64,000 nt of DNA from Curvibacter lanceolatus ATCC 14669 (GTDB taxonomy: Bacteria > Pseudomonadota > Gammaproteobacteria > Burkholderiales > Burkholderiaceae_C). The position numbers were made by a program, and so were the translations under genes. The stretch is from NCBI RefSeq assembly GCF_000381265.1, contig NZ_KB906272.1, positions 1 to 64,000 of the forward strand, in the 5' to 3' direction. This document shows, piece after piece, positions 1 to 64,000 of the stretch (the stretch's first letter is position 1; every line of letters starts with the position of its first letter). The notes below the pieces were generated by a model. It was not told the origin of the DNA. It ran no database searches and saw only the letters and a program-made list of their open reading frames with translations.

Positions 1-507
1 CGCCAGATCGAGCGCGCCGCCATGCTCATCCGCATGGGCGCCCGCATGCAGGTCCTCGAATCCGAAACCTCCCTCTCCTACGAGCGCCTCATCCGCCTGT
101 ACAAAGAGATCGCCGGCAAGTCCCCCTCCAAGGGCCAGTTGCCCTTCTCCACCGACTGGTTCCTCACCTGGCAGGAGAACATCCACTCCTCGCTGTTCCT
201 CAACATCTACGAGTACCTGTCCAAGGCCGCCGACATGGACAGCATCGACCTGCTCACCAAGGCCTGGCGCCTGTACAACGAGCAGGTCCAGGCCGCCGAG
301 ATCGAGCCCCTGCTGTCCTTCACCCGCGCCTGGCGCCTGGTCAAGTTCGTCGACGCCGACATGCTCACCATGACCGCCTGCTCGCGCTGCGCCGGCAAGT
401 TCGTCACCGAGCCCTACGAGAACGCACGCCACTTCCTGTGCGGCCTGTGCAACCCCCCGGCACGCGCCGGCAAGAGCAAGGCCAGCGGCGCACTCATGGT
501 GCACTGA
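1..507 (+). CDS. flhC: Flagellar transcriptional activator FlhC (5' end outside the window)
   Basis: FlhC pairs with FlhD to form the FlhD4C2 activator of class II flagellar promoters. The frame is open from base 1, so the N-terminus is missing; 168 residues remain of a protein usually about 190 long. The C-terminal part carries the two Cys pairs that bind zinc in FlhC, seen here as CSRC and CGLC about 22 residues apart, after the family segments STDWFLTWQENIHSS and AWRLVKF. The gene ends in a TGA followed by a strong hairpin terminator, and no motA or motB gene follows, which is the common neighbour in Burkholderiales. Identity is clear from the motifs; only the missing 5' end limits the call. 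Confidence 0.93.
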   Translation, partial: RQIERAAMLIRMGARMQVLESETSLSYERLIRLYKEIAGKSPSKGQLPFSTDWFLTWQENIHSSLFLNIYEYLSKAADMDSIDLLTKAWRLYNEQVQAAEIEPLLSFTRAWRLVKFVDADMLTMTACSRCAGKFVTEPYENARHFLCGLCNPPARAGKSKASGALMVH

Positions 508-525
508 CACCTCTCCTCCCCACAA

Positions 526-566
526 GACAAAACGCCCCGCCGGCTTGCGCCGCGGGGCGTTTTGTC
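526..566 (+). terminator. Rho-independent terminator after flhC
   Basis: A perfect 15-bp stem (526-540 with 552-566) encloses an 11-base loop. The arms begin GACAAAACG and end CGTTTTGTC, so the GC-rich core is flanked by A and T runs and the hairpin can work in both directions. It starts 19 bases after the flhC stop codon and closes the flhDC transcript. Confidence 0.9.
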
Positions 567-1021
567 GTCTGGGGCGGCGAAATCGATGCCGTCACCTGCG
601 AGTGCGCAGATATTCAAAGCCACTGATATTCAAACCGGCCAGCGCGCGCCGGTGAAAACCTGCCGGCTTGGTCATGGCCGGGCACCGCAGACGCCTACAA
701 AAGCCGTACCGATAAAAATCCGGCTTTATATCAACGCGCTTACATAAACCCTGATACGGGCAACCCATGGGCATCCATCAGGCGATGCTGCCTGGGTGTG
801 CGTCAGTCGTGACGGGCGCCTGGTAAAGAAATTGAATGCAATATGTATCCAACCTGTAAATATAAATTTAATAATTTAAATATGTACCTGGAAAATGTTT
901 GTTTGTATTTTGATACATGCATTTTCATCCGGAATTGAAGCAAATCCAGCGGGTTTATCAAACGCCAGTTTCCGGGTCTGAAACCTACGATTCAGACACC
1001 CCAACTCTCTGGAGAAAACCC
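567..1021. other. Intergenic region with an AT-rich island, no gene seen
   Basis: No credible gene fits between the flhC terminator and the GTG start at 1022. The stretch holds a direct repeat of GATATTCAAA at 609-618 and 625-634. From about 825 to 935 it becomes strongly AT-rich, with runs of alternating A and T, in sharp contrast to the GC-rich surroundings. A weak promoter-like pair is TTGAAT at 832-837 and TGTAAA at 855-860, 17 bases apart. Such AT islands often mark promoters bound by nucleoid proteins; that role here is an inference. Confidence 0.6.
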
Positions 1022-1555
1022 GTGAGCACCATCAACACCAGCGCCGCCTATTCGGCTGGGCTGAGCCCCTACGAGATCAACAACAAGGCCTATGGGCCGG
1101 TCGTCGCCAGTGCCATCGGCCTGGTCGATGGGGCTTCCGAGGCCGCCAGCGCGGTCTACAACTTCAGCGCCGAGAGCCTGCAGGCGCTCAGCGACTCCAT
1201 CAGCGGGGGCGCGGATTCGGTCAGCGCCAGCTTCAGCGACGCCGCCACCGCCGTCAGCAACAGCGTGGAAAGCGTGGTCAACACCGTCAGCGATGCGGCC
1301 AGCGAGGGCCTGCAAGCCGTCGAAGACCTGGGTACCTCGGTGAGCAACACAGCCAGCGAAGTCACCAGCGCCGTCAGCGATGCCTTGAGCAGCGCGACCC
1401 ATACCGTCACCGACGCCGTGAGCAGCGCTGCCAGCAGCGTGGGCGATGCAGCCAGTTCGGTGGGCAACAGCATCAGCGACTCGGCCAGCAGCATTGCGGC
1501 CTACGTGACCCTCGGCGCCCTGGGCACCAAGAGCCTGCTCGACACCACCGCCTGA
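1022..1555 (+). CDS. Ser/Ala/Val-rich amphipathic repeat protein, unknown function
   Basis: I do not recognise this 177-residue protein. From about residue 40 to 165 it is almost only Ser, Ala, Val, Asp, Thr and Gly in loose repeats such as VSNSVESVVNTVSDAAS and SAVSDALSSATHTVTDAVSS, with hydrophobics every three to four residues. That pattern predicts long amphipathic helices like those of phasins, apolipoprotein-like or LEA proteins. It has no Cys, no signal peptide and few bulky residues. The GTG at 1022 is chosen because GGAG sits seven bases upstream; an in-frame ATG at 917 lies in the AT-rich leader and has no ribosome site. It is followed 25 bases later by a lipoprotein gene and then flgH, so the genes may be co-transcribed. 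Codon use matches the chromosome. The region is open in other frames too, but the ribosome site favours this one. Confidence 0.7.
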   Translation: MSTINTSAAYSAGLSPYEINNKAYGPVVASAIGLVDGASEAASAVYNFSAESLQALSDSISGGADSVSASFSDAATAVSNSVESVVNTVSDAASEGLQAVEDLGTSVSNTASEVTSAVSDALSSATHTVTDAVSSAASSVGDAASSVGNSISDSASSIAAYVTLGALGTKSLLDTTA

Positions 1556-1580
1556 CCCCACCTCACGCAGGAGACTCACC

Positions 1581-2177
1581 ATGAAGGCAAGACTGGCACA
1601 TCACCGTCCACCCGCACTGCGCCGCAACGCCCGCCTGACACGGACCCTGGCCCGACTGGGCACGCTGGGCCTGGCGGCGGCTCTGGGGGGCTGCTCCATC
1701 CTCAGCCCGGTCCCCTTGCTGGAACTGGCCAAGGGCACGGCCAACGTGACCAGCGTGGCCGTTCAGTCGAGCTCCGGCAAGGCCAGCGACACGGTCTATC
1801 ACCTGCACAGCACGGTCAAGACGGTGTGCATCGAATACAACCCCACGGCACCCGTGGCCGACGTGGTGCCTGCGCTGCAGCTGGAGTTGCGCAAGCACGC
1901 GATCGAGAGCCGGGTCTACCAGGCCAATGCCTGGAACCAGCATTGCCCAGTGTGGCTGCGCTACACGGCCTACATGGACTGGGGCACCCAACCCTACAAC
2001 GACGAGTTGCGGCCTTACGTCAACAACATCTCGCTGACCCTGCACAACGACCGGGGCCAGGTGCTGTCGACCAGCAACTACCGCTTTGATGGCGGCGGCT
2101 TCAACTCCAGCAAGTGGGCCTCGACCCGCGACAAGCTGGGCCCCGTGGTGACGGCCCTGGTCACCGGTTTCGAATGA
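1581..2177 (+). CDS. Conserved lipoprotein, unknown function
   Basis: A 198-residue exported protein with an Arg-rich N-terminus, a hydrophobic stretch and a lipobox LGGC with the lipidated Cys at residue 38. The mature part has a Cys-containing segment TVCIEYNP and aromatic-rich strands such as RYTAYMDWGTQPYNDE, with a C-terminal FNSSKWASTRDKLGP motif. I recall similar small lipoproteins in Burkholderiales genomes but know no assigned role. A clear GGAG site precedes the ATG. It lies 25 bases after the Ser/Ala-rich gene and 26 bases before flgH, which suggests one transcript and an outer-membrane or periplasmic task shared with FlgH. Asp or Ser after the Cys would hint at sorting: here the residue is Ser, which is compatible with transfer to the outer membrane. 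Confidence 0.8.
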   Translation: MKARLAHHRPPALRRNARLTRTLARLGTLGLAAALGGCSILSPVPLLELAKGTANVTSVAVQSSSGKASDTVYHLHSTVKTVCIEYNPTAPVADVVPALQLELRKHAIESRVYQANAWNQHCPVWLRYTAYMDWGTQPYNDELRPYVNNISLTLHNDRGQVLSTSNYRFDGGGFNSSKWASTRDKLGPVVTALVTGFE

Positions 2178-2203
2178 CGGCCCAGCGCGGCCAAGGAGCT
2201 TCC

Positions 2204-2917
2204 ATGCCTCAACTCTCACTCTCGTCCTCGCAGCGCCTGCTGATCCTGTGCGCGACAGCCTCCCTGCTCGGAGCTTGCAGCACCCCTACCCCGGTCAGCA
2301 CCGTGCCCGGCCCGCTGACCGCCACCCCGCTGGCCGCGCCCCTGAACATCGAACGGGCCAACACCGGCTCGCTGTTCCAGCCCGGCATGACGACCGCCTC
2401 GCTGTTCACCGACCGGCGCAAACCGCGCGCGGTGGGCGACACGCTCAAGGTCGACATCTCGGAAAGCATCAATGCCAGCAATGTGCTGACCACCGACAAC
2501 AGCCGCAGCAATGCGATGAGCACCAAGGGCCCCGGCGTCAAGGGCGTGGGCAGCGGCATCATCCGCTCGCTGCTGAACCTGGACGCCAGCGCCTCGGGCA
2601 GCGACTCGTACAAGGGCAATGGCAAGACCACCGATGTGAGCAGCTTCACAGGCCAGCTGACGGCCACCGTGATCAACGTGCTGCCCAACGGCAACCTGGT
2701 GGTGGCCGGCGAGCGCAGCGTGGCCCTCAATGGCGGGGTGCGCACCCTGCGCTTCTCGGGCGTGGTCGACCCCAAGGACCTGGCCTCGGGCAACGTGGTG
2801 GCCTCGGCTGATGTGGCCAACGCCCGCCTCGAGGTGGCCGGCCAGGGTGATGTCTCCGAAGCGGCCTCGCGCAACTGGCTGCAACGGGTGCTCACCAACA
2901 GCCTGTCGGTCTGGTAA
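2204..2917 (+). CDS. flgH: FlgH-like flagellar L-ring lipoprotein, outside a flg operon
   Basis: FlgH forms the outer-membrane L-ring around the flagellar rod. This 237-residue protein has a lipobox LGAC with Cys at residue 25, the GSLFQPG and SLFTDRRKPRAVGDTL family motifs, and the C-terminal core LPNGNLVVAGE and FSGVVDPKDL seen in all FlgH proteins. The last residues read NWLQRVLTNSLSVW, whereas classical FlgH ends in GWLQRFF and a Phe-rich tail, so the terminus is divergent. An AAGGAG site four bases before the ATG fixes the start. There is no flgG, flgI or other basal-body gene here; the neighbours are a lipoprotein and a chalcone-isomerase-like protein. It may be the only FlgH displaced from its operon, or a second copy with another ring-forming job. 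Confidence 0.85.
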   Translation: MPQLSLSSSQRLLILCATASLLGACSTPTPVSTVPGPLTATPLAAPLNIERANTGSLFQPGMTTASLFTDRRKPRAVGDTLKVDISESINASNVLTTDNSRSNAMSTKGPGVKGVGSGIIRSLLNLDASASGSDSYKGNGKTTDVSSFTGQLTATVINVLPNGNLVVAGERSVALNGGVRTLRFSGVVDPKDLASGNVVASADVANARLEVAGQGDVSEAASRNWLQRVLTNSLSVW

Positions 2918-2975
2918 GCGCCACAAGTGCGGCAGACCCAGATCTGCCGCCCGCCAACGCAAGAAAGGAAAGGGT

Positions 2976-3587
2976 ATGAAACAACACTTCATCCGATTGG
3001 GCCTGGCCCTCGGCTTGGCCAGCCTGGGGCCCGCGGGCCCGGCCCTGGCGCTCGATGTGGCCGGGGTGCATTTCGACGATCAGATCGTGGTGGCAGGCAA
3101 GCCGCTGCGGCTCAATGGGGCCGGCGTGGGCTACCGCTTCCTGTTCAAGGTGTATGCCGTGGGCCTGTACCTGCCCGAGCGTCGGTTCTCAGCCCAGGAG
3201 GTGATGGGCAACGACGAACCCCGCCGCATGGTGATCACGGCGCTGCGCGAGCTCAGCAGCAGCGACTTCAACGACGCCGTGATGAACCATTTCGGGCCGC
3301 GCGGTGAAGAGCCCGATGCCCGCGCCGCCCAGAAGGTGCTGCACCTGGGCCGCATCATCACCAGCCAGGCCCCGGTGTTGAAAAAGGGCGACAGCCTGAC
3401 GCTGGACTGGCAGCCCGGTCAGGGCATGAGCATGAGCTACAACCAGAACGTCACCCCCCTGCCCGGGCATGACGTGGGCTTCTACAACACCTTGCTGGCC
3501 ATCTGGCTGGGCGACAAGGCCTCGGACCCGACACTGCGCAGCCACCTGCTGGGCCGCCCCAGCGCCTCACGCGCCTCGGCCGACTGA
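2976..3587 (+). CDS. Secreted chalcone-isomerase-like protein
   Basis: A 203-residue protein with a cleavable signal peptide (about residues 1-25, ending ALA-LDVAG). It belongs to the bacterial chalcone isomerase-like family: after the signal come VHFDDQIVVAGKPLRLNG, a GYRFLFKVYAVGLYLPE strand and a helical middle, ending with a GFYNTLLAIWLGDK segment. In bacteria these periplasmic proteins seem to bind lipids or fatty acids rather than isomerise flavonoids; no enzyme activity should be assumed. The ATG at 2976 has AAAGGAAAGGG just upstream, and longer versions reaching into flgH are not needed. It follows flgH by 58 bases and converges with the minus-strand receiver-TPR gene, ending 29 bases before it. 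Confidence 0.83.
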   Translation: MKQHFIRLGLALGLASLGPAGPALALDVAGVHFDDQIVVAGKPLRLNGAGVGYRFLFKVYAVGLYLPERRFSAQEVMGNDEPRRMVITALRELSSSDFNDAVMNHFGPRGEEPDARAAQKVLHLGRIITSQAPVLKKGDSLTLDWQPGQGMSMSYNQNVTPLPGHDVGFYNTLLAIWLGDKASDPTLRSHLLGRPSASRASAD

Positions 3588-3616
3588 AGCCCCCGGCTCG
3601 GGCCATTCTCAGCCCG

Positions 3617-5389
3617 TCACTGGGGGTGCAGCCGCAACGAATCCGCCAGCGCATCAGCCCGGGCCGGCGCTGCGGCGGCCGCAGCGCTCTGGCTGCCCTG
3701 GGCACTGGCCAAAGCGCCCTGTCCCGTCTTGGGCTGCGCCTTGGCTGCCTCGCGGTCACGGATGCGCAACACCACGCCCCCAGCCGAACGCTCGCCCTCC
3801 TGCCCCAGCATGGCCCGGGCCGGGCCCACGCCGCAGCGCAGGCGCAAGGCATCGATCTGGCCTTGCAACTCGCCCGCCTGCCCCAACCGGGTCTGGTTGC
3901 GTGACACGATCTGGTGTGCCAGGTCGATCAGCTTGGTGTTCTGCGTGCGGCCGCCATCGTCCAGCAACTGCGCCACCGCGCCCTCGACATCGCCGCCCAG
4001 GCTGCGGCCCATGGCGGCTTCGGCCATGCCGTTGATCTGCTGCAGGCAGTCGCGCACCAGATCGGCATAGGGGGTGTGGCGCACGCAGGCATTGGCGATC
4101 AGTTCAGCCAGGCCCCGGGTGTTGGCAAAGCGCAAGCCCACCTGCCGCACCCAGCCCTCGGCCTCGTTGACGCGCAGTTCGCGCTCGGCCAGCACCGACA
4201 GCAGATTGCAGACGTTGCAGGCGGCCTCGAAGTCAAAGTCGGCGTCGTGCAGTTCGGCCGCCATGGCGCGCAAGCCCGCCAGCACCTCTTCATGACGGCG
4301 GTGCAGCAGGTGGCCCAGGATGTGCACCATGTCGCGGAAGCGGCGCACGCGTGCGCTGCCCGCATGGCGCTCGGCAAAGCGCGCCAGGTCGGCCACACAG
4401 CGGTCCAGGCCACGCCGATCGCGCTCATTGAGGTGGCAGAAGGCCAGCAGCACCAGCGACTGGAAGTCGAACAGCTTGGAGTTCACGCCCAGGATGCCGG
4501 CGCGGTTCAGGGGCAGTTTGGCATTGGCCAGGTCGCCGACGTAGTAGGCCATCATGCCGGTCTTCTGCAGGCGCGCCACCGACTCGGGGGTGAGGTCACT
4601 GGCACGCCGAAAGCTGTCCATGGCGCCGCCAAAATCGGCCATCTCGACCTGGGCCCGGCCCAGCACGTCGTAGGCATCGGCAAAACCGGTGTCGCGCTCG
4701 ATCAGCGCCTGCAGGCTGGCGACGGCCTTGGTCGACTGGCCGGCCTCGATCTGGGCCCGCGCCACCCCCAGCTCGGCCCAGGGCGCCGGGCGCAGCGCCA
4801 GCACCGCCCGGTACAAGGCTTCTGCCTCTTTCGGGCGGCCCTGGCGCAGCAGCAACTCAGCGCCAATGCGTGCCGCGTACAACCAGTAGGGGCCCTGGGT
4901 CTCGAAGCGCTGCAGGCACAGGTTGGCCGCTTCGTCGACCTGGCCGTGCTCCAGCGCCTCAAAGATCGGCAACAGGTGGCGCTTGCGCAGGCGTGCCAGG
5001 TTCAGGCGCTCGAACAACATGGACGGCGTGAAGGGCTTGAGCAGGTAGCCGTCGAGGGCCGACTCGGCCGCCTCGGACACGGCCGCGTACGACGCCTCGC
5101 CCGTGACCATGAAGAACACGGTGGAAAACGGCAGCAGGTGGGCGCGGCGCAAATCGTCCAGCAGGGTCTGGCCCGAATAGTGGTGCTCGGCAAAAAATTG
5201 CTCACACAGCACGAAATCGAACACCGTGTGCTCCAGCCGGTTGCGCGCATCCTGGATGCGGCTGCACTGGACCACTTCGCCCACGCCGAAGTCGCGCAGC
5301 TGCCGCACCAGGATCGAGCGCGAGGTGGTGTTGCCGTCAATGACCAGCGCCTTGGTGTTGGCAATATCTCGCGGGTTTTCAGTCGCCAT
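3617..5389 (-). CDS. Receiver-domain protein with TPR region; acceptor Asp replaced by Glu
   Basis: A 590-residue protein. Residues 13-130 form a CheY-like receiver: ALVIDGN at the start, a Thr at 96 in MVTGEAS, and the Lys at 118 in LLKPF. The acceptor site, normally Asp, is Glu63 in FVLCEQFF, and one acidic-pocket Asp is Gly19. Normal aspartyl phosphorylation is therefore unlikely, although Glu can mimic the phosphorylated state. Residues about 140-330 hold TPR-like helices (RPKEAEALYRAVLALRPAPWAELG; DAYDVLGRAQVEMADFGGAMDSF), followed by a long helical region and a low-complexity Ala/Gln tail. Receiver-TPR proteins of this type act as protein-interaction hubs in signalling. It diverges from the diguanylate cyclase gene, sharing a 422-base gap, which hints at a linked c-di-GMP or motility role. 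Confidence 0.85.
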   Translation of the reverse strand: MATENPRDIANTKALVIDGNTTSRSILVRQLRDFGVGEVVQCSRIQDARNRLEHTVFDFVLCEQFFAEHHYSGQTLLDDLRRAHLLPFSTVFFMVTGEASYAAVSEAAESALDGYLLKPFTPSMLFERLNLARLRKRHLLPIFEALEHGQVDEAANLCLQRFETQGPYWLYAARIGAELLLRQGRPKEAEALYRAVLALRPAPWAELGVARAQIEAGQSTKAVASLQALIERDTGFADAYDVLGRAQVEMADFGGAMDSFRRASDLTPESVARLQKTGMMAYYVGDLANAKLPLNRAGILGVNSKLFDFQSLVLLAFCHLNERDRRGLDRCVADLARFAERHAGSARVRRFRDMVHILGHLLHRRHEEVLAGLRAMAAELHDADFDFEAACNVCNLLSVLAERELRVNEAEGWVRQVGLRFANTRGLAELIANACVRHTPYADLVRDCLQQINGMAEAAMGRSLGGDVEGAVAQLLDDGGRTQNTKLIDLAHQIVSRNQTRLGQAGELQGQIDALRLRCGVGPARAMLGQEGERSAGGVVLRIRDREAAKAQPKTGQGALASAQGSQSAAAAAAPARADALADSLRLHPQ

Positions 5390-5811
5390 GGCTCACAAAC
5401 AGATGTCGTCACCAGTTGTAACAGGGATCTGGAGCGATCAAGCTGCAAAAGTTTGCCGTTCATGCCCTTCAAACGTAAAAGATCCGCGTTTTTGCGTTCT
5501 TTCGAGGCAAGGCGAACATCAGTGAACTTTCTGCTCGGGCCCGCGCGCCGAAGCCCGGCTGGCCGATGCCTGGAGCAGGCAGCTGACGGTGCGCCCGGCT
5601 CAGGCCTTGCCGGCTCTGGCCCCGGTGCCCGAACTTCGGCCCGGGCTGGCGTTGAACGGTCGCCTGAAGCTGATGCAGCGGACGACGCTGCAGACCCGGG
5701 TTTGGCATCCCAAGCCATGCCGGTGGACGATTGTCAGAAATTTACAGTAATGTTACTTTTCGGTCACAATCGACGCAGATCCCTCCCTCCTTCCCCGGCC
5801 TGCGGGCATCC
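5390..5811. other. Divergent intergenic region with a possible coding remnant
   Basis: The gap separates the receiver-TPR gene from the diguanylate cyclase gene. A plus-strand frame stays open from 5526 to a TAA at 5748-5750 with ordinary GC-rich codon use (residues such as LTVRPAQALPALAPVPELRP), but it has no good start codon and no family I recognise, so it may be the tail of a decayed gene. The last 60 bases before the ATG at 5812 become less GC-rich and could hold the diguanylate cyclase promoter. Confidence 0.4.
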
Positions 5812-6831
5812 ATGCGATACACAGAATCCAAGGCCCGCAGCGCCGAGTTGCTGCGACTGACACTGGCCAACATGGGCCACCACACAGCCGCCTTCAACCC
5901 CATCACGTTCACGGTGTGGTACGAGCATGCCGCCGGCATCAACCCCAAGCTGAATGCCGACATGAGCCTATGCCTGAGCAAGGGCCTGGCCATGGACGAC
6001 GAGATGATGCTGCGCCTGTACCGCGACCACATCACGCCGGCCGACACCGAGCAGATGGAGTTGATTGCCCATGAGATGCAGCGCCTGATGCGCAGCATGG
6101 CCGACTCGGCCGCGGCCACAGGCGAACAGGCCGGCACCTTCGGGCAACAGCTGACCGAGCTGAACCAAGCCCTGGCGGCCACCGAGGCCAGCCCCCTGAG
6201 CACCCAGGTGGCGCGCGCGCTGGAAGGCACCCTGGAGATGAAGGCGGCCGTCGACACCCTGCAGGTGCGCGTGAACCAGAGCCAAGACGAGATCAAGCGA
6301 TTGCGCCAGGACCTGGAACGCACGCGTGAAGAGGCCATGCTGGACCCGCTGACCGGCCTGCTCAACCGCAAGGGCTTTGACCAGCGCCTGCAGGCCCTGC
6401 TGAGCCAGGCGCCCGACTCCGGTGAAAGCCACTGCCTGGTGATGCTGGACATCGACCACTTCAAGCGGGTGAACGACACCCATGGCCACCTGATGGGTGA
6501 CCGCGTGATCCAGGGCCTGGGCGAGATTCTGCGCACCTCGGTGACCCGGCCCAGCCACGCCGTGGCCCGCTACGGCGGCGAGGAATTTGCCATCGTGCTG
6601 CCCAACACCAGCCGTGCCGAGGCCACCCAGATCGCCGAAACCATCCGAGCCCGCACCAAGGCCATGAAGCTGCGCAATCGATCGACGCAAGAGGTGGTGC
6701 TGACCGTCACCATCTCGAGCGGCATCGCCGCCCTGCGCCAGGGTGACGATGCGCACTCGCTGATTGCCCGTGCCGATGCCGCGCTGTATGCCTCCAAGAA
6801 GGGCGGACGCGACCGCGTGACCTGCCAGTGA
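5812..6831 (+). CDS. GGDEF diguanylate cyclase
   Basis: Makes cyclic di-GMP from two GTP. The 339-residue protein has an N-terminal helical domain (about 1-165) with no membrane segment, a coiled-coil linker ending KRLRQDLERTREEAML, and a GGDEF domain (about 170-335) with DPLTGLLNRKGF, DIDHFKRVNDTHGH and the active-site signature GGEEF at 255-259, so catalytic residues are intact. The inhibitory RxxD site normally five residues before the signature reads RPSH, so feedback inhibition by c-di-GMP is probably lost. The ATG at 5812 is preferred over a TTG at 5731, which runs through a non-coding-looking leader; no strong ribosome site is seen for either. The N-terminal domain (NPITFTVWYEHAAG) recurs before GGDEF domains in related bacteria, as I recall. 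Confidence 0.9.
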   Translation: MRYTESKARSAELLRLTLANMGHHTAAFNPITFTVWYEHAAGINPKLNADMSLCLSKGLAMDDEMMLRLYRDHITPADTEQMELIAHEMQRLMRSMADSAAATGEQAGTFGQQLTELNQALAATEASPLSTQVARALEGTLEMKAAVDTLQVRVNQSQDEIKRLRQDLERTREEAMLDPLTGLLNRKGFDQRLQALLSQAPDSGESHCLVMLDIDHFKRVNDTHGHLMGDRVIQGLGEILRTSVTRPSHAVARYGGEEFAIVLPNTSRAEATQIAETIRARTKAMKLRNRSTQEVVLTVTISSGIAALRQGDDAHSLIARADAALYASKKGGRDRVTCQ

Positions 6832-6860
6832 AGGGGGCTGGCGCCCCCTCCAGCCTGCGC

Positions 6861-8144
6861 TCAGTAGGTTTCGAGGTGCAGGCGGCCACCCTGGCGCAGG
6901 GCCGGGCCCACGCTGTCCCAGCTCAGGCCGGCCTGCTGGGCCACATCGCGCAGGGCCAGCACCACGCCCTCCTCCATGGCCTTGAGGCCGCAGACGAAGA
7001 AGCAGGTGTCGGGGTCGGCCAGCAACGGCGCCAGGTCGGCAGCGCGCTCGCGGATCAGGTCCTGCACATAGCGCTTGGGCGCGCCGGGCTGGCGTGAAAA
7101 GGCGAAGTGGATGTCGATGAAATCCTTGGGCAGGTTCTGCAGCGGGCCGAAGTACGGCAGCTCTTCGGGCGTGCGCGCGCCAAAGAACAGCATCAGCTTG
7201 CCACCCTCGAACTTGCCCGACTGGCGCAGCCGACGCCGCCACTCGGTCATGGCGCGCATGGGGGCGCTGCCAGTGCCGGTGCAGATCATCACGATGTTGG
7301 AGCGCGGGTGGTTGGGCATCAGGAAGCTGGCGCCAAACGGCCCGATCACCTGCACCTTGTCACCCACCTGCAGATCGCACATGTAGTTGCTGGCCACGCC
7401 CCGCACCGGCTGACCCTGGTGGTCTTCAAGCACGCGCTTGATGGTCAACGAGAGGTTGTTGTAGCCGGGGCGCTCGCCATTGCGCGGGCTGGCAATCGAG
7501 TACTGGCGGGCATGGTGCGGTCGGCCCTGGGCGTCGGTGCCCGGCGGGATCACGCCGATCGACTGGCCCTCGAGCACCGGGAACGGCAGGTGACCGAAAT
7601 CGAGCACCACGTGGTGGGTGTCGTAGTCGGTGCCCACCTCGGTGACCCGCACATTGCCGGCCACGGTGGCGGTGATGAACTTCTCGGGCGCCTTGGGGCC
7701 ATAGAGGTTGGTGTAGGCATGGGCGGCCGACCAGGGCGGCAGGGTGGCGCCATATTGGGCGCTGTTGAAGCGTTCGCCCTCACCCTGTCCGGCCGGCCCG
7801 GCGGGCGCGGTGCTGACGGCGGGGCCTTCAGCCGGCACGGCCGCTGCACCGGCGGCGGCCAGTTGTTCGGCACTGAGTTCATCGGGCAGCTCGTCCCAGC
7901 CCAGCTGGGCTTCGACCGTGTAGGCCAGCGAGCGCGGCATGTTGCGCCAGTTGTCGATCGACCCCGTGGGGCAAGGCGGCACACAGGCCATGCACAGATT
8001 GCACTTGTCGGCGTCGACCACGTAATTGCGCGAATCGTGGGTGATGGCCGCCACCGGGCAGGTGGCCTCGCAGGTGTTGCAGCGGATGCAGATCTCAGGG
8101 TCGATCAGATGCTGCCGGATGACTTGGGGTTCGCTCATGTCCAT
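6861..8144 (-). CDS. boxA: Benzoyl-CoA 2,3-epoxidase reductase subunit BoxA
   Basis: BoxA passes electrons from NADPH to the oxygenase BoxB, which epoxidises benzoyl-CoA. The 427-residue protein starts with two 4Fe-4S ferredoxin clusters ([13 protein letters not shown] near residue 19 and [12 protein letters not shown] near 48). An Ala/Pro-rich linker follows, then a ferredoxin-NADP reductase module with the FAD motif [11 protein letters not shown] and the nucleotide motif [10 protein letters not shown]. The C-terminal LHLETY carries the aromatic end typical of FNR proteins. It is the last gene of the minus-strand arm boxR-boxC-boxB-boxA. A terminator-like hairpin lies between boxB and this gene, so its expression may be lower than that of boxB or may come from its own promoter. 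A start two codons further in (8138) is also possible. Confidence 0.95.
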
Positions 8145-8194
8145 GGCTGTCTCGACTTGTTGTGGGCGTGGGGAGGATCAGGATACTGGGTGCG

Positions 8195-8221
8195 AAAAAG
8201 GGGGCTGACAAGCCCCCTTTT
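8195..8221 (-). terminator. Terminator-like hairpin between boxB and boxA
   Basis: An 11-bp perfect stem (8196-8206 with 8211-8221) with a four-base loop. Read on the minus strand the stem core is GGGGGCT/AGCCCCC and it ends in five T residues, the form of an intrinsic terminator. It begins 26 bases after the boxB stop and 50 bases before the boxA start, inside the presumed operon, so it probably attenuates transcription into boxA. Confidence 0.8.
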
Positions 8222-8247
8222 CACAATCCCTCAGGGTCAGGGTGCGT

Positions 8248-9675
<1,428 letters not shown>

Positions 9676-9694
9676 GCTTGTCTCCAGGTAAGTG

Positions 9695-9717
9695 GTCAGT
9701 CAGTCAATCAGTCATCC
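9695..9717. repeat. Short tetranucleotide tandem repeat in the boxB leader
   Basis: About five copies of a TGAC/TGAT unit (minus strand) lie 20 to 42 bases before the boxB start codon, between the intergenic hairpin and the ribosome site. Tandem tetranucleotides can change copy number by slippage, which would alter leader spacing rather than the reading frame. Whether this happens here is unknown. Confidence 0.6.
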
Positions 9718-9731
9718 AAAAAAACTCACAC

Positions 9732-9852
9732 GGTTTGAGGGGTGTGGTTGCCGCAGCGAGCGCGCCGAGGTGGCCTTGAGCACCGCAGCCGTACACCCGT
9801 ACGGCGAGGAGCACAGAGGTCAGATCGGTGGGCGCAGCCGGCAGACATCCCC

Positions 9853-9859
<7 letters not shown>
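9732..9859. repeat. Long imperfect inverted repeat between boxC and boxB
   Basis: The outer arms are perfect 11-mers, GGTTTGAGGGG at 9732-9742 and CCCCTCAAACC at 9849-9859; the right arm includes the boxC stop codon. A perfect inner stem (9788-9794 with 9799-9805, GCCGTAC/GTACGGC) sits near the middle, and the flanks show partial further pairing. The element therefore folds into one long, GC-rich cruciform or RNA hairpin. It resembles dispersed intergenic palindromes of Burkholderiales, though no second copy is in this window. In the mRNA it could stabilise or end the boxC message. Confidence 0.65.
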
Positions 9860-11511
<1,652 letters not shown>

Positions 11512-11558
11512 GGTGTGTCTCCGTCGGTGGAAAGATAATGCATTCGTGCGAAACTGAC

Positions 11559-11600
11559 TGCATGTTAGTACATGCATTAAAGTGCGTCAAGCAAGATGCA
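11559..11600 (-). promoter_or_regulatory. boxC promoter with TGCA palindrome, candidate BoxR operator
   Basis: On the minus strand a -35 TTGACG (11585-11590) and a -10 TAACAT (11562-11567) are 17 bases apart. A palindrome TGCATGT-N4-ACATGCA (11559-11576) covers the -10 element, and further TGCA words lie at 11539-11542 and 11597-11600. TGCA repeats are, as I recall, the recognition words of BzdR, the close relative of BoxR, so this is a plausible repressor site blocking RNA polymerase until benzoyl-CoA is present. Confidence 0.7.
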
Positions 11601-11631
11601 ATAAATTTCCTATCGGCGGACCGCCCACCCA

Positions 11632-12570
11632 TCACACGGGCAACTTCAAGGCCTCCCGGACCTGGGTGCGCAAGAGCTTGAAGGTGTCCTGCAAGGGCTG
11701 CGAGCTGGTGTTCAACCGCAGGTCGGCCTTGGAATAGAAGGCCGAGCGCCCCGCCAGGATCTGGCGCAGGTCGTTCATGGCTTCGGCACTGGCCGCCATG
11801 GGGCGCAGGTCGCCCTGCTCGGCCACGCGCTGCATGTGGTCTTCGGGTTCGGCCTGCAGCCACACCGTGGTGCAGTGCGACAGCAACAGGTTGAAGGTGG
11901 CCGCATCGGACACCAGGCCACCCGGGGTGGCAATCACCACCTCGGGGTAGATCTGGATGGCCTCTTCGAGGGCCCGGCGCTCATAGCGGCGGTAGGCATT
12001 CATGCCATACAGGCCCTGGATTTCGGAGATGCTGCAGCCGGCAAACTTCTCGATCTCGCGGCTCAGCTCGACAAAGGGGTATTCGAGGTCGTCGGCCAGC
12101 ATCTGGCCCAGGGTGGATTTGCCCGCGCCGCGCAAACCCACCAGAGCCACCCGCGGCCAGGCCGCGCCCGGCGTGTGGCCGCTGACACTGCCGTTGCCCA
12201 GCAACTCGCCAATGGCCACGCGCACGCGGCGCAGCGTGGCCTCGTCGCGGTGCTCGAGCAACTCGCGGATCAGCAGCCACTCGGGCGAGGAGGCGGTGAT
12301 GTCACCAATCAATTCGGCCATGGAGCACTGCAGCGCCCCGGCCACCTGCTGCAGCACCAGAAAAGAAGCATTGCCCGTGCCGTACTCCAGGTTGGCCAGG
12401 TGGCGTTCGGACACGTCGGCCGCCAGCGCCACGGCCTTGCGCGTCATGCCGCGGCGCGCGCGCAGGCTGCGCACGCGCTCGCCCAAGGCCACCAGCGAGG
12501 CGTGGCGCTCTTCGCCGGCGGCCTCGGCACCCGCCGCAACCGGTGCCACCGGGGTGATGGAATCTTGCAT
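11632..12570 (-). CDS. boxR: BoxR, benzoyl-CoA-responsive HTH / shikimate-kinase-like regulator
   Basis: BoxR represses box genes and is released by benzoyl-CoA. The 312-residue protein has an XRE-type helix-turn-helix near residues 25-85 (RGMTRKAVALAADVSERHLANLEYG), a linker, and a C-terminal shikimate kinase-like domain with the nucleotide loop GLRGAGKST, which in this family binds the CoA effector. The start at 12570 (MQDSITP) gives the usual family length; a GTG at 12621 would add 17 residues covering likely promoter sequence. It lies 120 bases upstream of boxC on the same strand and diverges from the DUF4863-boxD-ligase operon, so one regulator controls both arms. Confidence 0.94.
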   Translation of the reverse strand: MQDSITPVAPVAAGAEAAGEERHASLVALGERVRSLRARRGMTRKAVALAADVSERHLANLEYGTGNASFLVLQQVAGALQCSMAELIGDITASSPEWLLIRELLEHRDEATLRRVRVAIGELLGNGSVSGHTPGAAWPRVALVGLRGAGKSTLGQMLADDLEYPFVELSREIEKFAGCSISEIQGLYGMNAYRRYERRALEEAIQIYPEVVIATPGGLVSDAATFNLLLSHCTTVWLQAEPEDHMQRVAEQGDLRPMAASAEAMNDLRQILAGRSAFYSKADLRLNTSSQPLQDTFKLLRTQVREALKLPV

Positions 12571-12707
12571 CTTGATGATATGGGTAAACCCTAATTTATG
12601 AACTATAGTGCTTGACGCCACCCAGGGCGAGCATTAGCCTTCACGACATGCACAATACTTCACCAGACTTGCCTGTGCAAGCCTGCATGTCAAACGGAGG
12701 CCCGACT
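12571..12707. promoter_or_regulatory. Divergent boxR / boxD-operon control region
   Basis: This 137-base region must hold promoters for boxR (minus) and for the DUF4863-boxD arm (plus). On the plus strand TTGACG at 12612-12617 sits in the word GCTTGACGC, which is also found at the boxC promoter, making it the likely -35; the -10 is not clear. TGCA words occur at 12649-12652, 12676-12679 and 12685-12688, and CTTGC-CTGT-GCAAG (12668-12681) is a short palindrome. The clustering suggests BoxR control of this side too. Confidence 0.5.
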
Positions 12708-13198
12708 GTGGCACAAAATGCGTTCCGTCAAACCCTGGCCCAACTCAGCGCCGACATCACGGCTCACTTGGCCGGGCGCCCCCTGGACAGCGCCCTGGAC
12801 ACCTGGCTCAACGCCGAGCATGGGGCCGACAGCCCCACCTTCCAGACCTTGAAGCAACTCTGCCTGACCGGCGTGGAACAGGGCTGGCTGTGCGAGCGCG
12901 AGGGTGGCGGCATCCGCTACGGCCGCGTCTTCAAGCCGGCTGAGGACCTGCACGGGTTCTCGGTCGATGTGGTCGACATGCACGACATTGCCGGCCCGCA
13001 CCACAGCCACCCGCTCGGTGAGATCGACCTGATCATGCCCCTCGAAGGCGAGGCGCAGTTTGACGGCCACCCGGCCGGCTGGCTGGTCTACCCCCCGGGC
13101 AGCGCCCACCGCCCCACCGTGAGGCCCGGGCGCGCCCTGGTGCTGTACCTGCTGCCCGAAGGCCGCATCGAATTCACCCGCACGAAAGAAGCCGCCTG

Positions 13199-13199
<1 letters not shown>
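12708..13199 (+). CDS. DUF4863 / PnbB-like cupin protein in the box operon
   Basis: A 163-residue protein of the DUF4863 family, which includes 4-hydroxylaminobenzoate lyase (PnbB). The C-terminal half looks like a small cupin with a metal site, GPHHSHPLGEIDLIMP near residues 100-115, and GWLVYPPGSAHRPTV beyond it. The GTG at 12708 is chosen because GGAGG lies seven bases upstream; the ATGs at 12648 and 12687 lack a site. Its stop overlaps the boxD start (ATGA), so the two are translationally coupled. A hydroxylaminobenzoate activity is not implied by the context. A role in handling benzoyl-CoA intermediates is an inference from position only. Confidence 0.82.
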
Positions 13200-14746
<1,547 letters not shown>

Positions 14747-14774
14747 CACCCGAAAAACCAGACAGGAGACCCCC

Positions 14775-16358
14775 ATGAACACCCCCACAGCCCCGATCGC
14801 CAACATCGCCCCGCCTGGACCCAGCTTCAACTTCGCCCAGCACCTGATCGAGCGCAATGCCGGACGCGGCAGCAAGACGGCCTACATCGACGACCAGGGC
14901 ACGCTGAGCTATGGCGAGCTGACCCAGCGCATCCGCCGCCTGGGCTCGGCCCTGCTGGCCAGCGGCGTGCGCCGTGAAGAGCGCGTGCTGCTGCTGATGC
15001 ACGACTGCAACGACTGGCCGGTGGCCTTTCTGGGGGCCATGCACGCCGGCATCGTGCCGGTGGCGGTGAACACCCTGCTGACGGCCGACGACTACGCCTA
15101 CATGCTCGAGCACAGCCGCGCCAGCGCCGTGCTGGTGTCGGCCGCACTGCTGCCGGTGCTGCAATCGGCCATGACCCGCGGCGAGCACGAGGTGCGACGC
15201 GTCGTCGCCTCGCGCCCCACCGCCCCCCTGGCCGAGGGCGTGCTCGACTTCGAAGCCTTTCTGGCCCAGGGCGAGGGCCATGCCGCACCCGCGGCCACCG
15301 GGCCTGACGACCCGGGCTTCTGGCTGTATTCCTCGGGCTCCACCGGGCGCCCCAAGGGCACGGTGCACCTGCAGGGCAACCCGTACTGGACGGCCGAGCT
15401 GTATGGCGGCCCGATCCTGGGCCTGCGCGAAGACGACATCTGCTTCTCGGCAGCCAAGCTGTTCTTTGCCTACGGGCTGGGCAATGCGCTGAGCTTCCCG
15501 CTCAGCGTGGGCGCCACCACAGTGCTGATGGCCGAGCGGCCCACGCCGGACGCCACCTTCCAGCGCTGGACCGAGCAGCGGCCCACGGTGTTCTTCGGTG
15601 CCCCGACCGGCTTTGCCGGCATGCTGAGTTCGCCCAAGCTGCCGTCACGTGATCAAGTGGCCCTGCGCCTGTGCTCTTCAGCGGGCGAGGCCCTGCCGGC
15701 GGACATCGGCGAACGCTTCACCCGCCATTTCGGGGTGGAGATCATCGACGGCATCGGCTCCACCGAGATGCTGCACATCTACCTGTCCAACCGGGTGGGC
15801 GCGGTGCGCTATGGCACCACCGGCACCCCGGTGCCGGGCTACGACATCGAACTGCGCGGCGAAGACGGCCTGCCAGTGGCCGATGGCGAGCCGGGCGACC
15901 TGTATGTGCGCGGCCCCTCGTCGGCCCTGATGTACTGGAACAACCGCGAAAAGACGCGCGACACCTTCCAGGGCGGCTGGACCAAGAGCGGCGACAAATA
16001 CCTTCACAACGCCGATGGCACCTACACCTATGCCGGGCGCAGCGACGACATGCTCAAGGTCAGCGGCATCTATGTGTCGCCCTTCGAGGTCGAGGCCACC
16101 CTGGTGCAGCACCCGGCGGTGCTGGAGGCTGCGGTGATCGGCGTGGCCGACGCCGAGGGCCTGACCAAGACCAAGGCCTTTGTGGTGCTCAAGCCCGGTC
16201 AGAGCTGCAGCGAAGATCTGCTCAAGGCCTTTGTGAAGGAGCGCCTGGCCCCTTACAAGTACCCGCGCCAGATCGAGTTCGTGGAGGAGCTGCCCAAGAC
16301 GGCGACCGGCAAGATCCAGCGCTTCAAGCTGCGCGAACTGGAAGCCTCGCGCCCATGA
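14775..16358 (+). CDS. bclA: Benzoate-CoA ligase
   Basis: Activates benzoate with ATP and CoA to benzoyl-CoA, the first step of the pathway. The 527-residue protein carries the AMP-binding motif YSSGSTGRPKGTVH, the aryl-CoA ligase acyl pocket segments (AAKLFFAYGLGNALSFP), EIIDGIGSTEMLHIY, and the C-terminal lysine motif KTATGKIQRFKLRE. The combination GIGSTEMLH and FFAYGLGN is typical of benzoate-CoA ligases. GGAG lies 7-10 bases before the ATG. The stop codon overlaps the start of the hydrolase gene (ATGA). Confidence 0.94.
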   Translation: MNTPTAPIANIAPPGPSFNFAQHLIERNAGRGSKTAYIDDQGTLSYGELTQRIRRLGSALLASGVRREERVLLLMHDCNDWPVAFLGAMHAGIVPVAVNTLLTADDYAYMLEHSRASAVLVSAALLPVLQSAMTRGEHEVRRVVASRPTAPLAEGVLDFEAFLAQGEGHAAPAATGPDDPGFWLYSSGSTGRPKGTVHLQGNPYWTAELYGGPILGLREDDICFSAAKLFFAYGLGNALSFPLSVGATTVLMAERPTPDATFQRWTEQRPTVFFGAPTGFAGMLSSPKLPSRDQVALRLCSSAGEALPADIGERFTRHFGVEIIDGIGSTEMLHIYLSNRVGAVRYGTTGTPVPGYDIELRGEDGLPVADGEPGDLYVRGPSSALMYWNNREKTRDTFQGGWTKSGDKYLHNADGTYTYAGRSDDMLKVSGIYVSPFEVEATLVQHPAVLEAAVIGVADAEGLTKTKAFVVLKPGQSCSEDLLKAFVKERLAPYKYPRQIEFVEELPKTATGKIQRFKLRELEASRP

Positions 16359-17167
16359 GCGTGCAGCACGTGTCCCTGGCCTGGAACGGGCGCCCGGTCG
16401 AGATCGAGATCGCCTGGATCCTCCCCGAGCTGAGCACCGCCCCGGTGATGGTGTTCCTGCACGAGGGCCTGGGCTCGGTGGCGATGTGGAAGGATTTTCC
16501 GCAGCGCCTGTGCCAGGCCCTGGGCTGGCGCGGCCTGGTGTATTCGCGCCCGGGCTATGGGCGCTCGACGCCGCGGCCGGTCTCGGAGACCTGGGGCCCC
16601 GACTTCATGCACCGGCAGGCCCGTGAGCTGCTGCCAGCCCTGCTGCAGGCCCTGGGCCTGAGCGGCCCTGAGGCGCCACCGCTGTGGCTGTTCGGTCACA
16701 GCGACGGGGGCTCGATCACCTTGCTGCACGCCTCCGGTGCATCCCCCAGCTTGAGCGGGGCCATCGTGCTGGCGCCCCACATCCTGGTGGAAGACATCTC
16801 GGTGCGCAGCATCGAAGTGGCCCGCCAGGCCTACGAAAGCGGCCCCCTGCGGGCCGGCCTGGCCCGCTACCACGACGACCCGGACTCGGCCTTCTGGGGC
16901 TGGAACCGTATCTGGCTGGACCCGGCCTTCCGCGACTGGAACATCACGGCCGAGCTCGCCCACATTCACTGCCCGGTGCTGGCCGTGCAAGGGCTGGACG
17001 ACGAATACGGCACGCTGGAGCAGATCCGGGGCATTGCGCGCCAGGCCCCGCAGACGCAGTTGCTGGAGCTGCCCGGCTGCGGCCATTCGCCCCACCGCGA
17101 CCAACCCGAGGCGCTGATCGCCGCCGTGCAGGCCTTTGTGAAGCAACAGCCGCTCAGGCCAGCGTGA
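16355..17167 (+). CDS. Alpha/beta hydrolase of the box operon
   Basis: A 270-residue alpha/beta-hydrolase fold protein: oxyanion region VFLHEGLGSVAMW, nucleophile elbow FGHSDGGS (Ser), acid QGLDDEYG (Asp) and C-terminal GCGHSPHRD (His). All three catalytic residues are present. Genes of this kind accompany box clusters in related bacteria, where a thioesterase or lactonase function has been proposed. Here it could hydrolyse dead-end CoA esters or lactones formed from the reactive epoxide, an inference from position. It is translationally coupled to the ligase by an ATGA overlap and its 3' end overlaps the convergent gene at 17154 by 14 bases. Confidence 0.85.
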   Translation: MSVQHVSLAWNGRPVEIEIAWILPELSTAPVMVFLHEGLGSVAMWKDFPQRLCQALGWRGLVYSRPGYGRSTPRPVSETWGPDFMHRQARELLPALLQALGLSGPEAPPLWLFGHSDGGSITLLHASGASPSLSGAIVLAPHILVEDISVRSIEVARQAYESGPLRAGLARYHDDPDSAFWGWNRIWLDPAFRDWNITAELAHIHCPVLAVQGLDDEYGTLEQIRGIARQAPQTQLLELPGCGHSPHRDQPEALIAAVQAFVKQQPLRPA

Positions 17168-18173
17168 GGGCGTCGAAAGACAGGTGGTGCATGAACTCCC
17201 GCAGGATCAGCACCCCGGCCACAAAGGCCTGGCCTTCGGGCAAGCCCTCGGCGATGGCCGGCCGACCTTCAGACACCGCGCAGACGCGGTTGAACAGGCG
17301 CTCCAGCGCGTCCAGGCTCAGGGTGTTGCCACCGCCGGCCTGCTCGACGATCTGGCGCAGCAGGGGGTCGGCACCGTGCAAGGCCGTGCCCACCGGCAGG
17401 CGCGGCACCAGGCGCATCAGCTCTTCCTCGACCTCGGCAATGGCGGCTTCGAGCTCGGCGGGCCGGGGCGGGTCATGCCGCCACAGGCGTTCAGGCAGGC
17501 TGAGCGTGCCCACAGGCCATTCAAGCGTCTGCGGCGCTTGCTCGCCGTCCCCCACCAGCACCTGGCACCGCTGCGACCCCAGTTGCAACAGGCTGATCAG
17601 CCGTGGCGGGCGGGGTGTGGGCAGGGTTTGCAACAGGACCTGCAGGCGGCGCAGGCCGGCATCGGCCTCGTAGCTGCTGCCCAGCGGGCGCAGCAGCGGC
17701 AGCAGTTGCTCGGGCTCCAGCGTGCGCGCCGCACCAAAGCCGGCGATGTGGCGGCCCCGCGTGGGGATGAGGCGCACAAAGCGGAAGTCGCCCAGTTCGG
17801 TCATGGGGGCCGCCTCGGGAAAGCGGCTCAGGTAGGCCGAGCGGCACAACTGCCAGTCGGCGTGGTCGGGGCCGTCTGGCTGCAGCACCTGGGCCTCAGC
17901 CTGCAGCGTGAGGCGCTGCAGATCGTGCACCGGCGCGCCAGCCACCTCGGCCTGCATGATCAGCAAAGACACCGCACTGCGGGCCTGCAGATGGCGCGTG
18001 TGGGCCGCCAGCGCACTCACGTGCAGCACCCCCCAGGGCCCGCCTGCGACCAGGGCAAAAGGCACCATGGACACAAAGGGCTCGCCCGTGTCGGTGCTGG
18101 TGCCCAGGGCGGCCACACGGCAGTCGGCCAGCAATTGGCGCAGCTCGCCATCGAGCCGGGACTCATGAGCCAT
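17154..18173 (-). CDS. PNPOx-like flavin split-barrel protein fused to a Ppx/GppA-like C-terminal domain
   Basis: A 339-residue protein in two parts. Residues about 5-150 match the pyridoxamine-phosphate-oxidase-like / HugZ split barrel (CRVAALGTSTDTGEPFVSMVPFA, LHVSALAAHTRHLQA, RFVRLIPTRGRHIAGFG). HugZ proteins bind FMN or haem. Residues about 190-339 resemble the second actin-like lobe of Ppx/GppA exopolyphosphatases: PVGTLSLPERLWRHDPP, LSLDALERLFNRVCAVS and GLPEGQAFVAGVLIL. The phosphate loops are degenerate (LQLGSQRCQ where DIGGGSTE is expected), so it is probably not an active phosphatase. The usual DUF2470 tail of HugZ is absent. The ATG at 18173 has GAGG eight bases upstream; an ATG at 18206 is the alternative. 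The domain assignment of the C-terminal half is by eye. Confidence 0.75.
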   Translation of the reverse strand: MAHESRLDGELRQLLADCRVAALGTSTDTGEPFVSMVPFALVAGGPWGVLHVSALAAHTRHLQARSAVSLLIMQAEVAGAPVHDLQRLTLQAEAQVLQPDGPDHADWQLCRSAYLSRFPEAAPMTELGDFRFVRLIPTRGRHIAGFGAARTLEPEQLLPLLRPLGSSYEADAGLRRLQVLLQTLPTPRPPRLISLLQLGSQRCQVLVGDGEQAPQTLEWPVGTLSLPERLWRHDPPRPAELEAAIAEVEEELMRLVPRLPVGTALHGADPLLRQIVEQAGGGNTLSLDALERLFNRVCAVSEGRPAIAEGLPEGQAFVAGVLILREFMHHLSFDALTLA

Positions 18174-18220
18174 GGCAAAGGCCTCGTGCTGGGGGATGGG
18201 GGCCAACGCGCATGGGGGTT

Positions 18221-18583
18221 TCAGCGCTCGGCGTGGTCGTGAAACAGGGGGTCGTCATGGCCGGCCGCCAGGGCACGGCGGCGCTGCACGTGATAGGCCG
18301 TCACCACCTGATGGGCCACCATGTCGAGAGAAGGTCGGTGATTGCCTTGCTTGTCGGTCCAGACCCGTGGCGTCAGGCTGCCCGACAGGGCCACCGAATC
18401 ACCATCGCCCAAGGCCAGCAGGCCATCCACCACCTCGGCGTCGAAAGCGATCACGTTCACGAACAGGTTCTCGCCTTCGCTGGCAGAGGCCCGCACCCGT
18501 GCCACCGCAAAAGGCTGGTTGTGCCGGTCGATACGCGACTCAGGGGCACCATGCAGTCGGCCACAAATCAATCCATCAATCAT
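18221..18583 (-). CDS. Single-stranded-DNA-binding-like OB-fold protein
   Basis: A 120-residue protein resembling the OB-fold of SSB: it opens MIDGLICGRLHG, then FAVARVRASASEGENLFVNVIAFD, and LGDGDSVALSGSLTPRVW. It lacks the Gly/Pro-rich linker and the acidic DDDIPF tail that recruit partner proteins in the main SSB, so it is likely an accessory ssDNA-binding protein. AAGGA before the ATG at 18583 supports this start. It sits 47 bases upstream of the split-barrel gene on the same strand. Function is inferred from fold only. Confidence 0.75.
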   Translation of the reverse strand: MIDGLICGRLHGAPESRIDRHNQPFAVARVRASASEGENLFVNVIAFDAEVVDGLLALGDGDSVALSGSLTPRVWTDKQGNHRPSLDMVAHQVVTAYHVQRRRALAAGHDDPLFHDHAER

Positions 18584-18806
18584 TTTTCTCAATCCTTGCA
18601 AGGCATGCGCCACCGCGCCGGTGCCACCCGATAGCTTACCCACATGGGCGCGCCCCAAAAGGCAACGCCGCTGAAGGCGGTGTATTTTTCAGTGTCGTCC
18701 GGGCTCTGGCACAATCGCGCCCGGACGGGCTGCCCACGCAGCCAGCATCCCCTGCCCGTGGCTCAGGCCTTCTGACGCCATGCCTCACAGCCTCTGGATA
18801 TACACC

Positions 18807-19187
18807 ATGAACCGCTGCCTGAACAGTTTTTTACATACCGCCCCTCGCTGGGCTGTGCTGGCCAGCCTGCTGGCCGTCGCAGCCCACGCGGAAGTGCGCG
18901 AGTTTCCGGCCTCCGCCCTGCGCGGCACGCTGGTGGTGACCCAGCCCCCGATCGTGACCATGGACGGCGTGCAGACCCGGCTCTCGCCGGGCGCGCGCAT
19001 CCGCGATGCCAACAACCTGATGGTGCTGTCGGGCTCGCTGGTCAACCAGAGCCTGACGGTGAACTACACCCGCGACACGCACCAGCTGGTGCACGAGGTG
19101 TGGATCCTGACCGCCGAAGAGGCCGCGCTCAAGCGGGCCTCGGCGGCGCCGACCACCAACATCATCGTCACGGTCCCGGTCAAATAA
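18807..19187 (+). CDS. Secreted hypothetical protein
   Basis: A 126-residue protein with a signal peptide (about residues 1-28, ending VAAHA-EV). The mature part is small and beta-rich (LRGTLVVTQPPIVTMDG, LSPGARIRDANNLMVLSGS, VWILTAEEAALKR), with no Cys and no motif I can name. Upstream of miaB with 116 bases between; similar small periplasmic proteins before miaB are familiar in Burkholderiales, without a known role. An in-frame ATG nine codons upstream (18780) is less likely because it would lengthen the signal peptide with polar residues. Confidence 0.75.
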   Translation: MNRCLNSFLHTAPRWAVLASLLAVAAHAEVREFPASALRGTLVVTQPPIVTMDGVQTRLSPGARIRDANNLMVLSGSLVNQSLTVNYTRDTHQLVHEVWILTAEEAALKRASAAPTTNIIVTVPVK

Positions 19188-19204
19188 GAACGCCTTGGCG
19201 TTCT
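19187..19204 (+). terminator. Short hairpin after the secreted hypothetical gene
   Basis: A 7-bp stem AGAACGC/GCGTTCT with a CTTG loop begins at the stop codon. It has no T run, so it is a weak terminator or an mRNA-protecting hairpin. Confidence 0.35.
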
Positions 19205-19303
19205 GAACCCGCCCCGCCTGACCGCGCCGCTGCGCACACCGCTTTTTTGAGGCCTGCCGAGCCATGACGGCCCGCCGGCCCACCCCCACGAACGAGAACT
19301 GCC

Positions 19304-20656
19304 ATGAGCAAAAAAGTCTTCATCAAAACCTTTGGCTGCCAGATGAACGAGTACGACTCGGACAAGATGGCCGACGTGCTGAATGCCGCCCAGGGCTACG
19401 AGCCCACCCAGAATGTGGACGAGGCCGACCTGATCCTGTTCAACACCTGCTCGGTGCGTGAAAAGGCCCAGGAGAAGGTGTTCTCGGACCTGGGCCGGGT
19501 GCAGCACCTGAAGAAAAAGGGCGTGCTGATCGGCGTGGGCGGCTGTGTGGCCAGCCAGGAGGGCGCCGAGATCATCAAGCGGGCGCCCTACGTGGACGTG
19601 GTGTTCGGCCCGCAAACCCTGCACCGCCTGCCCGAGATGCTGAAGGCCCGCGCGCGCCTGGAGCGCCCCCAGGTGGACATCAGCTTTCCCGAGATCGAGA
19701 AGTTCGACCATCTGCCACCGGCCCGCGTCGAGGGCGCCTCGGCCTTTGTGTCGATCATGGAAGGCTGCAGCAAGTACTGCAGCTACTGCGTGGTGCCCTA
19801 CACCCGCGGTGAAGAGATGAGCCGCCCCTTCGAGGACGTGCTGGTGGAGGTGGCCGGCCTGGCCGACCAGGGCGTGCGCGAAGTCACCCTGCTGGGCCAG
19901 AACGTGAACGCCTACCGCGGCCCCATGGGCGACACCGCCGAGATCGCCGACTTTGCGCTGCTGATCGAGTACATCGCCGACATCCCCGGCATCGAGCGCA
20001 TCCGCTACACCACCAGCCACCCCAACGAATTCACCCAGCGCCTGATCGATGTGTACGACAAGGTGCCCAAGTTGGTCAGCCACCTGCACCTGCCGGTGCA
20101 GCACGGCAGCGACCGCATCCTGATGGCCATGAAGCGGGGCTACACCGCCATGGAATACAAGAGCACGGTGCGCAAGCTGCGCGCCATCCGCCCCGACATG
20201 GCCATGAGCAGCGATTTCATCGTGGGCTTTCCGGGCGAGACCGACGACGACTTCAGCAAGATGATGAAGCTGATCGACGACGTGGGCTTTGACAACTCGT
20301 TCAGCTTCATCTTCAGCCCCCGCCCGGGCACGCCGGCGGCCAACCTGCCCGACGACACCCCGCACGAGGTCAAGCTCAAGCGCCTGCAACAGGTGCAGGC
20401 CACCATCGAAGACAACATGAAGCGCATCAGCGAAACCCGTTTCGGCACGGTGCAGCGCATCCTGGTGGAAGGCCCGTCACGCAAGTCGAGCGCCGAGAAC
20501 CCTGAGCTGATGGGGCGCACCGAGTGCAACCGGGCGGTGAACTTCCCGGCAGGCCCGAACCCGCAGCGCCTGATCGGCCAGATGATCGACGTGAAGATCA
20601 CCCAGGCCCTGCCACACTCGCTGCGCGGTGAGGTGCTGGTGCGCGAAAGCGCCTGA
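19304..20656 (+). CDS. miaB: tRNA-2-methylthio-N6-dimethylallyladenosine synthase MiaB
   Basis: A radical-SAM methylthiotransferase that modifies A37 of tRNAs reading UNN codons. The 450-residue protein has the UPF0004 N-terminal domain with three cluster Cys (FGCQMN, NTCSVRE, GGCVAS), the radical-SAM motif [10 protein letters not shown] near residue 153, and a C-terminal TRAM domain ([10 protein letters not shown]). All six cluster Cys are present. Length and motif order are standard. It is followed by a convergent ffh. Confidence 0.97.
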
Positions 20657-20665
20657 GCCCAGGCA

Positions 20666-20690
20666 CGCAGGCGCTGAGCGGGCGCCTGCG
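20666..20690. terminator. Hairpin between convergent miaB and ffh
   Basis: A perfect 9-bp stem CGCAGGCGC/GCGCCTGCG with a seven-base loop lies in the 42-base gap between the two converging genes. It lacks T runs, so termination would be weak or Rho-assisted. Confidence 0.5.
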
Positions 20691-20698
20691 CAGGGCGC

Positions 20699-22072
20699 TC
20701 AGAACGGCATGCCGGGCATGCCTTTCATGCCCTTCATGCCGCCCATGCGCTTCATCATCTTCATGAGGCCGCCGCCCTTCATCTTCTTCATCATGGTCTG
20801 CATCTGCTCGAACTCGTTGAGCAGGCGGTTCACTTCCTGCACCTGAACGCCGGCCCCGTTGGCGATGCGGCGCTTGCGCGTGGCCTTGATCAGCTCGGGC
20901 TTGCGGCGCTCCAGGGCGGTCATGCTGCAGATGATGCCTTCCTTGCGGCGGATGTCGCGCTCGGCCTTGTCCATGTCCATCTGGCCGGCCTTGGCGGTGA
21001 GCTGGGCCGGCAGCTTGTCCATCAGGCTGGACAGGCCCCCCATCTGCTTCATCTGCTGGATCTGGGACAGGAAATCATTCAGGTCGAAGCCGTCGCCACT
21101 CTTGACCTTGGCGGCCAGCTTCTGGGCGGCCTCCAGGTCGACCCCGGCGGTGACCTGCTCGACCAGGGCCACGATGTCGCCCATGCCCAGGATGCGGCCG
21201 GCGTGGCGCTCGGCATCGAACACCTCCAGGCCATCGATTTTCTCGGACACGCCGGCAAACTTGATCGGCGCCCCGGTGACCTGACGCACCGACAGGGCCG
21301 CACCACCACGTGAATCACCATCGAGCTTGGTCAGCACGATGCCGGTGAGCGGCAGGGCCTCCTTGAAGGCCTTGGCGGTGTTGACCGCGTCCTGGCCCTG
21401 CATGGCGTCGACCACAAACAGGGTTTCGACCGGTTTGAGGGCGGCGTGCAGCTCCTGGATCTCGCGCATCAGCACCTCGTCGATGGCGAGGCGGCCGGCC
21501 GTGTCGACCAGCAGCACGTCAAAGTAGTGCTTCTTGGCGTAGTCGAGGGCCGCGTAGGCGATGTCCAGGGGCTTTTGATCCGGGCTGCTGGGAAACCACT
21601 CGGCACCGGCCTGGGCCGTGACGGTCTTGAGCTGCTCGATGGCCGCCGGGCGGTAGACGTCGCCCGACACGGTCAGCACCTTCTTCTTGCGCTTTTCAAT
21701 CAGGTGCTTGGCCAGCTTGGCGGTGGTGGTGGTCTTGCCCGCCCCCTGAAGGCCCGCCATCAGAATGACCGCCGGAGGCTGGGTGGCCAGGTTGATGTCG
21801 GCGATGCCTTCGCCCATGGTGGCGGCCAGCTCGCGGTTGACGATGCCCACCAGGGCCTGGCCGGGCTTGAGCGAGCCCAGCACGTCCTGGCCCAGGGCCT
21901 TTTCCTTGACACGGGCAATGAAGTCGCGCACCACCGGCAGGGCCACGTCGGCCTCGAGCAGCGCCATGCGGACCTCGCGCAGCATGTCGGCCACGTTGGA
22001 CTCGGTGATGCGCGCCTGGCCGCTCATCTGCTTGACGAGGCGCGAAAGTTTGTCGGTAAGGGCGGAGGCCAT
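20699..22072 (-). CDS. ffh: Signal recognition particle GTPase Ffh
   Basis: Ffh binds 4.5S RNA and signal sequences and delivers ribosomes to FtsY at the membrane. The 457-residue protein shows the N-domain start MASALTDKLSRL, the GTPase motifs GLQGAGKTTTTAKLA, DTAGRLAID and TKLDGDSRGGAA, and the Met-rich M domain ending in short MKG repeats (KGMKGMPGMPF). The start at 22072 is the family start; the longer open frame upstream covers the shared leader with the CcsA-type gene. It diverges from that gene with 109 bases between. Confidence 0.97.
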   Translation of the reverse strand: MASALTDKLSRLVKQMSGQARITESNVADMLREVRMALLEADVALPVVRDFIARVKEKALGQDVLGSLKPGQALVGIVNRELAATMGEGIADINLATQPPAVILMAGLQGAGKTTTTAKLAKHLIEKRKKKVLTVSGDVYRPAAIEQLKTVTAQAGAEWFPSSPDQKPLDIAYAALDYAKKHYFDVLLVDTAGRLAIDEVLMREIQELHAALKPVETLFVVDAMQGQDAVNTAKAFKEALPLTGIVLTKLDGDSRGGAALSVRQVTGAPIKFAGVSEKIDGLEVFDAERHAGRILGMGDIVALVEQVTAGVDLEAAQKLAAKVKSGDGFDLNDFLSQIQQMKQMGGLSSLMDKLPAQLTAKAGQMDMDKAERDIRRKEGIICSMTALERRKPELIKATRKRRIANGAGVQVQEVNRLLNEFEQMQTMMKKMKGGGLMKMMKRMGGMKGMKGMPGMPF

Positions 22073-22181
22073 GTTTGATGTTCCGAGAGGGTTGAGCGGG
22101 CTGGGCCTGCCGGGCTGGTGCCAGGCAAAGACGGCGGGCAGCGCGCCGGGCACCCATGTGCAAGACGCTAAACTGTGATCC

Positions 22182-22982
22182 ATGATTTTATCCAGTGAGT
22201 CCACCGGTATGGTGCTGCTGGGCCTGGCAGCCGCCGCGGCCTATGCCGTGCCCGCAGCCGCCGCCTCGCGCATCGCGCCGCGCGGCGTGCGTTTCGCCCT
22301 GCTGCTGGCCTGGTTGCTGCACGCCGGCGTGTTGATGCTGGGGCTGGCCGGCGAGCCGCCCCGATTCGGCTTTGCGCCGGCCCTGTCCGTCACGGCCTGG
22401 CTGGTGCTGACGGTGTATGCCATCGAAAGCCGGCTGTTTCCGCAACTCCAGGCGCGCTGGGCGCTGGCCGGGCTCGGGGCCTTCACCGTGCTGCTGTCGC
22501 TGGTGTTTCCGGGGCAGACCCTGCACGTCAGCGCCTCGCCCTGGCTGCCCCTGCACTGGGCCCTGGGCATTGCGTCCTACGGCATGTTCTCGGCCGCAGT
22601 GGTGCACGCCTGGCTCATGACCCGGGCCGAACACCGCATCCGGCAGGCGGCCGACCCCCACAGCGGCGTGCCGCTGCTGACCCTGGAACGCCTCACCTTC
22701 CGCTTCGTGGCCGCCGGCTTTGTGCTGCTGACCGCCACCCTGCTGGCAGGCTGGCTGTTCGGCGAGGTGCTGTATGGCCAGGCCTGGCGCTGGAACCACA
22801 AGACCGTGTTCTCGGTGCTGTCTTGGCTGACCTTTGCCGTGCTGCTGCTGGGTCGCTCACGCTTCGGCTGGCGGGGTCGTCGGGCCCTGCGCATCCTGTA
22901 CATCGGCTCAGGCCTGTTGCTGCTGGCCTATGTGGGCTCGCGCTTCGTGATGGAAGTGCTGCTGAGCCGGGGTGGGGCATGA
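22182..22982 (+). CDS. CcsA/CcmC-type inner membrane protein (YpjD/CorE-like)
   Basis: A 266-residue protein with about eight transmembrane helices and the cytochrome-c-assembly family signatures LHWALGIASYGMFSAAVVHAWL and GQAWRWNHKTVFSVLSWLTF, with conserved His and Trp in both. Proteins at this position (downstream of ffh) are called YpjD or CorE-like; the haem-handling motif WGxFWxWD of true CcsA is not complete, so a role in cytochrome c biogenesis should not be assumed. It overlaps the next gene by ATGA. Confidence 0.85.
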   Translation: MILSSESTGMVLLGLAAAAAYAVPAAAASRIAPRGVRFALLLAWLLHAGVLMLGLAGEPPRFGFAPALSVTAWLVLTVYAIESRLFPQLQARWALAGLGAFTVLLSLVFPGQTLHVSASPWLPLHWALGIASYGMFSAAVVHAWLMTRAEHRIRQAADPHSGVPLLTLERLTFRFVAAGFVLLTATLLAGWLFGEVLYGQAWRWNHKTVFSVLSWLTFAVLLLGRSRFGWRGRRALRILYIGSGLLLLAYVGSRFVMEVLLSRGGA

Positions 22983-23251
22983 GCAAATACCTGCTGATCA
23001 TCGCCATCGCGCTGGGCGTTTACTGGCTCTGGCGCCAGGGCCGCATGGCCGAATCCCGCGAGGCCAGGCCCGCGCCGCCCGAAAGCCCGGCAGCCGCACG
23101 CAAAAGCACCGTCAAGCCACTGCAGGACATGGTGGCCTGCGCCCACTGCGGCCTGCACCTGCCCCGCAGCGAAGCCCTGGCCGACGGCCCCGGCGGCAGC
23201 GCACCGTTCTACTGCAGCGCGGCCCACCGCCAGAGCGGCCGCCAGGCATGA
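22979..23251 (+). CDS. PP0621-family small protein with one N-terminal membrane helix
   Basis: A 90-residue protein: a membrane helix at residues 3-18 (YLLIIAIALGVYWLWRQ), a linker, and a C-terminal domain with VACAHCGLHLPRSEAL and FYCSAAHR, which looks like a small zinc site (CxxC, H, C, H). This matches the PP0621 family commonly found just before pilS. It overlaps both neighbours by four bases, so it is translationally coupled between the CcsA-type gene and pilS. Function unknown. Confidence 0.8.
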   Translation: MSKYLLIIAIALGVYWLWRQGRMAESREARPAPPESPAAARKSTVKPLQDMVACAHCGLHLPRSEALADGPGGSAPFYCSAAHRQSGRQA

Positions 23252-24978
23252 GCACGGACGACGCGCCGCCGTCCTGGTTCAGCGCACTCGACCCCGAATC
23301 GTCCGAACTGCTGGCACCGCCAGAAACCCCCTCCCGGCTGTGGCACGGGTTTCTGACCGCCCGGCTGATGCTCGCCCTGGCGCTGCTGATGCTGCAAGGC
23401 CTGAGCCACCTGCTGACCCAGCCGATCAACGCCTGGGTGATGGGCCTGGGCGGGGTGTATTTCGGTCTGACGCTGCTGACCCGCTGGCGGGCCACGAAAC
23501 AACCACCCAGCCCCGAAATGGGAGCGCAGTGGTTGCCCACCATCGGCCTGGACCTGCTGGTGTTCTCGGCCCTGCAATGGCTGCAGTCCGGCAGCCTGAA
23601 TTACGCCCCCCTGGTGGTGATGCCGGTGCTGATGGCCGCCACCCTGGGCTCGCGCCTGCTGACGCTGTCGAGCGCGGCGGCCGGCACCCTGCTGCTGTTG
23701 GTGCAGACCTGGAGCCTTCACTTGCTGACCGGCAACGATCCGGCGGGCCCGCTCATGCAGGCCGGCATCACGGGTTGCGGTTACTTTGTGGTGGGCCTGT
23801 TGGTGCACCAGTTGGCGCAGCGCCTGGCGCGCGAAGAGCGCATTTCCAACAGCAGCCGGCTGGCCGCCCAGGTCCAGGCCCAGGTCAACACCCTGGTGAT
23901 CGACCACCTGCGCGACGGGGTGCTGGTGATCGACGCCCGCGAGGTGGTATGCGCCCTCAATCCGGCAGCACGCGCCCTGCTGGGGCCGGCCGCGGCCCAA
24001 AGCGCTCCTGGCTTCTGGCTCGGTGCGCACCCGCAGTGGCAACCGCTGCTGGACCTGGCCCGTGCCACGTTTGGCCAAGCCCAGGCCCAGGTGCAGGACA
24101 CCGAACTGCGGCTGGACGCCCAAAGCCAGGCCCAGGTGCATGTGCGCACCCGGCTGACGCGCAGTGGCCAACAAGAGGCCGGCAAGCTGTGTGTCATGTT
24201 CGTGCACGACCTGCGCGAGCTGGAGGCCCGGCTGCGCACCGAGAAACTGGCGGCCATGGGCCGGGTCTCGGCCGCCATGGCGCACGAGATCCGCAACCCT
24301 CTGGCTGCCATCACGCAGGCCAACGCCTTGCTGGAGGAAGACATTCAGGACCCCGCCCAGCGACGGCTGGTGCAGATGGTGCAACACAACGCACAGCGCC
24401 TGGCCCGCATCGTCGAAGAGGTGCTGGACATCGCGCGGGTTGAGCATCAGTTGGGGGTTGACCCGGGCACGGCCATGCCCCTGGACGCCAGTGTGGCCGC
24501 CTGCTGCCGCGAATGGTGTCAGCGCGATCCGGCCCGCCGCCGTGTGCAACTGGACCTGCAGGCCGGCCAGGTGCAGGTCAGTTTCGACCCCGAGCACCTG
24601 CGCCGGGTGTTGGACAACCTGCTGGACAACGCCCTGCGCTACCAGGGGCCACACCCCGACTCGCTGCAGGTGTCGACCCGCCGCCTGGCAGCTCAGGCGC
24701 CCAGCCTGGTGGTGTGGAGTGACGGGGCACCGATGGAGCCCAGCGTGGAGCGTCACCTGTTTGAGCCTTTTTTCTCATCCGAGAGCCGGTCTTCCGGACT
24801 GGGTCTGTACATCTGCCGCCAGCTGTGCGAGCGCCATGGCAGCCGCATCGCCTACCGACGTGAGCCAGCGGCCACGAGACGCGGCACCTTGGATGGCAAT
24901 GCCTTCGTGCTTGATTTCACGACCGCCCCATCGGGCGGTGGACAGCCCCAGCTTGCGTTTGACACAATGCCCAGCTGA
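23248..24978 (+). CDS. pilS: Sensor histidine kinase PilS
   Basis: PilS senses pilin in the inner membrane and phosphorylates PilR to control pilA transcription. The 576-residue protein has about six N-terminal membrane helices (roughly 35-190), a PAS-like domain (about 215-320), the phospho-acceptor motif MAHEIRNPLAAIT, the N box LDNLLDNALRY and a C-terminal ATPase domain ending with SSGLGLYICRQLCERHG. The G1 box is shortened (VVWSDGAPMEPSV), which is unusual but still keeps an Asp-Gly. It overlaps the PP0621-type gene by ATGA and is followed by pilR after two bases. Confidence 0.92.
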   Translation: MSTDDAPPSWFSALDPESSELLAPPETPSRLWHGFLTARLMLALALLMLQGLSHLLTQPINAWVMGLGGVYFGLTLLTRWRATKQPPSPEMGAQWLPTIGLDLLVFSALQWLQSGSLNYAPLVVMPVLMAATLGSRLLTLSSAAAGTLLLLVQTWSLHLLTGNDPAGPLMQAGITGCGYFVVGLLVHQLAQRLAREERISNSSRLAAQVQAQVNTLVIDHLRDGVLVIDAREVVCALNPAARALLGPAAAQSAPGFWLGAHPQWQPLLDLARATFGQAQAQVQDTELRLDAQSQAQVHVRTRLTRSGQQEAGKLCVMFVHDLRELEARLRTEKLAAMGRVSAAMAHEIRNPLAAITQANALLEEDIQDPAQRRLVQMVQHNAQRLARIVEEVLDIARVEHQLGVDPGTAMPLDASVAACCREWCQRDPARRRVQLDLQAGQVQVSFDPEHLRRVLDNLLDNALRYQGPHPDSLQVSTRRLAAQAPSLVVWSDGAPMEPSVERHLFEPFFSSESRSSGLGLYICRQLCERHGSRIAYRREPAATRRGTLDGNAFVLDFTTAPSGGGQPQLAFDTMPS

Positions 24979-24980
24979 CC

Positions 24981-26535
<1,555 letters not shown>

Positions 26536-26549
<14 letters not shown>

Positions 26550-27141
26550 CCCGACACCGCCGCTGTGGCAGGGTGGCTGGTACACGCTGGCCCGGGCTCT
26601 GGCCTCGCCCAACTTCGGCCCTCGCCCCGAGCACGCCTGCATCGACCTGATCGTGCTGCACTCGATCAGCCTGCCGCCGGGCCAGTACGGGGGCAACGAG
26701 GTGCAGCAGCTCTTCACCAACCAGCTCGATTGGGACGCCCACCCTTACTTCGGGCAGATCCGCGGGCTGGAGGTGTCAGCCCACTTCTACATCCGGCGCG
26801 ATGGCGAGCTTTGGCAGTTCGTGGATTGCAATGACCGGGCTTGGCACGCAGGCCGCTCTCATTACCGAGGGCGTGACAACTGCAATGACGATTCGATCGG
26901 CATAGAACTCGAAGGTCTCGAAGGAAGCACTTTCACGGTGGCACAATACGCGACCCTGAACGGGCTGTGTCAGGCACTGCGGTGTCATTACCCCATCGCC
27001 CATGTGGCGGGTCATGAGCACATTGCGCCGGGTCGCAAGAACGATCCCGGCGCCGGCTTTGACTGGCCTGGCTTGATCGTCCAGCTGGGCTGGCCCTCAG
27101 GATTTTTCCCTATGGCCGTGGCGCATTCGCCGCAGTCCTGA
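26536..27141 (+). CDS. ampD: 1,6-anhydro-N-acetylmuramyl-L-alanine amidase AmpD
   Basis: Cytoplasmic zinc amidase that splits anhydro-muropeptides during cell-wall recycling and so keeps AmpR-type beta-lactamase induction low. The 201-residue protein has the amidase-2 fold with zinc ligands His in IVLHSISLPPGQYGG, His in GHEHIAPGRKNDPG and the Asp that follows. SAHFYIRRDGELWQFV and NDDSIGIELEG are family strands. Length matches AmpD (about 190). It overlaps pilR by 14 bases, a layout often seen in betaproteobacteria. Confidence 0.95.
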
Positions 27142-27490
27142 TTTTTTTGCGGCTTCTGTGGCTGCTCAGACCTCGCAAGCAGCCGCAGACACCATGCGGC
27201 TCTGCGGCCTGAAACGCCCGGCAAAGCCAGAAAACAAGCGGCTCGCCGCCCTGGAGTGCAGTCCTGGTGCGGCTTTTGAAGCCCCCCTTCTTGCAGTCAT
27301 CACAAAGTGAAATAAAGCCCCTTCGCCGTCGCTCATCTTTGGGCTTGATACACTACAGGTAGTGTCTTGAATTCACTCAAGGCCCCAGATATAGTGTGTA
27401 ACGATCGGTTCGATCGAACCACCCCATCACCCGCACGCTCCCACCCGAGCCGTGCCGTCTCCCCTGAAAACAGTTCAAGAAGAGGAATCC
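27142..27490 (+). other. Intergenic region before nrdA
   Basis: No gene is seen in these 349 bases. The first 200 bases show no clear feature; a short T run at 27142-27148 follows the ampD stop but has no good stem before it. The last 140 bases hold the nrd promoter and two NrdR-like boxes. Confidence 0.6.
27350..27397 (+). promoter_or_regulatory. nrdAB promoter with two NrdR boxes
   Basis: Box 1, ACACTACAGGTAGTGT (27350-27365), is a near-perfect palindrome. Box 2 (27382-27397) ends GATATAGTGT. They start 32 bases apart, about three helical turns, the spacing expected for NrdR. A promoter TTGAAT (27367-27372) and TATAGT (27390-27395) with a 17-base spacer lies so that box 2 covers the -10. 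NrdR with bound ATP or dATP would therefore block transcription. The nrdR gene itself is not in this window. Confidence 0.8.
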
Positions 27491-30409
<2,919 letters not shown>

Positions 30410-30419
30410 GGCTTTTGAT

Positions 30420-30449
30420 GAAGCCCCTGCTTCGAGAGTCAGGGGCTTC
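30420..30449 (+). terminator. Hairpin after nrdA
   Basis: A perfect 10-bp stem GAAGCCCCTG/CAGGGGCTTC with a 10-base loop, starting eight bases after the nrdA stop region, with only a short T pair behind it. It may reduce but not fully stop read-through into nrdB. Confidence 0.65.
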
Positions 30450-30628
30450 TTCGACGCCACGGATGCCCCACATGACCCGACCTGTTTCGACAAGAGACAG
30501 CAGCGTCATGCAAGGGCCGCAACGTCGATGCGACAGAACAACAAACCTCTCACAAACAAGGCAGCCACGCCCATCGGGTACTTTCCAATTTGCATGGCTG
30601 CTTTCATAATCCGGACATTGGAAAACTT

Positions 30629-31792
30629 ATGTTGACCTGGGACGAAGAAGTCAAGCCCTCATCGCAAAATTCACTCGCCGGCGAACTGCAAAACAGCCGC
30701 ACGGCCGAGGCCGCGTCTCTCACTGAATTCGGCACTGCATCCACCTCGGCCACAGAGGTCGCCGCAGGCGCCAAGCGCCGCGTCAACGCAGCCGACAAGC
30801 GCATCATCAACGGCCAGACCGACGTCAACCAGCTGGTGCCCTTCAAGTACAAATGGGCCTGGGAAAAATACCTCGCCACCTGCGCCAACCACTGGATGCC
30901 GCAAGAGGTCAACATGACCCGCGACATCGCGCTCTGGAAAGACCCCAACGGTCTGACCGAAGATGAGCGTCGCATCATCAAGCGCAACCTCGGCTTCTTC
31001 GTGACCGCCGACTCGCTGGCCGCCAACAACATCGTGCTGGGCACCTACCGCCACATCACGGCCCCCGAGTGCCGCCAGTTCCTGCTGCGCCAGGCCTTCG
31101 AGGAAGCCATCCACACCCATGCCTATCAGTACATCGTGGAGTCGCTGGGTCTGGACGAAAGCGAGATCTTCAACGCCTACAACGAGGTGAAGTCGATCCG
31201 CGACAAGGACGAATTCCTGATCCCGTTCATTGACGCGATCATGAACCCCGAATTCAAGACCGGCACCGTCGAGACCGACCAGACCCTGCTGAAGTCGCTG
31301 ATCGTGTTCGCCTGCCTCATGGAAGGCCTGTTCTTCTACGTGGGCTTCACCCAGATCCTGGCCCTGGGCCGGCAAAACAAGATGACGGGTGCGGCCGAGC
31401 AGTACCAGTACATCCTGCGCGACGAGTCCATGCACTGCAACTTCGGCATCGACCTGATCAACCAGCTCAAGCTTGAGAACCCCCACCTCTGGACCGCCGA
31501 CTTCAAGAACGAGATCAAGGCCTTGTTCATGAAGGCCGTCGAACTCGAATACGCCTACGCCGAAGACACCATGCCGCGCGGCGTGCTGGGTCTGAACGCC
31601 TCGATGTTCAAGGGCTACCTGCGCTACATCGCCAATCGCCGTGCCACCCAGATCGGGCTCGAGGCCCTCTTCCCGAATGAAGAGAACCCCTTCCCCTGGA
31701 TGAGCGAAATGATCGACCTGAAGAAAGAGCGCAATTTCTTCGAAACCCGCGTGATCGAGTATCAATCGGGTGGTGCTCTCTCCTGGGACTGA
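30629..31792 (+). CDS. nrdB: Ribonucleoside-diphosphate reductase class Ia, small subunit
   Basis: Houses the di-iron tyrosyl radical that starts NrdA catalysis. The 387-residue protein contains the ligand helices [37 protein letters not shown] and the second pair near [14 protein letters not shown] and [10 protein letters not shown]; the radical Tyr is expected in HTHAYQYI. The C-terminus ends GGALSWD, the peptide that docks on NrdA. An N-terminal extension of about 55 residues precedes the core. The ATG at 30629 follows GGAAAAC. The 219-base gap after nrdA holds a hairpin and no gene. Confidence 0.97.
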
Positions 31793-31969
31793 TCACCGCA
31801 ACGCCATGGCCACCCCATTCATGCCCACCGACCACGCAGCGGCCTTTGAGCCGGCCGTGGCGTTGCGCGCCCCCATTCAGACCTGTGGGCAATTGCCCAG
31901 AGCCCTGGATCGCTTGACGCCGACATGCGAGCGCCAAGTGTTCATTGCAATCCGACCAAGGAGAAAATG

Positions 31970-32602
31970 ATGGCAACTGCGAAGAAACCGGCCGCCAAGA
32001 AGGCCGCTGCACCTGCAAAGAAGGCGGCTGCGCCCGCCAAGAAGGCCGCCGCCCCAGCCAAGAAGGCTGCAGCACCTGCCAAGGCAGCCGCACCCGCCAA
32101 GAAGGCTGCTGCTCCTGCCAAGGCCGCTGCGCCTGCCAAGAAGGCCGCTGCACCCGCCAAGAAGGCTGCTGCGCCTGCCAAGGCCGCCGCACCCGCCAAG
32201 AAGGCTGCTGCGCCTGCCAAGAAGGCTGCTGCGCCTGCCAAGAAGGCCGCTGCACCCGCCAAGAAGGCTGCTGCGCCTGCCAAGAAGGCCGCTGCACCTG
32301 CCAAGAAGGCTGCTGCTCCTGCCAAGAAGGCTGCTGCTCCTGCCAAGAAGGCCGCTGCACCCGCCAAGAAGGCTGCTGCTCCTGCCAAGAAGGCTGCTGC
32401 TCCGAAGAAGACTGCGGCCACTGTGGCCAAGAAGGCTCCGGCTGGCAAGAAGCCTGCTGCGAAGCCTGCCGCCAAAAAGGCCGCTGCGAAGAAGGCGCCC
32501 GCCAAGCCTGCCGCTGCCCCTGTGGCTCCTGCGACTCCGGCCGCTCAGACCACACTCAACCCTCAGGCTGCCTGGCCTTTCCCGACCGGCAACAAGCCCT
32601 GA
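31970..32602 (+). CDS. Histone H1-like nucleoid protein with lysine/alanine repeats
   Basis: A 210-residue, highly basic protein. After MATAKKPAAK come about 20 tandem copies of KKAAAPA, three of which have lost one Lys. A less regular Lys/Ala/Pro region follows, and the C-terminal tail LNPQAAWPFPTGNKP is characteristic of beta-proteobacterial H1-like histones. Such proteins resemble AlgP and Chlamydia HctB and compact DNA. AAGGAG lies six bases before the ATG at 31970; an ATG three bases earlier is possible. The 21-base DNA repeat is likely to vary in copy number between strains. A strong terminator follows. Confidence 0.9.
   Translation: MATAKKPAAKKAAAPAKKAAAPAKKAAAPAKKAAAPAKAAAPAKKAAAPAKAAAPAKKAAAPAKKAAAPAKAAAPAKKAAAPAKKAAAPAKKAAAPAKKAAAPAKKAAAPAKKAAAPAKKAAAPAKKAAAPAKKAAAPAKKAAAPKKTAATVAKKAPAGKKPAAKPAAKKAAAKKAPAKPAAAPVAPATPAAQTTLNPQAAWPFPTGNKP
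31995..32405 (+). repeat. In-frame 21-bp (18-bp) tandem repeat inside the histone gene
   Basis: About 20 copies of a unit encoding KKAAAPA, most 21 bases long and three of 18 bases (one Lys codon lost). Adjacent units differ at synonymous positions only, so homology is high and length change by recombination is probable without frameshift. Confidence 0.85.
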
Positions 32603-32624
32603 GCGACACGTTCTCCGACGTGCC

Positions 32625-32656
32625 AGCCCGACGCCTCACGGCCTCGGGCTTTTTTG
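32625..32656 (+). terminator. Rho-independent terminator after the histone gene
   Basis: Stem AGCCCGA/TCGGGCT (32625-32631 with 32644-32650) extends past one mismatch to GCC/GGC around a TCAC loop, and is followed by six T residues. Confidence 0.85.
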
Positions 32657-32702
32657 TGGGCGAAACCGGCACAAGCGGGCACAGGCCGGCCGCCCTGCCC
32701 GA

Positions 32703-33599
32703 TCAGGGCTGGAAGTCGAGCTGGTAGTTCTGCGGCCCACGCTGGGCGATCTTGAGCGCACCGACGCGGCTGCCCAGGGCGGCACAACGCACCAGATCCC
32801 AACCCTGCTCCAGACCGAACAGGAGCGCGCCACGCCAGGCGTCGCCGCAGCCCGTCGGGTCCACCACCGCCTGGGCCTGCACCGGCGGCACGTGGGTGCG
32901 CTGGCCCGCCACCCAGACTTCACTGCCTTCAGCGCCCAGCGTGATCACCAGCCCGCCCTGCACACGCTGCGAAATCTCGGCCGGCGTCCAGCCGGTGCGG
33001 TCACACAGCATCTTGCCTTCGTAGTCGTTGACGGTGACCCAGGTGGCCTGGTCCACAAAGCGCGCCAGATCGGCACCATCGAACATCGGCAGACCCTGCC
33101 CCGGGTCGAACACAAAGGGGATCCCGGCGGCCTTGAACTGCGCGGCATGCTCGAGCATGGCGTCGCGCCCGTCCGGCGAGATGATGCCCAGGCGCACATC
33201 AGGACGCGCCTCGATGCGGGTCTGGTGCGCCTGCATCATGGCGCCCGGGTGAAAGGCCGTGATCTGGTTGTTGTCACGGTCGGTCATGATCATGGCCTGG
33301 GCCGTGTAGGTGTCCGAGACCTGGCGCACATACTCGCCGCTGATGCCCAGCGTGCGCAGCCGCTCCAGGTAGTCGGCGCCATCGTTGCCGACGGTGGCCA
33401 TGGGCAGGGGCGTGCCCCCCAGCAACTTGAGCGCGTACGCGATGTTGCCGGCGCAGCCACCGAAGTCGCGCCGCAAGGCCGGCACCAGAAAAGACACGTT
33501 GAGGATGTGGAGCTGATCCGGAAGGATCTGATCCGCAAAACGCCCCTCGAACGTCATGATGGTGTCGAAGGCCAGGGAGCCACAGATGATTGCTGCCAT
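32703..33599 (-). CDS. PfkB-family carbohydrate / nucleoside kinase
   Basis: A 298-residue ribokinase-fold kinase. It shows the N-terminal ICGSLAFDTI, the GGCAGNIAYALKLLGG substrate motif, and the C-terminal PfkB signature DPTGCGDAWRGALLF with the catalytic Asp. The family includes adenosine, ribose and fructose kinases. Features such as the GGCAGN motif and the short length are like the adenosine kinase group seen in Burkholderiales, but the substrate cannot be fixed from sequence. It follows the DUF3426 gene by 27 bases on the same strand and could share its transcript. Confidence 0.85.
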   Translation of the reverse strand: MAAIICGSLAFDTIMTFEGRFADQILPDQLHILNVSFLVPALRRDFGGCAGNIAYALKLLGGTPLPMATVGNDGADYLERLRTLGISGEYVRQVSDTYTAQAMIMTDRDNNQITAFHPGAMMQAHQTRIEARPDVRLGIISPDGRDAMLEHAAQFKAAGIPFVFDPGQGLPMFDGADLARFVDQATWVTVNDYEGKMLCDRTGWTPAEISQRVQGGLVITLGAEGSEVWVAGQRTHVPPVQAQAVVDPTGCGDAWRGALLFGLEQGWDLVRCAALGSRVGALKIAQRGPQNYQLDFQP

Positions 33600-33626
33600 G
33601 TTGTTGAAATCTTTTCTTGAAAGTCG

Positions 33627-35252
33627 TCAGGGATAAAAAACCAGCACCCGGTAGCCCGCGATGCGCAAGGAGGCGGCCCCGGCCACACGCACGGGCAGGG
33701 CCGCACTCCACTCGGCCCCGGGCCCCAGCGTCGGCGGAGCGCCCAGTTCGGCCGGCAGGAAAACACGGCGCAGCACGGCCTGGTCCTGCGAGTCGGTCAG
33801 GCTGAGTTCGGCCGCCGGCATGCCCAGCGGCAAGGCACCCGTGTTGCGGATGGCCAGGGCCAGCTGAAAGCCTTCGCCATGGGTTTTGTTGAAGGCCGAG
33901 GATTCGATGACCAAGGACTCGATGCGGCGCAGAGGCGCCAACTCACAGCCCGCCACATCACACAAGGCTTGCAAGGCGGGCCGCAAAGCGGGCTCGGCCG
34001 CAGCCAGCCGGGCGCGCTCATGCAAGGCCCACTGAAGCACCAGCAAGCCCGACAGCAGCAACACCGCCAAGCCCAGCACGCCCCGCACCAGCGGACGGCG
34101 CCAGAAGGCCTCGCGGCGGGCACGGCGCAGAAACTGCAGCCCCTTGAGCACATCGGGGCCAAAGGCATCGACTTCATCCTCGGCACGCCGCGCTGGCGCG
34201 GGGGCGGCGGCCATGGCCTGGGCTGGCGTTTCGGCAGCCCACTGCGTGGACAGATCCCCCGGCGCATCCACGGCGGCCGATTCGGACAGCAGGCTGGGCG
34301 ACACCTCTTCCGTCAGGCCGGCCTCCTGCAGCAAGGGCTCGGTCTTTGGCGTGGCCGGAGGCAGCTCCACGCCAGGTGCAGCGGGCGGCGCTGGATCATC
34401 CGGAAAACGCAGGGCCGCCAGCGTGACCCCCGGGGGGTCGGTGCGCGGTGGTCGCGGGGTACCGGGCAAGTCCAGCTCAGGCACCGACAACACGGGAAAC
34501 CGATCGCCCTGCGGGCGCACACGCGGCTCGGCAGGCTCGGTGACGGGCGCAAACTCGACCTGAACGCGGGGCTCGTCGGGCTCAGGCTGGCGGGTGAACA
34601 CCGCCCGCAGATCCAGGCCCAGATCGTCCTCGTCCAAGGTGGGCTCGACCTGACGGCGCGCATCGGGCGTAGCCAGATCCAGGTCGAGCCGGGCCAGTTG
34701 TTCGGCCAGCAATTCATCGGCGCTGCGCGGCACAGCAGGCTCGACCACAGGCGCTGGGGGCTCAGGTGAAGGGGCACGAAGAGGCGCAGGCGGCGGAGGC
34801 AACACCAGGTCGGGCATCACCAACTCGGGCATCACCGGCTCACGACTGGGGCGGGGCGCAGGGGTGGGTGCCGGAGGCATGGGCGCAACGGCCGGTACGG
34901 GTGCTGGAACCGGCGCTTGGGCCGGCACCTGAACCGTATCTTGGGGCAGCGGGCGTTCAGCCAGCGAGGCCGGCGTCACCAATGGGCTGGCCGAGGTGGT
35001 GCTGGAAGAAGGCGTGACGGCAGCGCGCAGAAAGGCTGGGGGCTCGGGCCGGGGGCTTCGCGAACCCGCTGGCCCTCCCTGGCCGAGCGAGCCGGCGCCC
35101 GCCGAGGCAGCGCCTTCCTCCACCAGGTTGGCCGTGGCATCGAACACCTCGGTGCACTGCCCGCAGCGCACCCAGCCGTCGGAAATCCTCAATTGGTCCG
35201 GCACGACCTTGAAGGTCGTGGCGCAGGCTGGGCAACGTGTGATGAGGCTCAT
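33627..35252 (-). CDS. Zinc-ribbon / DUF3426 membrane protein
   Basis: A 541-residue protein. An MJ0042-type zinc ribbon opens it (TRCPACATTFKV and VRCGQCTEVF, two CxxC pairs), followed by a 350-residue Pro/Ala-rich disordered region, one membrane helix near residue 385-405 (GVLGLAVLLLSGLLVLQWAL), and a C-terminal DUF3426 periplasmic domain of about 130 residues with CDVAGCELAPLRRIESLVIESSAFN. Proteins of this type are often encoded next to prmA, as here. Role unknown; an N-terminal zinc-ribbon and an extracytoplasmic domain suggest a sensing or scaffolding function. Confidence 0.85.
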   Translation of the reverse strand: MSLITRCPACATTFKVVPDQLRISDGWVRCGQCTEVFDATANLVEEGAASAGAGSLGQGGPAGSRSPRPEPPAFLRAAVTPSSSTTSASPLVTPASLAERPLPQDTVQVPAQAPVPAPVPAVAPMPPAPTPAPRPSREPVMPELVMPDLVLPPPPAPLRAPSPEPPAPVVEPAVPRSADELLAEQLARLDLDLATPDARRQVEPTLDEDDLGLDLRAVFTRQPEPDEPRVQVEFAPVTEPAEPRVRPQGDRFPVLSVPELDLPGTPRPPRTDPPGVTLAALRFPDDPAPPAAPGVELPPATPKTEPLLQEAGLTEEVSPSLLSESAAVDAPGDLSTQWAAETPAQAMAAAPAPARRAEDEVDAFGPDVLKGLQFLRRARREAFWRRPLVRGVLGLAVLLLSGLLVLQWALHERARLAAAEPALRPALQALCDVAGCELAPLRRIESLVIESSAFNKTHGEGFQLALAIRNTGALPLGMPAAELSLTDSQDQAVLRRVFLPAELGAPPTLGPGAEWSAALPVRVAGAASLRIAGYRVLVFYP

Positions 35253-35321
35253 GGATGCGCCTGATTGTAGAGGCGCGGCCGCATTTTTCAGCGGGTGCGG
35301 TGAGGCACCCGTGGCGCAGGC

Positions 35322-36209
35322 TTAACGCTGCGCGGTCATCAGGATCCAGCCGTCTTCGCTGTCGGCCACCGACAACTGCAGCCAGGGGGCGTAGGCCGCC
35401 TTGAGTTCATCGGCCTGGCGCTCCAGGATACCCGCCAGCACCAGCGAGCCGCCTGCCGCCACATGGGCGCACAACAGCGGGGCCAGCACCTTCAAAGGCG
35501 TGGCCAGGATGTTGGCCAGCACCGTGTCGTACACACCCTGTGCCCGGTCCGGCAGGCCGGCATTCAGCGCCACACCATTGGCCTCGGCGTTCAGGTGGGT
35601 GGACTGCACGGCCGCCTCGTCGATGTCGACCGCGTCAATGGCCTGGGCACCGTGCTTGGCGGCACCGATGGCCAGAATGCCCGAACCACAGCCGTAGTCC
35701 AGCACGCGGCCCAGGGCGGCCGTGGCCGGCCGCCGCGCAATCCAGCGCAGGCACATGCGGGTGGTCGGGTGGGTACCGGTGCCGAAGGCCAGCCCCGGGT
35801 CCAGGCGGATCACCTGGCGGGCCTGCTCCGGCGGCTCGTGCCAGGTGGGCACGATCCAGAACTCGGGCGTGATCTCGACCGGCGAGAACTGCGATTGGGT
35901 GAGGCGCACCCAGTCTTCATCGGGCACCTTGGCCAGCCCCAGCAGGCGGCAGTCGGCAAAGAAATCCTGCAACTGCAGCAGCTTGGCCGCCTCATCGGCG
36001 CTGGCCTCGTCGGGGAACAGGGCGATCACGCGCGAACGCTGCCAGCCCTCCTTGGGCGGCGGCATGCCGGGTTCACCGAACAAGGCCTGCTCGGCATCGG
36101 TCTGGGCGTCGGCGTCCTCGACGCTGACGCTCAAGGCATCCAGCGCATCGAGCGCGTCGCTCACGGTTTCAACGTGGTCTTCGGGGCACAGCAGCCGGAG
36201 TTCAAACAT
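35322..36209 (-). CDS. prmA: Ribosomal protein L11 methyltransferase PrmA
   Basis: Trimethylates L11 on Lys and the N-terminus, using S-adenosylmethionine. The 295-residue protein has a small N-terminal substrate domain (about 1-100) and a methyltransferase domain with the SAM loop VLDYGCGSGILAIGAAKHG, DIDEAAVQSTHLNAEANG and the catalytic-site motif VLANILATPLKVLAPLL. Length matches the family. It lies upstream of the DUF3426 gene and 60 bases downstream of accC on the same strand, the usual accB-accC-prmA order. Confidence 0.95.
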   Translation of the reverse strand: MFELRLLCPEDHVETVSDALDALDALSVSVEDADAQTDAEQALFGEPGMPPPKEGWQRSRVIALFPDEASADEAAKLLQLQDFFADCRLLGLAKVPDEDWVRLTQSQFSPVEITPEFWIVPTWHEPPEQARQVIRLDPGLAFGTGTHPTTRMCLRWIARRPATAALGRVLDYGCGSGILAIGAAKHGAQAIDAVDIDEAAVQSTHLNAEANGVALNAGLPDRAQGVYDTVLANILATPLKVLAPLLCAHVAAGGSLVLAGILERQADELKAAYAPWLQLSVADSEDGWILMTAQR

Positions 36210-36269
36210 GGCGTTCCTGGGGTCTTGGAAGGCCGGCCGCCCGCAAGGGGGCAGTCCGGCCCGGGCCGA

Positions 36270-37619
36270 TCAGCGCTTGTGGTGGCCCAGCCACTCTTCA
36301 AGGTAATGGATGTTGGTGCCGCCGGCCATGAACTTGGCATCCACCATCAGCTCGCGGTGCAGCGGGATGTTGGTGTTGATGCCCTCGACCACGGTCTCCA
36401 GCAAGGCGGTGCGCATGCGGGCCAGGGCCTGCTCGCGGGTGTCACCGTGCACGATGATCTTGCCGATCATCGAGTCGTAGTTGGGCGGCACAAAGTAGTT
36501 GGTGTAGACGTGCGAATCCACGCGCACCCCCGGGCCGCCCGGGGCATGCCACATGGTGATGCGGCCCGGCGACGGCACGAACTTGTAAGGGTCTTCGGCA
36601 TTCACGCGGCACTCGATGGCGTGGCCCCGGATCTCGATCTGGCGCTGCGTGAACGGCAGCTTCTCGCCCGCGGCGACCATGATCTGGGTCTTCACGATGT
36701 CGATGCCGGTGATCAGCTCGGTCACCGGGTGCTCCACCTGCACGCGGGTGTTCATCTCGATGAAGTAGAACTCGCCGTTTTCGTACAGGAACTCGAAGGT
36801 GCCCGCACCGCGGTAACCGATCTTTTTGCAGGCGGCGGCGCAACGCTCACCGATCTTTTCGATCAGCTTGCGCGGGATGCCCGGGGCCGGCGCCTCTTCG
36901 ATCACCTTCTGGTGACGGCGCTGCATCGAGCAGTCGCGCTCGCCCAGGTAGACCGCATTGCGGTGCTTGTCGGCCAGGATCTGGATCTCGATGTGGCGCG
37001 GGTTCTGCAGGAACTTTTCCATGTAGACCGCAGGATTGCCGAACGCAGCCCCAGCCTCGGCCTTGGTCATCTGCACCGCATTGACCAGCGCGGCCTCGGT
37101 GTGCACCACGCGCATGCCGCGGCCACCGCCGCCGCCTGCGGCCTTGATGATGACCGGGTAACCCACGGTCTTGGCGATGCGCTTGATCTGCACCGGATCA
37201 TCGGGCAGTTCACCCTCCGAACCCGGCACGCAGGGCACGCCGGCCCGGATCATGGCCTGCTTGGCCGACACCTTGTCGCCCATGATGCGGATCGACTCGG
37301 GCGAAGGGCCGATGAACTGGAAACCGCTTTTCTCGACGCGCTCGGCAAAGTCGGCGTTCTCGCTCAGAAAGCCATAGCCGGGGTGGATGGCCTCGGCGTC
37401 GGTCACCTCGGCCGCCGAGATGATGGCCGGCATGTTGAGGTAGCTTTGGGGTGACGGGGCCGGGCCGATGCACACGGCCTCTTCCGCCAGCTTGACGTAC
37501 TTGGCATCGCGGTCGGCCTCGGAATAGACCATCACCGCCTTGACACCCAGTTCGCGGCAGGCCCGCTGGATGCGGAGGGCGATCTCCCCCCGGTTGGCAA
37601 TCAGGATTTTCTTAAACAT
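36270..37619 (-). CDS. accC: Acetyl-CoA carboxylase biotin carboxylase subunit
   Basis: Carboxylates the biotin on AccB, the first half of malonyl-CoA formation for fatty acid synthesis. The 449-residue protein begins [20 protein letters not shown] and carries the ATP-grasp features [27 protein letters not shown] and the biotin-site [14 protein letters not shown]. Length is standard. The ATG at 37619 is the family start; the longer frame upstream would add ten non-family residues. A 110-base gap with a small GC hairpin separates it from accB. Confidence 0.97.
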
Positions 37620-37729
37620 CAGTGCTCCCGGGGCGGCAGAGCCCCGCACGCAGCGCGTGCACTATCTCAGGGATGGGCACCCGACGGCCGACAGCCCCGC
37701 AGGCCCGCCGTCCCGGCACCCCCATGCGC

Positions 37730-38185
37730 TCACTCGATCACGAACAAGGGCTGACCGTACTCGACGGCCTGACCGTTCTCACCCAGGATCTGGGTCACGG
37801 TGCCGGACTTGTCGGCCTCGATCTCATTGAGGATCTTCATGGCCTCGATGATGCAGATGGTTTCGCCTTCCTTGATCTGGCTGCCCACCTCGACAAAGGC
37901 CTTGGCACCCGGGCTGGAGGCGCGGTAGAAAGTACCCACCATGGGCGACTTGACCGTGTGCCCTGCAGGCACCGCCACCGGGGCGGGTGCAGCGGCGGCG
38001 GCCGGTGCGGCAGTCGCAGCAGCCACGGCGGGCTGGGCCAGCACAGGCGCTGCCACCACTTGCTGAACCACGGCCCCGCCCCCCTTCACGATGCGCACCT
38101 TGCCTTCGGCTTCGGTGATTTCCAGTTCTGAAACATTGGATTCAGACACCAGATCAATCAGGGTCTTGAGTTTTCGCAGGTCCAT
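37730..38185 (-). CDS. accB: Acetyl-CoA carboxylase biotin carboxyl carrier protein
   Basis: Carries the biotin that moves CO2 between AccC and the carboxyltransferase. The 151-residue protein has an N-terminal [18 protein letters not shown] helix, an Ala/Pro-rich linker, and the biotinyl domain with the acceptor Lys in [19 protein letters not shown]-type spacing is as in the family. The start at 38185 avoids 19 leader residues. It heads the accB-accC-prmA group. Confidence 0.96.
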
Positions 38186-38318
38186 GTAAGCTCCAACAGC
38201 TGAAACGATAACAGGCGCGAATTTACTGCAAAACAGCGCCAAAAATCATCATCAGCAGACAAATTAATTACAACTTCATTCAGGCACATCAAAGAAAATG
38301 CCTTCGAAGTCTGCAGGA

Positions 38319-38341
38319 AGGCCCCTGAGCAGAAGGGGCCT
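38319..38341 (-). terminator. Hairpin between the TlpA-like gene and accB
   Basis: An 8-bp stem AGGCCCCT/AGGGGCCT (38319-38326 with 38334-38341) with a seven-base loop, just after the TlpA-like stop on the minus strand. T content behind it is modest, so it is a moderate terminator that separates accB from the upstream pair. Confidence 0.55.
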
Positions 38342-38358
38342 CAAAGACACCCCGGCGG

Positions 38359-38922
38359 TCAGCCGGAGCGGGTCCACGCCGCCAGTTCCTGGGGTGTGAT
38401 CTGGCCCATTTTACGCTGTATTACCCGCCCATCCGCCGCGATCACCACCGAAAACGGCAAACCACCGTTCTCGTTGCCCATGGCCCGCGCCAGCTCGGTG
38501 CCCCCCAGCCCGGCCAACCCGACCGGAAAACCCAAGGGCGTACGGCTCAAAAAACGGGCCACGGAACTGGGCTGATCGATCGCCAATCCCAGCACTTGCC
38601 AGCCATTGGCCGAAGTTTCGCGCTGGAACCGGTCGAGCATGGGCAACTCCTCCACACAAGGGGGGCACCAGGTGGCCCAGAAGTTGATCAACAGGGGTTT
38701 GCCCTTGAAATCGGCCAGCACCAGCTCACCGCCACCGGGGCGGTCGAACTTCAGGCCCCACAGCTCGGACAAGGCCGCACCGGCCTCCCCATCCGTGCCT
38801 TGTGGGCGCGTGCGCCACCAGCCCAGGCCGGCGCCGGCCACCGCCGCCGCCCCCGCGGCTGAGGCCCAAAGCCAGCGGCGCCGACCGGCGCCGGAAGAAT
38901 TGACCACCGGAGATTCGCTCAT
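38359..38922 (-). CDS. TlpA-like thioredoxin-family protein
   Basis: A 187-residue membrane-anchored or exported thioredoxin of the TlpA/ResA type. It has a basic N-terminus followed by a hydrophobic stretch (about 14-36), then the thioredoxin fold with the redox pair in FWATWCPPCVEELP, and LPFSVVIAADGRV carrying the cis-Pro region. WCPPC is the motif of TlpA/ResA proteins that reduce apocytochrome or copper-site thiols in the periplasm. It overlaps the hypothetical gene upstream by ATGA, so the two are coupled. Confidence 0.88.
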   Translation of the reverse strand: MSESPVVNSSGAGRRRWLWASAAGAAAVAGAGLGWWRTRPQGTDGEAGAALSELWGLKFDRPGGGELVLADFKGKPLLINFWATWCPPCVEELPMLDRFQRETSANGWQVLGLAIDQPSSVARFLSRTPLGFPVGLAGLGGTELARAMGNENGGLPFSVVIAADGRVIQRKMGQITPQELAAWTRSG

Positions 38923-39512
38923 GCTTCAGCTTTCTTCAACAAGGCCTGGACGGCGGCCAGATTGCCCCGGGGCGCCCGCCCGCGGGCATCGGGCACCAGG
39001 GCGCCACGCAGATCGTCCAGGTCATAGATCAACAGATGGACACCGATCACCTCGCCCAGCGCCTTGCAGGACGAGCCCAGCGACAGGGCCTCGACCGGCT
39101 CCCCCCGAAAACCCTGAACCGTTTGCGGCTCATAGTCGACGTTGTGGTCGATCAGCCGGATCTCGGCCGACTTGGGGTCATCACAGAACAACTGGATGCG
39201 GATGTCGGACAGGCGCGTCGCGGTGCCCTGCCAGACCGCCCCCGTCAGGTGGGGGCGAAACTCCGCCATGCGCTCCATCCAGACCAGGGCCAGTTCGCGC
39301 AGCGCACGCAATTCGCCCGGCTGGGTGTCGGCGCAGAACAATTCGATGTACTCCAGCACCGCATCCTCGACCGCGAGGTTGTCGGGCAGGGCCGTGCGGG
39401 CCGGCAAACCCAGCTGCTTGACGGCACGGCGCTTGGCCGCGCCATATTCCAGGCCTTCTTCCACCACCATGCGGGCGGCGGTCGCGGCGATTTCTGAGGC
39501 GAGACTTTCCAT
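38919..39512 (-). CDS. Conserved hypothetical protein beside mpl
   Basis: A 197-residue cytoplasmic protein without signal peptide or membrane helix. It opens with MESLASEIAATAARMVVEEGLEYGAAKRRA and has a core GTATRLSDIRIQLFCDDPKSAEIRLIDHNVDYE, where the spaced Asp residues look faintly like a nucleotidyltransferase-type centre; I would not assert that. It is Burkholderiales-type and always seems to sit next to mpl, in my recollection. The ATG at 39512 is preferred to a GTG five codons upstream. It diverges from mpl and overlaps the TlpA-like gene by four bases. Confidence 0.75.
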   Translation of the reverse strand: MESLASEIAATAARMVVEEGLEYGAAKRRAVKQLGLPARTALPDNLAVEDAVLEYIELFCADTQPGELRALRELALVWMERMAEFRPHLTGAVWQGTATRLSDIRIQLFCDDPKSAEIRLIDHNVDYEPQTVQGFRGEPVEALSLGSSCKALGEVIGVHLLIYDLDDLRGALVPDARGRAPRGNLAAVQALLKKAEA

Positions 39513-39689
39513 GAGAACAGGCGACACCGGCCGGACGGGCCTTCAGCACGCCGACCGCAGAGATTGCAAAGCGGGCATTTTGCGCTTTTTCGCCGCCCTG
39601 CCCCGCCGCTACCAGATTGATAGCTCGCCAGCCCGCCTCCATGCTGCCCCTGGCCGGCACCGCCCATGACCCCACGTAAAATCGGTTTC

Positions 39690-41075
39690 ATGCACATTCA
39701 CATCCTGGGTATTTGCGGCACCTTCATGGGCGGCCTGGCGGCCCTGGCCCGCGAGGCGGGCCACCGCGTCACCGGCTGCGACGCGGGGGTCTACCCCCCG
39801 ATGAGCGATCAGTTGAGGGCCTTGGGCATCGATCTGATCGAGGGCTTCTCGGCCGATCAGATGGCCCTGAAGCCCGATGTTTTCGTGGTCGGCAACGTGG
39901 TCAGCCGCGCCCGACTGGCTGACGGCAACCCCAAGTTCCCGCTGATGGAAGCCATTCTGGACCAGGGTGCGCGCTACACCAGCGGACCGCAATGGCTGGC
40001 CGAGCACCTGCTGCACGGCCGCCACGTGCTGGCCGTGGCCGGCACACACGGCAAGACCACCACCACCTCGATGCTGGCCTGGGTGCTCGATCAGGGCGGC
40101 CTCCAGCCCGGTTTTCTGGTGGGGGGCGTGCCGCTGAACTTCGGGGTGTCGGCACGGCTGGGGCAAGGCAGTGCCTTCGTGATCGAAGCCGACGAGTACG
40201 ACACCGCCTTCTTCGACAAGCGCAGCAAGTTCGTGCACTACCGCCCGCGCACCGCGGTGCTGAACAACCTGGAGTTCGACCACGCCGACATCTTCGACAA
40301 CCTGGCCGCGATCGAACGCCAGTTCCATCACCTGGTGCGCACCGTGCCGGGCCAGGGCCGCGTGGTGGTCAACGGCCTGGAAGAAAGCCTGACCCGTGTG
40401 CTGGCCCAGGGCTGCTGGAGCGAGGTGCGCAGCTTCGGCAGCACGGTGAGCGATTTCTCCGCCGAGGGCGAGGCCCATGATTTCGCCGTGCTGCGCCATG
40501 GCCAAACCGTGGCCCGCGTGCAGTGGGCGCTCAGCGGAGCGCACAACCAGCTCAACGCCCTGGCCACCTTGGCCGCGGCCGATCACCTGGGCGTGCCCGC
40601 CGAGGTGTCGGCCGAGGCGCTGTCGCGCTTCCAGAACGTGAAGCGCCGCATGGAAGTGCGTGGCGTGGCCGCCGGCATCACCGTGTACGACGATTTTGCC
40701 CACCACCCCACAGCCATCCGCACCACACTCGACGGCCTGCGCCAACGCCTGGGCCCTGTGAGCGACGCGGGCGGCCGCATCCTGGCGGTGTTCGAGCCGC
40801 GCAGCAACACCATGAAGCTGGGCACCATGAAGGCGCAACTGCCCTGGTCACTGGCCAGCGCCGAGCTGGCCTTCTGCCACACCGGCGGCCTGGACTGGGA
40901 CGCGGCCGAGGCCCTGGCGCCCCTGGGTGAGCGTGCCCACACCGCCCCCGACATCGCCACCCTGGTGCAGCAGGTGGCCGCCGCGGCACGACCCGGCGAC
41001 CACGTGGTGTGCATGAGCAATGGCGGCTTCGGTGGCGTGCACCAGCGCCTGCTGCAGGCGCTGACCCGGGCCTGA
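39690..41075 (+). CDS. mpl: UDP-MurNAc:L-Ala-gamma-D-Glu-meso-DAP ligase Mpl
   Basis: Joins recycled murein tripeptide to UDP-MurNAc, linking to AmpD-mediated recycling (ampD is 13 kb away). The 461-residue protein is a Mur ligase: N-terminal HIHILGICGTFMGGLA, ATP loop AVAGTHGKTTTTSM, ADEYDTAFFDKRSKF and the MFAHHPTAIRTTLDGL-type region (here YDDFAHHPTAIRTTLDGL). Length is as expected. The start at 39690 fits the family N-terminus. It converges with the ABC permease gene after nine bases. Confidence 0.95.
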   Translation: MHIHILGICGTFMGGLAALAREAGHRVTGCDAGVYPPMSDQLRALGIDLIEGFSADQMALKPDVFVVGNVVSRARLADGNPKFPLMEAILDQGARYTSGPQWLAEHLLHGRHVLAVAGTHGKTTTTSMLAWVLDQGGLQPGFLVGGVPLNFGVSARLGQGSAFVIEADEYDTAFFDKRSKFVHYRPRTAVLNNLEFDHADIFDNLAAIERQFHHLVRTVPGQGRVVVNGLEESLTRVLAQGCWSEVRSFGSTVSDFSAEGEAHDFAVLRHGQTVARVQWALSGAHNQLNALATLAAADHLGVPAEVSAEALSRFQNVKRRMEVRGVAAGITVYDDFAHHPTAIRTTLDGLRQRLGPVSDAGGRILAVFEPRSNTMKLGTMKAQLPWSLASAELAFCHTGGLDWDAAEALAPLGERAHTAPDIATLVQQVAAAARPGDHVVCMSNGGFGGVHQRLLQALTRA

Positions 41076-41084
41076 ACAGCCCCC

Positions 41085-41897
41085 TCAGCGCATCAGGGCA
41101 CGGCGCGCCAGCAGGCTGAGCGCGTCCACCGCCGCCACCATCAGCAACATGGCGGCCAGGATGGTGGCCGTCTTGCCCATGTGGAACAGGCCCATGTGAA
41201 AGGCCAGCAACTGGCCCAGGCCACCCGCCCCCACCACGCCCAGCACAGCGGCAGCGCGGATGTTGTTCTCCCAGCGGTACAGGGTGTAGCTCAGCCACTG
41301 GGGCAGCACCTGGGGCAGGCTGGCATAGGCCAGCACCTGCACGCGCCCCACGCCCTGCTGGCGCAGCGCCTCGGCCGGGCCTGTCGGTGCGTTCTCCAGC
41401 GCCTCGGCAAACAGGCGGCCCAGCACCCCCAGGGTGTGGCAGGCCAGGGCCAGGGTGCCGGCAAACGGCCCCAGGCCGGCAGAAATCAACAGCAGCGTGG
41501 CCCAGACCAGTTCAGGGATGGAGCGCAGGGCATTGAGCAACCAGCGCGTCGGCGTGCGCAGCCAGGCCCGCTCCCCCGCTTGCATGCGGCTTGCCGGCAG
41601 CGCCAGCAGCAGGCCGCCAAGCGCGGCCAGCCCGGTGCCCAGCAAGGACATGGCCAGGGTCTCCCAACTGGCCACCAGCACCTGGCGCAGCAGGCCGGGT
41701 GACAGATCGGGCGGGTAGAACTCGCCCAGGAACCGGCCCATGCTGTGCAGTGCCTCCAGCGACAGGAACTGCTGCCACTGCAGATCCAGCGAGGCCGCAC
41801 TGGCCACCACCAGCGCCAGCACCCCGGCGGCAAACCACAGACCGGGCCGACGCCAGGGCGCCGGGGCCCGCAGACCAGAAGGCAGGGCGGGCTTCAT
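41085..41897 (-). CDS. phnE: PhnE-type ABC permease, second copy
   Basis: A 270-residue inner-membrane permease with about six helices and the permease-ATPase contact loop ENAPTGPAEALRQQGVG. It resembles PhnE of phosphonate importers: VGAGGLGQLLAFHMGLF and LRSIPELVWATLLLISAGLGPFAGT. It is the last gene of the operon PhnD-PhnC-PhnE-PhnE on the minus strand and overlaps the first permease gene by ATGA. The pair presumably forms a heterodimeric channel. The substrate is unknown. Confidence 0.87.
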   Translation of the reverse strand: MKPALPSGLRAPAPWRRPGLWFAAGVLALVVASAASLDLQWQQFLSLEALHSMGRFLGEFYPPDLSPGLLRQVLVASWETLAMSLLGTGLAALGGLLLALPASRMQAGERAWLRTPTRWLLNALRSIPELVWATLLLISAGLGPFAGTLALACHTLGVLGRLFAEALENAPTGPAEALRQQGVGRVQVLAYASLPQVLPQWLSYTLYRWENNIRAAAVLGVVGAGGLGQLLAFHMGLFHMGKTATILAAMLLMVAAVDALSLLARRALMR

Positions 41898-42733
41898 CCG
41901 AGCAGCTTTCTGAGGCCGGCACTGACCCGGTCGGCCAGGGCCACAAGGGCCATGAACACCAGCAGCATGCTGGCCACCTCGGCGCCATTGAACATCTTCA
42001 TCGAGTTGTCGAGCTGCTGCCCCAGGCCCCCGGCACCGACAAAGCCCAACACCACCGAAGACCGGATGGCACACTCCCAGCGGTAGACGGTGTAAGAGCT
42101 GAGCTCGGCCGCGCAGGTGGGCAACAACGCATGGAAGAAGGCCTGCAGGCGGCCCGCGCCATTGCGCAGCAGGGACTGGGCCGCGTGCTGCTCGCCACTT
42201 TCCAGGATTTCGCCATAGACCTTGCCCAACATGCCCGCGTAGGTGAGCGCGATGGCCAGCACACCGGCGGTGGGCCCCAGGCCGACCACCCGCACAAACA
42301 CCAGGGCCCAGACCAGTTCAGGCACGCTGCGCAGCACAATCAAGAGCGCACGCACAAGCTGGCGCGCCCAGAACGGCCCCCGGGCCATGCGGCCGGACAA
42401 GGCCGACACCGACAAGGCCGCGGTCGACAGCAAGGTGAGCGGCACCGCCAGCAACCAGCCCAGCGCCACCCCGACCGTGGCCATGGCCACCGTGCGCCAG
42501 GACTCGCGCGCCAGCATCGTCAGAAACTCGGCCCCACCCGCCAAGGGCCAGAAGCTGGCCAGAAAGCGACCGCTGAAGGCCAGCGAGTCGGGCTGCAGCA
42601 GGATCCAGGGCTTGAATTCGGTGGCCTGCAGCAAGGGCCACAGCAGCACCAGCACCACGGCGCAAGCGGCCAGGCGCTGCCGCCAGGCCGGGTCGCGCTG
42701 CGGGGGCAGGCGTGCCGCCGGGTTCAACGACAC
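41894..42733 (-). CDS. phnE: PhnE-type ABC permease, first copy
   Basis: A 279-residue permease with the same architecture as its downstream partner: LRSVPELVWALVFVRVVGLGPTAGV, contact loop ESGEQHAAQSLLRNGAG, and VGAGGLGQQLDNSMKMF. It starts with GTG at 42733 inside the ATPase gene, overlapping it by 10 bases, which implies coupled translation. Sequence between the two copies differs widely, so the duplication is old. Confidence 0.87.
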   Translation of the reverse strand: MSLNPAARLPPQRDPAWRQRLAACAVVLVLLWPLLQATEFKPWILLQPDSLAFSGRFLASFWPLAGGAEFLTMLARESWRTVAMATVGVALGWLLAVPLTLLSTAALSVSALSGRMARGPFWARQLVRALLIVLRSVPELVWALVFVRVVGLGPTAGVLAIALTYAGMLGKVYGEILESGEQHAAQSLLRNGAGRLQAFFHALLPTCAAELSSYTVYRWECAIRSSVVLGFVGAGGLGQQLDNSMKMFNGAEVASMLLVFMALVALADRVSAGLRKLLG

Positions 42734-43557
42734 GACAGCCCCACCGGCTCCACCAGGGCCTCGGCACCCAGGCCTGGGGCTGGCGGCACCTCGCCACGCA
42801 GTTCATGCTCGTGCTGGGCATACAGCTGGGCCAGCCGCTGCGCGCTCACCTCGGCCGCCGGCAGGTCGAACACCAGGCGCCCTTCGCGCAGGCCCACGAT
42901 GCGCGCAAAGCAGGCCAGGGCCACCTCCACCTGGTGCAGCGAAGCCACCAGGGTGATGTCCCGCTCACGGGCCACCCGCTGCAGGGTGGCCATGGCCTGC
43001 CGGGCCCGGGTGGGGTCCAGGGCCGACAGGGGTTCATCCACCAGCCACAGCGAGGCCGGCGCCAGCAGCGCACGGGCCAGGCCCACACGCTGGCGTTCGC
43101 CACCCGACAGGCGATCCACCCGCTCGAACAGCTTGTCGCCCAGATCGAAGTGCTCCAGGGCCTCAAAAGCCGCCGGCAGGTCGCTGGGGTGGAACAGGGA
43201 GGCCAGGCTGGCCAGCAGCCCCATGGCCGGCAGACGCCCGGCCAGCACCGAGGTGACCACGCGTTGGCGGGGCGGCAGCGGTGGCACCTGGGGCGCCAGG
43301 AACAGACGGCCGCGCAGCTGCTGCAGGCGCCCCCGTGGCAGTCCCCAGGGGTCAAGCCCGTCCAGCCTCAGCACCCCGCTCGAGGGCGGCAGAGCACAGG
43401 CCATCACCTGCAGCAAGCTGGTCTTGCCAGCGCCTGAGGGCCCGATCACAGCCACCTGCTCTCCGGGCTGGAGGCGCAGACTCACCCCGGCCAGCGCGGC
43501 CCGCGCGCCTGCGCGTGCCGCCGGGTGCTGGGCACCGACCTGGTCGAGCTCAAGCAT
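42724..43557 (-). CDS. phnC: PhnC-type ABC transporter ATPase
   Basis: The 277-residue ATPase powers the importer. Visible motifs are Walker A GPSGAGKTSLL, the signature LSGGERQRVGLARALL and Walker B LWLVDEPLSALDP. Sequence and operon order match the PhnC group. The ATG at 43557 is used; a TTG three codons upstream is also open. Residue spacing is normal and nothing appears missing. Confidence 0.87.
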   Translation of the reverse strand: MLELDQVGAQHPAARAGARAALAGVSLRLQPGEQVAVIGPSGAGKTSLLQVMACALPPSSGVLRLDGLDPWGLPRGRLQQLRGRLFLAPQVPPLPPRQRVVTSVLAGRLPAMGLLASLASLFHPSDLPAAFEALEHFDLGDKLFERVDRLSGGERQRVGLARALLAPASLWLVDEPLSALDPTRARQAMATLQRVARERDITLVASLHQVEVALACFARIVGLREGRLVFDLPAAEVSAQRLAQLYAQHEHELRGEVPPAPGLGAEALVEPVGLSCR

Positions 43558-43578
43558 CAGACCCAAGGGCGGCTCCGA

Positions 43579-44466
43579 TCAGAGCAGACCGGCGCTGCGC
43601 GCGGCCGCTTCGATGCTCTTGTAGTTCTCGACCTTGGTCGGGATGAAACGGGTGGCGCGCTGCAACTCCAGCACCTCTTTGCCCTCAGGCGTGTTCTTGT
43701 TGAGCGCCAGAAAGGCCTGGGTGATCTTGTCGCGCAAGGCCGCCGGCATGTCGGCATGCACCGACCAGTTGTAGTCGTAATACGGCGGCGTGGTGTAGAA
43801 GACCTGCACCTTGCTGGTGTCGACTTTCTTGTCGGCGACGAACTTGTCCCACACCGAGATGTTGAGGGCACCGGCCTGCACCTTGCCCGAGGCCACGGCG
43901 GCGATGGTGGCGTCGTGGGCGCCGCTGTAGGCCACGCGGCGGAAATCCTGCTCGGGGTTGAGGCCGGCCTGCAACAGAAAGCTGCGCGGCATCAGGTGAC
44001 CCGAGGTGCTGCTTTGCGAGCCGAAGCTCACATCCTTGCCCTTGAGGTCGGCCAGCGACTTGATGGCCGGGTCGGCACTGATGAAGACCGACTTGAACTT
44101 TTCGTCTTCTTCACGCTGCACCAGCGGGATGATCTTGCCGTTGGAGCGCACCTGCGCCTGCACGAAGGTGAAACCGCCGAACCAGGCCATGTCCACCTTC
44201 TTGTTGACCAGGGCCTCCACCGAGGCCGCGTAGTCGGTGACCGGCGTGTACTCCACCTTGACCGCCAGCTTGGCTTCCAGGTACTTCATCAGGGGGCCGG
44301 CCTTGCGGGCCAGCTCGGTGGGCGACTCGTCGGGAATGGCGGTCACACGCAGCACCTGCTGGGCCTGGCTCAGGGGGGCGAGGCTCAGCAGTGCGCCCGC
44401 CAGCAGGGTGCGCAAGGCAGTGGCGCGGGTGACGGAATGGGCTGTGAAAGGGGTGAACAGAGGCAT
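43579..44466 (-). CDS. phnD: PhnD-type periplasmic substrate-binding protein (phosphonate, phosphite or selenate type)
   Basis: A 295-residue exported protein with a signal peptide (about 1-35, ending SQAQQ). The mature domain shows VTAIPDESPTELARKAGPL, EYTPVTDYAASVEALVNK and DMAWFGGFTFVQA, then KDVSFGSQSSTSGHLMPRSFL. This fits the PhnD family, and in particular the subgroup that I recall being labelled as putative selenate ABC binding proteins. No C-P lyase, phosphonatase or phosphite dehydrogenase gene lies nearby, so the substrate is open. It leads the minus-strand operon. Confidence 0.85.
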   Translation of the reverse strand: MPLFTPFTAHSVTRATALRTLLAGALLSLAPLSQAQQVLRVTAIPDESPTELARKAGPLMKYLEAKLAVKVEYTPVTDYAASVEALVNKKVDMAWFGGFTFVQAQVRSNGKIIPLVQREEDEKFKSVFISADPAIKSLADLKGKDVSFGSQSSTSGHLMPRSFLLQAGLNPEQDFRRVAYSGAHDATIAAVASGKVQAGALNISVWDKFVADKKVDTSKVQVFYTTPPYYDYNWSVHADMPAALRDKITQAFLALNKNTPEGKEVLELQRATRFIPTKVENYKSIEAAARSAGLL

Positions 44467-44543
44467 GCAAAGTCCTTGCAGATCGGGATGGCCGGCAGAT
44501 TACACCGAAAGATGGGCCCGTCCAGAGGAAGGGCAACGGCTAT

Positions 44544-44789
44544 TCAGCCTTTTGGATGCAGCAGCGGGGCCGCATTTTTTTCGCGCGCGTCAGGCAGCCC
44601 CAGCACCAGAAAACAGCTGTCGCAGCGCGCATAGGCCACGGGATCGCTCAAGGGCCAGGCCAGGTGTTTGTCCTTGGTGCGGGCGCCACAGTAGACCGCC
44701 TCATCGATTTCGCTCAGCCCAGTCTGCCTGCAACGGGGGCAGATCAGCTTGGACAGGTCGATGTTGAATGCAGCAGCTTTGTTCGGCAT
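44544..44789 (-). CDS. Small zinc-ribbon-like protein
   Basis: An 81-residue protein with LICPRCRQTGLSEID, an isolated VYCGAR, and ARCDSCFLVLG: two CxxC pairs separated by about 35 residues, the spacing of a small zinc ribbon. I know no function for it. The ATG at 44789 gives the compact form; the long open frame upstream of it contains no similar composition. It stands alone between the phosphonate-type operon and a divergent kinase, with about 300 bases of leader. Confidence 0.6.
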   Translation of the reverse strand: MPNKAAAFNIDLSKLICPRCRQTGLSEIDEAVYCGARTKDKHLAWPLSDPVAYARCDSCFLVLGLPDAREKNAAPLLHPKG

Positions 44790-45093
44790 GGCAGTCCGGA
44801 AATCCGTGGGCAGGCGACAGGGTCGCGTGTGAAATGGTGCACCGATCCGACAAAACGGGATCAGGCAGGCCCCTGCACTGCATCTTGAATCAAATGCTGC
44901 ACCGCAGCAACCCTCCAGTTGTCCGACCTGCGAAATAGTTGACGATGCGGCACAGCGCGCCCGTTCAAACCTCCATTCATGCCGTTTTTGTTCGTCATTC
45001 GGACCATGCCACCCCCCCTGCTGTTGCTCAGCGGTCAAACGGTGGCACCGAGCGGATGGGGCACCGTATGATGGCAAAAAGCACCACGCCACC
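44790..45093. other. Intergenic region between the small zinc-ribbon gene and the sensor kinase
   Basis: About 300 bases without a credible gene or any repeat or hairpin that stands out. It should contain the divergent promoters of the two flanking genes, but no convincing -35 and -10 pair was found by eye. Confidence 0.5.
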
Positions 45094-46881
45094 ATGTCCG
45101 AAGCCACGGCGACGCCCACCCCTCGCAATGCCCCGCTCACCCCCTCCATTCTGATGCGGGGTTTCACCGGCTCGCGCTTGAGTTGGATGGTGGCCCTGTC
45201 GGTGCTCGCACTGCTGTCCATCGGCTGGGTCGTGGTGGTGCTGACGCTGGATCTGAAAGCCCGCGATGCCGTGGCAGCCGAAGTGCGACAGAACACCAAC
45301 CTGGCCCGCGTCCTGCAGGAACAAACGGTGCGCGTGCTGGCGTCGGTCGACCAAGCCACCCTGCGCATGCGCGATGCCGCGGTGGCGGGAGAACTGACGC
45401 CGGCCGACTATGGGCGCATTGCCAACGAAACCGGCTTGGTGCCGCAAATCCTGACCCAGCTGTCGCTGGTTGACGCCCAAGGTCGCTTCGTGGGCAGCAA
45501 CATCGACCCGACCGGTGAGAAGACCGGACACGTGGACCTGTCCTCACGTGAGCATGTGCAGGTTCACCTGGCCTCCGACAAAGTGCCCGATGCATCTCGA
45601 CAAATGAGCCTCGATGGCCTTTTCATCGGCAAGCCCGTGCTGGGCAAGGTGTCCAACAAATGGACCATCCAGCTGTCACGCAAGATCGAGCGCAGTGACG
45701 GCCGGATCCTGGGGGTGGTCGTGGCCTCACTCAATCCGGCCTACTTTGAGCAATCGTACGGCGAGGTCAATCTGGGGCCCCAAGGCGGCGTCACCTTGCT
45801 GGGCAACGACCGCAGCGTCCGTGCCCGGGTGATCGGCGGTACGCCGACCGGCATGGGCACCACCCTGTCGAACAACTCGACCATGGCGCGCCTGCCTCAG
45901 AACGAGCGGGCGGGCTGGTCCATTGTCACCAGCAACATCGACAAGATCGAACGTGTGGCCGCCTACCACCGGGTGGCCGACTACCCCTTGCGGGTGTATG
46001 TGCTGACCAGCACCGAGGGCGCCTTGAGCGACTGGCGCAGCCTGCGCAATGTGGCCGTGACGCTGATGAGCCTGCTGACCCTCGCCTCGCTGGTCGGTGC
46101 GGGGGTGTTTCTGCGCGGTCTGCGCCAGTTGGAAAACAAGAACCACGCGCTGCAGATCAGCGAGGCCCAGGCCCAATCGGCCAGCCGGGCCAAGAGCGAG
46201 TTCCTGGCCGCCGTCTCGCACGAGTTGCGCACCCCCTTGACCAGCATCCGCGGCTTTGCCGAACTGATGGAGATGCGCCTGGAGCAGCCCCGCTTCAAGG
46301 AGCAGGCGCGCATGATCCGCAAGGCGGCCGAGCACCTCAACGAGTTGCTCACCGAAATCCTGGACCTGGCCAAGGTCGAAGCCGGAGCCATGCCCGTCAC
46401 CCCCGAGGCCGTGGCCTTGACCGAGCTGCTGCAATCCACACTGGATTTCTTCAGTGTCACCGCAGCCCAGAAATCCTTGGATCTGAAATTGCAGCTGGCC
46501 CCCAGCACCCCACAGACGCTGCTGTGCGATGGACTGCGACTCAAGCAGATCCTGAACAACCTGTTGTCCAACGCGCTCAAGTTCACCCAGCAAGGCAGCG
46601 TGACCATCGAGGTGGATGGCAGTGACGACATGGTGAGCTTCCACGTGGTGGACACCGGCCCCGGCATCGCGCCCGAACTGCATGACACCATCTTCGAACG
46701 CTTCCGCCAGGGCAATGACCGCGTCAGCTACGAGCACGGCGGCACAGGCCTGGGCCTGTCGCTGTCGCGCGCGCTGGCCGGCCTGATGGGCGGCACGTTG
46801 ACCGTGCAATCCAGCCCCGGCCAGGGGGCCCGCTTCACCCTCAGCCTGCCGCGCCCGGCCCTCCCCCAGACAGCGGCCTGA
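45094..46881 (+). CDS. Orphan sensor histidine kinase with periplasmic cache-like domain
   Basis: A 595-residue inner-membrane kinase. Two membrane helices (about 29-50 and 310-335) bracket a periplasmic domain of about 250 residues typical of dCache sensors (LVDAQGRFVGSNIDPTGEKTG, RILGVVVASLNPAYFEQSY). The cytoplasmic part has the phospho-acceptor VSHELRTPLTSIRGFAEL, the N box LNNLLSNALKFT, G1 VDTGPGIAPEL, and ends near TGLGLSLSRALAGLMGG. No response regulator gene is adjacent and no receiver is attached, so the partner is elsewhere. The next gene, 68 bases downstream on the same strand, is a SiaB-like protein, which may receive or modulate the signal. Confidence 0.88.
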   Translation: MSEATATPTPRNAPLTPSILMRGFTGSRLSWMVALSVLALLSIGWVVVVLTLDLKARDAVAAEVRQNTNLARVLQEQTVRVLASVDQATLRMRDAAVAGELTPADYGRIANETGLVPQILTQLSLVDAQGRFVGSNIDPTGEKTGHVDLSSREHVQVHLASDKVPDASRQMSLDGLFIGKPVLGKVSNKWTIQLSRKIERSDGRILGVVVASLNPAYFEQSYGEVNLGPQGGVTLLGNDRSVRARVIGGTPTGMGTTLSNNSTMARLPQNERAGWSIVTSNIDKIERVAAYHRVADYPLRVYVLTSTEGALSDWRSLRNVAVTLMSLLTLASLVGAGVFLRGLRQLENKNHALQISEAQAQSASRAKSEFLAAVSHELRTPLTSIRGFAELMEMRLEQPRFKEQARMIRKAAEHLNELLTEILDLAKVEAGAMPVTPEAVALTELLQSTLDFFSVTAAQKSLDLKLQLAPSTPQTLLCDGLRLKQILNNLLSNALKFTQQGSVTIEVDGSDDMVSFHVVDTGPGIAPELHDTIFERFRQGNDRVSYEHGGTGLGLSLSRALAGLMGGTLTVQSSPGQGARFTLSLPRPALPQTAA

Positions 46882-46949
46882 AACACGGCTGACCGGCCTG
46901 GCGCCTCGTCATGGCGCCGTCATGCGCTGCCCGAAGAATGGCGCTCGTG

Positions 46950-47615
46950 ATGGCCAACAGCAACTCCATGCAAGCATTCGAACGGCAACTCGCCAGCGCG
47001 GGCTGGCGGCCCGGTTTGCCGCCTGCGCACGCAGGGGCCCCGGCACGGCCCGAACCCTCGGCCGCGCGGGTGGCCCAGGATGGCTTTGCCGCAAGCGCCC
47101 AACACCCGGGCCTGCTGTTCTTCCATGCCGGCCCCTTCAATGCCGATCTGGCCCAGGCGGCTGCCCAACGGCTGCGCCAGCGCCTCGACGAGCTGGATGC
47201 GCCCCGACACGCCAAGGAGCGCCTGCTTCGCGTGTTCAGCGCCCTGGCGCGCCACCTGGCCAGGCCGGGGCCTGATGCGGCAGAGCCCCAGGGGCGCATC
47301 GCCGTGGGCGGTCTGGGCGAGCATTTCTGGGTTCTTTGCAGCCGGCGCCTGCCCTCGGACCAAGTGGCACGGGTGCGCGCCCGACTGGACACCCTGCGCC
47401 TGCTGAGCGCCGACGAACTTGCCGTGCTCAACCCCAGCGAGCACCGGTTCGACACCCTGAGCGAAGTGGCCGGTGCGCCAGACGAACCAGGGCCTGAAGA
47501 GGGCGACTCAGGCTGGTTGCAGGTGGCCTGCAACAGCTCGGCCCCGATCGAATACGGTTTCTCGAGGCCGCTGCCCGATGGCGGCGCCCAGCTTCACGTG
47601 CGCGCCTGGATCTGA
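46950..47615 (+). CDS. SiaB-like (DUF6272) protein
   Basis: A 221-residue protein whose core (about 50-180) matches the pattern of the SiaB family: GLLFFHAGPFNADLAQAAAQ, KERLLRVFSALARHLARP, GRIAVGGLGEHFWVLCSRR and LRLLSADELAVLNP. In Pseudomonas SiaB is a small kinase that phosphorylates the antagonist SiaC to switch a diguanylate cyclase. Here no siaA, siaC or siaD gene is nearby and the residues normally around the ATP pocket look degenerate. The start is uncertain: ATGs at 46911, 46938, 46950 and 46968 are in frame and none has a clear ribosome site. Family assignment is by eye and moderate. Confidence 0.6.
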   Translation: MANSNSMQAFERQLASAGWRPGLPPAHAGAPARPEPSAARVAQDGFAASAQHPGLLFFHAGPFNADLAQAAAQRLRQRLDELDAPRHAKERLLRVFSALARHLARPGPDAAEPQGRIAVGGLGEHFWVLCSRRLPSDQVARVRARLDTLRLLSADELAVLNPSEHRFDTLSEVAGAPDEPGPEEGDSGWLQVACNSSAPIEYGFSRPLPDGGAQLHVRAWI

Positions 47616-47631
47616 CCCCCCTGCGCAAGCG

Positions 47632-48411
47632 TCACTCGGCGAGTCGGCTCACCTGCTGGTGCAGATCAAGCGCCCAGTTGCGGCGGTCTCGCCCCAGGGC
47701 GTGCTGCAGCTCGCCATAGTGCACCACCGCCACGATGGGCTCGCTGGTCAGCGTGCGCCACAGCGAGCCGACCAGGGTGTCGTCGCCCACATAGCAAGGC
47801 GCCAGCGAACGCTGACCACCGGCTGCGGTGACAAATTTCAGCGCCACCGGTTGCACCGGCGCCGCAGCCGACACCGCGGCCTGCAGCAAATTGGCATGGA
47901 AGGGCAGCACCTGCAGGCCGTCCCCGGTGGTGCCCTCGGGAAACACGGCCAGCACGTCGCCCCGCTTCAGGCTGTCGCTCATGTCGTGCACCACCCGCAT
48001 GGCGTCGCGGCGGGAGGCACGCTCGATGAACAAGGTGCCGGCCGCCGAGGCCAAAGCACCGATCAGGGGCCAGCGCCGCACCTCGGATTTGGACACGAAG
48101 CGGCAATGCCGGCTGGCGTGCAGCACCACGATGTCGAGCCAGGAGATGTGGTTGGACACCAGCAAGGCCGGCCCCAGGGGGACCGGTGTGCCCCGCACCT
48201 GCAGCGCAATGCCCAGCACCTGGAGCAAACGGCTGGCCCAGGCCTGCACCTGCATTTCGCGCTGCTCGGTGCCCAGGCGTGGAAAGCGCAGCAGCACCGT
48301 GTGCAGGCCCGCCAGCACATGCAGCAGCACGCGCAACAGGCGCCAGACAGCCTGCGGCGCCCGCAGCCAACGGCCCCGGGCACCCGCCTGACGGTGGGCG
48401 GAGAGGGTCAT
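47632..48411 (-). CDS. Lysophospholipid acyltransferase (PlsC type)
   Basis: A 259-residue 1-acyl-glycerol-3-phosphate acyltransferase-like protein. It has an N-terminal hydrophobic stretch, the catalytic motif SNHISWLD (HX4D), the substrate motif FPEGTT and a second conserved segment SAAAPVQPVALKF. The family acylates lysophosphatidate, or ornithine lipid precursors in some members; which is made here cannot be told. It lies 32 bases after pyrC' on the same strand, ending the pyr operon arm. Confidence 0.86.
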   Translation of the reverse strand: MTLSAHRQAGARGRWLRAPQAVWRLLRVLLHVLAGLHTVLLRFPRLGTEQREMQVQAWASRLLQVLGIALQVRGTPVPLGPALLVSNHISWLDIVVLHASRHCRFVSKSEVRRWPLIGALASAAGTLFIERASRRDAMRVVHDMSDSLKRGDVLAVFPEGTTGDGLQVLPFHANLLQAAVSAAAPVQPVALKFVTAAGGQRSLAPCYVGDDTLVGSLWRTLTSEPIVAVVHYGELQHALGRDRRNWALDLHQQVSRLAE

Positions 48412-48442
48412 AGCGCCGTAGAGCCCCGACTGACGCGGCGCC

Positions 48443-49750
48443 TCAGGCGCGCTCGAAGGCCACCTGGCCGCCCACCACCGTGTAGCGCACCTGGCCCGGC
48501 ATGGCCGTGCCGGTCAGCTCATAGGCGAAGGGGGTGTGCTTGCCCTGGCTGCGCAGCGCCTGCGGCAGCACCTGCCACACGGCTTCGGGGTCAAACACGC
48601 ACAGGTCGGCCACGCCACCTTCGATCACCTGGCCCACGCTGGCCTGCAAGGTGCCCAACGCCGAGCCCAGCACCTGGGCCGGGTCGCGCGTCAGCACCGA
48701 CAGCGCGCGCGGCAGGCTCAAGCCGAGGTCCTGGCCCCACTTGAGGGCCAGGCTGAGCAGCAGCTCGAAGCCGGTGGCACCGGGCTCGCTCTCGGCAAAC
48801 GGCAGGGTCTTGGCGTCTTCGTCGACCGGGTTGTGGTCGGACACCAGGGCATCGATGGTGCCATCGGCCAGTGCTTCGCGCAGGGCGTCGCGGTCGCGCT
48901 GCTGGCGCAGCGGCGGCGTGAGGCGGGCGCGGCTGTCGAAGAAGCCGATGTCGGCATCGATCAGGTGCAGCGAGTTGATGCTCACGTCGCAGCTCACGGG
49001 CAGGCCCTCGGCCTTGGCCTGGCGCACCAGGGCCACGCCGGCGGCGCTGCTCAGGCGGCACAGGTGGACCCGGGCACGGGTGCTGCGCTGCAGCTCGAAA
49101 ATGGTGTGCAGGGCGATGGTTTCGGCGGCCACCGGCACGCCGCTCAGGCCCAGGCGGGTGGCCAGGGGGCCGCTGGCGGCCACGCCCTTGCCCAGGTACA
49201 GCTCTTGCGGGCGCAGCCAGACGGTGTAGCCGAAGGTGCTGGCGTATTGCAGGGCGCGCTGCAGCACCTGGGTGCTGACCAGGGGCACCTCGGCCTGGCC
49301 GAAGCCGATGCAGCCGGCCTCGGTGAGCTCGGCCATCTCGGTCAGCACTTCGCCGGCCAGGTTGCGGGTCAGTGCCCCCAGCGGGAACAGGCGCGACTGG
49401 TGCAGCTTCTCGGCACGGAACTTGAGCATCTCGACCAGACCGGGCTCATCGAGCACCGGGTCGGTGTCGGGCAGGCAGACCACGCTGGTCACGCCGCCGG
49501 CCACGGCCGCCGCCATTTCGGATTCGAGCATGCCCTCGTGCTCGTGGCCAGGCTCGCGCAGGCGCGCCGCCAGGTCCACCAGACCCGGGGCCACCACCAG
49601 ACCGGTGGCATCGATCACGCGCTGCGGCGTGAACTCGCCCCGCAGGGCGCCAATCGACACGATGCGGCCCGCGGCCACGGCCACGTCGGCCACTTCGTCA
49701 CGGCCCGAGGCCGGGTCGATCACACGGCCGTTCTTGATCAGCAGATTCAT
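48443..49750 (-). CDS. pyrC': Dihydroorotase-like subunit PyrC' lacking the metal ligands
   Basis: A 435-residue amidohydrolase-fold protein paired with aspartate carbamoyltransferase. The usual HxH zinc motif of dihydroorotase (LHVHLREPG) reads DLAARLREPG, so both His are replaced (Ala61, Arg63). The later SDHNPVD keeps Asp but loses the final His of DHAPH. Other family landmarks are intact (FTPQRVIDATGLVVAPG, CRLSSAAGVALV). It is therefore the inactive PyrC' (PyrX) type found in Pseudomonas, where it is needed for PyrB assembly. An active PyrC should lie elsewhere. It overlaps nothing but follows pyrB by 14 bases. Confidence 0.88.
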   Translation of the reverse strand: MNLLIKNGRVIDPASGRDEVADVAVAAGRIVSIGALRGEFTPQRVIDATGLVVAPGLVDLAARLREPGHEHEGMLESEMAAAVAGGVTSVVCLPDTDPVLDEPGLVEMLKFRAEKLHQSRLFPLGALTRNLAGEVLTEMAELTEAGCIGFGQAEVPLVSTQVLQRALQYASTFGYTVWLRPQELYLGKGVAASGPLATRLGLSGVPVAAETIALHTIFELQRSTRARVHLCRLSSAAGVALVRQAKAEGLPVSCDVSINSLHLIDADIGFFDSRARLTPPLRQQRDRDALREALADGTIDALVSDHNPVDEDAKTLPFAESEPGATGFELLLSLALKWGQDLGLSLPRALSVLTRDPAQVLGSALGTLQASVGQVIEGGVADLCVFDPEAVWQVLPQALRSQGKHTPFAYELTGTAMPGQVRYTVVGGQVAFERA

Positions 49751-49764
49751 GGTGTTGCTCTCCC

Positions 49765-50727
49765 TCAGGCCTCGTTGCCGGCCACGATGCTCATCACGGC
49801 CATGCGGACCGCGATGCCGAAAGTGACCTGGGGCAGGATCACCGATTGCTTGCCGTCCACCACGGCCGAGTCGATCTCGACGCCGCGGTTGATCGGGCCC
49901 GGGTGCATCACGATGGCATCGGGCTTGGCCAGCTGCAGCTTTTCCTCGGTCAGGCCGAAGCTCTTGAAGAACTCCTGGCTGGAGGGCAGCAGCGCGCCGC
50001 TCATGCGTTCGTTCTGCAGGCGCAGCATGATCACCACGTCGCAGTCCTTGATGCCCTCTTCGAGGGTGTGGAACACCTTCACGCCCATCTGCGCCATGTC
50101 GCTGGGCACCAGGGTCTTGGGGCCCACCACGCGCACCTCGGCACAGCCCAGGGTGGTCAGGCCGTGGATGTCGGAGCGTGCCACCCGCGAGTGCAGCACG
50201 TCGCCCACGATGGCCACCGTGAGGTTGGAGAAATCCTTCTTGTAGTGGCGGATGGTGAACATGTCGAGCAGCCCCTGGGTGGGGTGCGCATGGCGGCCAT
50301 CGCCGGCATTGATCACGTGCACATGGGGGGCCACGTGTTGGGCGATGAGGTAGGGCGCGCCCGACTCGCTGTGCCGCACCACGAACAGGTCGGCTGCCAT
50401 GGCCGACAGGTTGGCAATGGTGTCGAGCAGCGACTCGCCCTTGGAGGCCGAGGAGCGCGCGATGTCGAGGTTGATCACGTCGGCCGACAGCCGCTTGGCC
50501 GCGATCTCGAAGGTGGTGCGGGTGCGGGTGCTGTTCTCGAAGAACAGGTTGAACACGCTCTTGCCGCGCAGCAGGGGCACTTTCTTGACCTCGCGGTCGC
50601 TGACGCTGACAAAGTTGGCCGCCGTGTCCAGGATGTGGGTCACGATGTCCTTGGGCAGGCCTTCGATGGAGAGCAGGTGGATCAGCTCGCCGTTCTTGTT
50701 GAGTTGGGGGTTTCGTTTGTGGAGCAT
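49765..50727 (-). CDS. pyrB: Aspartate carbamoyltransferase catalytic subunit
   Basis: Makes carbamoyl-aspartate in pyrimidine synthesis. The 320-residue protein has the carbamoyl-phosphate loop [13 protein letters not shown], the swinging loop around [24 protein letters not shown] and the C-terminal [13 protein letters not shown]. The start [13 protein letters not shown] is the family N-terminus; an ATG nine codons upstream is possible. No pyrI regulatory gene is present, in line with the PyrB-PyrC' complex type. It follows pyrR by 28 bases. Confidence 0.95.
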
Positions 50728-50755
50728 GGCAATTCCCGGTGGTTCAGGCGACATC

Positions 50756-51262
50756 TCAGGCTTGTTCGACGTGGAAGCTGAAGCCACCGGCCTCGCTGCG
50801 TGCCAGCGCCAGCGTGCTGGCTGCCGGCAGGGCGACTCGGGCCGCCGCGTAGTCGGCCTGGATGGGCAGCTGACGCCCGCCCCGGTCCACCAGCACGGCC
50901 AGGCGCACGCTGGCCGGGCGGCCGTAGTCGAACAGCTCGTTGATCACGGCGCGCAGGGTGCGGCCGGTGTAGAGCACGTCGTCGAGCAGCAGGATGTCGG
51001 CGCCATTGACGTCGAAGGGCAGCAGGGTCTGGCCGGCCGAACTCAGGCCGCGCTGGGCAAAGTCGTCGCGGTGCAGGGCCGATGAGATCACGCCCGGCGC
51101 GCCGGGCAGGCCCAGCTCTTTTTGCAGGCGCTCGACCAGCCAGGCGCCGCCCGAGGTGATGCCCACCAGGCGGGTTTCAGGCCCCATCAGGGAACGGACA
51201 CCGCGCACCAGCTCGCGGTAAAGTGCTTCGGCATCCAGGACCAGGCTTCCGGTGGAACTCAA
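50756..51262 (-). CDS. pyrR: PyrR, pyrimidine regulator / uracil phosphoribosyltransferase
   Basis: A 168-residue PRTase-fold protein with the PRPP motif [16 protein letters not shown] and [12 protein letters not shown]. In Gram-negative bacteria PyrR may act mainly as a uracil phosphoribosyltransferase or regulator without mRNA attenuation. The start is TTG at 51262, supported by GAGGAG six to seven bases upstream and by an overlap with the ruvX stop (TTGA). No ATG is available nearby. Confidence 0.9.
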
Positions 51263-51684
51263 GGCAGACTCCTCAAAAACTGTTCAAGAATGATGCACGC
51301 CGAGGCCGCATCGGCATCGGCGGCACCCAGGGAATGGGCTTCGGTGGTGCTGTAGCGCTCGTCCACCTCGAACACCTGCAGGCCGTAACGGCCCTTGAGC
51401 TGGCGCGCGAAACGGCGCGCCTTGATGGTGTTCTCGTGTTCGGCGCCGTCGGGGTGGAAGGGCACGCCCACCACCAGGGCGTCGGGCTGCCACTCGGCCA
51501 GCACCTTGGCGATCGCCTCGAAGCGGCGGTCGCCTTCGGCGGCAATGGTCTTTTGCGGCGTGGCCGACCGGGTGAACCGATTGCCCACCGCCACCCCGGT
51601 GCGCTTGGCACCGTAGTCAAAAGCCAGAAACGATTGGAACTGGGCAGGAACCGCTGGAACGCCGGGGCGGTCAGCAGTGCTCAT
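51259..51684 (-). CDS. ruvX: Putative pre-16S rRNA nuclease / Holliday junction resolvase YqgF (RuvX)
   Basis: A 141-residue RNase H-fold protein: FLAFDYGAKRTGVAVGN near the N-terminus, ALVVGVPFHPDG, and VDERYSTTEA, whose acidic residues form the nuclease site. The family processes the 5' end of 16S rRNA; the resolvase name is historical. It is coupled to yqgE (ATGA) and to pyrR (TTGA). Confidence 0.93.
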   Translation of the reverse strand: MSTADRPGVPAVPAQFQSFLAFDYGAKRTGVAVGNRFTRSATPQKTIAAEGDRRFEAIAKVLAEWQPDALVVGVPFHPDGAEHENTIKARRFARQLKGRYGLQVFEVDERYSTTEAHSLGAADADAASACIILEQFLRSLP

Positions 51685-52280
51685 GCGTGCCCCGCCTCAG
51701 GCGACAGCATCCAGGCCTGCAGGCCCAGCAAGGCCAGGGCCTGGTCGTAACGCTGTTCGATGGGGGTGTCGAAGATCACGCGGCTGTCGGCGTCGACCGT
51801 GAGCCAGCTGTTTTCAGCCAGCTCGGATTCGAGCTGGCCACCGCTCCAGGACGAATAGCCCAGGGTGACGATGACCCGGCGCGGGCCGGCGCCGGTGGCC
51901 AGCGCCTCCAGCACATCGCGCGAGGTGGTCATTTCGAGCCCCCCGGGGATGGTCATGGTGGAGGCGTAGGCCGACTGGTCGCCCTCGGGCGTGTCGGCCA
52001 CCATGGCGTCGTGCAGCACGAAGCCGCGTTCGGTCTGGACCGGGCCGCCTTGCAGCACCGGGGCGTCGGACAGGTCGGACCGACGCAAAGACAGATCGAC
52101 CTTGTCAAACAAGGCCTTGAGTGAAAGATCGCTGGGTTTGTTGATGATGAGGCCCAGCGCGCCGCGCTCGCTGTGCTCGCACAGGTAAACCACACTGCGC
52201 GCAAAAGCCTCATCCTCCAGCCCGGGCATGGCGATCAGGAAATGATTCGTCAGGTTGATGGGGGCAGAATCAGAAGGCAT
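51681..52280 (-). CDS. YqgE/AlgH family protein
   Basis: A 199-residue protein of the AlgH/YqgE family, which I recognise by LTNHFLIAMPGLEDEAFARSVVYLCEH, GALGLIINKP, PVLQGGPVQTERGFVLH and GYSSWSGGQLESELAENSW. The fold is known but the function is not settled. It begins the yqgE-ruvX-pyrR-pyrB-pyrC' operon. The start is 21 bases from the divergent photolyase start, so the promoters of both must overlap coding sequence. Confidence 0.94.
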   Translation of the reverse strand: MPSDSAPINLTNHFLIAMPGLEDEAFARSVVYLCEHSERGALGLIINKPSDLSLKALFDKVDLSLRRSDLSDAPVLQGGPVQTERGFVLHDAMVADTPEGDQSAYASTMTIPGGLEMTTSRDVLEALATGAGPRRVIVTLGYSSWSGGQLESELAENSWLTVDADSRVIFDTPIEQRYDQALALLGLQAWMLSPEAGHA

Positions 52281-52301
52281 CCCGCGATTTTAACGGTCCC
52301 T

Positions 52302-53777
52302 ATGCCCAAGCCTTACCCGATCGGTCTTTTCTGGTTCCGGCGCGACCTGCGCGCCCACGACAACGCAGGCCTGCACCAGGCCCTGAGGCAGTGCGAACAG
52401 GTGCACACGGTGTTCGTGCTGGACACCGACATTCTTGACCCCTTGCCGCGCCAGGACCGACGCGTGGACTTCATCGTGCAGAGCCTGGCCCAGCTCGACG
52501 AGGCCTTGCGTGCCCTGGCCGGGCGGGCCGCTGCCGGCCTGATCGTGCTGCACGGCCCGGCCCGGCATGAGGTGCCGGCCCTGGCCCGGCGCCTGGGTGC
52601 CCAGGCAGTGTTCACCAACCACGACGACGAGCCCGCCGCCCTGCAGCGCGACAGCGAGGTGCGCACCGCCCTGAGCCGCCAGGGCCTGGCTTTCCACACC
52701 GCCAAGGACCAGGTGATCTTCGAGCGCCGCGAGGTGCTGACCCAGACCGGCTCGGTGTACGGCGTGTTCACGCCCTACAAGAACGCCTGGCTCAAAAAAA
52801 TCACGCCCTTCTACCTGAAGGGCTACCCGGTGGAACGCCACGCCAGCGCCCTGGCCGAGCGGCCGGAAGGCTTGCGCGAAGCACCGCCCAGCCTGGAGGC
52901 CATCGGCTTTCAGCCCACCAACCTGGGCAGCCTGCGCCTGCCGGTGGGCCTGGCCGGCGCCCGCGCCCTGCTGGACGACTTCCGGCCCCGGCTGGAGGCC
53001 TACCAGCGCACGCGCGATTTCCCGGCCCTCAAAGGGCCCAGCTACCTGAGCACGCACCTGCGCTTCGGCACCGTGTCGATCCGTGAGCTGGCCGCCCTGG
53101 CGCACCAGGCCAGCCACCGCGACCCGGCCGACACGGGGGCCGCCACCTGGCTGAGCGAGCTGATCTGGCGCGACTTCTACATGCAGATCCTGGCCAACCA
53201 CCCGGGGGTGGTGACGAACAGCTTCAAGCCCGAGTACGACGCCATCGAATGGGAACAGGGCCCGCAGGCCGAGGCCTGGTTCCAGGCCTGGTGCGAGGGC
53301 CGCACCGGCTACCCGCTGGTGGACGCGGCCATGGCCCAGCTCAACCAGACCGGCTACATGCACAACCGGCTGCGCATGGTGGTGGCGAGCTTTCTGGTCA
53401 AGGACCTGGGCATCGACTGGCGCCGCGGCGAGGCCTATTTTGCGCAGCAGCTCAATGACTTTGACTTGGCGGCCAACAACGGGGGTTGGCAATGGGCCAG
53501 CTCCAGCGGCTGCGATGCCCAGCCCTACTTCCGCATCTTCAACCCGGTGAGTCAGAGCGAGAAGTTCGATGCCGAGGGCCGCTTCATCCGGCGCTACCTG
53601 CCGCAGCTGGCGGGCTTGCAGGGCGCCGCCCTGCATGCGCCCTGGCAGGCCCGCCCCATCGACCTGCAGGCCGCCGGCCTGCGCCTGGGGGCGGACTACC
53701 CGCTGCCCATCGTACAGCACGACGAGGCGCGCCAGCGCACGCTGGCGCGTTACGCGGTGGTCAAGAAAACGCCCTGA
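52302..53777 (+). CDS. phr: Deoxyribodipyrimidine photolyase (class I CPD)
   Basis: Light-driven repair of cyclobutane pyrimidine dimers. The 491-residue protein has the antenna-chromophore domain (GLFWFRRDLRAHDNAGLHQAL), the FAD domain with THLRFGTVSIREL, WLSELIWRDFYMQIL, and the C-terminal signature GGWQWASSSGCDAQPYFRIFNP. Length and order are those of class I CPD photolyases. It lies on the plus strand between two minus-strand operons, apparently inserted into an otherwise Pseudomonas-like gene order. Confidence 0.95.
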   Translation: MPKPYPIGLFWFRRDLRAHDNAGLHQALRQCEQVHTVFVLDTDILDPLPRQDRRVDFIVQSLAQLDEALRALAGRAAAGLIVLHGPARHEVPALARRLGAQAVFTNHDDEPAALQRDSEVRTALSRQGLAFHTAKDQVIFERREVLTQTGSVYGVFTPYKNAWLKKITPFYLKGYPVERHASALAERPEGLREAPPSLEAIGFQPTNLGSLRLPVGLAGARALLDDFRPRLEAYQRTRDFPALKGPSYLSTHLRFGTVSIRELAALAHQASHRDPADTGAATWLSELIWRDFYMQILANHPGVVTNSFKPEYDAIEWEQGPQAEAWFQAWCEGRTGYPLVDAAMAQLNQTGYMHNRLRMVVASFLVKDLGIDWRRGEAYFAQQLNDFDLAANNGGWQWASSSGCDAQPYFRIFNPVSQSEKFDAEGRFIRRYLPQLAGLQGAALHAPWQARPIDLQAAGLRLGADYPLPIVQHDEARQRTLARYAVVKKTP

Positions 53778-53820
53778 GCCCGGTTCATCGCGATGAGGCG
53801 GATGCCTCACGCGCTCAGGC

Positions 53821-56800
53821 TCAGGTCTGTGCCGCCTCAGCCACCACACCCTGGCCGGCATAGTGCCGCACCAGGCTCAGCAGCTCTTCTTCGGCGTAGG
53901 GCTTGCCCAGGTAGTGGTTGACGCCCAGCTCCAGCGCGTGTTCGCGGTGCTTGGCCGCAATGCGCGAGGTGATCATGATGATGGGCAGCTCGCGCAGGGC
54001 CGCATCGTGGCGGATGTTGCGCGCCAGATCGAAGCCGTCCATGCGCGGCATCTCGATGTCGGACAGCACCACCACCGGGCGCTCGTCCTGCAGGCGTTCG
54101 AGCGCCTGCAAGCCATCGGCGGCCAGGGTCACACGGTAGCCTTCGCGCTGCAGCAGACGCTGGGTGACGCGGCGCACGGTGATCGAATCGTCCACCACCA
54201 GCACCAGCGGCGCCTGGGTGTCAGCCAGCACGGCCGGCTCGGCCACAGGGCCAGACCCATCAGCCGCGGCGGCCGCAGCGCTCGCCGACAGGGCCAGGCG
54301 GGCCCGGATCTGCTCGCCATACACGTTGGCCAGCGCCACCGGGTTGTAGATCATCACCACCGCCCCCGAGGCCAGCACCGACATGCCGGCCAGGCCGGGC
54401 AGGCGCGAAAGCTGCGGCCCGAGGTTCTTCACCACCACTTCCTGGTTGCCCAGCACTTCATCGACGTGCACCGCGATGCGTTGGGCCGCGCTGTGGAAGA
54501 TCACCACCGGCCGCGTGCGGGCCGCCGCCTCCTGGCTGTGCGCAGCCAGTTGCAGCAGCGCCCCGCCCCAGTAGAACGGCACGGTCTCGACCCCCAGATC
54601 GAACTGCTGGCTGCGGTAGGCTTCGTCCAGTTCGTTCGAGCCCGAGCGGCGCACGATCTCGACCAGGCTGGCTGGCACGCCGAGTGTGGCCTGGCCGATG
54701 CGCAGCATCACCACCTGGGTGACCGCCGTGGTCAGGGGCAACACCAGCTTGAAGCGGCTGCCCTGCCCGCTGCGGCTGCGGGTTTCGATGCGGCCCCCCA
54801 GGGCGTTGACCTCGGTGCGCACCACGTCCATGCCGATGCCGCGGCCCGCCAGTTCGGTGACCTCGCTGGCGGTGGTAAAGCCGGGCATGAAGATCATCTG
54901 CGCCGCCTCGTCCTCGGACAGCACGTGGCCAGGCGCCATCAGGCCCTGACTCTGGGCGCGTTCGCCAATGGCCGCCAGGTCGAGCCCGGCGCCATCGTCG
55001 GCGAATTCGACCGACACATCGTTGCCGCTTTGCGTGACCTGGATGCCAATGCTGCCGGTGGCCGGCTTGCCCGCCGCCGCGCGTTGGTCCGGGCTTTCGA
55101 TGCCGTGGGCCACCGCGTTGCGCAACAGGTGCTCAAAGGCCGGGGTCATGCGGTCCAGCACGCCGCGGTCCATCTCGATGCTGCCCCCCGTGATGTCGAG
55201 CTTGATCTGCTTGCCGGTTTCCTTGGCCGATTGCCGTGCAATCGCGTACAGGCGCTCGGCAATGCCGTCGAACTCGACCATGCGGGTGCGCAGCAGATCG
55301 CGCTGCAGCTCACGCGCCTGGCGGGCCTGGGCCACCAGTTCGTCTTCGGTGCTGTCCACCGTGCGCTGCAGGTTGCGCTGCACCATGGCCACGTCGTTGA
55401 CCGACTCGGCCATCATGCGGGTGAGCTCTTGAACGCGGGTGAAGCGGTCGAACTCCAGCGGGTCGAAGCCCGCGTCCGAATCCTTGGCCAGGGCCAGGCG
55501 CGACTGCATCTGCGACTCGGCCTGCAGCTCGATGTCGCGCAGCTGCTGGCGCAGCCGATCCAGGTTGCCTGTGAGGTCACCCAGCGAACTGCGCATCTGC
55601 CCCACACGCGACTCCAGGCGCGAGCGCGAGATCATGACCTCGCCGGCCTGGTTGACCAGGCGATCCAGCAGTTGCGAGCGCACCCGCACCGACTGGCCAG
55701 CCAGTGTCTTTTGCGGCACCCACTGCACGGTGGGCGGCAGGGCCGGCCGCGGCACGGCCGCAGCCGGGGTCTCACCCGACAACTCCTGCGTGGCGGCCTG
55801 CAGATCGGCCTCGGTGGCCGCCTCGCTGTAGCCACGCAGCGCATCAAAATTGGCCTGCAGCCCGTCAAAGCGGTTCACCAGGGCCTCAAGCGCCAGGGCG
55901 TCCACGCCGGTTTCGGCCAGGCCTTCGATGGCCGACTCCATGCGGTGGGCCATCTCACCCAGGCGCAGCGCACCCGCCAGGCGGGCACTGCCCTTGAGGG
56001 TGTGCAACAAGCGCAGCAACTCGGCCCGGGGCGCCTCCTGGGCCGGATCTTCCTGCCAGTGGCGCAGGCTGGCCGCCACTCGGGGCAGCAGTTCGAGCGC
56101 TTCTTCTTCGAAGATCGGGAACAGGTCGGGGTCGATCACGTCGACCGCGTCAAACTCGTCGTCGTAGGCCCGCTCGGGAGCGGCTTCGGAGGCCAGAGGC
56201 TCAGGGGCCGCCAGCGGCTCGGGCAGGGCCTCGTCGGCGGGCAACTGTGCTTCGGTGAGCTGCTCTTGCGGCAACTCCGGCGCCCCATCCGGCACCGACT
56301 CCGACGCCAACGCCGGCGCCAAGTCCTGCGAAGCCTCAGGGCTCAGCGCGGCATCCAAGTCGTCGGTCAGCGCCTCAGGCGCAGCGAAAGCTTCAGGCAC
56401 CGCTTCAAGCTGGGGCTCGGGCAGGGCTTCTTCATCCATGGCGCCCGGCGCAGCCAGAGGCTCTGCCACAGGGGACTCGCCCGTTTCGGCGAAGCCGGGC
56501 TCGTCGAAGGTCAGCTCATCAAAGGCGGGTTCGTTCGACGCCTGGGCCGGCGCATCGATCCATTCCGAGGGCTCTGCCAGGGCCAGGCTCTCCGGCATGG
56601 GGACACCTGCCTCGGTCGCCAGAATGGCCTCGAGGGCCTGCACCACGGCCGGTTGCGGCTCTTTGAGGAAGCCTGCGGCAAACTGGTGCAGCAAACGGCG
56701 GATGTCATCGGCCGCGTCGACAAAGGCACGGGCATCGGCCTCGGTGCCACGGCTTTGCAGCTGCACGTGCTGCAGCGCATGTTCCAGCGTGCGGGCCAGC

Positions 56801-59800
56801 GAAGACAAGGCCTTGAATCCCACCGTGGCCGAACTGCCGGCCAGGGAGTGCGCCAGCGCCACCGCCGTGTCGGGCACAGGCTCGTGCAGCTCCAGCGCCC
56901 ACTCGCCCAGCGAGGTCTGCAGACGTCGCGACCACTCGTCGGCCTCATTGAGGTAGACGTTGTACAGCGGAATGCTCAGGCGCAGGTCGCCGATGACCCG
57001 GATCGACTCGTCGTCGCTGGCAGGCGCCAGGAGGCTGGCGGCATCGGCATCGGCATCGGCATCGAGCTCTGGCTTTGGCTTTGGCTCTGGCTCTGGCTCT
57101 GGCTCCGCAGGCTGTTCTGGTTGGGCGACTTCGCCCGGCTCGGTCAACGCGGGCTCCAACGCCAGATCGGTCTCGGTCGGCAGCGGCAGCAACTCGTCAA
57201 GGCCGTCGGCCTGCAGGCGATCCAGGACATCAAGAGGCAGATCGGGCAGCGGCTCGGCTAGGTTGTCAGCCGGCAGGGCCTCCAGGGCACGCGACAGCTC
57301 GTCGTCCAAGGCCGCGTCCACGGCGGCATCCAGGCTGGCTTCGTCCAGGGGGCTGGCAGGCAACGCTGGGCTGACAGGCCCGGCATCGGCTTCCAACGGG
57401 AAATCGAGCTCGAAATGAGGCAAGGCGTCGGCCAGGGACGCCGCCTCGGCCGTGTCGCCAGGCAGATCGAGATCCAGCGCCGGCAGGCCAGCGCCAGCCC
57501 CATCGTGGGCCGGCAGGCCGGGCTCGGCAGGGGCGCCGGCCAGGGCGGCCTCGAACTGGGCGAAATCAATGTCCTCGACATCAAACGAAGCCGTGGCGGG
57601 CTCGGCTTCGGCGGCAGCCTCGACCGGCGCATCCTCGCTGTAGGACATCATCGCCGTCGGAGCGAAGTCGAGCTGGTGAGGCGCATCGTCTGTTGACACC
57701 GCTGGCTCTTGCGGCAGCGACAGGCCATCGAATGAGAGGTCGAAATCGGGGCCCAGCCCACCCTCGAACGGGGTTGCGGCGGCCGGTTCAGCCCCAGGCA
57801 GCGGCGCAGGCGCTGCGGCTTCGGCCAGGTCCAGGCTCGGCAGCTCAGGCAGTTCAGGCAGTTCGGTCGGTACCGCAGCGGCTTCATGGCCCTCGGCCGC
57901 AGCCTGCAGCAGAGGCAGCAGACGGTCCTCCAGCCGCAGGGCATCGGCGGCCTCGCGGAAGGGGGCGGCCCGCCAGGCCTGAGCCTGGTGGGCGGCAATG
58001 TCGTCCACCCAACGCGAAAACTGATTCAGGGCCTGGATGGACAAGGTCAGCAAAGGCTTGCTGGCGGGCTTCTGGTCGGCCAGCCAGGCGTTGTGCAACT
58101 GCTCCAGCGCCCAGGCGGCTTCGCCGAATTCGCCCAGCCCGACCATGCGCGAGCTGCCCTTGAGGGTGTGGAAGGCCCGGCGCAAGGCGGTCTGGTCGCC
58201 CAGCGATGCCGGGTCGTGGTGCAGGGCATCGATGGTGGCGCCCCCCTGGGCAAAGACCTCGCGGGCCTCCTCCAGGAAGACGTCGATGAGTTCATCCTCC
58301 TCGATCGCGGGTGCCTCGGTCCGGGCCGGCGGCGGCAGCGAAGGCGCGGCCACTTCGTCACCCAGCGCACCGATGTCCAGCGCACCAGTGTCCAAAGTGG
58401 CGGGCTCGGCGGACGTGAGGGACGCTGGGCCAGGGAAGGACGGCGCTGCACCGGGCTGCGCCTCGAGGGGCCGCGGCGGGACCGAGGACGGCGCGCCCAA
58501 GGCCAGTGAATCGACAAAAAGCGGGGGCTCCACCAGCGCCTCGCTGGCGTCAGCCGGGCCGAACTGCTGGCGCTGTCGCCCACCCAGGAACTTCAACTCG
58601 CCAGCCTCTTCGTCGTACACGAACAGCTTGCGCGCCAGCGTGCGCTGGTAGCTCAGCATGTCGATCAGAAAGCCCAGCGCCCCCAGGCTGTTGCCCAGGC
58701 GCTCGAAGGTGCCGGCGCGCAGGGCGTCGCTGGTCACTTCATCGACCATCAGGCGCTCGACGCTGTCGCGCATGCGCATGGCCGCGTGGGCGGCCTGCTC
58801 CAGCCCCAGCACCGAGAGCACGCCCCGCATCTGCGACAGGCGTGCCGGCACGGCGGTCAGCACCTGGCTGTCCGAAGGCTGGCGGAAGAAGGTGTCGAGC
58901 GACTTCTCGACCTCGGTGAGGGTGGAGCGCAATTCTTCGACCACGCTGCCCATGGTCTGGCGATCGCTGACACGGCGGTACAGCTCTTCCATCCAGGGCT
59001 CCAGGGGGCCCACCTCCTCGCCCGCCAGCACCCGGTCCAGGCGCTCGGCCAGCGCGCGCGAGCGCTCGCTCATCTGGGCTTCGTCGATGTCCATTTCCTG
59101 GTAGCAGGCCTGCAGGAACAGCACGGCCGTGGCCACCTCCATGGCCAGCGAGGCGCCCGGGGCGTCGCCGCTCAGTGCGGTGGCTTCAGCCGCCCGCTGC
59201 AGGGCCTGCCCCAAGGGCTGGCTGCCCGGGTGCAGCTTGGACAGCGATTCACCCACCAGCGCAAACTGGTCGACGGCGCTGCGCAGCTTGTTGCGGTCGC
59301 CGCCGGCCAGGGCCGACCAGGTGTCGGTGGCGGTGGCAATGCGCTTGCGCGCCTGCACCAGCACGGCCGGATCGAAACGACCGAACCGGCGCGCCTCGTA
59401 ATCGGCCGGCGCATGGCGTTGCAGGCCATAGGCCTCGCGGACGGCCCGCAGCAAAGGGGCCGGCTGGCTGTCGGCCGGGCAGGCCTGGGCACAGTAGAAA
59501 AGAAGGTCCTGGAACAGGCGCTCCGACACGGCCGCTTCGCCACGGGCCAGGGCCGAGTACTGCACCAGCACGCGTGAGATCACGCGCTTGACGTAGACAT
59601 CCAGGGGCACCAAGCCCAGCGACAGGCCTTCGAAGAAACCCGCGGCCACCTTCCAGAACAAACGCCCGCCCTGGGTGCCGGCGCTCGCCAGCCCAGAGGC
59701 GATCTGGGCCATGGCGCGGGCCCCCGAGGGGCGACCGGTCTTGACCAGCTTGAGCATGGCGTGGTCGAAGCGCGAGCGCACGTCGGGGTGGTAGTCGAGT

Positions 59801-60333
59801 GGCACCACGCTGTCGGGCAGGGCCGGATCGGCCACCCGGCGCTCACTGCCCCACAGATCGGCCGGATGGATGCGCTCCACGCCCAGCCACTGCTGCACGT
59901 CGCGGAACTGAGGGAACAGGCTGACGGCCGACACTTCGTGCCCCGCCAGCACCGCCTCCAGGTATTCGCTGATGGCGAAGCTGGCCCGCTCGATCAGGCC
60001 GATGGCGTCGTCTGTGCAGCTTGACGGGGCCTGGATGAACTTCTGCGTCATCGCCTCCAGGGCCCGCATCATCAGCGCCACCGGCGCCATGCCCACCATC
60101 TCCAGCGCCCCGGTGGCCTGGTGCATCTGCTGCCGCGCCAGGCGCAGCGCGCTCACATCGGGGCTGGCCAGTTCGGCCCCGTGGCTCTGCAAAGCCTCGC
60201 GCACATGGCGGCGCATGGCCTTGATCGAGCCGTCAAGGGATTTGCGCAGTTCGTCCAGCACCCAGGCCAAAGGGCCCAGGTCATGGTCTGCCGCATCCAG
60301 GGCAGCAGGGGACACAGCGTCGGTGGGTCGCAT
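53821..60333 (-). CDS. chpA: ChpA/PilL-type CheA hybrid kinase with multiple Xpt modules
   Basis: The 2170-residue chemosensory kinase of the twitching pathway. By eye it has five phosphotransfer-like modules: a degenerate one with His71 (HQATGALEMVG), one with Ser500 in the His position (SQMRGVLSVLG), and three canonical Hpt domains at His722 (HTLKGSSRM), His1162 (HSLAGSSAT) and His1444 (HTLKGSARL). Acidic, Pro/Glu-rich linkers separate them. Then follow the CheA dimer helix, the ATPase domain (LLRNAVAHGIES near 1740; GRGIGMDVVRTEVNALGG), a CheW-like domain and a C-terminal receiver (VVDDSITVRR, acceptor Asp2092 in LSDIEMPRMDG). It receives signals from PilJ via PilI and passes phosphate to PilG and PilH. 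It is the last gene of the operon in this window. Confidence 0.93.
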   Translation of the reverse strand: MRPTDAVSPAALDAADHDLGPLAWVLDELRKSLDGSIKAMRRHVREALQSHGAELASPDVSALRLARQQMHQATGALEMVGMAPVALMMRALEAMTQKFIQAPSSCTDDAIGLIERASFAISEYLEAVLAGHEVSAVSLFPQFRDVQQWLGVERIHPADLWGSERRVADPALPDSVVPLDYHPDVRSRFDHAMLKLVKTGRPSGARAMAQIASGLASAGTQGGRLFWKVAAGFFEGLSLGLVPLDVYVKRVISRVLVQYSALARGEAAVSERLFQDLLFYCAQACPADSQPAPLLRAVREAYGLQRHAPADYEARRFGRFDPAVLVQARKRIATATDTWSALAGGDRNKLRSAVDQFALVGESLSKLHPGSQPLGQALQRAAEATALSGDAPGASLAMEVATAVLFLQACYQEMDIDEAQMSERSRALAERLDRVLAGEEVGPLEPWMEELYRRVSDRQTMGSVVEELRSTLTEVEKSLDTFFRQPSDSQVLTAVPARLSQMRGVLSVLGLEQAAHAAMRMRDSVERLMVDEVTSDALRAGTFERLGNSLGALGFLIDMLSYQRTLARKLFVYDEEAGELKFLGGRQRQQFGPADASEALVEPPLFVDSLALGAPSSVPPRPLEAQPGAAPSFPGPASLTSAEPATLDTGALDIGALGDEVAAPSLPPPARTEAPAIEEDELIDVFLEEAREVFAQGGATIDALHHDPASLGDQTALRRAFHTLKGSSRMVGLGEFGEAAWALEQLHNAWLADQKPASKPLLTLSIQALNQFSRWVDDIAAHQAQAWRAAPFREAADALRLEDRLLPLLQAAAEGHEAAAVPTELPELPELPSLDLAEAAAPAPLPGAEPAAATPFEGGLGPDFDLSFDGLSLPQEPAVSTDDAPHQLDFAPTAMMSYSEDAPVEAAAEAEPATASFDVEDIDFAQFEAALAGAPAEPGLPAHDGAGAGLPALDLDLPGDTAEAASLADALPHFELDFPLEADAGPVSPALPASPLDEASLDAAVDAALDDELSRALEALPADNLAEPLPDLPLDVLDRLQADGLDELLPLPTETDLALEPALTEPGEVAQPEQPAEPEPEPEPKPKPELDADADADAASLLAPASDDESIRVIGDLRLSIPLYNVYLNEADEWSRRLQTSLGEWALELHEPVPDTAVALAHSLAGSSATVGFKALSSLARTLEHALQHVQLQSRGTEADARAFVDAADDIRRLLHQFAAGFLKEPQPAVVQALEAILATEAGVPMPESLALAEPSEWIDAPAQASNEPAFDELTFDEPGFAETGESPVAEPLAAPGAMDEEALPEPQLEAVPEAFAAPEALTDDLDAALSPEASQDLAPALASESVPDGAPELPQEQLTEAQLPADEALPEPLAAPEPLASEAAPERAYDDEFDAVDVIDPDLFPIFEEEALELLPRVAASLRHWQEDPAQEAPRAELLRLLHTLKGSARLAGALRLGEMAHRMESAIEGLAETGVDALALEALVNRFDGLQANFDALRGYSEAATEADLQAATQELSGETPAAAVPRPALPPTVQWVPQKTLAGQSVRVRSQLLDRLVNQAGEVMISRSRLESRVGQMRSSLGDLTGNLDRLRQQLRDIELQAESQMQSRLALAKDSDAGFDPLEFDRFTRVQELTRMMAESVNDVAMVQRNLQRTVDSTEDELVAQARQARELQRDLLRTRMVEFDGIAERLYAIARQSAKETGKQIKLDITGGSIEMDRGVLDRMTPAFEHLLRNAVAHGIESPDQRAAAGKPATGSIGIQVTQSGNDVSVEFADDGAGLDLAAIGERAQSQGLMAPGHVLSEDEAAQMIFMPGFTTASEVTELAGRGIGMDVVRTEVNALGGRIETRSRSGQGSRFKLVLPLTTAVTQVVMLRIGQATLGVPASLVEIVRRSGSNELDEAYRSQQFDLGVETVPFYWGGALLQLAAHSQEAAARTRPVVIFHSAAQRIAVHVDEVLGNQEVVVKNLGPQLSRLPGLAGMSVLASGAVVMIYNPVALANVYGEQIRARLALSASAAAAAADGSGPVAEPAVLADTQAPLVLVVDDSITVRRVTQRLLQREGYRVTLAADGLQALERLQDERPVVVLSDIEMPRMDGFDLARNIRHDAALRELPIIMITSRIAAKHREHALELGVNHYLGKPYAEEELLSLVRHYAGQGVVAEAAQT
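57041..57102. repeat. Hexanucleotide tandem repeats inside chpA
   Basis: Four copies of GCATCG (57041-57064), then six copies of CTCTGG or CTTTGG (57067-57102). On the coding strand they encode an acidic run DADADAD and an alternating Pro-Glu/Lys run. Slippage would change length by two residues per unit without a frameshift. Confidence 0.8.
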
Positions 60334-60371
60334 GGAAGGTTCCAGTCAGGCGTTGGGGCGACCGGCCCCGA

Positions 60372-62690
60372 TCAGGCGATCTTGAACCGCGCCACGGAGT
60401 GACGCAGTTCATCGGCCATCTGCGACAGTTCGCGCACCTGCTGGGCCGTGGTCCGGGTGCCTTCTCCGGTCTGTTCGGTCACGGCAAAAATGTGCTGGAT
60501 GTTGTCGGCCACCTCGTTGGCCAGGGTGGCTTCCTTGGACGCCGCCGACGAGATCTGCTCGATCAGCTCGGCCAGTCGTTGCGACACGCGGTCGATCTCG
60601 GTCAGGGCGGTGCCGGCGCTGTCGGACAGTCGGGCCCCTTCCACCACACCCTGGGTGGAGCGCTCCATGGCGGCCACCGCGTCCTGGGTGTCGGTCTGAA
60701 TCGCCTTCACCAGCGCCGCGATCTGGCGCGTGGCATCGGCCGAGCGCTCAGCCAACCGCTGCACTTCTTCCGCCACCACCGAGAAGCCGCGACCGGCTTC
60801 ACCAGCCGAAGCGGCCTGGATGGCGGCGTTCAGGGCCAGCACGTTGGTCTGCTCGGTGATGTCCGAAATCAGCTCGGTGATTTCACCGATCTCCTGCGAC
60901 GATTCACCGAGTCGCTTGATGCGCTTGGAGGTTTCCTGGATCTGGTCACGGATGGCGTTCATGCCCCCGATGGCGTTCTGCACCGCCTGCAGACCCGAGT
61001 CGGCAGCCTGCAGCGATTGGCGGGCCACCGAGGCCGACTCTTGCGCCTGCGCCGACACGCCATTGATGCGCGAGGCCATTTCGAGCACCGAGCGGCCGGT
61101 TTCACGGATCTCCCGCAGCTGCTCGGTGGAGGCCGCCAGCAGTTCGGTCGAGGTGTTGTCCACCTGGGCCGTGGTCTGGGCCACCCGGGTGGCCGTGTTC
61201 TGCACGTTGCCCACCAGCACGCGCAGTTCTTCCACCGTGTAGTTCACCGAGTCGGCGATGGCGCCGGTGATGTCTTCGGTCACCGTGGCTTCCTGGGTCA
61301 GGTCGCCTTCGGCCACCGTCTGCAGTTCGTTCATGAGTCGCAAAATGGCGGCCTGGTTGGCGTCGTTGACGCGCTTGGCCTCCTGCTCCTGGCGCTGGGC
61401 TTCGAGCTGCTGCAACTCGGCAGCGGTCTGGCGGTTGCGGCTGTCCAGCAGCTGCACACGGGCCAGGCCGAAGGCACAGATCAACACAAAGAACGAGGCC
61501 ACCACCAGCGACAGGATGGAGGTCAGGCTCAGACCGGTCTGCGAGGACAGGCGCCCCTGCAGGTCTTCCAGACCCCGGCGCAGCGGCTCGGAGTCGTTCA
61601 GGATGGCGGATTGCGCCTCACGGGCCGACACCAGGCCTTGCAGGTTGCCCAGAATGGCACCGGCCTGGCTGCGGGTCTGGTCATAGACCTTGATCAGGCT
61701 CTCCAGCTGTTCACGGGTCTGGGCGTCCTTGGAGGCCGCCAGACGCAGCTCGGGGCTGCCATTGAGCAGGCCCTGGGCGATCTCGCGGAAGGAGTTCAAG
61801 TCCTTGCCCAGCAGGAACACGGCCTCGGGGCTCACGCCCTCGGTGGTCTGGAACTCGTTGGCCGACTTGCCGATGCGCTGGGTCAGCATCACCAACTGGC
61901 CGGCGGCCGAGATCTCGGACGCCGGTGCGTTCTGCTGCAGCTTGAGCGAGGAGATGGTCTCGGCGATCTCCAGCAGGTCGGCAGACTGGCGGTTGATGGT
62001 GCGCAGCGCCTCACCCACCTGGGTCAGGATCTTCTGCTGGCTCATCACCACGGCGGCGTTGCGCTCGGCACGCTCCATCAGGGGCATGACCTTGTCCAGA
62101 TCGGGCTTGAAATCACTGCCCAGCGGATCCAGGCGCATCTGGTCGTCGCCACTGGTCAGGCCACGCACGGTCTTCACGAGCACACCCGAGCTCTCGACCA
62201 CGTCAGGGAAAGCCTGCGGGCTGCCCACCAGGGCCTGCGACACCGATTTGGCCAGGCGCTGCGACTGCATCAGCGACTGCCCCGAGGCGGCCAGCTGCTG
62301 GGCCACCTTGTCGGCCTGGCTCAGCGCCACACCGGCAATGGCCGCGAGCACCAGCAAGGCCACACCCAGCAGGATGAACAGCACACGCTGGTGCCGGGCC
62401 ACAGTGCCCCGCCCCAGCAGGGGGAGCTCGATCTGGCCCTCGGTGGCGTCCTTGATCTCGGATTCGGCCAGCCGGGTTTCCGAGAAATTGACCTGGCGGT
62501 TGTCCAGTTCGGTTTCTGGCGCCAGGGAATCAACCAGGCCACCCGCGTTCTGCCTCAGGTCCTGGGCTGAATCCAGGGGCAACTCGTGCAGGGTATCTGG
62601 CCCCCCCAGCCCCACGGCCACCGAAGACTCGGCCTCCGCCGGCGACTTCTTCTTGGCAAACAGCTTTCCGATTTGATCCGCAAATGACAT
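60372..62690 (-). CDS. pilJ: Methyl-accepting chemotaxis protein PilJ
   Basis: The inner-membrane chemoreceptor of the Chp system. The 772-residue protein has a cytoplasmic N-terminal extension of about 100 residues, a membrane helix ([18 protein letters not shown]), a periplasmic PilJ-type helical domain (about 130-375), a second helix ([18 protein letters not shown]), and a signalling domain whose hairpin tip is [31 protein letters not shown]. Four-residue differences from classical MCPs and the lack of Gln/Glu methylation pairs at usual sites make its methylation state uncertain. The ATG at 62690 has AAGG upstream; the longer frame is an extension into pilI's leader. Confidence 0.92.
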
Positions 62691-62715
62691 GGAACGACCT
62701 TGATGGCTGAGGCAC

Positions 62716-63261
62716 TCAGGCACTGATACTGAGGAACTGCGCGGACTGCGAGAGTGACAGGAGTTGGATTTCCTGCCAGGTCTCGCCATGCGCATCGGTG
62801 TGGAGGGCGCCGAAGAAGCCCGGGGCATCTTCGGCAGGGGGCGCACTGGAGACGAAAGCTTCGGGGCTGCGCAAACCGGCCAGGCGGTCGACCACCAGGG
62901 CCACGTTCACATCCAGGGCTGCATTGAGCGCCAGCAGGCTGCAATCGGCCTGGGCCAGTTCAGAGCGCGGGCGCAGGGCGGGCGCCGCAGGCCAGACCTC
63001 CGCCAGGAAAGCGGCCAGGTCGACCACACCGGACAGATGGCCACGCAAATTGGCCACGCCCCAGAACCAGGGCCGTGTGTAAGGCACCGGCTGCACCGGC
63101 GACCATGGAAAGATCTCACCCGCCTGGGCCAGCGGCATCAGGTAACGCCCGGCTCCGGCGTGCACCGCCAGCCAGGCAATCGAGGGCCCTTCGGCTTGCG
63201 CAGCTTGCAGTCGGGCAGCCAGACGGCTTTGGAGTTCGCGGAGAGCATCTCGATTGGCCAT
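62716..63261 (-). CDS. pilI: CheW-like adaptor PilI
   Basis: Couples PilJ to ChpA. The 181-residue protein is a single CheW-type domain: [37 protein letters not shown] and [12 protein letters not shown] follow the CheW strand order. The ATG at 63261 ([15 protein letters not shown]) is preferred; an upstream extension has no family similarity. It is 25 bases from pilJ and 23 from pilH. Confidence 0.9.
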
Positions 63262-63284
63262 TGGGGGGTCGCAGGTCTGGGCGA

Positions 63285-63650
63285 TCAGTTCAGCGCGTTG
63301 ATCTTGGCCTTGAGCTCGGCAGGATCGACCGGCTTGGTGATGTAGCCCCGGGCGCCCTGCCGCAAACCCCAGACCCGGTCGGTTTCCTGGTTCTTGCTGG
63401 TGCACATGATGATGGGCACGTCGGCGTACTTGGGGTCGCGGCTGATCGAGCGTGTCAGCTGGAAGCCGTTCTGGCCGGGCATCACGACATCCATCAGGAT
63501 GAGGTCGGGCTTTTCTTCAGCCAGGCGCTTGAATGCTTCGTCAGCGTTTTCAGCGGTGCGGACCTGCATACCGCTTTTCTGCAGCAAATCAGACAGGAAC
63601 ATCAGTTCCGTCTTCGAATCGTCAACGATCAGCACTTTGTGAATCGACAT
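63285..63650 (-). CDS. pilH: Response regulator PilH
   Basis: A 121-residue stand-alone receiver. Acidic pocket VLIVDDSKTELM, acceptor Asp in LILMDVVMPGQNGF, Thr in IIMCTSKNQ and Lys in GYITKPVD are all present. In Pseudomonas PilH helps end pilus retraction signalling or drains phosphate from ChpA. The start overlaps the stop of pilG (TGATG), so the two are coupled. Confidence 0.92.
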   Translation of the reverse strand: MSIHKVLIVDDSKTELMFLSDLLQKSGMQVRTAENADEAFKRLAEEKPDLILMDVVMPGQNGFQLTRSISRDPKYADVPIIMCTSKNQETDRVWGLRQGARGYITKPVDPAELKAKINALN

Positions 63651-64000
63651 CACAACGCTCCTAGAGTCGGCATACCGAATTGCCGCACGGCCTGCAGCAA
63701 CTGGTCCTTGGTGAAGGGTTTGGTGAGGTAGTCCTGACAACCCACCATGCGTCCGCGCGCCTTGTCGAACACGCCGTCCTTGGAGGACAGCATCACGACC
63801 GGCGTCGCAGCAAAGCGCTCATTGCGTTTGATGATGGCACAGGTCTGGTAGCCATCCAGCTTGGGCATCAGGATGTCGCAGAAGATCAGCTGCGGCTCGT
63901 AGTCATTGACCTTGGCGAGCGCATCAAAGCCGTCGTCGGCCAGCAGGACGTCATGGCCGCCTTGCTTGAGAAAGATTTCGGCGCTGCGGCGGATGGTGTT
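63650..64000 (-). CDS. pilG: Response regulator PilG (5' end outside the window)
   Basis: The 116 residues present are the C-terminal part of a receiver. Acceptor Asp is in LIFCDILMPKLDGYQ, with PVVMLSSKDGVFDKARGR and the Lys of DYLTKPFT. These are the features of PilG, which stimulates pilus extension through PilB. The frame runs off the window edge, so the N-terminal acidic pocket is missing. Its stop codon shares a base with the pilH start. Confidence 0.9.
   Translation of the reverse strand, partial: NTIRRSAEIFLKQGGHDVLLADDGFDALAKVNDYEPQLIFCDILMPKLDGYQTCAIIKRNERFAATPVVMLSSKDGVFDKARGRMVGCQDYLTKPFTKDQLLQAVRQFGMPTLGAL

Follow-up and report, generated by a model that had tools for sequence, protein, structure and literature searches.

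The locus raises two questions: why a HutZ/HugZ-like split barrel is joined in Curvibacter lanceolatus to a single second lobe of the Ppx/GppA type, and what such a half-lobe might do at the place where relatives of HugZ carry a DUF2470 domain. The window was a stretch of 64,000 nucleotides from contig NZ_KB906272.1 of C. lanceolatus ATCC 14669, and the coordinates below refer to it.

The fusion gene and its N-terminal barrel

The fusion gene was one uninterrupted ORF of 339 codons on the minus strand, which began with ATG at 18173 and ended with TGA at 17154. The features of the locus are as follows.

17154–18173, minus strand: fusion gene (HutZ/HugZ-like split barrel and single Ppx/GppA-type second lobe), 339 amino acid residues
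17685–18173, minus strand: N-terminal HutZ/HugZ-type split barrel, residues ~1–163, with H58 and R87 aligned to His63 and Arg92 of HutZ
17604–17678, minus strand: linker, residues ~166–190
17157–17603, minus strand: C-terminal half-lobe, residues 191–339, homologous to the second lobe of Ppx/GppA, with the metal/phosphate loop residues lost
17562–17585, minus strand: QLGSQRCQ, relic of the DIGGGSTE loop of Ppx, residues 197–204, with its Asp and Glu replaced
17184–17201, minus strand: REFMHH, the RExx(H/Q)H motif of the half-lobe family, residues 325–330
18221–18658, minus strand: SSB-like gene upstream of the fusion gene after a gap of 47 bp (PF00436, 7.7e-6)
16355–17167, plus strand: convergent alpha/beta hydrolase gene, which bounds the locus and shares its last 14 bp with the fusion gene

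The SSB-like protein was small, its PF00436 score was 26.4 bits against a cut-off of 26, and its gene is possibly cotranscribed with the fusion gene. The closest named relative of the fusion protein was that of Curvibacter gracilis with an identity of 93% (L001). Among the fusions of the genus, the linkers varied in both sequence and length.

The preliminary description had read the N-terminal half as a HugZ/PNPOx split barrel, and this reading was borne out by Pfam, AlphaFold and Foldseek. Residues 8–142 matched PNPOx_N of Pfam (E 6.2e-11) and residues 5–159 matched the HutZ model of NCBIfam (E 4e-20), yet the score of 72.2 bits fell short of the equivalog cut-off of 225; the score for the HugZ equivalog was 24.9 bits, under its cut-off of 240. 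His245, the haem ligand near the C-terminus of HugZ, falls beyond the stretch of these models that could be aligned. The sequence matches of the barrel in the PDB were PA4388 (2arz), Pden_1323 (6vna) and HutZ (3tgv). AlphaFold modeled residues 1–160 with pLDDT block means of 83–96. When this model was used in Foldseek, the top matches were PA4388 and the haem proteins MSMEG_6519 and At3g03890, with HugZ and HutZ lower down; the rmsd over longer alignments was ~10 angstrom, so the match is confined to the barrel. An FMN-dependent PNPOx was considered as a candidate identity, but the best fold matches were instead mostly haem-type members.

By sequence alignment, H58 and R87 are the equivalents of His63 and Arg92 of HutZ, for both of which a numbering offset of 11 was inferred, and neither residue varied among the 21 barrel sequences compared. 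His63 and Arg92 are described as the residues docked to haem in HutZ, where the Soret peak moved slightly in the single mutant H63A and did not move in R92A (PMC3472187). The evidence from H58 and R87 is tempered by this modest role of either residue singly. The barrel looks closer to the haem-type than to the flavin-type members, and its cofactor binding is putative. Similar to HutZ of Vibrio cholerae, which is a haem storage protein (PMC3472187), the fusion protein possesses the barrel and the equivalents of His63 and Arg92. Different from HutZ, however, it contains an extra C-terminal lobe and scores below the HutZ cut-off, and no HutX was found in the Curvibacter genome. Barrels without the lobe were widespread: the barrel profile matched 91 of the 399 genomes of the same taxonomic family (E ≤ 1e-20).

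Homology and conserved residues of the C-terminal half-lobe

Residues 205–338 matched the Ppx-GppA profile (PF02541) from position 126 to position 268 of 285 (E 9.7e-4), with a score of 19.1 bits that lay under the curated cut-off of 27. As the match began at profile position 126, it covered the second lobe only and not the two lobes of the phosphatases. In all, 86 distinct half-lobe ORFs were collected from 81 loci, of which 72 passed the score and length limits and 48 of these 72 were included in an alignment (A2). The copy of G399, which is split by a stop codon, was kept outside A2 and the tree, and L023 and L154 were excluded from the Ppx alignment owing to their DIGGRS sequence.

Comparison by hhalign of the 48-row half-lobe family with 28 Ppx/GppA rows gave a probability of 97.2% (E 4.7e-11) over 154 columns, which begin at the DIGGGSTE strand and continue through the rest of the lobe. 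The probability was 97.5% against the second lobe of Ppx/GppA alone and 0.1% against the first lobe alone, and it was still 97.0% after the fused rows were taken out. Of the controls, the reversed alignment gave 0.8%, the barrel alignment 0.1% and the best of 20 column shuffles 12.2%. Scanned singly, 28 of the 48 members matched PF02541 (E ≤ 0.1; best 3e-7), while the other Pfam families listed in the same scans, four in number, were matched by a single member each; the exopolyphosphatase model TIGR03706 was matched by 13 of the 48 (E ≤ 0.01). Within the limits applied, no Pfam or NCBIfam model dedicated to this family was matched by any of the 48. Moreover, the half-lobe family profile weakly picked up proteins with Ppx phosphate loops (L200, L201, L203 and L204). 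Given the single-member scans and the hhalign results with their controls, the weak Pfam match of the C-terminal half is not due to chance. Judged from these alignments, the C-terminal half is a true homologue of the second lobe of Ppx/GppA, and of the second lobe alone. It had been proposed to be such a lobe at the usual place of DUF2470, and the profile comparison agrees with that proposal; no Pfam match to DUF2470 was found in the fusion protein at E ≤ 10.

The structural model was less informative for this half. In the AlphaFold model of the whole protein, the segment 184–269 had a pLDDT below 50. A second AlphaFold job for the lobe, with only four C-terminal sequences in the input alignment, gave a mean pLDDT of 44. 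This second model drew three strands followed by helices, which is compatible with the second lobe of Ppx, and the fourth strand was not drawn. Given this low confidence, the mechanism suggested below stays inferred.

The Asp and Glu residues of DIGGGSTE are predicted metal ligands in Ppx/GppA, and hydrolysis in MTB-PPX1 implicates Arg84 and Glu112, both of which precede Asp135 (PMC3411833). In the Curvibacter fusion, the Asp and Glu columns of the metal loop read Q197 and Q204; the preliminary description had noted that the phosphate loops are altered. In A2, D was found in the Asp column of 4 of 48 rows and E in the Glu column of 0 of 48, compared with 28 of 28 each in Ppx/GppA, and the two residues occurred together in none of the 72 half-lobe relatives. 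The Arg and Glu residues for hydrolysis are absent from the fusion protein because they lie in the missing first lobe. Thus, the C-terminal half shares a homologous second lobe with Ppx/GppA (PF02541) but differs from it by lacking the first lobe and the catalytic residues and by possessing new conserved residues.

These new residues were strongly conserved. Among the 72 rows, E242 was found in 70, A244 in 71, I245 in 70, E249 in 70, E291 in 72, R325 in 72, E326 in 69, H330 in 69 and H329 in 64 (with Q in 5), and the Ppx columns aligned with these residues showed no such conservation. The motif RExx(H/Q)H was present in 69 of the 72 rows as well as in all 12 loci from the order-wide search, 2 of which were from the same taxonomic family. 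The counts for the family were taken over 72 rows, as A2 happens to exclude the members that lack the signature and its 48 of 48 overstates the invariance.

Two of the 72 rows, L102 and L106, belong to one subgroup; they have Gln at E242 and E249 and lack E326, H329 and H330. L107 and L110 of the same subgroup, which fell below the score or length limits, also lack the signature, and L202 from the class-wide search lacks both E242 and RExx(H/Q)H. These five relatives may differ from the rest in function. The third of the 72 rows without RExx(H/Q)H was L078, whose reading frame diverges ahead of the motif. The joint loss of E242, E249, E326, H329 and H330 suggests that they form one site or one salt-bridge network.

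The half-lobe is thus a coherent family with its own constraints, which is degenerate only as a phosphatase and is not a decaying phosphatase. In the best explanation, this family derives from the second lobe of Ppx/GppA, in which the metal/phosphate site was lost and new acidic and histidine residues became fixed. The locus thereby exposes an unnamed and conserved single-lobe family derived from Ppx/GppA and shows that one half of such a two-lobe phosphate enzyme is able to persist alone with new conserved residues. It also cautions against annotating such half-lobe proteins as exopolyphosphatases.

Possible role of the half-lobe

DUF2470 provides a precedent for an extra domain on a PNPOx-like barrel (PMC11014987). 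Haem is bound at the barrel in HugZ, ChuZ and MSMEG_6519; DUF2470 is considered to shield part of the haem pocket in HugZ and serves partner recognition in GBP, while Dri1, which is a DUF2470 domain alone, binds haem through zinc-bound histidines (PMC11014987). Similar to HugZ, ChuZ, MSMEG_6519 and GBP, the fusion protein combines a split barrel of the same type with an extra domain; different from them, its extra domain is the Ppx/GppA half-lobe instead of DUF2470. As the half-lobe occupies the place of this haem-linked domain, the fusion is a testable hint to its role. The half-lobe is probably a non-catalytic binding module at the place that DUF2470 holds in HugZ relatives. The best explanation for the whole protein, which we consider to have about an even chance of being correct, is a HutZ/HugZ-type barrel carrying a lobe derived from Ppx/GppA as a non-catalytic binding or shielding module. 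The dimeric barrel would bind haem, or another flat cofactor, between its subunits. By analogy with DUF2470 in HugZ and GBP, the half-lobe may act as the non-catalytic binding or shielding part, and its conserved residues would bind a metal or a partner protein, and not polyphosphate or (p)ppGpp.

A possible but unlikely alternative is that the lobe is itself a metal- or haem-binding domain that uses E242, E249, E291 and RExxHH, and hence a new enzyme or sensor. These residues were kept in nearly all rows (69–72 of 72) and not at the aligned Ppx columns, and E242, E249, E326, H329 and H330 were replaced together in L102 and L106, as the residues of one site would be. However, residues that form a protein interface or a network of buried salt bridges would also vanish jointly. 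Compared with the 48 rows, the recount over 72 rows made the invariance slightly weaker, and the joint loss slightly favours a shared site; on balance, the likelihoods of these readings were kept. If the free-standing Ppx/GppA lobe had gained a new metal or haem site and been joined with it to a haem-type barrel at the DUF2470 position, the fusion would represent a second, unrelated two-domain solution to haem handling, which we consider unlikely.

The barrel-less half-lobes look like stand-alone genes, many of ~150–190 amino acid residues, and some of the neighbouring genes recurred. Among the 78 of 81 loci with gene calls, a LysR regulator was found at 33 loci, a LigB-type dioxygenase at 19, TctC receptors at 19, an Abhydrolase_2 esterase at 17, an F420_oxidored-type reductase at 13 and DoxX at 10. 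The names came from a Pfam scan of one representative per cluster and cover mainly the larger clusters. These neighbours suggest redox or aromatic stress, not phosphate metabolism, and no haem-use gene was found among the scanned recurring neighbours of the barrel-less half-lobes. In several of these loci (L084, L085, L079, L105, L144 and others), the neighbours of the half-lobe included a divergent LysR gene and genes that encode an F420-type reductase, DoxX, SnoaL, LigB dioxygenase and Abhydrolase_2; the recurring genes are a possible stress operon.

No homologue of ppx, ppk or relA/spoT was found in the flanks of the 81 half-lobe loci, which were 4–19 kb long with some ending early, by tblastn with the proteins of the Curvibacter genome itself (E ≤ 1e-8). 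Two Rel queries were effective in this search, as the query for one of the three Rel places was probably in a wrong frame (884 amino acid residues compared with an open frame of 763). The Curvibacter genome encodes a complete Ppx with a DIGGRSTE loop, ~3 kb from Ppk and on another contig than the fusion gene. One Rel place was on the contig of the fusion gene, but ~78 kb away.

These results bear on two further readings. In one, the half-lobe would partner or regulate a full-length Ppx by replacing its second lobe in a mixed dimer, with the barrel as a passenger. The single-lobe paralogue and the presence of a complete Ppx both in the Curvibacter genome and in G114 fit this arrangement, which the missing ppx linkage at 81 loci nevertheless renders doubtful. 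In the other, the C-terminal half would still bind polyphosphate or (p)ppGpp and connect the barrel with either the stringent or the polyphosphate response, as was suggested in the preliminary description, which had proposed sensing by the lobe and a link between flavin or haem and these responses. Sensing of polyphosphate or (p)ppGpp by the half-lobe is unlikely because the phosphate loops, the first lobe and any linkage to ppk, ppx or rel are all missing. Although the homology to the second lobe of Ppx/GppA is genuine, the absence of the paired metal-loop Asp and Glu from all 72 relatives, the absence of the first lobe, the 81 loci without linked ppk, ppx or rel and the complete Ppx kept near Ppk elsewhere in the same genome make the coupling quite improbable, and neither part of the earlier suggestion is upheld.

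Distribution of the half-lobe and origin of the fusion

With a four-row profile (E ≤ 0.001), the C-terminal half was matched in 82 of the 399 genomes of the same taxonomic family, although the weakest of these matches (E up to 4.5e-4) are doubtful; the matches in G104, G138, G197 and G291 are outside the set of loci. The 81 loci consist of 79 places, including that of G399, plus L021 and L022. The barrel was present only at the 5 fusions and absent at the other 76 of the 81 loci. Beyond the taxonomic family, the C-terminal half was matched in 13 of 200 genomes of the order (3 of the 13 being from the same taxonomic family), 9 of 274 of the class and 9 of 299 of the phylum, where the class and phylum counts include phosphatases, as L203 and L204 (class) and L200 and L201 (phylum) carry Ppx loops. 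No barrel was found at the 12 order-wide loci within flanks of 1.5 kb.

Within the genus, both halves were found in line in 5 of 9 genomes (G000, G194, G331, G268 and G399), G389 had the barrel alone and three genomes had neither half. The check named in the preliminary description, whether relatives keep both halves, was thus answered positively for four other genomes of the genus. The barrel-only gene of G389 had the same two neighbours, the SSB-like gene and the hydrolase gene, which places the gain or loss of the lobe at this locus. In a quick tree, the fused C-terminal halves, which made up 4 of the 48 rows, occupied one side of a branch with an SH-aLRT of 97. The HutZ/HugZ-type barrel, which stands alone in many genomes of the taxonomic family, would have gained a C-terminal copy of the single lobe in the Curvibacter lineage, probably once.

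The dN/dS values of the C-terminal half were 0.149 for G194 and 0.160 for G399, and those of the N-terminal half were 0.220 and 0.174. For the distant G331 and G268, they were 0.445 and 0.359 for the C-terminal half and 0.471 and 0.603 for the N-terminal half, values that are less telling as dS is near saturation. The fusion copy of G399 contained an in-frame TAG within the C-terminal half (L135:3714-3716), which is either a sequencing error or a sign of a pseudogene. Although the PF02541 match of the C. lanceolatus protein lies under the curated cut-off, a frameshift, assembly error or chance resemblance is scarcely credible as the source of the join, given the single ORF, the presence of the fusion in four further genomes, the dN/dS values of both halves, which are well under 1, and the hhalign controls.

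An obligate partnership between separately encoded barrels and half-lobes was considered and not supported: they were not neighbours in the 81 loci, and their co-occurrence was weak (23 of 395 genomes with the fused ones removed, Fisher p 0.09). With the fused genomes kept, both were found in 27 of 399 genomes (Fisher p 0.018); as the genomes are related, these p values are indicative only. Since the separate genes are not neighbours and co-occur weakly, the partnership between barrel and half-lobe may be local. Spread by viruses or plasmids was likewise not supported: one scan of viral contigs revealed no relative, and among 14 plasmid records with a match, the sole match to the C-terminal half was in a doubtful record, L191. 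This record (NZ_AP026896.1) is labelled as an Aeromonas caviae plasmid, and its size of 4.94 Mb suggests a mislabelled chromosome.

In the titles and abstract openings returned by a literature search, which ran largely without subscription journals, nothing was found on the fusion or on the half-lobe family. The barrel and the phosphatase lobe are of known kinds; their pairing and the single-lobe family vary these kinds in a new way. Finally, one genome (G230, locus L066) contained two full copies of the half-lobe and a third partial copy within ~12 kb.
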